A stretch of DNA of 33,867 bases. It comes from an uncultured Opitutales bacterium (GTDB lineage: Bacteria; Verrucomicrobiota; Verrucomicrobiia; Opitutales; Intestinicryptomonadaceae). The notes beneath the pieces are model-generated. The model had not been told where the DNA came from. It saw only the letters and a program-made list of their open reading frames with translations, and made no database searches. Shown here in pieces: positions 1 through 33,867 of this stretch. The stretch covers positions 1-33,867 of the forward strand of contig CALXLN010000046.1 of the NCBI GenBank assembly GCA_944389215.1, read 5' to 3'. A program made the position numbers and the translations under genes. Numbering within the stretch: position 1 is the stretch's first letter; the number at the start of each line of letters is the position of its first letter.

Positions 1-1536
1 AGGACCGTGGATTATGGCGTCGGAAATGTCTTTAGAGATTTCGCTTTTTCCGCCTCCTGAAACGGTTGCGGGCTTGTGGCAATAGACGCCTTCCTCGGCA
101 ATTCCCACGAGCCTCCATCTGCGGCTCTCATGCGGGCGGGACATCTCAACCTTGTATCCTGCCGGCGAGATATAAACTTGCCCGGGCAGAATTTTTATGG
201 ATTTTTTCACGCCGTCTTTGTCCCAGGAAACTGTTTGCGTTTTTAGGGAAAAATACGAGCTTTCGTTTACGTAGATTACGTCCGGATAATTTTTATCTCT
301 AGCCCATCCGTCTTCAAAGACTTCTATGTTGTCGCCGAGAATTTTCACTAAATCCGAAAATTTGCTTTTTGTGTTTGGCTCGTATGAAGATGAATAGAAG
401 TCTTCGCCCAAGTCGCGGCTGGAGAATGCGAGCGCGCCTCCGCTGTGTTCCTCTTCAGCCTGTCCGTATAGGTTGGCGGAAAAGCTAATTTGGGTTTTTA
501 TCTCTTTTTTGGAGTATCCGAAGTAATTGTCCGCGATTAGCGTTACTATCACTCCTTGCGGCGAACGCGCGGTGAGCTTGAAAGGCTTGCCGCCGTTGTA
601 AAGCTCGTTTTCGTCGGCCCAGCACATTCCGTCGCGCTTTTGTCGTTCCGTAGCGTCGGCGACATTGGGAAGCCCCAAGTCTTTTTTCTTCATGTTTACG
701 AGGTGCGGCGCCAGAATTATACATCCCGTATGTCCCGTCCAAGAATCGTAGCACAGCGACGAGTCGTTTTTGTGCAGATACGGATTGCCCGCGTTGCCGA
801 ATATGCTTTCTACAAAGTCCAGATTGCTTACCAGTCCTCCCGGGGCAAAAAACCGTATTTCCATACTTTTTTCTTTGCATTTATTCGGGATTGCCGGGCA
901 AACCGTTGGGCGCAAAAATAACGACACCCACATTTTTGCCTTTTCCTCCTGCGTTGAGGTAAATGGCAGCTCGAGAATTTCGTCCGGAGCCAAAAAGGCG
1001 TTCTTCAGCATATTTTTAAAAACGACTTTTGGAACTTCTATTTTATCCGCGGGAACCGGCAATCCGCCCTCGGCTATATGGAATACTCCGGCAGTAGTGC
1101 GGCGGTCGTTGTGCGGGTTATTCAGTATTCCCTGCCTGACGCGGTAGGACTGGACTATGCCGTTGTCGAAATCGTCTTTGTCTGGAGCTAAAGAAAGCAC
1201 TCTTGCCGTGCCGAATCTGTCCAAAATGAAAGTTGTGTGCGGCAGAGAAGGCAGCGGTTCGCGCTCGTCGAGAACGTCGTCGAGATACTGTTCTAAAAAT
1301 TTCATAATGCGCTCGTCGGGAGGGCAGTATGAAGTTTCGGCGGCGCGCGCGGAAAATTCGCGGTAGTTTTCAAGAAGCGGCTTTGCGAGTTTCAGGAGCG
1401 GGTATTGGTCTTCGCTCCCGAACACCGGCTTTCCTATCGCGGCAAGGCGCATATTCGCGTATTCCACAAGCGGTCTTCCCGCGACTTCGTTTTCCCCGTT
1501 AGCGGGGTTTATGCCAAGAGATGTTTTATAATCCAT
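1..1536 (-). CDS. Large conserved protein, N-terminal part only; candidate PPi-type phosphoenolpyruvate carboxykinase
   Basis: An open minus-strand frame starts at ATG 1536-1534 and runs 512 codons without a stop to the left edge, so the C-terminal part is missing. In-frame TAG and TAA codons lie upstream of this ATG. The protein opens MDYKTSLGINPANGENEVAG, has no signal peptide or membrane segments, and contains a Gly-rich phosphate-loop-like stretch TVSGGGKSEISK close to the window edge (about residues 489-500). Length and style fit the very long (about 1100 aa) PPi-dependent PEP carboxykinase family known from Propionibacterium and Entamoeba, which interconverts PEP plus CO2 plus Pi with oxaloacetate plus PPi. 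That assignment is from memory of the family and is tentative; the coding call is firm. A PEP carboxykinase would make metabolic sense beside the propionate genes at 17.7-24.1 kb, since it feeds the C4 branch. It is divergent from the esterase gene at 1799, with a 262-bp AT-rich spacer. Confidence 0.6.
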   Translation of the reverse strand, partial: MDYKTSLGINPANGENEVAGRPLVEYANMRLAAIGKPVFGSEDQYPLLKLAKPLLENYREFSARAAETSYCPPDERIMKFLEQYLDDVLDEREPLPSLPHTTFILDRFGTARVLSLAPDKDDFDNGIVQSYRVRQGILNNPHNDRRTTAGVFHIAEGGLPVPADKIEVPKVVFKNMLKNAFLAPDEILELPFTSTQEEKAKMWVSLFLRPTVCPAIPNKCKEKSMEIRFFAPGGLVSNLDFVESIFGNAGNPYLHKNDSSLCYDSWTGHTGCIILAPHLVNMKKKDLGLPNVADATERQKRDGMCWADENELYNGGKPFKLTARSPQGVIVTLIADNYFGYSKKEIKTQISFSANLYGQAEEEHSGGALAFSSRDLGEDFYSSSYEPNTKSKFSDLVKILGDNIEVFEDGWARDKNYPDVIYVNESSYFSLKTQTVSWDKDGVKKSIKILPGQVYISPAGYKVEMSRPHESRRWRLVGIAEEGVYCHKPATVSGGGKSEISKDISDAIIHGP

Positions 1537-1798
1537 AATTATGAATCGTTTCGGATGGGCGTTATATATCCATTTGCAGGTATTTTAACAAAACTATTTT
1601 ATCTTTTTGCAACGAATTTCTGTTGCGGGCGGAATAATTTCAAAGCGTTATATTATTGTCGTAAAATTTTGCGCGTTTTATATGTAAAAAACAAAAACGC
1701 CAACAAGGTTGGATATTTTGATTCTTGTAAAATTTTTTAGCGTGCTTTATCGTATCAAACGTTCGGAGGTATATATTTAATCTTAATTTTGAAATATT

Positions 1799-3097
1799 AT
1801 GAAAATAAAAAGAATTTTTTGCGCGTTTCTTGCGGCATTTTTAGCGTCGTCGGTTTTTTGTGCCCTTCCAAAGTCTCGGTTTGGGGAGAATTACGACGAG
1901 TCCAAAGTCCCGCAATTTGAACTGCCCGACGTCCTTTCCACGCCCGACGGCAAATTCAAGGCAACAAACGCGTTTGAATGGATGCAGGTTGTGCGGCCGC
2001 AAGTGCTTGATTATATACAGGATCAAATGTACGGCTACATGCCTCCCCGCCCGAAAGAAATGCGCTTTGAAGTGCGCGAGGAAAGCGACGGAGCTTTAGG
2101 GGGAATCGCCATCCGCAGGCAAATCCGCATACATCTCAAGGACGATGGAGGCGAGCACTTTATAGACTTGTTGCTTTATATTCCAAAGAACGCAAAAAAA
2201 CCTGTCCCGGTGTTTCACGGTTTGAATTTTTGCGGCAATCATTCTGTCGTTGACGATCCCGCAATATTTCTTCCTTCAGGTTGGGTCCGCAATACGTCGT
2301 ATCCTACCTTGATAGTCAAAGACAACAAGCCGCACGATGAGCACCGCGGAAAATTGGGGTTCCGCTGGCCGGTTGAAAAACTTCTAAAGCTTGGGTATGC
2401 TTTTTCGACGGCGCATTACGGCGACATATATCCGGATAAGGAAAAAGAGGATTCCTCTGCGGACAGCATTTATAAAATCTTTGGCAAATCTTCAAAGTTT
2501 TCCAAAGGTCCCGCGACCATAGCTTGGGCTTGGGGAAATTCCAGAATTATTGACTGCCTCCAAGCGCAGCCCGAAATAGACGCCTCTAAAATAGCTGTTA
2601 CAGGGCAGTCGCGTTTGGGGCGCACGGCGATTCTTACGGGGGCTTTGGACGAGCGCGTAACGCTTACTTTGGGTAACAATCCGGGCTGTATGGGGACGGC
2701 TATTTCACGCCGCCGCTTCGGCGAGAGAATCGATTTGATTTGCAAGCTTTTCCCGTTTTGGTTTTCGCCCAATCTCAATAAATATTTCGGCAAGGAAAAC
2801 GAATTGGCTGTCGACCAGCACAATCTTGTCGCGTGCATAGCTCCGCGCTTGGTGTATGTGGCAAGTGCTTCGGAAGACTACTGGGGCGATCCGAAAGGCG
2901 AACTGATGGGATTGGTTGAAGCCGAAAACGTTTACCGCTTGTTCGGCGCCAAGCAAATGCCGAAAATGGAAAACCTCGAAGTTGAAAAGCCGTTCCATGG
3001 CGACGCAATGGGATTTCATTTGCGCAAGGGAGCGCACAATATGATGCCGTACGACTGGGACAACTATATAGAATTCGCCCAAAAGCACGGCTGGTGA
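1799..3097 (+). CDS. Exported CE15-like glucuronoyl esterase (alpha/beta hydrolase)
   Basis: This 432-aa protein starts with a signal peptide (Lys/Arg start, hydrophobic run ending near SSVFCALP, residue 24). Its body resembles bacterial carbohydrate esterase family 15, which cleaves esters between 4-O-methyl-glucuronic acid of xylan and lignin alcohols. Visible landmarks are the nucleophile elbow TGQSRLGR with Ser271, the stretch NNPGCMGTAISRRRFGE (293-309), VDQHNL (338-343), IAPRLVYVASASEDYWGDP (347-365) supplying a likely acid residue at Glu359 and a conserved Trp362, and the C-terminal GAHNM with His413. The canonical elbow is GCSRxGK; here Cys is Gln and the sugar-contacting Lys is Arg, so substrate preference may differ. 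No other carbohydrate-active enzyme lies next to it. It acts outside the cytoplasm. The start follows an AT-rich leader without a strong Shine-Dalgarno site. Family assignment is good; the natural substrate is inferred. Confidence 0.82.
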   Translation: MKIKRIFCAFLAAFLASSVFCALPKSRFGENYDESKVPQFELPDVLSTPDGKFKATNAFEWMQVVRPQVLDYIQDQMYGYMPPRPKEMRFEVREESDGALGGIAIRRQIRIHLKDDGGEHFIDLLLYIPKNAKKPVPVFHGLNFCGNHSVVDDPAIFLPSGWVRNTSYPTLIVKDNKPHDEHRGKLGFRWPVEKLLKLGYAFSTAHYGDIYPDKEKEDSSADSIYKIFGKSSKFSKGPATIAWAWGNSRIIDCLQAQPEIDASKIAVTGQSRLGRTAILTGALDERVTLTLGNNPGCMGTAISRRRFGERIDLICKLFPFWFSPNLNKYFGKENELAVDQHNLVACIAPRLVYVASASEDYWGDPKGELMGLVEAENVYRLFGAKQMPKMENLEVEKPFHGDAMGFHLRKGAHNMMPYDWDNYIEFAQKHGW

Positions 3098-3165
3098 TTT
3101 TTGCGGCGAAGAGTTATTCCAAAACTGTTAAATTGGCGTAAGACGTTCGATTTTGAAACTCGCAT

Positions 3166-5874
3166 ATGCTGCAAATTGAAAAATTGTCGGACGAGATAGG
3201 CGATATATGCCGCAAATCCCTGGGGGCGGCTGGCGGCCGTCCGATATCCGAAAAGGTGAGGGATTGCTTGCAGTTGTCGTACTCTGCGGTAATGCGCGCG
3301 CACCATAACGGCGCTTCCGGGCGCAGGGTGTGCGCCGCGCATGCCGAGTGCATAGACGCTATAATTTTAAAGCTATATGAAAATTTCACCATGCGCCGCT
3401 TAAAACTTGCGCGCAATGCGGCGGACAAGTTTTGCATAGTAGCTCTTGGAGGTTACGGACGTTCGGAGCTATGCCCCAAGAGCGACATAGACATAATGTT
3501 TCTTTACGACAATACCGTTGGCACCGAAATAAAAACCCTTATCGTCGATGAAATACTCTACCCGCTTTGGAATACGGGATTAAAACTCGGACATTCCAGC
3601 CGCACATGCCGGGAAGCGATATCCGACGCCTGTTCCGACGTAATATCAAAAAATTCCATGCTTGATGCTCGCTTTATCTGCGGCTCCAAAAGGGTATACT
3701 CCGTATTTGAACGCGCGTTCAAGGCTATGTGCGCGCGGAACAAACAGGAGCATTTTGGCGAGCTGATGCGCCTCAAGCGCGACCGCCACGCGAAGTTCGG
3801 ATGGACTCCCTACCTTCAGGAGCCGAATATAAAAAACGGAATAGGCGGTTTGCGCGACGCCCAGACTATGGGTTGGAAGACGTTCTTAAATTTTGGGTCT
3901 TCTGATTTTCGCGAGCTCGCCAAGCGGCGCATAATATCGCTTTCCGAATTTAAGGCGGTTTCAAAGGCCTACGATTTTCTTTTGCGCGTCCGCAACGACA
4001 TGCACTACCATTTCGGGCGCGAAAACGACTTGCTGGATTTGGAGACGCAGCCCAAGATAGCGGCTCGCTTGGGCTTTGCGGATACGCCTGAAGCGCAGGG
4101 GGTGGAGGTTTTCATGCGGAAAATTTACTATTCTTTCAGGGTGATAGACGCCGTGTCGAAGACTGCGCGCAAGAGGATGGGGCTGACTCTTCCGGGCGAC
4201 GTTTTGGCTACGATGCGCCATATGGGCGCGCGCAAGCCGCGCAACCGCAAATTTACCGTGGACGGATTTTCTATTTACCGCGGTGAAGTTGACGCAATGT
4301 GGTACAACGTGTTTAAGACAAAACCGTCGCGCCTGGTGAACGTCTTTTCTTACTGCCAGGAATACGGGGCGGTTCCCAGCGACAAGCTTGAGGTTATGAT
4401 AAAAGACTCGCGCCATTTGATTGACGACGCGGTTCGCGCCAACAAGAAAACCAACGCCACATTCCTGAAAATTCTGGAGCGCACCGGCAATGTATTTCCG
4501 ACTCTTGAAATGATGCACTTTTGGGGCGTTTTGGGGCGCTTTATAAAGGAGTTCGGCGACATAACCTGCATGGTGCAGCAAGAGTTTTACCACCGTTTTA
4601 CCGCCGACATCCACACTCTTAATACAATAGCCCAGCTCGACAAAATTTTTTGCGCCCGCCAAGACGACGACAATCCGCTCTATTGGGAATACCACAAGGT
4701 TTTGGTTTCGACCAAGTCTCCGGCTTCGGTCTATTTGATGCTGTTTTTTCACGACATAGGCAAAGGCGACGGAATACGCGGCCATTCGGAAGTGGGCGCG
4801 GAAATCGCAGCGCGCCTGCTGGAGAGGCTGGGAGTTCCCGCAAGCGACGCCGAGCCCATAATTTTCGTCATAAAAAACCATCTTGAAATGGCGCGTTTTT
4901 GGCAGCTTCACGATGTGGAGGATGAAAAGTCTATAGCCAGATTCGCCAGTCTTGTGGGCAACGAGGAGCATCTTAAATATCTTTACATACTCACTTTTTG
5001 CGACGCAATGGGAACAAGCGAATCTTTTTGGAATTCGTACAAGCAGAGTTTGCATTCAATGCTATTCAGCGGGACGCTTGCGTATTTGCAAAAAGAGGAA
5101 TCGCAGCGCGAGTCTTCGTACCGCAGGCGCGCCGCAAGGGTAATGGAGGAACTCTTGGCGATGCCCGATATGGAAATGCACTCCAATCTTTTAAAGGAAC
5201 ATTTTGCCAACCTTCCGCGCAACTATTTTTTATTTCACGGCAGGGACGATGTTGCGGTGCACATAAAAATGATTGCGCGCCTGTTGCGCCGCAAATCGAC
5301 CGATATGCCCATTCTGGAATGGCGCGACGACCCGAACCGCTCCATCAGCAAACTCTGCGTAGTATCCTACGACAGGGGAGGTCTGTTTGCGGTTTTGGCG
5401 GGGATTTTGAGCCTTGCGGGGCTGGATATTTTAGGCTCGAAAATTTTGACCCGTCCGGACAGAGTTACAATAGACACTTTTTACGTTACCGGAGTATCGG
5501 GCGGGCTTTCGGGCAATCCTCGCGTGCGCGAGCGGTTTGCGCGCCAGATAGCGTCGGCGCTAAACGATCCGACTTCATTGGATTCCGAAATCAACGACCG
5601 CTTTTACAGCGACTTGCGCACGTTTTCTTCGGAGGTAAATTCCGACGTTTTTATGCGGCGCGAGTCCGGAAAAATAATTCTCGACGTCCGCACTCCAGAC
5701 AGGGTCGGGTTGCTTTACAAATTGGCAAAAACAATCCATTCGTGCGGATACAATATTTTATTCGCCCGCATAAATACTGAAAACAGATGGGCGCAGGATA
5801 CTTTTCATATAGAGGCTAGGCCGCTTGCCGAATCTGCGTCCATTTTAATTAGCGCCCTTAAATCGATTCTTTAA
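3166..5874 (+). CDS. glnD: [Protein-PII] uridylyltransferase/uridylyl-removing enzyme
   Basis: This is the nitrogen sensor that uridylylates PII proteins when glutamine is low and removes UMP when it is high. The 902-aa length is typical. The nucleotidyltransferase domain has GGYGRSELCPKSDIDI (95-110) with the metal-binding Asp107 and Asp109. The uridylyl-removing HD domain shows FFHDIGKGDG with His529-Asp530, followed by GHSEVGAEIAARLLE and KNHLEMARFW. Two ACT domains occupy the C-terminus: one from about 726 (LCVVSYDRGGLFAVLAGIL) and one from about 835 (ILDVRTPDRVGLLYKLAKTI). All expected domains are present and uninterrupted. The start ATG at 3166 puts the protein 68 bp after the esterase gene; functional linkage with it is not evident. 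The gene ends at a clear intrinsic terminator at 6029. No PII gene or glutamine synthetase is in the window. Confidence 0.96.
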   Translation: MLQIEKLSDEIGDICRKSLGAAGGRPISEKVRDCLQLSYSAVMRAHHNGASGRRVCAAHAECIDAIILKLYENFTMRRLKLARNAADKFCIVALGGYGRSELCPKSDIDIMFLYDNTVGTEIKTLIVDEILYPLWNTGLKLGHSSRTCREAISDACSDVISKNSMLDARFICGSKRVYSVFERAFKAMCARNKQEHFGELMRLKRDRHAKFGWTPYLQEPNIKNGIGGLRDAQTMGWKTFLNFGSSDFRELAKRRIISLSEFKAVSKAYDFLLRVRNDMHYHFGRENDLLDLETQPKIAARLGFADTPEAQGVEVFMRKIYYSFRVIDAVSKTARKRMGLTLPGDVLATMRHMGARKPRNRKFTVDGFSIYRGEVDAMWYNVFKTKPSRLVNVFSYCQEYGAVPSDKLEVMIKDSRHLIDDAVRANKKTNATFLKILERTGNVFPTLEMMHFWGVLGRFIKEFGDITCMVQQEFYHRFTADIHTLNTIAQLDKIFCARQDDDNPLYWEYHKVLVSTKSPASVYLMLFFHDIGKGDGIRGHSEVGAEIAARLLERLGVPASDAEPIIFVIKNHLEMARFWQLHDVEDEKSIARFASLVGNEEHLKYLYILTFCDAMGTSESFWNSYKQSLHSMLFSGTLAYLQKEESQRESSYRRRAARVMEELLAMPDMEMHSNLLKEHFANLPRNYFLFHGRDDVAVHIKMIARLLRRKSTDMPILEWRDDPNRSISKLCVVSYDRGGLFAVLAGILSLAGLDILGSKILTRPDRVTIDTFYVTGVSGGLSGNPRVRERFARQIASALNDPTSLDSEINDRFYSDLRTFSSEVNSDVFMRRESGKIILDVRTPDRVGLLYKLAKTIHSCGYNILFARINTENRWAQDTFHIEARPLAESASILISALKSIL

Positions 5875-6028
5875 AACTTTGCGGCGAAATATCGGCGTTG
5901 GTCTTTTGGGTGCGGTTTTTCTGCGCGCGCCGTTTTTCAAATATCGTCAAGAAAATTGCCTCTGCATTTTGGCGCGCCGTGTCCGGACATATCAAAAACC
6001 GTTTAAATCTTTTAGCGGAAGTTTGGGA

Positions 6029-6054
6029 ATATGCGCCGGAGCGCGTATTTTTTT
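6029..6054 (+). terminator. Intrinsic terminator after glnD
   Basis: An 8-bp stem (ATATGCGC / GCGCGTAT, one G-T pair) with a CGGA tetraloop is followed directly by T6. It lies between the convergent glnD and adenosyltransferase genes and faces the glnD direction. Confidence 0.8.
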
Positions 6055-6060
6055 GCTTTG

Positions 6061-6591
6061 TTACCCCTGTTTTTTTAGCGACTGCTGCGCCAAGAGCCAC
6101 AGCAGGTCTGAAAGCCGGTTGATGTATACCAACGGAAGCGCGCGCGGCAGCGGCTCAACGGAATTCAACTTCACAATTTCCCTTTCGGCGGCTCTGCAGC
6201 GCGCGCGCGCCATTTCGAGGCCTGCGTGCAGGTGGGATTCTCCGGAATATGTCCAACCGTCGAAAATTGTGGAATCGCGTTCTATTGAATCAATCTTGTC
6301 TTCAATTTCTTTTAAGTCTCCTTCGCCGATAAGGCGGAGTTTTTTTTCTTCCAACTTGTGGAAATCGGCGTTTGCGGTTGCCAGTTCTGTCATTAAAAAT
6401 ACGAGTTTTTCCTGCAAGTTTTTTATGAATGCGGCAAGTTCCCCCACCGCAAAAGACCGCGCCAAGCCCAGCGTGGCTGAGAAATCGTCGATTGCCCCGT
6501 ACGCGCATACGCGCTGGTCGCACTTTAAAACTTCCCTGCCGAACATTAATTTTGTTTTTCCGGCGTCTCCGGTTTTCGTGCTTATTCTCAT
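6061..6591 (-). CDS. pduO: PduO-type ATP:cob(I)alamin adenosyltransferase
   Basis: This enzyme transfers the adenosyl group of ATP to cob(I)alamin to make coenzyme B12. At 176 aa the length fits the PduO/MMAB family. The N-terminus carries the ATP-binding signature STKTGDAGKTKLMFGRE, then KCDQRVCAYGAIDDFSATLG. The C-terminal half shows RARCRAAEREIVKLN and YINRLSDLLWLLAQ, matching the conserved Arg-rich helix and the NRLSDLL motif of the family. Its ATG (6591-6589) shares the A of the argS stop codon (TAATG), so translation is probably coupled to argS. Coenzyme B12 is the cofactor of methylmalonyl-CoA mutase, the step just before the epimerase and decarboxylase encoded at 17.7-22.5 kb, so this gene probably supports the propionate pathway. 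No cobalamin riboswitch was recognised upstream of the pair. Confidence 0.93.
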   Translation of the reverse strand: MRISTKTGDAGKTKLMFGREVLKCDQRVCAYGAIDDFSATLGLARSFAVGELAAFIKNLQEKLVFLMTELATANADFHKLEEKKLRLIGEGDLKEIEDKIDSIERDSTIFDGWTYSGESHLHAGLEMARARCRAAEREIVKLNSVEPLPRALPLVYINRLSDLLWLLAQQSLKKQG

Positions 6592-8366
6592 TACATTTTC
6601 TCCAGAGGGGTTATTGCGAGCATTTTCAGCCCGGTCTCCAAAACGCGCAAAGTGCGCGCGCAGAGCATAAGGCGCTTTGCCATTACGGCTTCGTCGTCCA
6701 CTATCACTTTATCGGCATTATAGAACGAAGAGAAAAGTCCCGCCAATTCGTAAAGGTACGTGCACAAAAAGTGCGGGCGAAGTTCGGATAGTGTAAGCTC
6801 GAACACGGCGGGCAGCGCCAGAAGCTTGCGTGCCAAGGCAATTTCGCGCTCGGTTTCCAAGTCCGCGGCGCTCGCGGCGTAGTCTCCGTCGGGATTTTTT
6901 CCCGTTTTTCTAAATATAGAGTGGATTCTTGCGACTGCGTATAGTAGGTACGGGGCGGTGTTGCCGTCAAATGCCAGAAGCTTGTCCCATGAGAAAACGT
7001 AGTCGCTGGTTCGGTTTTGCGCCAAATCGGCGTATCTGAGCGCGGCAACCCCGACAGTGTTGGCGATTTTATCGGCCTCCTCCTCGGACATTTCAGGCGA
7101 TTTTTCCCTGACTATGGCTTTCGCGCGCGATACCGCTTCGTCCAACAGCGCGCGCAGCCTTATTGGTTCGCCGCTTTTGGTCTTAATTGCTTTGCCGTCT
7201 TCTCCGAGAATCGTGCCGAACCATACGTGGCGGAGTTCGGGAAGTTTATAGCCCATGGCGGAAAACCATTTTGCGGCCGTCATAAAAAGCTGTTGGAAGT
7301 GGTCTTGCTGCCTGCCGTCGGTTACGTAAACTATTTCTTCGGCTTTGAAGTGCTCCACTCTATAAAGAAGGGTTGCCAAATCAGTCGAGGCGTAGTTGGA
7401 TGCTCCGTCGCTCTTGCGGATTATAAATGGCTGCGTTTTAAAACGTTCGTGTTCGCGCAGAAATACTACTAGCGCTCCGAGGCTTTCTTCGGCGATGCCT
7501 GTTTTTATGAGTTCGTCGTATATTCTGCCAACTTTGTCGCGGTAGAAAGACTCACCCAGGGTTACGTCCACGGTAAGCCCCATGCGCTTATACATTTTTT
7601 CAAACGCAACCGTGCTCACTTTATTTATGGAGTTCCATAAAGCGACATTTTCGGGATCGCCGTTTTGAAGCTTTACAAGTTCAGCGCGCGCGGCGTCTGC
7701 GGCTTCTTTGCTCTCTTTAGCCAGGGCGCTGCCGCGTTTATACATTTGTTCCAAATCTTCTAGGGAGTTTTCGTTTGAAGGGTCTAGTTTGTATCCGCTC
7801 GTCTTTATTCCGTATATAAGGATTCCGAAATTCGTACCCCAGTCGCCTATGTGGTTGTCGCAAATTATATCCGCGCCGCAAAATTTAAGCAGGCGCTTGA
7901 TTGCCTCGCCTATTACCATGGGCCTCAGATGTCCTACATGCATTTGTTTTGCGGTGTTTGGGGAAGGATAGTCTATAACGACTTTCTTGCCGTTATAAAA
8001 TTTTCCGGCAGCGGACTTTAATTCGGCTTCGCCTTTAAATTTTGAAAGCCAAGCTTTGAGAAATTTCTTTGTAAGAGCGAAATTTATAAATCCCGGGCCG
8101 GCTATGGATATGTCTATGAGTTCGCCGTCGAAATCCGGCGACGCCTTAATTTCCTCTACGAGTTTTTGCGCAAGTGCGCGGGGATTCGTTTTTAAAGACT
8201 TGGCGCAGGCTAAAACGCCGTTTGCCTGAAAATCGCCGAAACGCGGGTCTGCAGGGCGTATTTGCGGGTCAAAATCGTCGGGAAATCCCGCTTTCTTTGC
8301 GCAGGATTTTACAAGAGAATCGATTTCCTTTGAAGGGTGAAACCAAATATCCATATTTTTATGCAA
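6591..8366 (-). CDS. argS: Arginyl-tRNA synthetase
   Basis: A class I aminoacyl-tRNA synthetase that charges tRNA-Arg. At 591 aa it is full length. It has an N-terminal Arg-tRNA-synthetase additional domain (residues 1-100), the HIGH-type motif QMHVGHLRPM (HVGH at 143-146), the segment GRQQDHFQQLF (351-361), a KMSKS-equivalent loop KAIKTKSGEPIRL (about 392-404), which is degenerate as in most ArgRS, and a C-terminal DALR anticodon-binding region entered by APYLLYAVARIHSIFRK (471-487). The listed start is MHKNMDIWFHPS; the second Met (codon at 8354) is an equally plausible start because many ArgRS begin close to a W-F-D/H-P-like segment. It is the first gene of a two-gene unit with the downstream cobalamin adenosyltransferase, overlapping by one base. 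Confidence 0.96.
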   Translation of the reverse strand: MHKNMDIWFHPSKEIDSLVKSCAKKAGFPDDFDPQIRPADPRFGDFQANGVLACAKSLKTNPRALAQKLVEEIKASPDFDGELIDISIAGPGFINFALTKKFLKAWLSKFKGEAELKSAAGKFYNGKKVVIDYPSPNTAKQMHVGHLRPMVIGEAIKRLLKFCGADIICDNHIGDWGTNFGILIYGIKTSGYKLDPSNENSLEDLEQMYKRGSALAKESKEAADAARAELVKLQNGDPENVALWNSINKVSTVAFEKMYKRMGLTVDVTLGESFYRDKVGRIYDELIKTGIAEESLGALVVFLREHERFKTQPFIIRKSDGASNYASTDLATLLYRVEHFKAEEIVYVTDGRQQDHFQQLFMTAAKWFSAMGYKLPELRHVWFGTILGEDGKAIKTKSGEPIRLRALLDEAVSRAKAIVREKSPEMSEEEADKIANTVGVAALRYADLAQNRTSDYVFSWDKLLAFDGNTAPYLLYAVARIHSIFRKTGKNPDGDYAASAADLETEREIALARKLLALPAVFELTLSELRPHFLCTYLYELAGLFSSFYNADKVIVDDEAVMAKRLMLCARTLRVLETGLKMLAITPLEKM

Positions 8367-8403
8367 TTGAGATTTTAAATGTTGCCGTATTAAATTGTCT
8401 TTT

Positions 8404-8436
8404 AAAAAAACAGCCGCTTCAATTTCTTGAAACGGC
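8404..8436 (-). terminator. Intrinsic terminator for the gene at 8466-8993
   Basis: Read on the minus strand, a 10-bp stem with one mismatch (arms 8427-8436 and 8413-8422, 4-nt loop) is followed within two bases by T7 (8404-8410). It separates the hypothetical gene from argS, so argS needs its own promoter in the short gap 8367-8403. Confidence 0.7.
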
Positions 8437-8465
8437 GGGCGTGCGCAAAAATTGCCTAGTTTTTA

Positions 8466-8993
8466 CTACTTTTTTATTCCCAAGAACGCCTTGATGCGCG
8501 CCGACCAGTTGGCTTTTTCGGCTTCGGTAGGCTTGGGAGCTTCGGAGGTTTCATCCCACCATTGCGGAACTTCAGTGTCTAGCCCGCCGGACGTTCTCAC
8601 AATATAGACGATTTTCTTGACAACCTCTCTAATGTCTTCGGTTACTTTTGCCGCGAAGATTATGTCGATTTGGTGAATGTAATTTTCCGTTTGGCGCACC
8701 ATTGCAGGGATGTTTGTTACGGCGTACACATTGGAAAGGTTTTTTCTGAATACGTCGGTTGTAAACTTTGCCATCACGCGCCGTGCAAGAGCCTGTTTGC
8801 CTTCGCTTGGGGTGTCGAATATAAAAGTCAAAGATATATAATCCAGAGTTTCTATGTCTTGCGGTTGCGCAACTTTGCAGAGCCCGTCGAGTTCGCTTTC
8901 GCCGTTTTCTCCTATTTTGCAGAAATCAAAAAAAGCCAGGAACTTTTCCTGCTGCAAGATTTCCAATAATTTTCCGTCTTCTTGATTGTTCAT
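8466..8993 (-). CDS. Protein of unknown function, 175 aa
   Basis: I do not recognise the family. The product is a soluble, cytoplasmic-looking protein without a signal peptide or membrane segments. It opens MNNQEDGKLLEILQQEKFLA, contains alternating hydrophobic stretches that look like beta strands (ETLDYISLTFIFDT, ENYIHQIDIIFAAKV, REVVKKIVYIVRT), and has a Pro/Glu-rich, Trp-containing tail (QWWDETSEAPKPTEAEKANW) ending in a basic helix IKAFLGIKK. Coding status is supported by protein-like composition, a following terminator with its own U-tract, and divergence from the DUF456 gene across only 68 bp. Position next to argS does not suggest a role. Confidence 0.72.
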   Translation of the reverse strand: MNNQEDGKLLEILQQEKFLAFFDFCKIGENGESELDGLCKVAQPQDIETLDYISLTFIFDTPSEGKQALARRVMAKFTTDVFRKNLSNVYAVTNIPAMVRQTENYIHQIDIIFAAKVTEDIREVVKKIVYIVRTSGGLDTEVPQWWDETSEAPKPTEAEKANWSARIKAFLGIKK

Positions 8994-9061
8994 AAATCGG
9001 TCGTTTAAAGTTTAATCTTTTAGTTGATAAAAACGAAATAATCGCCATTTTCAAGCACTAA

Positions 9062-9571
9062 ATGGGAGATATTATAATAAATACCAGCGCAGCAGCTCTA
9101 GTGGGAATCGTTATGTTTATCGGGGCGGTGGGGTCTTTTGCGCCAGTAATCCCCGGACCGGCTTTGGCTTTTTTGGCAGTTCTTGTTTACAAACTCTGCC
9201 TTCCTGATGAATTGTCTTGGGGATGCGTGATTTTTGCGCTGGTAATGACGGTAATCGCGCAGGTATTGGATTTTGCGATGTCTTTTTGGGGCGCGAAAAA
9301 ATTCGGGGCGACATGGCGCGGTTGTGTTGGGGCATTTGTCGGGGTGTTCGTCGGAATGTTTATACCGCCCCAGCTCTTGTGGATTTTTATAGCGCCGCTA
9401 GTATTCGCTTTTGCTTTTGAGCTAATTGGCGGCGTTGGATTAGAGGCGGCGGGAAAGGCGGGAATCGGCGCGTTTGTGGGGTCGCTTTTGGCTTCTATCG
9501 TTAAATTTATGCTGGTTGTGGCTATGGCCGCATATTTCTTTATCGAGATTGCCGTAAGGGCATCGCAATAA
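9062..9571 (+). CDS. DUF456 family integral membrane protein
   Basis: This small membrane protein of 169 aa is almost entirely hydrophobic. Four or five membrane segments are visible (about residues 8-30, 35-48, 56-75, 84-118 and 128-165), with Gly-rich loops. The N-terminal GAVGSFAPVIPGPALAFLAV and the central Gly-x-x-x-Gly pattern CVGAFVGVFVGMFIPP match the DUF456 family, whose biochemical role is not known. No catalytic residues stand out. It is divergent from the 175-aa unknown protein (68 bp apart) and is followed by the tRNA-Gly promoter. The ATG at 9062 is the natural start because the first membrane helix begins immediately after it. Confidence 0.85.
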   Translation: MGDIIINTSAAALVGIVMFIGAVGSFAPVIPGPALAFLAVLVYKLCLPDELSWGCVIFALVMTVIAQVLDFAMSFWGAKKFGATWRGCVGAFVGVFVGMFIPPQLLWIFIAPLVFAFAFELIGGVGLEAAGKAGIGAFVGSLLASIVKFMLVVAMAAYFFIEIAVRASQ

Positions 9572-9607
9572 TCTCCGAAAAAAATTTTTAAAAAGAGAAT
9601 AAAGAGC

Positions 9608-9636
9608 TTGACGCGGCCGAAAAAATAATAAGTATT
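9608..9636 (+). promoter_or_regulatory. Probable promoter of tRNA-Gly
   Basis: TTGACG (9608-9613), a 17-bp spacer, then AGTATT (9631-9636) lie 22 bp before the tRNA, the expected distance for a stable-RNA promoter. The -10 hexamer is a weak match. Confidence 0.5.
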
Positions 9637-9658
9637 GCCAACTCAAAATTTCTTCAAT

Positions 9659-9732
9659 GCGAGCATAGTTTAGTGGTAAAACCGCTGTCTTCCACACAGC
9701 TGATGTCAGTTCGATTCTGTCTGCTCGCACCA
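9659..9732 (+). tRNA. tRNA-Gly (anticodon TCC)
   Basis: The 74-nt cloverleaf has acceptor arms GCGAGCA/TGCTCGC, a D-arm with GTTT/AAAC and an AGTGGTA loop, an anticodon stem GCTGT/ACAGC with loop CTTCCAC (anticodon TCC), and a T-loop TTCGATT. Discriminator A and CCA are encoded (9729-9732). The T-stem GTCAG/CTGTC contains one T-T mismatch at its second pair. It decodes GGA/GGG glycine codons. Confidence 0.95.
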
Positions 9733-9741
9733 CTTTTTAAA

Positions 9742-9763
9742 AGCGCGCGGGCGCTCTTTTTTT
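9742..9763 (+). terminator. Intrinsic terminator after tRNA-Gly
   Basis: A short G+C stem AGCGC/GCGCT (loop GCGG) is followed by C and T7. The stem is only 5 bp, but position and U-tract fit termination of the tRNA transcript. Confidence 0.55.
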
Positions 9764-9806
9764 AAGCTCCGCGCCTGAAACAATAAAGTTAGATTTAAGG
9801 AAAAAA

Positions 9807-10685
9807 ATGAGCACTCCGCTTTTAATGTTGGGTTTGCCTAAAGGCAGCCTAGAGGAATCAACTATAGCTCTGTTCGCCAAGGCGGGTTGGAAAATAGCAA
9901 AGAGCTCGCGCTCCTACAAACCTTCTATTGACGATCCTGAGCTGGACGGCAGATTTGTGCGCGCGCAGGAAATCAGCAGATATGTAGAGCAGGGCTTTTT
10001 TGACTGCGGCCTGACTGGTTACGATTGGATTCTTGAAAATGACAGCGACGTAGTGGAAGTTTGCGATCTCATTTACAGCAAAGCCACTGCGTTAAAGTCG
10101 CGCTGGGTGCTTTGCGTCAAGGAGGATTCGGACATAAAATCGGTTCAGGACTTGGAAGGCAAGCGCGTGGCGACCGAGCTGATGAACGTTACAAAGAAAT
10201 TTCTCGCCGATAAGGGCGTCAACGCGGAAGTTGAATTCTCGTGGGGCGCGACGGAAGTAAAAGTTCCCGACCTTGTGGACGCCATAGCAGATATCACCGA
10301 AACGGGTTCGTCTTTGCGCGCGAACAACCTGCGCATAATAGACACGATGCTTTATACCAACACAAAGCTCATTGCAAATAAAGCCGCGTGGGAGAATCCT
10401 GAAAAGCGCCGAAAAATAGAGTCGATTGCCTTGCTTTTGCAAGCCGCTCTCGACGCAGGCAGCAAGGTAGGGCTGAAGCTCAATTTGCCAAAGGCAAACT
10501 TGGCAAAAATTATAGGCGAGCTTCCCGCTCTGCGCAAACCCACGGTGTCGCAGCTTTCAGATCCGGCGTGGGTTGCGGTTGAAACTATTGTCGACGAAAA
10601 GGTCGTCCGCGATTTGATTCCGGTTCTAAAGGCAAACGAAGCCGAAGGAATTGTGGAATATCCGCTAAACAAGGTCATAGCTTAA
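9807..10685 (+). CDS. hisG: ATP phosphoribosyltransferase, long form
   Basis: This enzyme catalyses the first committed step of histidine biosynthesis, joining ATP and PRPP to give phosphoribosyl-ATP. The 292-aa length and the C-terminal ACT-like regulatory domain (about residues 215-292, from [20 protein letters not shown] to the end) identify the long, histidine-feedback-inhibited form that does not need HisZ. The catalytic part shows [19 protein letters not shown] (9-27), [31 protein letters not shown] and the PRPP-loop region [16 protein letters not shown]. The start is set by an AAGGA ribosome-binding site at 9797-9801, five bases before ATG 9807. No other his gene is adjacent, so the gene stands alone, and a strong terminator follows. 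Confidence 0.96.
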
Positions 10686-10726
10686 CGGGAAACCGCGGAT
10701 TTTTATTCAAAAAGAGTTTGCAGGAG

Positions 10727-10755
10727 GCGGATTGAAAACAATCCGCTTTTTTTTT
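10727..10755 (+). terminator. Intrinsic terminator after hisG
   Basis: A perfect 8-bp stem GCGGATTG/CAATCCGC with an AAAA loop is followed immediately by T9. Confidence 0.92.
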
Positions 10756-10833
10756 GAGCATATTTCACTGTTGGCCGCGGTGGAAACTTGGGGAATTTAT
10801 TTGCGGATGCGTTTTGCGGAGTGAGAGCCCTTT

Positions 10834-10910
10834 ATTTTTAATGCAATGCGCAAGAGAACGGCTTGAAGGCGTCTATTGCTGCGGAGAGGAATTTTAATGC
10901 AATGCGCAAG
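10834..10910 (+). repeat. Pair of 20-bp direct repeats
   Basis: ATTTTTAATGCAATGCGCAAG (one T may be dropped) occurs at 10834-10854, and the same sequence with one T fewer at 10891-10910. The copies are spaced about 57 bp apart. A related, imperfect copy (TTTTTAATACAATGCGCAG) lies at 16049-16067 in another intergenic region, which suggests a dispersed element or a common binding site. Confidence 0.7.
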
Positions 10911-11031
10911 GCGCATGTGGAACGAACCGGCAGCGTAAGACTGCTGCGTTGAAAAACGTTTTTTTATAGGTGCGATTGGTAGCGGGGGGGGGTTAATATT
11001 TTCCCCACACGGCGCAGACAGCGTCGGGGAT

Positions 11032-11121
11032 GGTAATTTTTACATAACGTGGGGATTTCTCAGGAAGTTTTTTTACATAACAGATGGATTACACCGAAGT
11101 TGGTAGTTTCTTTTACATAAT
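11032..11121 (-). repeat. Three imperfect direct repeats, TTATGTAAAA core; possible decayed IS end
   Basis: On the minus strand the core TTATGTAAAA, followed by an A-rich stretch and an ACTACC/ACTTCC/TACCAT-like end, occurs three times. The cores end at about 11120, 11080 and 11047, with periods of 40 and 33 bp. Multiple internally repeated end sequences of this sort are known from IS21-family termini. No transposase gene is nearby, so this would be a solo remnant. A protein-binding array is the alternative. Confidence 0.5.
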
Positions 11122-11294
11122 GGAGTAGGAATTGTATCGGGGGGAGAGGAATACGATTTTTTATGGCTTAGCTTCCCGGCGCCGCAGGGCTTTTCCCTTA
11201 ATTTGCGAGCCGGCGCGCTTAGTTGGCGGAGGTTTTTCTCCATAATACGGAAGCGTGCCGCTGTGTAACGATTGCTTTTTAACGTCCAAAACGT

Positions 11295-11333
11295 AAAAAA
11301 GAGGAAACCGGATTTTTGGTTTCCTCTTTTTTT
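11295..11333 (-). terminator. Strong intrinsic terminator of the PEP-CTERM gene (bidirectional in form)
   Basis: A perfect 15-bp inverted repeat (11295-11309 and 11318-11332, 8-nt loop) with A6/T7 flanks. The core GAGGAAACC/GGTTTCCTC followed by a U-tract works in either direction. It lies 17 bp downstream of the PEP-CTERM stop. Confidence 0.92.
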
Positions 11334-11349
11334 GCCCGAATTGTATTAA

Positions 11350-12870
11350 TTATTTGCGCTTGCGGTAAACCGCCAAGCCCAGCGCTAGCATTGCCGCAAA
11401 TATCGCGGCTGCGGCGGGTTCCGGGACGGCGACGGCGTTGAGCCAATATCCTCCGTCGTCTGCAGCTTCCAAATAGAATGAGCCGTCTTCGTATCCGTCG
11501 GCGTAAATGTTCTGCAGCTCGTTTTCGTCGCGGACTGTGCTTAGAACTTTTATTTTGTTATTTTCAAAGTTAACGATAACAAGTTTGTTGTTGCCAAGAA
11601 GCAAGCCCTGATTTGTGTCGCATGTGGTGGATATGCTGTCGAATATCAGAGTATTGCAGCCTTCGCCCAAAGTGAGAGTTACGTCGGAATAGTTGCTTCC
11701 ATTGTCGGTTCTAAAACAAATGCCCCTAAAGTGGTTGTCGGCATTTACGACAATTTCCGAACTGCCGTTTTCGGAGAGCCAAATTGTGGCGTATTGGGTA
11801 TCGGTGTCTTTCAATGCGTTGGATGTGTTTAGAATCAATTTGCCTCCGTTGCACATGCGCAGGTATCTGGAGCAGATAATGGAGCCTTCGGCGGAATTTA
11901 TCTCCAGCGTGCCGTACAACCTTATGAGAGTGTAGCCTTTTTCGAGTTTTATGGAACCCGTTTCGCCTACTTTCATGTAGCCGTTTGCGGATATTTGAAT
12001 GTTGTCGACCGTGGATATTGTGGGAATCGCGTTTACTTGGCCGTCAATGTACATTTCGCCATTTGTTCCGACTTTTATTGTGTTGTTTGCGGTAAGAGTT
12101 GCGCCCTCGTTAACGTTTAATACTCCGTATTCGACGGTCGCTTTGCCGACATCAAATGTGTTGTTGATATTAACAGTCGCATAGGCGCTTGAAAAGTCTT
12201 TCCATGTGTCGCCGTTTTTTGCGGTTACGGTTCCGTTGAAATTTACGATTCCGCGCTCAGGGGCTTTTGAGTATCCGAATACGCGCAGATTTTCCGTGGA
12301 GGTTAGGGTTGTAGGAGCTTCAAAATTTAATGTTTTTATCGATGTTCCATCTTTTGAGTTGCTGTACAAATCTATGACTGCAGTGGAAGTTCCAAGTGCT
12401 TTAGTGTCGGTAATGGAAATTACACCGTTTGCAAAGGTAAGCGTTTGGTCTGCAGTTGCGCTTGAGCCTCGCATTTCAATGGTGCCTTTCCCGCTCCATG
12501 TGCTGTTGTAGCCCATGGTTGCGATGTCGATTAAAAGACTGTGCTTTAACGGGTCGTAATCTTCGCCGTCTCCGCGCATTTCGACTATGCCGGTCGTCAG
12601 TCCGCTATTGGTGTAAACTCCCCTTGTGGTGTAATTGCCGTCTACAACAAGGCTTTTGGTATTCAAAGACACGGAATGTTCGTTTGTGAGCGGAAGCTCG
12701 GTTGCGTCTTGAACGGTGTATGGACTCCAGCTAACTAGCGTCTTCCAATAAGAGAGGTTTGACCAATATCCGTCGGTAGCCGGAGTTGCGGTAATATACT
12801 CCACAGCCTGTGCTTGAGTTGCAAAAAATGCCGCCGCCGCAAAAGAAATTGCTAAAAATTTTAAATTCAT
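11350..12870 (-). CDS. Exported PEP-CTERM-anchored surface protein, autotransporter-like beta-strand content
   Basis: The open frame extends to 12954, but I choose ATG 12870 because the protein then begins with a clean signal peptide, MNLKFLAISFAAAAFFATQA, cut near QAQA. This gives 506 aa. The C-terminus is a textbook PEP-CTERM sorting signal: VPEP (482-485), a hydrophobic segment AAAAIFAAMLALGLAVY and RKRK. Such tails are recognised by an exosortase, which removes them and attaches the protein to the cell surface; no exosortase is in this window. The body is Thr/Asn/Gly-rich with repeated beta-strand-like units (for example GSIKLEKGYTLIRLYGTLEI and GTIEMRGSSATADQTLTF), as in autotransporter-associated beta-helix proteins. 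The ligand or role is unknown. It is transcribed alone, between its own promoter-like region and a strong terminator. Confidence 0.88.
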   Translation of the reverse strand: MNLKFLAISFAAAAFFATQAQAVEYITATPATDGYWSNLSYWKTLVSWSPYTVQDATELPLTNEHSVSLNTKSLVVDGNYTTRGVYTNSGLTTGIVEMRGDGEDYDPLKHSLLIDIATMGYNSTWSGKGTIEMRGSSATADQTLTFANGVISITDTKALGTSTAVIDLYSNSKDGTSIKTLNFEAPTTLTSTENLRVFGYSKAPERGIVNFNGTVTAKNGDTWKDFSSAYATVNINNTFDVGKATVEYGVLNVNEGATLTANNTIKVGTNGEMYIDGQVNAIPTISTVDNIQISANGYMKVGETGSIKLEKGYTLIRLYGTLEINSAEGSIICSRYLRMCNGGKLILNTSNALKDTDTQYATIWLSENGSSEIVVNADNHFRGICFRTDNGSNYSDVTLTLGEGCNTLIFDSISTTCDTNQGLLLGNNKLVIVNFENNKIKVLSTVRDENELQNIYADGYEDGSFYLEAADDGGYWLNAVAVPEPAAAAIFAAMLALGLAVYRKRK

Positions 12871-12913
12871 AACTATTTTATGGTGAAAAACTAATTGTCT
12901 ACTAATAAACATG

Positions 12914-12942
12914 TTAAAATAGTATATTGGAAAAAATGTCAA
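12914..12942 (-). promoter_or_regulatory. Candidate promoter of the PEP-CTERM gene
   Basis: On the minus strand a perfect TTGACA (12942-12937) lies 17 bp before TTTTAA (12919-12914), about 45 bp ahead of the chosen start. The -35 is ideal and the -10 poor. Its position inside the longer reading frame supports the downstream start at 12870. Confidence 0.45.
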
Positions 12943-13258
12943 GTTTTGTCGCAACTTTCTTTATATTATTTTACTGCCGCAAATTTCAGCGGAAATATGT
13001 GGATTTTTTAGGCGTTTATATATAGCCAATAGGGGAGGAAGGTAAATGGATTTTATTGCGGATTTGCATTGTTGTAGGGAATTTTTATGACTTGCCGGTT
13101 TAAAAACAAAAAAAGCTTGCATACTTTTGCGCCGTGTATTTTATGCAACACTTTAAAAATTGCCGCACGGTGCGGTTATTTTTAATTGCAAACTATAACC
13201 TCAAACACAATAGAAAGAATCCCAGGTTCGCGCCAGCCGCGAATACGGAGCCATAAAT
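12943..13258 (+). other. Intergenic region and leader of rpsB
   Basis: The 316 bp between the divergent PEP-CTERM and rpsB genes contain no credible gene. A small hairpin CCGCA-CGG-TGCGG (13163-13175) followed by TTATTTTT lies about 75 bp before the rpsB start and could act as an attenuator or leader structure. Ribosomal protein S2 leaders are often autoregulated, but I do not recognise the known leader motif here. No clear promoter hexamers were identified. Confidence 0.4.
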
Positions 13259-14047
13259 ATGAACATTACTGTAAAAGACCTCTTGGATGCCGGAGTGCAT
13301 TTCGGGCACCAAACGCGCCGTTGGAATCCAAAATCAAAACCCTATGTTTTCGACCATCGTTCCGGCGTGTCGATAATCGACCTTGAAAAAACTTACGCCC
13401 AGCTTGAAAAAAGCGCGGCCGCGTTGGAAGAAATAGTTGCCGGCGGCAAAGACGTGATTTTTGTAGGCACCAAGCGCCAGGCCCAAGAGATTTTGCGCGA
13501 AGCCGCCAATATGTGCGGAATGCCTTATTGCGTCAACCGTTGGTTGGGCGGCACGTTGACTAATTTTGAAACCATTCTTACCAGCCTCAAGAAGGATAAG
13601 AAGTTTTTGGGGATGGAATCCTCTGGAGCGTTGGATAAGCTTTACGCAAAAGAAGCCGCAGCTATCCGCCGCGAAATGGACAGAATGAACCGCAATTTTG
13701 AAGGTATCAAGGATATCTCAAAACTTCCTGGAGCGGCATTTATAGTCGATATTAAGAACGAGGAAATCGCAGTGGCAGAATGCCGCCGTTTGGGTATTCC
13801 GGTTGTCGCGATAGTAGATACCAATTCAGACCCGACTCTGGTTGATTATCCGATACCAGCCAACGACGACGCTGTAAAGAGCATACGCCTAATCACCGAG
13901 ATAATCGTCGAAGCGATACAGAACGGCCTCAGTCGCCGCGTTGCACAGGTAAAAGCTCCGCAGGTTATTGCAAAACGCGACGAAGAAGCCGAAGTAAGCT
14001 TTAAGAATATCGACGCCGAAAAAATCGAAGAACCCGAAGAAAAATAA
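13259..14047 (+). CDS. rpsB: Small ribosomal subunit protein uS2
   Basis: A component of the 30S subunit, located at the head-body junction and needed for S1 binding. The 262-aa protein starts MNITVKDLLDAGVHFGHQT and has the S2 signatures RRWNPKSKPYVF, NRWLGGTLTNF (residues 94-104), DRMNRNFEGIKDI and IPVVAIVDTNSDPTLVDYPIPANDDA. It ends in an acidic tail rich in Glu (EEAEVSFKNIDAEKIEEPEE). A longer frame beginning at 13186 is only upstream leader. It is followed after 10 bp by tsf, the conserved bacterial rpsB-tsf pair, which shares the terminator at 14669. Confidence 0.98.
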   Translation: MNITVKDLLDAGVHFGHQTRRWNPKSKPYVFDHRSGVSIIDLEKTYAQLEKSAAALEEIVAGGKDVIFVGTKRQAQEILREAANMCGMPYCVNRWLGGTLTNFETILTSLKKDKKFLGMESSGALDKLYAKEAAAIRREMDRMNRNFEGIKDISKLPGAAFIVDIKNEEIAVAECRRLGIPVVAIVDTNSDPTLVDYPIPANDDAVKSIRLITEIIVEAIQNGLSRRVAQVKAPQVIAKRDEEAEVSFKNIDAEKIEEPEEK

Positions 14048-14057
14048 TTATTGTTCT

Positions 14058-14645
14058 ATGGAAATTTCTGCAAAAATGGTAAGCGACCTTCGCGCTACAA
14101 CCGGCGCCGGTCTCATGGATTGTAAAAAAGCCCTCGTCGAGGCGCAGGGCAACGAGGAAGCCGCAATAGAAATCCTCCGCAAGAAGGGCGTTGCGACCGC
14201 AGCTAAAAAAGCGGGGCGCACCGCCGCACAGGGGCTTGTTGCAGCTTATATCCACTCCAATAACAAGGTGGGAGTGCTTATAGAAGTTGCGTGCGAGTCC
14301 GACTTTGTGGCAAAGAACGAGGATTTTAAGGCCTTTGTGAAAGACCTTTGCATGCATATTGCCGCTGCCGCTCCCCTTTGCATAACCCGCGAGGAAATTC
14401 CCGCAGACGTAATTGCCAAGGAGAAGGAAATTGCAATGGCGCAGCTTGCCGACGACAAGAAGCCCGAAGCAATCAAGGAAAAGATTGTCGCGGGCAAGCT
14501 CGACAAGATTATTTCAGGAATGGCGCTTCTCGAACAGCCGTTTGTTAAAGACGACAAGATGACCGTCGGCGATTTGCTTACGCACAAGATCGCGACCATC
14601 GGCGAGAAAATCGAGATTAAGCGCTTTACGCGCTATCAAATCTAG
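14058..14645 (+). CDS. tsf: Elongation factor Ts
   Basis: The guanine-nucleotide exchange factor that recycles EF-Tu-GDP during translation. The N-terminal UBA-like domain reads MVSDLRATTGAGLMDCKKAL, with MDCKKAL the usual signature. The core carries CESDFVAKNEDFKAF, equivalent to the TDFVA motif whose Asp and Phe insert into EF-Tu. At 195 aa it is the short form, with a single core domain and no C-terminal dimerisation module, like that of Thermus, rather than the roughly 280-aa enterobacterial type. It is translated in an operon with rpsB 10 bp upstream. Confidence 0.97.
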   Translation: MEISAKMVSDLRATTGAGLMDCKKALVEAQGNEEAAIEILRKKGVATAAKKAGRTAAQGLVAAYIHSNNKVGVLIEVACESDFVAKNEDFKAFVKDLCMHIAAAAPLCITREEIPADVIAKEKEIAMAQLADDKKPEAIKEKIVAGKLDKIISGMALLEQPFVKDDKMTVGDLLTHKIATIGEKIEIKRFTRYQI

Positions 14646-14668
14646 TTGGCGTGTCCTTGAATTTTAAG

Positions 14669-14697
14669 GCGGCGATTCTTTTGAATCGCCGCTTTTT
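14669..14697 (+). terminator. Intrinsic terminator of rpsB-tsf
   Basis: A perfect 10-bp stem GCGGCGATTC/GAATCGCCGC with a TTTT loop is followed by T5, 23 bp after the tsf stop. Confidence 0.93.
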
Positions 14698-14965
14698 GCG
14701 TCTGCTGAAATTGGGCGGAAGGCAGTTTTGGGGCATTTGGCTTGGCTTTTTGAATCGCCATTTTTTTGCGGCCGGAATATTTAAAACCACGGGGCTTTTG
14801 CCGGAAATTTTGCAGGGTACGTGCGCAAAGCGTCCGCCGCGTCCATTGGGCAATTTGCGCATTGCCGCGATAGCGCGCGGGCGCATTGGTTTAATTTGTT
14901 TTTTTGGCAAAAAAATGCTCGTAAAATTTTTGATTTTCAATGGTATTGAATCGGAAATTTGTAAA

Positions 14966-15667
14966 ATGCAATCGCCTGAAGACACAGAAAAACCGCTTAT
15001 AAGCGTCCGCGGATTAAAACACCGCTACGCCGAAGGCGACGGCGTAAAGGAAGTGCTCCATGGAATAGACGTAGATTTCTATCAGGGGGAAATAGTGATA
15101 ATAATGGGCCCTTCAGGCTCTGGCAAATCGACGCTTCTTAAATTGATAGGCGCCCAGCTCACTCTGCAGGAGGGCGAGATTATAATAGGCGATGAAAATC
15201 TCAAAGGGGCGTCTCCCGAAAAACTGAAGCAAATACGGCGCAGAATGGGGTTCATATTTCAGACGCACCATTTGCTGAATTCGATAAAGGTTGTTCAAAA
15301 CGTGCAGCTGCCGCTGGCTTTCGACGAAACCGCAAACGCGGAGATTTCGCGAAAGCGCGCGCTTGAGGCTTTGTCGACTGTAGGGATAGCGGAGCAGGCT
15401 GGGAAATACCCTGCGCATTTATCCGGCGGACAGCGCCAGAGAGTCGCAATCGCGCGCGCTCTCATTCGCAATCCCCGCATAGTTTTGGCTGACGAGCCTA
15501 CGGCGTCGTTGGACCAAAAAAGCGGGCGCGAGATTGTTGAGATTATTCGCAAAATGGCCAAGGAACTCGGCGTAACAGTTGTCCTGGTAACCCACGACAA
15601 CAGAATTCTCGACATAGCAGACCGCATCATTTCATTGGTTGACGGAAATCTGGAAGTTTCAGCCTGA
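14966..15667 (+). CDS. ABC transporter ATP-binding protein, LolD/MacB/DevA type, without permease
   Basis: This 233-aa ATPase belongs to the group that powers lipoprotein release (LolD), MacB-type efflux and DevA-type glycolipid export. Motifs are Walker A GPSGSGKST (48-56), Q-loop FIFQTHHLLNSIKVVQNV (97-113), signature LSGGQRQRVAIARAL (152-166), Walker B RIVLADEPTASLD and H-loop VVLVTHD. The frame is open back to 14651, but the terminator of tsf lies inside that extension and the extension's composition is not protein-like, so ATG 14966 (MQSPEDTEKPLISVRGL) is the start. The expected FtsX-like permease and periplasmic partner are not adjacent. The downstream neighbour is convergent and unrelated, so partners must be encoded elsewhere. 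The sequence of the Q-loop region is most like DevA, but this does not fix the substrate. Confidence 0.9.
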   Translation: MQSPEDTEKPLISVRGLKHRYAEGDGVKEVLHGIDVDFYQGEIVIIMGPSGSGKSTLLKLIGAQLTLQEGEIIIGDENLKGASPEKLKQIRRRMGFIFQTHHLLNSIKVVQNVQLPLAFDETANAEISRKRALEALSTVGIAEQAGKYPAHLSGGQRQRVAIARALIRNPRIVLADEPTASLDQKSGREIVEIIRKMAKELGVTVVLVTHDNRILDIADRIISLVDGNLEVSA

Positions 15668-15706
15668 TTTCTTTAGTATGGATATATTTTTCTTTTCTCT
15701 TTTTAG

Positions 15707-15755
15707 GCGGATTTTTTTCCGACTTTTTTCGGGCGGTTTTGTATCCGCTTTTTTT
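15707..15755 (+). terminator. Probable terminator after the ABC ATPase
   Basis: Outer arms GCGGAT (15707-15712) and ATCCGC (15743-15748) enclose a smaller hairpin CCGA/TCGG and are followed by T7. The loop is long, so confidence is moderate. Confidence 0.6.
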
Positions 15756-16072
15756 AAGGCATAAAAGGAAATTTTATTTCCGTTCATTCCCATTTTTGCG
15801 GGACAGCGAATGTATTGTGCAATTAAATAAATATTTTGCCGTTCCGGCGGGGCTTAAAGTTTTTTAGCCCGAAAAAACAGTTTTGTCCGAAGCGGTTTTG
15901 CGTGCAAACCTCGAGTGGTTTTCTGCTGCCTGGCCGTTGAAAAACAGAATGTCGCAAGGCGTGAAAGAGAGACCCAATTAAGCTTTAAAATTTAATTTAG
16001 CTGCGTCGGCGTATATTTTGCCGTTGTAATTTTTGCGGGATGCAAACGTTTTTAATACAATGCGCAGACAAT
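15756..16072. other. Intergenic region without recognisable gene
   Basis: About 320 bp between two convergent terminators. It contains only an imperfect hairpin GGGCTTAAA/TTTTAGCCC (15850-15870) and, near its right end, the diverged copy (16049-16067) of the repeat also present at 10834 and 10891. No reading frame with protein-like composition was seen. Confidence 0.5.
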
Positions 16073-16099
16073 AAAAAACCCGCCGTTGCCGGCGGGTTT
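16073..16099 (-). terminator. Intrinsic terminator of the Gfo/Idh/MocA gene
   Basis: On the minus strand an 8-bp stem (arms 16091-16098 and 16077-16084, core GGCGGG) leads into T6. It lies 20 bp beyond the stop at 16120. Confidence 0.88.
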
Positions 16100-16119
16100 G
16101 GGGAAAAGTTTAGCCTGCA

Positions 16120-17505
16120 TTATGCGTTTGGCACCGACGCCTCCCAGCCTTTTCGGGGCTCCACTTTGACATACTGGGCGGCTTCGGGACGGTTTGTGGA
16201 ACGCATGTTTTTTGCGTCCCATTCTATCTTTCCGCCGATTCTTTGGGCAAGGGAACCCAACAGGGCGACTTCCGTAAGCTGTGCGGCGTATCCAAAGTTG
16301 GAACCGCATTCCGGGCCGTCTCCTTTAATAGCGTCAAACCATTCAAAATAGAGGTTATCCTTGCGGACTCTCGGAATCGACTTTTTCGGAGCGTTTCGGC
16401 GGAATTCCTTGAAGAATTCGGTATTGGACAAACGCGGGCTGAAATTCGGGCGCACGCCCGTTTCGAGAGTGTGTTTGTCTCCGACCATCAGCATTCCTAC
16501 GACTCCTGGCTTAAATTCTCTGCCTTCCTTGTCCCAATCATGGGGCTTTTGGGCGGGGAATTTTCCGCCGTCGTACCAGTACATGTCTACGGCTTCGCGC
16601 TTGTCCGTAGCGGGGAAGCTCCATTTTACAACCGAGGAGTTGGGTATGACAACGTTTTGGTCAAACGAACAATCGGACTCAAGCAGTTCGATTGAAGTCG
16701 GGTCTTTCAGGTCTAGGCACCAGACAGGAGCGTCGGCTGTATGGCAGAACCAGTCTCCCAGCATTCCCGTGCCGAAATCCCAGAATCCGCGCCATGTAAG
16801 CGGGGCATAGACGCTGTTATAATCAGTATATTTGGCTTGGTTGAGCCACAAATCCCAATTTAGCGTGGACGGAACGTCTTCCTTGGTTATCGGATAGGCA
16901 GTAGGCTTTTTGAAGTAAATTGATTTCCAATCGGGGCCGCCGCACATTACGTGGACTTGGCGGACGGGGCCGGTTACGCCGGAGTCGTACCATTCCTTTA
17001 TCATGCGGATTGCGCTTGTGGCGTGCCCTTGGTTCATCATTTGCGTTTGCACTTTGTAGTACTTGCGGGCTTTTGCAAGTTCGCGAGCCTGCCAAACGTC
17101 GTGCGTCAAAGGCTTTTGAACTGCCACGTGCTTGCCGCACTGCATGGCGTCCATTGTTATTTTAAAGTGCGAGTGGTCGGGGGTCGAGACGCAAACGGCG
17201 TCGATGTCTTTGCCCATCTTGTCGAGCATTTCGCGGTAGTCGGTAAAAAACTTTGCGTTTGGCGCGTATTTCTTGCGGTTTCTGGCGCTGTAGGCTGAAT
17301 CGACGTCGCAAATCGCAACGATATTGGCTTCGCCGCCCATGCCGTTAAAAGCCATTTCTCCTATGCCGCCGACCCCGACGCACGCTACGTTGATTTTCGA
17401 GCTCGGAGATTTTGATTGGGCTATGGAAAATCTTGGCAAAACAAACATTGCCGCCGCTCCAGCGCCCATATTTCTTATGAAACTTCTTCTGTTTATATTG
17501 TGCAT
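16120..17505 (-). CDS. Tat-exported Gfo/Idh/MocA family oxidoreductase
   Basis: A 461-aa protein with a twin-arginine signal (NRRSFIRNMGAGAAAMFVLP) that directs folded, cofactor-loaded enzyme across the membrane. The Rossmann fold begins INVACVGVGGIGEMAFNGM (residues 38-56), followed by the usual ICDVDSAYSARNRKKY, VSTPDHSHFKI and HVAVQKPLTHDVWQAREL. The catalytic-loop motif is QKP rather than the common EKP, as is usual in the planctomycete/verrucomicrobial exported subfamily. The C-terminal domain contains TWRGFWDFGTGMLGDWFCHT, where the His ends the GxxxDxxxH-like substrate segment. NAD(P)-dependent oxidation or reduction of sugars or sugar derivatives is known for the family, but the substrate here cannot be read from sequence. 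It stands alone, divergent from the propionate cluster, 210 bp from mce. Confidence 0.92.
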   Translation of the reverse strand: MHNINRRSFIRNMGAGAAAMFVLPRFSIAQSKSPSSKINVACVGVGGIGEMAFNGMGGEANIVAICDVDSAYSARNRKKYAPNAKFFTDYREMLDKMGKDIDAVCVSTPDHSHFKITMDAMQCGKHVAVQKPLTHDVWQARELAKARKYYKVQTQMMNQGHATSAIRMIKEWYDSGVTGPVRQVHVMCGGPDWKSIYFKKPTAYPITKEDVPSTLNWDLWLNQAKYTDYNSVYAPLTWRGFWDFGTGMLGDWFCHTADAPVWCLDLKDPTSIELLESDCSFDQNVVIPNSSVVKWSFPATDKREAVDMYWYDGGKFPAQKPHDWDKEGREFKPGVVGMLMVGDKHTLETGVRPNFSPRLSNTEFFKEFRRNAPKKSIPRVRKDNLYFEWFDAIKGDGPECGSNFGYAAQLTEVALLGSLAQRIGGKIEWDAKNMRSTNRPEAAQYVKVEPRKGWEASVPNA

Positions 17506-17653
17506 AATATTGCGTTTCCCCTAGTATTTGATTGCAATGCGATAAAACTATGGCGATTTTTGCGCCGCATTTTATTTTTGTCCAGACTATTTTTGCTCTT
17601 AGAGCGGTGCGAAGGTCCGATAGTTCCAAAATTTTAAAGTTTTCATAAAAATG

Positions 17654-17685
17654 TTGACAAAGTGGGGGTCTTTGTTGGGTAATAT
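17654..17685 (+). promoter_or_regulatory. Candidate promoter of the propionate cluster
   Basis: A perfect TTGACA (17654-17659) is followed after 20 bp by TAATAT (17680-17685), about 30 bp before the mce start. The spacer is longer than the optimal 17, so this is a suggestion only. Confidence 0.4.
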
Positions 17686-17715
17686 AAGGCAATTTTTTAT
17701 AAAAAAGGGTACTAT

Positions 17716-18135
17716 ATGCTGAACAAAATAGATCACATCGGCGTCGCCGTAAAATCGATAGACGACGCAATTCCGTATTACGAAAACGCTCTCGGCTTAA
17801 AATGCGAAGGCATTGAAGAAGTCGCAGATCAAAAGGTGAAGACAGCATTCTTCTCGGTCGGCGGAGTCCATATCGAACTGCTCGAGCCGACCTCTCCCGA
17901 CAGCCCGATTGCAAAGTTCTTGGAAAAGAATCCGCATGGCGGCGTACACCATATAGCCTTCAACTGCAAAGACATTCGCCAGGCGCTCGCCCACGCGAAA
18001 GAAGCTGGAGTTGGGCTGATTAACGAAGAACCCAAGATTGGCGCGCACGCAAAGCAAATCGCATTTTTGCATCCCAAATTTACCAAGGGTGTCTTGACGG
18101 AATTTTGTCAGGACGGCGAGTGCAAGTGCAGTTAA
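17716..18135 (+). CDS. mce: Methylmalonyl-CoA epimerase
   Basis: Interconverts (S)- and (R)-methylmalonyl-CoA, linking methylmalonyl-CoA mutase with the decarboxylase encoded next. The 139-aa length is typical. It belongs to the vicinal oxygen chelate (glyoxalase-like) fold with paired beta-alpha-beta-beta-beta units: NKIDHIGVAVKSIDDAIPYY at the start, GGVHIELLEPTSPDSPIAKF in the middle, HGGVHHIAFNCKDI (74-87), and GVLTEFCQ at the end. Likely metal ligands are His7, Glu54, His79 and Glu129, judged from the family pattern. It is the first gene of the cluster, 40 bp upstream of the decarboxylase alpha subunit, and ends in a Cys-rich tail (CQDGECKCS) that is unusual but harmless-looking. Confidence 0.96.
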   Translation: MLNKIDHIGVAVKSIDDAIPYYENALGLKCEGIEEVADQKVKTAFFSVGGVHIELLEPTSPDSPIAKFLEKNPHGGVHHIAFNCKDIRQALAHAKEAGVGLINEEPKIGAHAKQIAFLHPKFTKGVLTEFCQDGECKCS

Positions 18136-18175
18136 TCCGCGGTAAAATACGTCAAACTTTTAAACGTAAAAAGTA

Positions 18176-19738
18176 ATGGCAATATCAAAAAAATCGATGG
18201 ACGAACTCATCAGACGCCGCGAGGAGGCTCTTAACGCCGGCGGCAAGGCGAAGCTCGACGCTCGCCGCGCGAAGGGCCTTATGACCGCGCGCGACAGAAT
18301 CGAGTCGCTGTTTGACTCGGGTTCATTTCAGGAATTCGGAATGCACGTGCAGCACAACTGCCACAACTTTGGGATGGACAAAAAAGTTCTCCCTACTGAC
18401 GGAATAGTCAGCGGAATCGGGTTGGTAGGCGGCCGTCCTGTTGCGGCGTTTAGTCAAGACTTTACGGTGTCAGGAGGTTCGCTGGGGTCAAATCACGCTA
18501 AGAAAATTGTCGATTTGATGAAATTCGCCGGCAAAAACGGCATGCCCGTCATCGGCGTAAACGACAGCGGCGGCGCGCGCATTCAAGAGGGCGTCGAGTC
18601 TCTGGCGGGATACGGCCAGATTTTCTACCAGAACGTGGCGCTTTCGGGTGTCGTGCCCCAGATTTCCATCATAGCCGGTCCTTGCGCGGGAGGCGCCGCC
18701 TACAGCCCTGCGCTTATGGACTTTATAATTATGACGGAAAAGAATTCCAACCTCTTTATCTGCGGTCCGCAAGTCATCAAGGCGGCGACCGGAGAAGAGG
18801 CTTCGGTTGAGATGTTCGCAACCGCGGCGGCGCACGCTTCGGTTTCCGGCAACATCCATTTGGTTGCGAAGGACGACAGGCATGCGTTGGAGCTTGCTGC
18901 AAAATTGCTTTCCTACCTGCCTTCAAACAATATGCAGGAGCCTCCGCACGATTTCTCGAAGCCGTACGAAAAGACTTACGACCCGGCTCTCAACGAGCTC
19001 GTTCCCGAAAGCGCCAAAGAGGCTCTCGACGTAAAGAAGGTTATAGAGCATATAGTCGACGGGGGAGAATTCTTTGAAATTCAGGCGCAGTTTGCGCGCA
19101 ACATAGTCGTGGGTTTTGCGAGAATAGAGGGCATAGTCGTAGGCATAATCGCCAACCAGCCCAACTACAAAGCTGGATGTCTGGACATTGACGCGTCCGA
19201 CAAAGCTTCGCGCTTTATCCGCACTTGCAACGTATTTAATGTCCCGATTGTAAATCTGGTTGACGTTCCCGGCTTTATGCCCGGCTTGGCGCAGGAGCGC
19301 GGAGGAATTATTCGCCACGGGGCAAAGATGCTTTTTGCGTACGCGTCGGCGACTGTCCCGAAGATAACTTTAATTATGCGCAAGGCTTACGGCGGCGCAT
19401 ATTTGGCGATGTGCTGCGTCGATATGGGCGCGGATATGGTGTTCGCATGGCCTACTGCGGAAATTGCGGTAATGGGCGCCAAGGGCGCGGTCAATGTTCT
19501 TTACGGCAAGGAACTCAAGGCAATAGAGGATCCCGCCAAGCGCGCGGAACTTGCCGCAAAGTACAGCCACGAATACAGCGAGAAGTTTGAGAGCCCGTAT
19601 CAGGCTGCGAGCAAGGGCATGATTACCGACGTAATCGAGCCTGCGGAGACTCGCGGGGCGTTGGCTATGGCATTGCGCGCGACTTTGTCCAAGCGCGAAA
19701 CCCGCCTGCCCAAGAAGCACGGCAACATTCCCATGTAA
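18176..19738 (+). CDS. mmdA: Methylmalonyl-CoA decarboxylase alpha subunit (carboxyltransferase)
   Basis: This cytoplasmic carboxyltransferase moves the carboxyl group from (R)-methylmalonyl-CoA to the biotin of the carrier protein, producing propionyl-CoA. At 520 aa it is full length. It contains the two crotonase-like halves of acyl-CoA carboxyltransferases: the first with GGSLGSNHAKKIVDLM, NDSGGARIQEG (129-139) and GPCAGGAAYSPA (168-179); the second with NIVVGFARIEG, LVDVPGFMPGLAQERGGIIRHGA, MRKAYGGAYLAMCCVDMGADMVFAWPTAEIAVMGAKGAV and a C-terminal ESPYQAASKGMITDVIEP. Neighbouring genes for the carrier and membrane subunits mark it as part of the Na+-pump complex rather than the biosynthetic propionyl-CoA carboxylase beta subunit, although sequence alone would allow either. 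Confidence 0.95.
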   Translation: MAISKKSMDELIRRREEALNAGGKAKLDARRAKGLMTARDRIESLFDSGSFQEFGMHVQHNCHNFGMDKKVLPTDGIVSGIGLVGGRPVAAFSQDFTVSGGSLGSNHAKKIVDLMKFAGKNGMPVIGVNDSGGARIQEGVESLAGYGQIFYQNVALSGVVPQISIIAGPCAGGAAYSPALMDFIIMTEKNSNLFICGPQVIKAATGEEASVEMFATAAAHASVSGNIHLVAKDDRHALELAAKLLSYLPSNNMQEPPHDFSKPYEKTYDPALNELVPESAKEALDVKKVIEHIVDGGEFFEIQAQFARNIVVGFARIEGIVVGIIANQPNYKAGCLDIDASDKASRFIRTCNVFNVPIVNLVDVPGFMPGLAQERGGIIRHGAKMLFAYASATVPKITLIMRKAYGGAYLAMCCVDMGADMVFAWPTAEIAVMGAKGAVNVLYGKELKAIEDPAKRAELAAKYSHEYSEKFESPYQAASKGMITDVIEPAETRGALAMALRATLSKRETRLPKKHGNIPM

Positions 19739-19934
19739 TTAGAACGCTCCGGCGAATAGAATGAAACTTTTTAATGCGGCAGATTGTAATTTTCGGAGAC
19801 GGTGCGTTGCATCCGTGCGCGCTTTTGCCGGATTTGCATTTTGTGGTTTTAAAGGTTTTATTTTTAAATTTCCCGCACGTCTTGCGCTTTGCGCATAGGC
19901 GCGCGGAGTCCGGATATAAAACTGTTTGATAAAA

Positions 19935-20357
19935 ATGTATACAATAGCTACACTGATTCCCACATATCCGAGCGTCGGCGACATGATTGTATTTTCGCTG
20001 ATGGGATTTGGAGTGGTTCTTTTCGTGCTGGTGATGCTGTCGATGATAACTTCGACCGTTGGCTTGTTCTTCAAGCAGAAAAACAAGCCCTCCAAAGAGG
20101 CTGTCGAAGTAAAACAGGCTGCAAAACCGGTTCCCCAGGATCACGAATTCGTAATATCTGCGGCGGTTGCGGCCGTAATGCCCGAGTTGCAAAAAGACAA
20201 TTCCGAATTGTTGGTAGTGCTCACGGCTGCCGCTGCGGCTGCTTTGGAAGAAGAGCATGTCGTTATTTCTTTCAAGGAAGCCGTCCCGGACATGAGCTAC
20301 GCCCGCCAAGGACGCCAGCAGATATACGCTTCTAAAAACTATATTCCAAGAAGATAG
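19935..20357 (+). CDS. mmdD: Na+-pumping decarboxylase small membrane subunit (gamma/delta, OadG type)
   Basis: A 140-aa protein with one N-terminal membrane helix (about residues 14-38, IVFSLMGFGVVLFVLVMLSMI) followed by a charged, Lys/Glu-rich linker (KQKNKPSKEAVEVKQAAK) and an Ala-rich cytoplasmic tail with ISAAVAAVMPELQ. This is the OadG/MmdD layout: the subunit anchors and assembles the soluble alpha and carrier subunits on the membrane pump. The start could be TTG at 19926, but ATG 19935 (MYTIATLIPTYPS) is preferred. The gene follows mmdA by 196 bp and precedes the biotin carrier by 46 bp. The tail ends in YIPRR, a basic end also seen in related subunits. Confidence 0.87.
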   Translation: MYTIATLIPTYPSVGDMIVFSLMGFGVVLFVLVMLSMITSTVGLFFKQKNKPSKEAVEVKQAAKPVPQDHEFVISAAVAAVMPELQKDNSELLVVLTAAAAAALEEEHVVISFKEAVPDMSYARQGRQQIYASKNYIPRR

Positions 20358-20403
20358 CAAATAAATTTAACAAAATAAAAACTATAAAAAACAAGGAAAT
20401 TTT

Positions 20404-20811
20404 ATGAAAAAATTACGCATTACAGTTGACGGAAAAACATATGAAGTTGAAGTCGAAGTTGTCGGCTCTAGAATAGCGTCTGTTGCGCCTGTGTCCGCAG
20501 CACCCGCACCCGCAGTTGCGGCTGCTCCCGCGGCTGCTCCCGCTCCGGCTCCGGCTCCGGTTGCGGCACCCGCTCCTGCTGCTCCCGCGGCGGCTGGCGC
20601 TAACGACGTCGTATGCCCTCTGGCTGCGGTGGTCGTAAATGTTGCCGTAAAGGAAGGGCAGCAAGTGAAAGAAGGCGATTTGCTCGTAATGCTCGAAGCC
20701 ATGAAGATGAACACGCCCGTAAACGCGTTAAAGAGCGGCACTGTTTCCAAAATTTACGTTTCGGCCGGACAGAGTGTTCAAGAAGGCACTCCGTTAATCA
20801 GCCTCTCGTAA
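20404..20811 (+). CDS. mmdC: Biotin carboxyl carrier subunit of the decarboxylase
   Basis: The 135-aa carrier shuttles CO2 on biotin between the carboxyltransferase and the membrane subunit. It has an N-terminal segment (1-25, KKLRITVDGKTYEVEVEVVG), a flexible Ala/Pro linker (28-65), and a biotinyl domain from about 66 to the end. The biotinylation motif EAMKM sits at 98-102 with Lys101 as the attachment site, and the second half of the barrel reads GTVSKIYVSAGQSVQEGTPLISL. The usual APMPG entry to the domain is CPLAA here. The low-complexity linker gives a repetitive GC-rich stretch in the DNA at about 20490-20600. Related symbols in the literature are bccP, gcdC or mmdC. Confidence 0.95.
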   Translation: MKKLRITVDGKTYEVEVEVVGSRIASVAPVSAAPAPAVAAAPAAAPAPAPAPVAAPAPAAPAAAGANDVVCPLAAVVVNVAVKEGQQVKEGDLLVMLEAMKMNTPVNALKSGTVSKIYVSAGQSVQEGTPLISLS

Positions 20812-20830
20812 AAGTTAGCCTTAGCCGGCC

Positions 20831-20861
20831 CTTTTGCGCGGATATTTTTTCCGCGCAAGGG
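20831..20861 (+). other. Strong intercistronic hairpin before mmdB
   Basis: A 12-bp stem including two G-T pairs (arms 20831-20842 and 20850-20861, core GCGCGGA/TCCGCGC) has a 7-nt U-rich loop. It lies between the carrier and beta-subunit genes. No U-tract follows, so it is not a classical terminator; an mRNA stability or processing element that sets subunit stoichiometry is more likely. Confidence 0.6.
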
Positions 20862-20925
20862 TTGGGGTATTTCCGCGTACGGCGTATTGAAAGCGGAAAA
20901 TTATAACGATTTAATAAAACAAGCT

Positions 20926-22509
20926 ATGTGGCAGAGTTTAATGGATTTAGCGCTCGATACGGGTTTTTTTTACGTAGATTGGCGCATGATAATAATGTGG
21001 ATTGTGGTGGCGATTCTGTTCTACTTGGCGGTCGCGCGCCAATTTGAGCCGCTATTGCTCGTTCCGATTGCCTTTGGTGCGCTTTTGGCAAACCTTCCCA
21101 CGGAAGGCGTCGTCAATAAGCCAGGCGGATATTTAATTTCTCCAACCGGCGGAGTCGTCTGCAACGTATTTGTAAAATCGGGCGATAAGGCTTTTGTGCC
21201 GAGAGTTGTCAGGCAAATTCCGGATAAAATTTCCGACATTATAAGCACTCCGGAATCCGCGCAGGCGGATGTTTCCAAGTATTTTGCCGAACTGGAGAAG
21301 GTTACTTCCGCGGAGGCGCGCAAGGATACTTTTCTCAAGGCAAAGGGAATCCCCGATTTAATCGCGATTGTGCGCCCTGCGCACGCGGAGCCCAAAACTG
21401 AACACGACAAGGCTCTTGCGAACATTATGATTTCCGTCAATTTCAAGGGAAAAGTTTTAAAGTTGACGGGCAAGGACATGCTGGTTTGGGCAAAGTCTTC
21501 CGGCGATGTTGCCGAAGTCTGCGCCGTTGAGGGGCAAAAAGTTGAAAACGGCCAAAAGTTGGTCGACGTGTACAGCGCGCGTACCGGCGGATTGTATTAT
21601 TACATCCAGCAGGGCGTGTTGCTTGAAATCTTTCCGCCTCTCATTTTCTTGGGCGTAGGCGCTTTGACGGACTTCGGCCCCCTTATTGCAAATCCTAAGA
21701 TGTTGCTTTTGGGCGGGGCAGCGCAATTTGGCGTGTTCGCGACTTTCATGGGGGCTATTTTCCTGGGCTTTACTTCGCAAGAGGCGGCTTCAATCGGTAT
21801 TATTGGAGGTGCGGACGGCCCGACTTCGATATTTATATCCAATAAGCTTGCTCCGCATTTACTGGCGCCTATTGCCGTTGCCGCATACAGTTATATGGCT
21901 CTGGTCCCAATTATACAGCCGCCTATTATGCGCGCGTTGACAACCATGCACGAACGCAAGATTAAGATGAAGAGTTTGCGCAAAGTTTCGCGCCTGGAAA
22001 AGCTAATTTTCGCGGTCGTGGTAACTATATTCTGCATACTGCTGGTTCCCGACGTATCGGCGCTTATAGGCATGCTTATGCTCGGAAACTTTATCCGCGA
22101 GTGCGGAGTTTGCGACCGCCTCAGCAAGGCCGCGCAGAACGAGACCATAAATATCGTTACGGTATTCCTGGGAACTTCCGTCGGAATAACAATGACTGGC
22201 GACAGATTTATCCGCGTGGAGACTCTTTCGATTCTCGCTCTCGGCGTCGTGGCGTTCGGGTTCTCGACGGCTGCGGGAGTTGTAATGGCTAAGGTTATGA
22301 ATCTTTTCCTGAAGGAAAAAATCAATCCTCTCATAGGGGCTGCGGGCGTTTCGGCGGTTCCGATGGCGGCTCGCGTGGCTCAAGTCGAGGGCACTAAGGC
22401 CGATCCTTCAAACTTCCTGCTCATGCACGCCATGGGGCCGAATGTCGCGGGAGTCATAGGCACTGCGATGGTCGCGGGTTTCTTCATAGCCACGCTGACA
22501 TCGCATTAA
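20926..22509 (+). CDS. mmdB: Na+-pumping methylmalonyl-CoA decarboxylase beta subunit with large insertion
   Basis: This integral membrane subunit decarboxylates carboxybiotin and exports Na+. Recognisable parts are TGGLYYYIQQGVLLEIFPPL, FLGVGALTDFGPLIANPK, GIIGGADGPTSIFISNKL with the essential Asp of GGADGPT, GTSVGITMTGDRF, and the C-terminal NPLIGAAGVSAVPMAARVAQ segment that carries Na+-binding residues in Klebsiella OadB. With start ATG 20926 it has 527 aa, whereas OadB/MmdB proteins are usually about 370-435 aa. The excess is an insertion between the first hydrophobic segments and GGLYYYIQQG (about 21100-21585). A TTG at 20887 could add 13 residues, and ATG 20941 is also possible; no ribosome-binding site decides. 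Oxaloacetate or glutaconyl-CoA pumps share the same beta family; the adjacent mce favours methylmalonyl-CoA. Confidence 0.93.
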   Translation: MWQSLMDLALDTGFFYVDWRMIIMWIVVAILFYLAVARQFEPLLLVPIAFGALLANLPTEGVVNKPGGYLISPTGGVVCNVFVKSGDKAFVPRVVRQIPDKISDIISTPESAQADVSKYFAELEKVTSAEARKDTFLKAKGIPDLIAIVRPAHAEPKTEHDKALANIMISVNFKGKVLKLTGKDMLVWAKSSGDVAEVCAVEGQKVENGQKLVDVYSARTGGLYYYIQQGVLLEIFPPLIFLGVGALTDFGPLIANPKMLLLGGAAQFGVFATFMGAIFLGFTSQEAASIGIIGGADGPTSIFISNKLAPHLLAPIAVAAYSYMALVPIIQPPIMRALTTMHERKIKMKSLRKVSRLEKLIFAVVVTIFCILLVPDVSALIGMLMLGNFIRECGVCDRLSKAAQNETINIVTVFLGTSVGITMTGDRFIRVETLSILALGVVAFGFSTAAGVVMAKVMNLFLKEKINPLIGAAGVSAVPMAARVAQVEGTKADPSNFLLMHAMGPNVAGVIGTAMVAGFFIATLTSH

Positions 22510-22523
22510 TGCTGAAAACACAG

Positions 22524-22558
22524 GTGGCGCAAAGTTAAACTGCGCCACTTATCTTTTT
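22524..22558 (+). terminator. Terminator after mmdB
   Basis: A perfect 8-bp stem GTGGCGCA/TGCGCCAC with a 9-nt loop is followed by TTATCTTTTT. The U-tract is interrupted, so read-through into the CoA-transferase gene is likely. Confidence 0.7.
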
Positions 22559-22563
22559 ATAAT
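22535..22563 (+). promoter_or_regulatory. Candidate promoter of the CoA-transferase gene overlapping the terminator
   Basis: A perfect -10 TATAAT (22558-22563) lies 17 bp after TTAAAC (22535-22540), which matches the -35 consensus at only three positions. The elements straddle the right arm of the preceding terminator stem. Confidence 0.4.
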
Positions 22564-22598
22564 ATGCATACACTTTAATAAATTAAATCTCTAGAAAA

Positions 22599-24083
22599 AT
22601 GAGCTACAATTATATTACTGCCGAAGAGGCCGCAAGCCTCATTCAAAACGGTCAACAGATTGCGTTTAGCGGATTCACTCCTGCGGGCGCCACAAAAGTA
22701 ATTCCCTCTGCGATTGCTAAGCGCGCCGAAGAGGAACATGCCGCCGGGCGCGAATTTAAAATCAACGCGGTTACCGGAGCTTCGACGGGCGATTCATGCG
22801 ACGGCGTGCTTTCCCGCGCGCAAGCTCTCAACTATCGCGCGCCTTACCAGTCCAACGCAGATCTTCGCGCCGGGGCTAACAAGAACGTCATCCATTTTAC
22901 GGACCTTCACTTGTCGATGATGCCCCAATACATGAACTACGGCTTCTTGGGCAAGTTTGATTGGGCTATTGTAGAGGCCGCAGACGTTAGCGACAACGGC
23001 GAGATTCTTCTTACAACATCCGTTGGAATATCTCCGACAGGGCTCAAGCTTGCCGACAAAATTCTTATAGAACTCAACGAGTACCACTCAAAAGAATTGC
23101 GCGGTTTCCACGACATTTACGAGTGCGCAAATCCTCCGTTCCGCCGCGAAATTCCGATATATTCCGCAGGCGACCGCATAGGTTCGGAGGTTGTAAAAGT
23201 AGATCCCAAAAAGATTGTCGGAATAGTCAGGACAAATAAGGCCGACGAGGTAAAACCATTTAAGCCAAGCGATCCAATTACAGAAAAAATCGGGCAGAAC
23301 GTGGCGAACTTCCTTGCTTCAGAGATGAAGGCAGGCAGGATTCCTTCGTCTTTTCTCCCAATCCAAAGCGGCGTAGGAAACATCGCCAACGCGGTTCTCG
23401 GCGCTATGGGAAACAATCCGGATATTCCAGCTTTCTCTATGTATTCCGAAGTTTTGCAGGATTCTGTAATAAATCTTATAGAGGAGGGCAGAATTAGCTG
23501 CGCTAGCGCTACATCCCTTACGGTTACCCCGGAAAAGATTCAGGAAATTTATGCAAATCCGAAGTTCTTCCGCGAAAGGGTTGTTTTGCGTCCGCAGGAA
23601 ATTTCCAACAGCCCTGAGATTGCCCGTCGCATAGGTATAATTTCCATCAATACCGCAATCGAGGTTGACTTGTCCGGCAATGTCAACAGTTCTCACATAA
23701 TGGGAAAGAACCTTATGAACGGTATCGGCGGCAGCGGAGACTTTACAAGAGCGGCATATACTTCAATATACACGACTCCATCGGTAGCCAAGGGAGGCTG
23801 CATAAGCGCTATTGTTCCCAATGTTTCCCACTGCGACCACACGGAGCACAGCGTAAACGTGGTTGTGTCGGAATACGGCGTTGCCGATTTGCGCTGCAAG
23901 ACTCCTTACGAGCGCGCACAGATTCTTATAGAAAATTGCGCCCACCCCGATTACAGGGACATGCTGCGCAAATTCATAAAGGATGCTCCCATGGGGCACA
24001 CTCCTCAAACTCTGTCGAACGCATACTGCTTCCACGAGGCCTTTATAACCCAGGGCGACATGCGCAAGGCGGTCATAGACTAA
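22599..24083 (+). CDS. Acetyl-CoA hydrolase/transferase family; probable propionyl-CoA:succinate CoA-transferase
   Basis: A 494-aa cytoplasmic enzyme of CoA-transferase family I (Cat1/ScpC/acetyl-CoA hydrolase group). Landmarks are the N-terminal AFSGFTPAGATKVIP, the loop GASTGDSCDGVLSRA, the segment MYSEVLQDSVINLI with catalytic Glu284, GSGDFTRAAYTSIYTTPS, and PNVSHCDHTEHSVNVVVSEYGVADLR near the C-terminus. In the Wood-Werkman type pathway this enzyme moves CoA from propionyl-CoA to succinate, releasing propionate and regenerating succinyl-CoA for the mutase. Acetate as alternative acceptor or donor is common in the family and cannot be excluded. It follows the decarboxylase genes in the same direction but behind a terminator, so it may be transcribed partly on its own. 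Confidence 0.9.
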   Translation: MSYNYITAEEAASLIQNGQQIAFSGFTPAGATKVIPSAIAKRAEEEHAAGREFKINAVTGASTGDSCDGVLSRAQALNYRAPYQSNADLRAGANKNVIHFTDLHLSMMPQYMNYGFLGKFDWAIVEAADVSDNGEILLTTSVGISPTGLKLADKILIELNEYHSKELRGFHDIYECANPPFRREIPIYSAGDRIGSEVVKVDPKKIVGIVRTNKADEVKPFKPSDPITEKIGQNVANFLASEMKAGRIPSSFLPIQSGVGNIANAVLGAMGNNPDIPAFSMYSEVLQDSVINLIEEGRISCASATSLTVTPEKIQEIYANPKFFRERVVLRPQEISNSPEIARRIGIISINTAIEVDLSGNVNSSHIMGKNLMNGIGGSGDFTRAAYTSIYTTPSVAKGGCISAIVPNVSHCDHTEHSVNVVVSEYGVADLRCKTPYERAQILIENCAHPDYRDMLRKFIKDAPMGHTPQTLSNAYCFHEAFITQGDMRKAVID

Positions 24084-24102
24084 TAAGAGAGGACTTTGAT
24101 AC

Positions 24103-24136
24103 AAAAATCGGCGCGGGAAAATGCGCCGATTTTTTT
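24103..24136 (+). terminator. Intrinsic terminator after the CoA-transferase gene
   Basis: A 12-bp stem AAAAATCGGCGC/GCGCCGATTTTT (8-nt loop) ends in a T-run. It marks the end of the propionate cluster. Confidence 0.92.
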
Positions 24137-24242
24137 GTTTTCCTCAAAAGCCGAAAGGTCAGTCCAATATCTTGTTTAGGCCAACTGCTGGCGTTTAGGG
24201 CTTATGCGGCAAGTTTGGAAAGCGTCTCGTGTTTGCGCGCAC

Positions 24243-24273
24243 AAAAAGCGCCTCGCAAAAATTGCGGGGCGCT
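24243..24273 (-). terminator. Intrinsic terminator of the exported-protein pair
   Basis: On the minus strand a 12-bp stem with one G-T pair (arms 24262-24273 and 24047+200 to 24258, 3-nt loop at 24259-24261) runs into T5. It lies about 60 bp past the stop at 24335. Confidence 0.85.
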
Positions 24274-24334
24274 GATAATGCGGTAAATCTACATGTTTTT
24301 TAGGCAAAAAGATGCGCGGTTTAATTGCCAGCGC

Positions 24335-25162
24335 TTATTTTGCCTTTTCTGCGGGTTGCGTAGCGGAGGATTTTGAGACATTTTTTTGCGCCTCGATTTT
24401 TGCCAGTTCTTCCGGGGTTAAAATGAGGTAGAGCTTTGACTTTGAAGTTTCAACGACATAGTCTTTTTCACCTTTTATTCCGTATTTTCCGCGTATTTTT
24501 TCGGTGTTTTCCTTAAGGGCTTTTTCGCTGTTGGCGAGCTGCTGGGAGATTGTCATTTGCTCGTCGGCGTCGGTTGTCTTTGAAAGCTTTTGGCGCAGCT
24601 GGTCTATTTCTATTTTTCGAGTTAGGGAAAACCCCAAGACGCGTTGAAGCTCTTCGTTTTCTTTGACTCCGGAAATAGTCATATGGCGATAGTACGAGGT
24701 GTTGTCGCGTTCGGAAATCAGCATGGGATCAAGTTCTTTTCCGTCTTCGCTTCGCAGGCTGGAAAGTTCCTGCTTTGTCAGCGGCGTGCAAATGTTCGAC
24801 TCTAGAAAAACAAGGCGGTATTGGCGGCTTGACGCAAATGCGTAAGCCTTTTGCATGGCTTTGTCGTTGACCTCAAACTCGTCTTCAAGCTGTTTTAATT
24901 TAGTTTCCAATTCTTTCTTTTTATTCTCATCTTTTTCTTCTCCGACTTTTGCTTTTACAGCATTGATGATTTGCGCGTGTCTGCGCATGATTTCCAAATT
25001 GCGCTGAAACGTGGAATTTTGCTCGGGAGTGTTAAATTCTCTCACCAGCATATATGCGGAATTGCCTACTTTTGTTATGTCTCCTACTTTTTCTTCGGCG
25101 AAGACTGTTTGCATGGCGGCTAGCATGGCCGCGAAAATGATGGTAAAAGTTTTAAGTTTCAT
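24335..25162 (-). CDS. Exported coiled-coil protein of unknown function, 275 aa
   Basis: I do not recognise the family. A signal peptide MKLKTFTIIFAAMLAAMQTVFA is followed by a globular start (EEKVGDITKVGNSAYMLVRE), then highly charged helical stretches likely to form coiled coils (about 64-98, with KAKVGEEKDENKKKELETKL; and about 178-222, with KIEIDQLRQKLSKTTDADEQ). A segment in between holds a single Cys (SNICTPLTKQEL). The C-terminus is Lys/Ala-rich and unstructured. It probably resides in the periplasm. It is 17 bp downstream of another exported unknown protein, so the two form one transcript ended by the terminator at 24243. The overall layout recalls periplasmic chaperone-like or envelope scaffolding proteins, but no motif supports a specific role. 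Confidence 0.75.
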   Translation of the reverse strand: MKLKTFTIIFAAMLAAMQTVFAEEKVGDITKVGNSAYMLVREFNTPEQNSTFQRNLEIMRRHAQIINAVKAKVGEEKDENKKKELETKLKQLEDEFEVNDKAMQKAYAFASSRQYRLVFLESNICTPLTKQELSSLRSEDGKELDPMLISERDNTSYYRHMTISGVKENEELQRVLGFSLTRKIEIDQLRQKLSKTTDADEQMTISQQLANSEKALKENTEKIRGKYGIKGEKDYVVETSKSKLYLILTPEELAKIEAQKNVSKSSATQPAEKAK

Positions 25163-25179
25163 TGTATGGTGGGCTTTGG

Positions 25180-25890
25180 CTATTTCTTAGAATCTCGTTT
25201 TTTTGAATCTTGTTTTTTCATTCCGGAACTGTTGCGCTTTTCTTCGTTGCCCGAAAAACTTACGCCTTCTCCGTCGATAATGTAGGTTTTCCCCGCGACG
25301 CCTATTTTGTTGTCTAATCCGTTTATGGTTACGGACGACGAATCGCCGCCTTTGGAGGCTTCAAGCGGCTTGCCTGTATAGTCGGATAGGAATTTTTCGT
25401 AAAAGAGATTTAGTTCGGTTGCGTCGTTTACAATAAATTCAAGCGTGTGCGAATGCGTAGTTGCGGGATAATCTTTGCTGACTTTTACTTGGGAGAGATC
25501 CGCAGTGGAGTAGTTTGCTTCTGCGGCTTTGATTGCATTGGTTACCGATAGGGGTATTTGCACTCCCGCTGGAATATTTTGCGGAATTTGGGAGTTCGCA
25601 AGGCCGGCAATATCGGTAGCGGAAATCATCTTGACGTTGTATATTCTAACTTTTGAAGTAGCGCCGAGCAAATCTATGGATACTTCGGTAACGGCCAGCG
25701 GGCCGACAAGATATTCCTGTTTGGATATAGTGGCTATCCAATCTGCAATGCCGTAGAAAGAAGTCCCGTCCGGAAATTCTATGCCGAAGGTTTTATTGTT
25801 CTTTATGGATTTTGTATCTATAGTAAGAGCGTTTGCCGTCGAGAATGATAAGGCAAAAGCAAAGCAAACAAGAAACTTGAAAATTTTCAT
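25180..25890 (-). CDS. Exported protein of unknown function, 236 aa
   Basis: The family is not recognised. A signal peptide MKIFKFLVCFAFALSFSTANA precedes a mixed beta-rich domain (for example VGPLAVTEVSIDLLGATSKV, and HSHTLEFIVNDATELNLFYE). A segment SVTINGLDNKIGVAGKTYIIDGEGVSF leads into a short, strongly basic, repetitive tail (KKQDSKKRDSKK, essentially two copies of K-K-x-D-S). There is no Cys after the signal, so it is not a lipoprotein. It is the first gene of a pair with the coiled-coil exported protein (17-bp gap) and lies divergent from the ABC transporter gene at 25973 across an 82-bp promoter region, which hints at, but does not prove, a common envelope function. Confidence 0.75.
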   Translation of the reverse strand: MKIFKFLVCFAFALSFSTANALTIDTKSIKNNKTFGIEFPDGTSFYGIADWIATISKQEYLVGPLAVTEVSIDLLGATSKVRIYNVKMISATDIAGLANSQIPQNIPAGVQIPLSVTNAIKAAEANYSTADLSQVKVSKDYPATTHSHTLEFIVNDATELNLFYEKFLSDYTGKPLEASKGGDSSSVTINGLDNKIGVAGKTYIIDGEGVSFSGNEEKRNSSGMKKQDSKKRDSKK

Positions 25891-25972
25891 AAAGTTATTA
25901 AGTTTTCATTCTTTATAAGGCACTTTCGCCGTAAATCGCAATCAAATTTATGCATAATAAGTTTTCAAGGAA

Positions 25973-27667
25973 ATGTTAAGTTGCAAGAACCTTACTGTAA
26001 AAGTAGCCAATTCGCAAGAACCGATTCTAAAAGACGCAAATGTAAGCTTTATTCCGCATGCTATGAATGCTGTAATCGGCCCTTCAGGGTGCGGGAAAAC
26101 TACGCTTGTAAAGGCGTTGTTAAAAATTATTCCGTCGACGGGAGACTCTTTTTTTGACGGAAATTTGATTGAGCGCAGCGAAGATTTAATCGGCAAAGTA
26201 GGATTTGCGCCCCAGTTCACTTGCGTTCATCCGATGCTCACTGTGCGCGAGGCGCTAAAATCGTCTTTGGACATATCTATTTCAGATTCTTCTGAAAAAT
26301 CGCGCCGGCTTGAAAATATTTTGGAAATAGTGGGGCTGGCGGAGCACGCCGACAAGCTTGTGTCGTCGCTTTCCGGCGGGCAGTTAAGGAGGATGGGCTT
26401 TGCCGTCGAGCTCGCCAACGATCCCGAGGCTATGTGTTGCGACGAAGTTACATCCGGTTTGGATCCTCTTTCGGAAAACGCCATTCTCGATCTTCTTCAA
26501 AAACTCTGCAAAGAACACGGCAAGACTTTTATTTGCATAATACACAATCTTGCAAAGCTCGATTATTTCGATAAAATAACTGTAATTTTTCAGGGCGAAG
26601 TTGTTTTTCAAGGCAATTTGGAGGAGCTAAAGAAGTATTTTAAAATAGACAGCGCGCTTTCTCTTTACGACAGGCTGAATGATTTCGATATGGATGTGTG
26701 GCGCGCCAAGTGGCTAGAGTTTTCTAATGCCAATTCAAGCGAAAGCGGCGTTATGGAAGCGGCGGAGGATGTTTGCCCGCCAAACGGCTCGCCGCAGAAC
26801 CAAGCCAGGCCCTCTATGTTGTCGCAATTATCAACGCTTTTAGTTAGGCGCTACAGGTTGTTTTTTCGGGACACTACCTACCTGTTGTTGACATTGGCGA
26901 TAACATTTGGTTTCCCTCTCGTGGTTGTAATTTTCTCAATAGGCGGCCTTCCTCAAATAGAAAGTTTGGCGCTGGACAGGAATTTGGGCGCAATAGAGGA
27001 GCTTCGCCAGAATTTAAAGATGCAAATAAGCGCGGCAAACACATCAACCATTGTAACTGGCTTAATTTTATTTCAGGTGGTTTTGTTGGCTTTGATGGGC
27101 GCCAACAATTCCGCGCGCGAGATAGCCGGAGAGCGAAACCTCTACGAAAAAGAGCGTCTGATAGGGTTGAGCCCCGCGGCATATGCGCTTTCAAAAATCA
27201 TATTTACGTCTTCCATTGCCTTGTTTCAAGGTATTTGGATGTGCGTGTTTGTAAAATACGTCTGCTATTTCCCGGGGGCCGTGCTTGTTCAGGCGGCCGA
27301 CTTGGCAATGATATGCATAACTATGACTGCCATTTGCCTTGCCTTTAGCGCTCTATTTTCGTCGCCAGAGAAGTCGAATTTAGTTTCGATATACTTGGTT
27401 GGATTTCAGTTGCCGCTTTCGGGGGTCGTATTGGCGCTACCGGAAGTGCTAAAATGGGTCTGCAGGCCTTTTATAAGCACTTATTGGGGATGGGCGGGAT
27501 ATATGACTTCTATGCGCGAAACCCGCATTTACGACGCGTTCGTGCAGACTTCTCAAAATTGGGATTTTATGCCTTCTCCCGCTTTCGCCATTGCAGTTCT
27601 AGCCATTCAGTTTGCGGTGGCTGTGGCTTTTGTATTTAAAGGCTGCAACGACAAGAAATGGAGTTAG
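25973..27667 (+). CDS. ABCG-like fused ABC transporter (ATPase plus ABC-2 permease)
   Basis: A 564-aa half-transporter with the ATPase first and the membrane domain second, the arrangement of eukaryotic White/ABCG proteins and of a smaller bacterial group. The ATPase shows Walker A GPSGCGKTT (36-44), signature LSGGQLRRMGFAVELA (133-148), Walker B AMCCDEVTSGLDP, in which the usual DEPT is DEVT, and an H-loop ICIIHN. The permease (from about 290) has six hydrophobic segments, beginning FRDTTYLLLTLAITFGFPLV and including the ABC-2 type GERNLYEKERLIGLSPAAYA re-entrant or coupling region. It likely acts as a homodimeric exporter of lipids or other hydrophobic compounds; the substrate is unknown. 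The start ATG 25973 lies two bases after AAGG, a tight ribosome-binding site. The divergent neighbours are exported proteins. Confidence 0.9.
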   Translation: MLSCKNLTVKVANSQEPILKDANVSFIPHAMNAVIGPSGCGKTTLVKALLKIIPSTGDSFFDGNLIERSEDLIGKVGFAPQFTCVHPMLTVREALKSSLDISISDSSEKSRRLENILEIVGLAEHADKLVSSLSGGQLRRMGFAVELANDPEAMCCDEVTSGLDPLSENAILDLLQKLCKEHGKTFICIIHNLAKLDYFDKITVIFQGEVVFQGNLEELKKYFKIDSALSLYDRLNDFDMDVWRAKWLEFSNANSSESGVMEAAEDVCPPNGSPQNQARPSMLSQLSTLLVRRYRLFFRDTTYLLLTLAITFGFPLVVVIFSIGGLPQIESLALDRNLGAIEELRQNLKMQISAANTSTIVTGLILFQVVLLALMGANNSAREIAGERNLYEKERLIGLSPAAYALSKIIFTSSIALFQGIWMCVFVKYVCYFPGAVLVQAADLAMICITMTAICLAFSALFSSPEKSNLVSIYLVGFQLPLSGVVLALPEVLKWVCRPFISTYWGWAGYMTSMRETRIYDAFVQTSQNWDFMPSPAFAIAVLAIQFAVAVAFVFKGCNDKKWS

Positions 27668-27994
27668 AATTTAATTAATCTTATTCTTTTTATTTCAAAA
27701 GCGTTCGCGCGCGAACTTTATCTAGACTAGAACGGTGGATTAAAAAACTGGTTTAAAATTCGGCTATCAGTCGGCATGTTAAAAAAACCGGCTATTTTGG
27801 AAAAAATATTTTGCTTCAACGCCGATTTTGTTTCGGCGGAAAAATCCTGTAGAGCGGTTTTTTTAGGTTGCGCGGTTTTTTAGGATATTTCACGGTGTTT
27901 GGCTTTTGCCAAAAAAACGCCCTAAAGAATTTGCAAACGCTCCGTTTGCTGGAAACAGCGGGAAGCCATATTGATGCGCAAGAATTGCCGCCGA
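27668..27994. other. Convergent intergenic region without gene
   Basis: The 327 bp between the ABC transporter and smc stops carry no credible frame. It contains a 14-bp perfect palindrome GTTCGCGCGCGAAC (27703-27716), a hairpin CGCCGA/TCGGCG (27820-27838) and a hairpin GCAAACG-CTC-CGTTTGC (27933-27949). None has a proper U-tract, so the smc and transporter terminators are not clearly identified. Confidence 0.5.
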
Positions 27995-30900
27995 TTATTC
28001 GCCGCCGGATGTAGTTTCGCCGTTAAAGCGCATAGAAATCAAGCGCGTTACTCCGCGTTCCTGCATAGTTACACCGTACAATGTTTGGGCGGCCGACATT
28101 GTGCGCTTGTTGTGCGAAATTACAAGGAATTGCGAATAGCGGGTGAACTCTTTGAGCATGTCGGTGTATCTGCCGATATTTGCGTCGTCGAGCGGAGCGT
28201 CCAATTCGTCAAGTACGCAGAACGGGCTTGGCTTTACCATATATATTGCAAACAGCAGCGATACCGCAGTCATTGTGCGCTGTCCGCCGGAGAGCAGGGA
28301 AAGGCTCTTCAAAACCGTTCCGGCGGGTCGGGCGACTATTTCTATGCCGCTATCGAGCACGTCTTCGCTTTCGACAAGCCTCAAATCGGCTGTTCCGCCT
28401 CCAAAGATTTTTTGGAATGTAAAGGCGAAGTTTTTGCGTATTTGCTCAAAAGTTTCAGAGAATAGTTTTTGCGAAGTTGCGTTAATTTCGTCGATATCTG
28501 CTACAAGCGCGTTCTTAGACGTCCACAAGTCGTCTGTTTGCGCCTTTAGAAAATCGTAGCGTTCTTTTAGTTCGGCGTATTCTTCAATGGCGACTAGATT
28601 TACCGCTCCCATCGCATTTATGCGCTCGCGAAGTTCGCGCACTTCGTCTTCAATTGGCGCGAAATCTGTCGAATCCATTGCGTCTAAATCTTCTTGGGTG
28701 GGGTCTCCCCGTTCGCGTTTGGGCTTGGCGTTTATTTCACCGTCTTCCAATTCGTCGAGCTTTACTTTGATTTCAAATTCTTCGTCGGACTTCCATAGTT
28801 CCAATTTCCAATCTACGTTTGCTATTTCAACGTCGTATTCGTTGAGAATGCGTTCCGATATGAAATCCAACTTTGAACGGACTTTTGCAATGCGGACTTC
28901 GCATTCGTTCTTTTCGGAAGTTTTACGCATGAGAATTTCGCGTTCCGACGAAAGAGAATTTTCGTATTCTCCAATTAACGTTTCCGATTCTGCCACTTTT
29001 ACTCTTTGGGCTTCTATTCCTTCCAGGGCGGTTTCCAAGTCTTTCGCCAGATTCTTTGCGCGTTCGCGCTCTGAAAGCGTTTCGGCGTCAAAATTTTCTA
29101 TTTGCCTGGCGATGGATTGCGATTCTATTGTGCGCCGTTCTATCAGCGCGCGCGTTTCCGCCTGTTGCTCCCTGATTGCGCCGAGTCCGCGTTCTAGGCT
29201 TTCAAGCCTCGACTTTTTTGCGGCAAGTTCCAGCCGCGTCTCCGAGAGAACCGCATATTTTTGGTCTTTGGTTTCGCGCAATTCGGCAATTTGTGCTTCG
29301 GTTTCGGCTATGAGGTTTCTGCTTTCGGATATCGATTTTTCGGCGGCTTCCAAAGCTTGCATCGCTGAATTAAGCCGGTCTTGCGCCTCAAAACGCGAAT
29401 TTTCCATCTCTGCTATGGCGGAATTTTTCTTTTCTATTTCGGAATTTTTTTCGGCAAACGCAGTTTTGGCAGAGGAGCTTTGCGCGTTTATGGATGCTAT
29501 TTCGCGCTTTATTTCCGCGGATACATTTTTGCGGTTTTCAATTTCCGCTTCTGCGGATTCCAGCTGCGATTGGATTTGCATGGCGCGCTCGTTTAGTGTG
29601 GTGAGCGCGTTGTTGTCGTTTTCAATTTCTTCTTTAATGCGCTTAATTTCGCTGTTTCTGAGTATAAAGCTGCTTTGCGTGTCGCGCTTTTCACCGCTTG
29701 AGGCGTATATTATTCCGCGGGCGTCTAGCATTGAGCCGTCTTTGTCCACGGCCATTAGGAATTTAAAATTTTCGTTATTCAAGGCGAAGTCCGCAAACTG
29801 CATGATGTCTTCGCAGAAATAACACCCCGAGACCATATTGCGAACATAGTCCGCCAAAGACGGGTCTTGGGGCTTTACAATGTCGCGTCCGGTCCATATG
29901 CCATGTGGCAGAGGGGTACTGCCGTCTGAAACAGCGCCTATATTGGAGTCTTTTATTTGGAAACACGCATTGCCAAGATTGCGTTGGCGCAGCAGAGTTA
30001 ACGCTTGGGAGAGCTTTGAAGAGTCTTCTATTGCCACGGCGTCGACGGCCGAACCTAGCATAGTTTCAAATGCCGAAGTCCATCCGTCGGCAACTTCCAC
30101 ATTTTGGCTTATTATTTTTAACCCTTGCGGATCGAGACACTCGCCAAGGCGCCCTTTCATAATAGCCTTTACGCCTTCGGAAAATCCTTCCATCCGCGAT
30201 TGCAGGTCGTTTAACAAGCTTAGCTTTGCAGATTTGCTCGCGAGCTGTCTATCCATCTGCTGGATTTCGGCCTGCTGGTTTCGGTATTGTGCCCGGAGTT
30301 CGTCGGCTTTGGCGACAGCTTCAGTGATGTCTGCTTCGGCGTTGCCGAGGCGTTCGTTGGAGTTCTCCAATGCAGCGGACAGTTCTTCGCAGCGCCGCTC
30401 TAGCGAGGCGTTTTCTTCTTTTAGTTGGAATATCTGGTCTGAAAGAGCCGCATGGCGTACTTGGTAGGACTTTAAATCTACTTCTAGGGTTGTGCAATTT
30501 GAGCGCAGCCTTGTTACGGCACTTTCGTTCATCAGCGAATCTTGCTTCGCCCGAGATAGGCGGTTTTCCGCCTCGCGCAGAGATTCTTCCACTTCAGCCA
30601 ATTCTGCGCTTTGCTGTTTGAAAACTTCGTCGTCTGCGCTGACGAGATTCAGCTGCATTTGCTTGACTTCTATGTCTCCCTGCGCCTTTCCTTCAAGGGC
30701 TGACAGTTGTTCTTTTAAAGACTCCAGTTCTTTTGAAATTTGTTCGAGGCGTTCGCCCAAGTCCCGCTTTCTGACTTCCGCAAATTCGCCGTTTCTTTCT
30801 GCCTGTTCTTTTGCCGAGCGGACTTCAGAGGCGTTTTGACGCAAGTGCTCAAGTTGCGCCAGGAGTTCGGCGCGGTTTGCGCGCATGCGCGAAAGGTCTT

Positions 30901-31693
30901 CCTCGCAGGCGGCGAGTTTTTCGGAAAGCTCTAAGATTTCGGAGGACAATCGCTTTTGCACGGTTTCGTCCTCTTTTAGCAAGGCGTTTTGCTTTGCGTA
31001 ATTGTGCGAGTTGAGCGCCAAGTCAAGGTGGCGCAGGCGATAACTCAGCCTTTTATAGCGCAGCGCTTTGCTCGCTTGGCGTTTCAGAGTGCCGATTTGC
31101 CTGCTGATTTCCTCTATTCTATCGGTGGCCCGCGCCAGATTTTGTTCTACGAGGGCAAGTTTATTTAGGGCTTCGCGGCGTTGGGTTTTATATTTTGTTA
31201 TGCCGGCAGCCTCTTCGAAAATGGTTCGCCGTTCACCTGGATTTGAGGAGAGTATTTGGTCTATCTGCCCCTGAACCATAAACGAGTAGGAGACACGTCC
31301 GACGCCGGTATCCATAAAAAGATTTTGAATGTCTTTTAGCCTGGCGGATTTCCCGTTTATAAAATAATCGCTGCCGCCGTCGCGGTAAACTTTGCGGGTT
31401 ATCTCTACTTCGTTGAATTTAAGCTGTTTTTCGCAGTCTGTAAAGAGCAGGGAAACGTCGCAAAACTGAAGCGGTTTTCTGGTTTCGGTCCCTTGGAATA
31501 TAACGTCCTGCATCTTTCCGCCGCGCAAAGCTTTTGCGCTTTGTTCGCCCAAAACCCAGCGGATTGCGTCTACAATATTGCTTTTGCCGCATCCGTTCGG
31601 CCCTACAATACAGGTTATTCCCGGCGTCAACGGCAGTTCCGTCTTGTCGGCAAAGCTTTTGAATCCGTTAATTGTTACCTGTTTTAAATACAT
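27995..31693 (-). CDS. smc: Chromosome segregation protein SMC
   Basis: The ATPase core of bacterial condensin, which organises and helps segregate the chromosome by DNA loop extrusion with ScpA and ScpB. At 1232 aa it has the full architecture: an N-terminal head with Walker A GPNGCGKSN (31-39) and VLGEQSAKALRGGKM, a long coiled coil (about 170-500), a hinge (about 510-690, including GRLGECLDPQGLKIISQNVE), a returning coiled coil (about 690-1050), and a C-terminal head with signature LLSGGQRTMTAVSLLFAIYM (from about 1130) and Walker B FCVLDELDAPLDDANIGRY. It lies 48 bp downstream of alaS in the same direction, probably on one transcript. The antisense strand carries long open frames (for example 28587-29822) caused by the charged coiled-coil codons; these are not genes. 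Confidence 0.97.
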   Translation of the reverse strand: MYLKQVTINGFKSFADKTELPLTPGITCIVGPNGCGKSNIVDAIRWVLGEQSAKALRGGKMQDVIFQGTETRKPLQFCDVSLLFTDCEKQLKFNEVEITRKVYRDGGSDYFINGKSARLKDIQNLFMDTGVGRVSYSFMVQGQIDQILSSNPGERRTIFEEAAGITKYKTQRREALNKLALVEQNLARATDRIEEISRQIGTLKRQASKALRYKRLSYRLRHLDLALNSHNYAKQNALLKEDETVQKRLSSEILELSEKLAACEEDLSRMRANRAELLAQLEHLRQNASEVRSAKEQAERNGEFAEVRKRDLGERLEQISKELESLKEQLSALEGKAQGDIEVKQMQLNLVSADDEVFKQQSAELAEVEESLREAENRLSRAKQDSLMNESAVTRLRSNCTTLEVDLKSYQVRHAALSDQIFQLKEENASLERRCEELSAALENSNERLGNAEADITEAVAKADELRAQYRNQQAEIQQMDRQLASKSAKLSLLNDLQSRMEGFSEGVKAIMKGRLGECLDPQGLKIISQNVEVADGWTSAFETMLGSAVDAVAIEDSSKLSQALTLLRQRNLGNACFQIKDSNIGAVSDGSTPLPHGIWTGRDIVKPQDPSLADYVRNMVSGCYFCEDIMQFADFALNNENFKFLMAVDKDGSMLDARGIIYASSGEKRDTQSSFILRNSEIKRIKEEIENDNNALTTLNERAMQIQSQLESAEAEIENRKNVSAEIKREIASINAQSSSAKTAFAEKNSEIEKKNSAIAEMENSRFEAQDRLNSAMQALEAAEKSISESRNLIAETEAQIAELRETKDQKYAVLSETRLELAAKKSRLESLERGLGAIREQQAETRALIERRTIESQSIARQIENFDAETLSERERAKNLAKDLETALEGIEAQRVKVAESETLIGEYENSLSSEREILMRKTSEKNECEVRIAKVRSKLDFISERILNEYDVEIANVDWKLELWKSDEEFEIKVKLDELEDGEINAKPKRERGDPTQEDLDAMDSTDFAPIEDEVRELRERINAMGAVNLVAIEEYAELKERYDFLKAQTDDLWTSKNALVADIDEINATSQKLFSETFEQIRKNFAFTFQKIFGGGTADLRLVESEDVLDSGIEIVARPAGTVLKSLSLLSGGQRTMTAVSLLFAIYMVKPSPFCVLDELDAPLDDANIGRYTDMLKEFTRYSQFLVISHNKRTMSAAQTLYGVTMQERGVTRLISMRFNGETTSGGE

Positions 31694-31741
31694 CTTTTTA
31701 TTTTCTAGAATCTGCGTTATGGGGGCAGGTTGGGCGCGATT

Positions 31742-33867
31742 TTACGAAATCGCCTTTTTATATTCTTCAAAGACCGCCGAAAGGTTTTCGGATGAACCGC
31801 CGCCCTGAGCGAAATCAGGTTTGCCGCCGCCTTTGCCGCCTATTTTAGCGGCGATTTCCCTTACAATGTCTCCGGCCTTTATTCCCGCGTCTATGGCTTC
31901 TTTAGAGCACAACGCAAGTATCGTGGCCTTTTCGCCGAATTTTGCGCCGAGCACTACGGCTCCTCCGCCGCGCTGCTTGTCCAGCTTTACCGCGAGTTCG
32001 CGCATAAGCCCAGGGTTTTCGACTTCAACTATCTCTGCCATGAACGGAATTTTTCCGTCTTTCAATATAGCCTTTGCGGCGATTTCCTCGACGAGCTTGC
32101 CTGCGCTCGCTTTGCGGTGGGCTTTTATTTCCTTTTCAAGCTCGTTCTTTGCGGCGATTAGTTTTTCGAGGCGTTCGTTGGCGTCTTCGGATTTGCATGA
32201 AAGCTTTTGAGATATTCCAGCCAGATTCTTTTGCATTTCTTCGACCGATTCGAGAGCCGCCATTCCTGCAACCGCCTCTATTCTGCGGGTGCCCGCGGAT
32301 ATCGCGCCTTCGCTCAAAATTTTTATGAGGCCAAGTTCGCCTGTCGCCGAGGCGTGCGTGCCGCCGCAAAGCTCTTGGCTGAACGAACCCATTTCGACGA
32401 TTCTTACGACAGCCCCGTATTTTTCTTCGAACAGCGCCATGCAGCTTTTGGGAACTTCGCGGAATGGAAGTTCGCGCCAGGTGATTTTGGCGTTTTCAAG
32501 AATTTTTTTGTTTGCTAAAGTTTCCACCTCTTTGAGTTGTTCCCTGGAAGGGGCTTCGTAGTGGTGGAAGTCGAAACGCAAGCGTTCCGGGTCAACATAG
32601 GAGCCCTTTTGTTTGACGTGCGTTCCCAAGACTTGGCGCAATGCCCAGTGCAGAATATGGGTTGCGGTATGGTGGCGCTGGATTGCCCTGCGGCGGTACG
32701 AATCTACGGATATCGAGACTTCCGAACCTACGGCGTTCTTTTTAAACGCGCCTTTGCGAACTTTGTGCAGTATGTGTCCGGCCTTGTCGATTTGGGTGTC
32801 GAATATTTCGTGCGCTATGCCGTCGCTGAGCTCCACAAATCCAGTGTCGCCGACTTGCCCGCCCTTTTCGGCATAGAAAGAAGTTTGCGGGAATATGAGA
32901 AAGTCGAACTTTTCATCCCCGTCCATTATTGCGGTGAGCTTTGTTTTAAAGTCAGTGAGATTTTCCTTGTCGTAGCCTACAAACTGAGTTGCGTTTTCAA
33001 CTTCGCTCGCGTCGGAAACTACAATTATTTCCTTCTTTTGAGCCTCGCGCGAAAGTTTGCGCTGGCGCTCCATTGCAGTTTCAAACCCTTCGACGTCCAC
33101 GGGCATATTGCGCTCGCGGGCTATGAGTTGGGTTAAGTCGAGCGGGAACCCGTACGTGTCGTAAAGTATAAAGGCCTGCTCTCCGGAAATTTTCCCTTCG
33201 GTAACGGTGATATTGTCCAGAAGCTGCAGACCGCGGTCGATTGTTTTTGCAAAGCTGTTTTCCTCGTTTTCGATTGTCTTTACAATCATTTTGCGCTGTT
33301 CGAGAAGTTCAGGGAAAACTGGAGACATTTTTGTTATGACGGGATCGGCTAGCTTTGTGAAAAAACCGCGTTCTAGTCCCAGTCGCTTTCCGTACATTAC
33401 TGCGCGGCGCAATATTCTGCGCAGGACGTATTCTCTGCCGTCGTTGCCGGGAATTATTCCGTCGGCTATTGAGAAAGTGAGGGTGCGTATGTGGTCGGCG
33501 AGCACTCGGAATACGCAGTCGGTAAGTTCCTGCGACGACATGTCCCGCGGGTCGCGGGGAAGGGTTCCCATATAGGTTTTGCCGGACATATTCGATATGT
33601 ATTTAAATATGTCGGTAAAAAGGTCGCTGTTGTAGTTTGAGGATAGTTGTGAGAAATCGGTAAAATTTTTTGTCGTAGCCATTATGCCGGCGACGCGCTC
33701 AAATCCCATTCCCGTATCTATATTTTTGTTCTTTAACGGAACAAAAGAGCCGTCGGGTTCGGCGTTGAACTGCATAAACACAAGATTCCAGATCTCTATG
33801 CAAAGAGGGGATCCGGCATTTACCAAGGTTCCTTCGGAATCTCCTTTGGGGGTTAGGTCCATATGGA
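31742..33867 (-). CDS. alaS: Alanyl-tRNA synthetase, N-terminus beyond the window
   Basis: Charges tRNA-Ala and clears mischarged Ser/Gly-tRNA-Ala. The stop is at 31742 and the frame remains open to the right edge. The first visible Met (33862) is internal: the text MDLTPKGDSEGTLVNAGSPL lies in the class II catalytic core, so roughly 150-200 residues are missing. Present are the end of the catalytic domain (PLKNKNIDTGMGFERVAGIM), the tRNA-recognition region, the editing domain with zinc-type HHTATHILHWALRQVLG and CGGTHASATGELGLIKILSE, and the C-terminal DHHA1-like domain with GGGAVVLGAKFGEK and GGKGGGKPDFAQGGG. No frameshift is seen. The gene precedes smc by 48 bp. Confidence 0.97.
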   Translation of the reverse strand, partial: HMDLTPKGDSEGTLVNAGSPLCIEIWNLVFMQFNAEPDGSFVPLKNKNIDTGMGFERVAGIMATTKNFTDFSQLSSNYNSDLFTDIFKYISNMSGKTYMGTLPRDPRDMSSQELTDCVFRVLADHIRTLTFSIADGIIPGNDGREYVLRRILRRAVMYGKRLGLERGFFTKLADPVITKMSPVFPELLEQRKMIVKTIENEENSFAKTIDRGLQLLDNITVTEGKISGEQAFILYDTYGFPLDLTQLIARERNMPVDVEGFETAMERQRKLSREAQKKEIIVVSDASEVENATQFVGYDKENLTDFKTKLTAIMDGDEKFDFLIFPQTSFYAEKGGQVGDTGFVELSDGIAHEIFDTQIDKAGHILHKVRKGAFKKNAVGSEVSISVDSYRRRAIQRHHTATHILHWALRQVLGTHVKQKGSYVDPERLRFDFHHYEAPSREQLKEVETLANKKILENAKITWRELPFREVPKSCMALFEEKYGAVVRIVEMGSFSQELCGGTHASATGELGLIKILSEGAISAGTRRIEAVAGMAALESVEEMQKNLAGISQKLSCKSEDANERLEKLIAAKNELEKEIKAHRKASAGKLVEEIAAKAILKDGKIPFMAEIVEVENPGLMRELAVKLDKQRGGGAVVLGAKFGEKATILALCSKEAIDAGIKAGDIVREIAAKIGGKGGGKPDFAQGGGSSENLSAVFEEYKKAIS

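Follow-up and report, generated by a model that had tools for sequence, protein, structure and literature searches.

The window analyzed here, a stretch of 33,867 nucleotides from contig C46 of an uncultured Opitutales bacterium, opens with a 512-codon frame on the minus strand (positions 1 to 1536) that begins with an ATG at 1536 and is still open at base 1. Since the window starts at base 1 of the contig and the frame is open there, the contig stops before the gene does. The source assembly comprises 2.40 Mb in 136 contigs and is 80.3% complete. Based on the frame itself, on matches to protein chains of solved structure, and on relatives, we assigned the frame to the N-terminal 512 residues of a predicted PPi-dependent phosphoenolpyruvate (PEP) carboxykinase (PPi-PEPCK, EC 4.1.1.38). 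In support of the start codon, MDYxxxLGI stands at the same place in relatives such as those at loci L022, L023, L025, L027, and L029. A first-pass annotation had described, without giving the strand, a large frame running off the window, with an SGGGKSE motif and no signal peptide. This description holds: the 512 codons are open at base 1, the N-terminus MDYKTSLGIN is, as judged by eye, unlike a signal peptide, and SGGGKSE occupies residues 493–499 of the translation (positions 40 to 60, minus strand), within a block, TVSGGGKSE, that is invariant in an alignment of 19 rows. This motif is a putative phosphate loop.

Comparison of the fragment with all solved chains returned two distinct sequences only, with no third match up to an E value of 10. 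Residues 23–511 aligned to residues 9–490 of the PPi-dependent PEPCK 8e1u_A (phmmer, E = 1.6e-163), and residues 46–511 aligned to residues 43–508 of AiPEPCK, 6k31_A (E = 1.8e-152). The structures 8e1u and 6k31 presumably originate from Propionibacterium freudenreichii and Actinomyces israelii, respectively. The window copy differs from 8e1u in being cut after residue 512, and it differs from AiPEPCK in that the match begins only at residue 46 and in that C486 of the window protein corresponds to an alanine. The full-length copy in G008 (locus L022), a member of the same genus, matched both solved PPi-PEPCKs at an E value of 0 and nearly end to end, the matches covering residues 25–1146 and 19–1145 of its 1148 residues. 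The E value of the fragment to a solved PPi-PEPCK, together with its 66–75% identity to copies in the genus, excludes chance as an explanation for the frame.

In the copies of Pfam-A and NCBIfam that were used, the fragment had no match over any cut-off, and neither did the full-length relative L022. Since L022 is unmatched yet aligns at an E value of 0 to both solved enzymes, the missing domain match reflects the libraries and not the protein, and these copies seem to lack models for the PPi-PEPCK lobes. The ATP- and GTP-PEPCK models PF01293 and PF00821 were not matched by the window protein in Pfam up to an E value of 1; the sole Pfam match up to that value, HAAS, scored 15 bits against a cut-off of 27 and was dismissed as chance. 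The 512 residues were also modeled with AlphaFold2 from a two-row alignment; the model had a mean pLDDT of 31.3 and was discarded as useless. The lack of any Pfam or NCBIfam model over its cut-off would fit some other large P-loop enzyme that merely resembles PEPCK; at the level of sequence family, this idea is refuted by the strength of the match to 8e1u_A and by the nearly end-to-end matches of the full-length relative to both solved enzymes, and we give it a negligible probability.

The first-pass guess of a PPi-type PEPCK is supported by the matches to the two solved enzymes and by the size of the full-length relatives, about 1150 amino acids, in keeping with the figure of about 1100 given in that annotation. 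Judged from its sequence, the gene product is, with a probability of roughly 93%, a PPi-dependent phosphoenolpyruvate carboxykinase (also called PEP carboxytransphosphorylase; EC 4.1.1.38), and it belongs to an already described enzyme family. The complete protein probably has about 1150 amino acids, of which the assembly has the first 512 residues only.

We searched the source assembly with the full-length relative for the C-terminal half, and in this 80.3% complete assembly only query residues 1–510 were found, on C46. The missing 3′ half is most simply read as an assembly gap, because about a fifth of the genome is missing. The same observation could be explained by a broken copy, with the true end or a rearrangement of the gene lying at the contig end and GTP-PEPCK doing the work, and the PPi-PEPCK copy of G016 does contain an in-frame stop. 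Against this, the frame is still open where the contig itself stops, at base 1, the assembly is incomplete and in many pieces, the 512 residues contain no stop and keep the conserved blocks, and the PPi-PEPCK matches of three other genomes (G012, G015, and G021) are likewise spread over two contigs. We therefore regard a broken copy as very improbable and an assembly gap as the preferred reading.

PPi-PEPCK matches were found in 32 of the 54 genomes searched, which cover the genus, family, and order and include the source genome; ten of the 14 genus members carry one. The window protein is 66–75% identical to the copies of nine other carrier genomes of the genus; the copy of G012 is split into two pieces, one of which is 63% identical to the window protein. 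The aligned full-length relatives, 18 in all, are 1147–1183 amino acids long except that of G001, at 1217, whereas the source copy is cut at 512; these lengths use the first ATG of each frame, so that some starts may be too early, and the start in G001 is uncertain. In the 19 aligned rows, 107 of the 512 positions of the window protein are invariant, among them CHKP at 486–489 and TVSGGGKSE at 491–499 (19/19 rows each). The latter block is also conserved in both solved enzymes, and HKPATVSGGGKSEISK is kept by 8e1u_A and 6k31_A alike. One genus member, G010 (one contig, 95% complete), gave no candidate in any of ten genome searches; its sequence is perhaps not usable, and its lack of a PPi-PEPCK match is thus uninformative. 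A further relative, 51% identical, was found in a Polyangiaceae MAG by a scan with six short peptide patterns.

A copy on contig C135 of G040 (L028), a genome of another family (f23), is 70% identical to the window protein, compared with 66–67% for two copies from the same genus. In the tree, L028 falls with nine same-genus rows (94/92, not starred), in a 100/100 branch in which all other rows come from the source family. This placement would reflect gene transfer or a stray contig.

The PPi-PEPCK gene lies about 16 kb from a run of propionate genes that spans 17.7 to 24.1 kb of the window, all on the plus strand. The run begins with a methylmalonyl-CoA epimerase (17716 to 18135; TIGR03081, 163 bits against a cut-off of 115) and an MmdA-like carboxyltransferase of the methylmalonyl-CoA decarboxylase alpha or transcarboxylase 12S type (18176 to 19738; PF01039, 603 bits; TIGR01117, 731 bits, below its cut-off of 999). 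These are followed by a biotin carrier protein (20404 to 20811; PF00364, 67 bits against 22; NF047903, 105 bits, below its cut-off of 200), a Na+-transporting decarboxylase beta subunit (20887 to 22509; PF03977, 509 bits; TIGR01109, 510 bits against 191), and a CoA-transferase of the succinate/acetate/butyrate type (22599 to 24083; NF053666, TIGR03458, and NF053853, all above cut-off). The beta subunit is 540 amino acids long from a TTG start, compared with about 350–433 for the models and the solved chain, and its N-terminal part holds a long insert, since only residues 229–534 match the solved oxaloacetate decarboxylase beta chain. The CoA-transferase scored 795 against 740 with the butyryl-CoA:acetate model, 710 against 659 with the succinate model, and 572 against 500 with the succinyl-CoA:acetate model; with all three over cut-off, its substrates are not readable from the models. 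Elsewhere in the window, five open frames had no Pfam match at E 1e-5: 5879 to 6670 on the plus strand, and 8466 to 8993, 11350 to 12954, 24335 to 25162, and 25180 to 25890 on the minus strand.

The source assembly contains one frame resembling the small subunit of methylmalonyl-CoA mutase, which runs off the end of contig C58 and scores below the NCBIfam cut-off. It was the sole mutase match, leaving one of the two subunits of this enzyme without a match in the assembly. A 487-amino-acid protein with HMGL-like and PYC_OADA domains is also encoded; it is over the cut-off only for pyruvate carboxylase subunit B, scores 430 bits with both the pyruvate carboxylase beta and the transcarboxylase 5S chains, and has no biotin domain at E 0.001. 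This 5S-like protein may be part of either a transcarboxylase or a pyruvate carboxylase/decarboxylase. The gene set resembles the Wood-Werkman set of Propionibacterium in having the epimerase, the MmdA/12S-like protein, the biotin carrier, and the CoA-transferase in the window, with the mutase subunit and the 5S-like protein encoded outside it, but it is unlike that set in including a decarboxylase beta subunit of the Na+-pump type in the gene run.

PPi-PEPCK is not the sole enzyme at the PEP/oxaloacetate node of the source genome, which also encodes a GTP-PEPCK (938 bits against an NCBIfam cut-off of 504). The two enzymes share the same PEP/oxaloacetate chemistry. The window protein differs from GTP-PEPCK (PF00821/NF003253) in matching no Pfam PEPCK model, and the phosphoryl carrier differs. 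GTP-PEPCK is also present in 27 of the 32 PPi-PEPCK carriers (association p = 0.19), leaving unsupported the idea that PPi-PEPCK replaces it. In the review PMC8100219, the PEP/oxaloacetate chemistry is described as common to both enzymes and most organisms with PPi-PEPCK are said to have an ATP/GTP-PEPCK as well, which would make the pair in the source genome a usual one. No ATP-PEPCK was over cut-off in any of the 54 genomes, and PEP carboxylase was found in none of the 14 genus members and had a match in ten of the 54 genomes overall. PPDK_N matches occur in 12 of the 14 genus members, with none in the source assembly. Three genomes of 0.9 Mb (G024, G042, and G046; 93–95% complete) have PPi-PEPCK and no match to GTP-PEPCK, PEP carboxylase, or PYC_OADA. 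PPi-PEPCK is thus the only one found there of four families of enzymes joining C3 and C4 compounds, and ATP-PEPCK was not found in them either.

For pyrophosphate itself, the source genome encodes a membrane pyrophosphatase (H+-PPase). No family I soluble pyrophosphatase was found in the 14 genus members, and the DHHA2 domain typical of family II pyrophosphatases is present in ten of them; neither was found in the 80.3% complete source assembly. The proposal that the genus lacks a soluble pyrophosphatase and is forced to save PPi was rejected on account of DHHA2, and with this domain in ten of 14 members PPi need not be saved.

Co-occurrence was examined across the 54 genomes in 12 unadjusted tests, on genomes that are related and of uneven completeness. 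With these limits, PPi-PEPCK was present in 20 of 24 genomes with a mutase domain versus 12 of 30 without (Fisher p = 0.002), and, outside the source family (f1), in 7 of 8 versus 11 of 27 (p = 0.04). It was likewise present in 28 of 37 genomes with a PYC_OADA domain versus 4 of 17 without (p = 0.0007), and in 14 of 20 versus 4 of 15 outside f1 (p = 0.018). No association at p 0.05 was found with GTP-PEPCK, PEP carboxylase, membrane pyrophosphatase (p = 1.0 and 0.44), or DHHA2. The mutase domain occurs without PPi-PEPCK in three genus members (G004, G009, and G013), and PPi-PEPCK occurs without a mutase match in G006 (86% complete), indicating that neither requires the other.

The gene neighborhood is not conserved: none of the window's next eight frames recurs in the 21 loci compared, with genes modeled simply by the longest ATG frame and matches counted at E 1e-15 and half coverage. 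Several flanking genes of PPi-PEPCK are common to G008 and G005 and to G014 and G016, one each is common to G001 and G003 and to G011 and G006, and a handful of further matches, single ones or at roughly 30% identity, also occur. GTP-PEPCK lies close to and divergent from PPi-PEPCK in two of the 27 genomes with both, namely on contig C55 of G045 and contig C20 of G020 (L050 and L051), which belong to one family; in G045, the two genes are about 1.1 kb apart with a 252-amino-acid frame between them. In G005 they share a contig at a distance of about 81 kb.

The PPi-PEPCK family interconverts PEP plus CO2 plus Pi and oxaloacetate plus PPi, and the window enzyme should do the same. In a fermenting cell, we infer that it would run mainly towards oxaloacetate, which would feed a succinate–methylmalonyl-CoA–propionate route, and that the membrane pyrophosphatase would use part of the PPi formed. 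This would leave the GTP-PEPCK of the same genome available for another direction or condition. A supply of oxaloacetate for propionate is a plausible role, which may save energy in keeping with the propionate module. Against a link to propionate stand the three mutase-bearing genus members that lack PPi-PEPCK, the distance of about 16 kb between the genes, and the unconserved neighborhood. For propionibacteria, the genome paper PMC7650540 proposes that a PPi-driven proton pump could use the PPi from PPi-PEPCK and PPDK; by analogy, the pairing of PPi-PEPCK with a PPi-driven pump may be possible in the source lineage. PMC3534718 (2012) gives the enzyme as absent from four genomes, those of Propionibacterium acidipropionici, P. 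acnes, P. freudenreichii, and M. phosphovorus; the PPi-PEPCK gene was named later, by Chiba et al. in 2015 (as cited in PMC8100219 and PMC10441589).

The enzyme might instead work mainly towards PEP, consuming oxaloacetate and PPi in a gluconeogenic role. PEPCK reactions are reversible according to PMC8100219, and a PEP-forming role would suit G024, G042, and G046, where PPi-PEPCK stands alone among the four families. The GTP-PEPCK of the source genome could serve that direction, and PPi inhibits the enzyme of Propionibacterium shermanii, which also needs a divalent metal (both from PMC8100219); we consider a mainly PEP-forming enzyme unlikely. Returning to the oxaloacetate-forming direction, a more extended version has PPi-PEPCK as the main net carboxylation feeding a Na+-pumping methylmalonyl-CoA propionate fermentation in this lineage, with the membrane pyrophosphatase turning its PPi into an ion gradient, and as an enzyme kept in the three reduced relatives as the only one joining C3 and C4 compounds. 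We put this combined scheme forward tentatively, and doubt that it holds in full.

Because the copies of Pfam and NCBIfam used here miss PPi-PEPCK, the enzyme is easily left unnamed, even though 32 of the 54 genomes searched carry it. Should the carboxylating step of the propionate route in these bacteria be PPi-PEPCK, growth-yield models must count PPi as a product.
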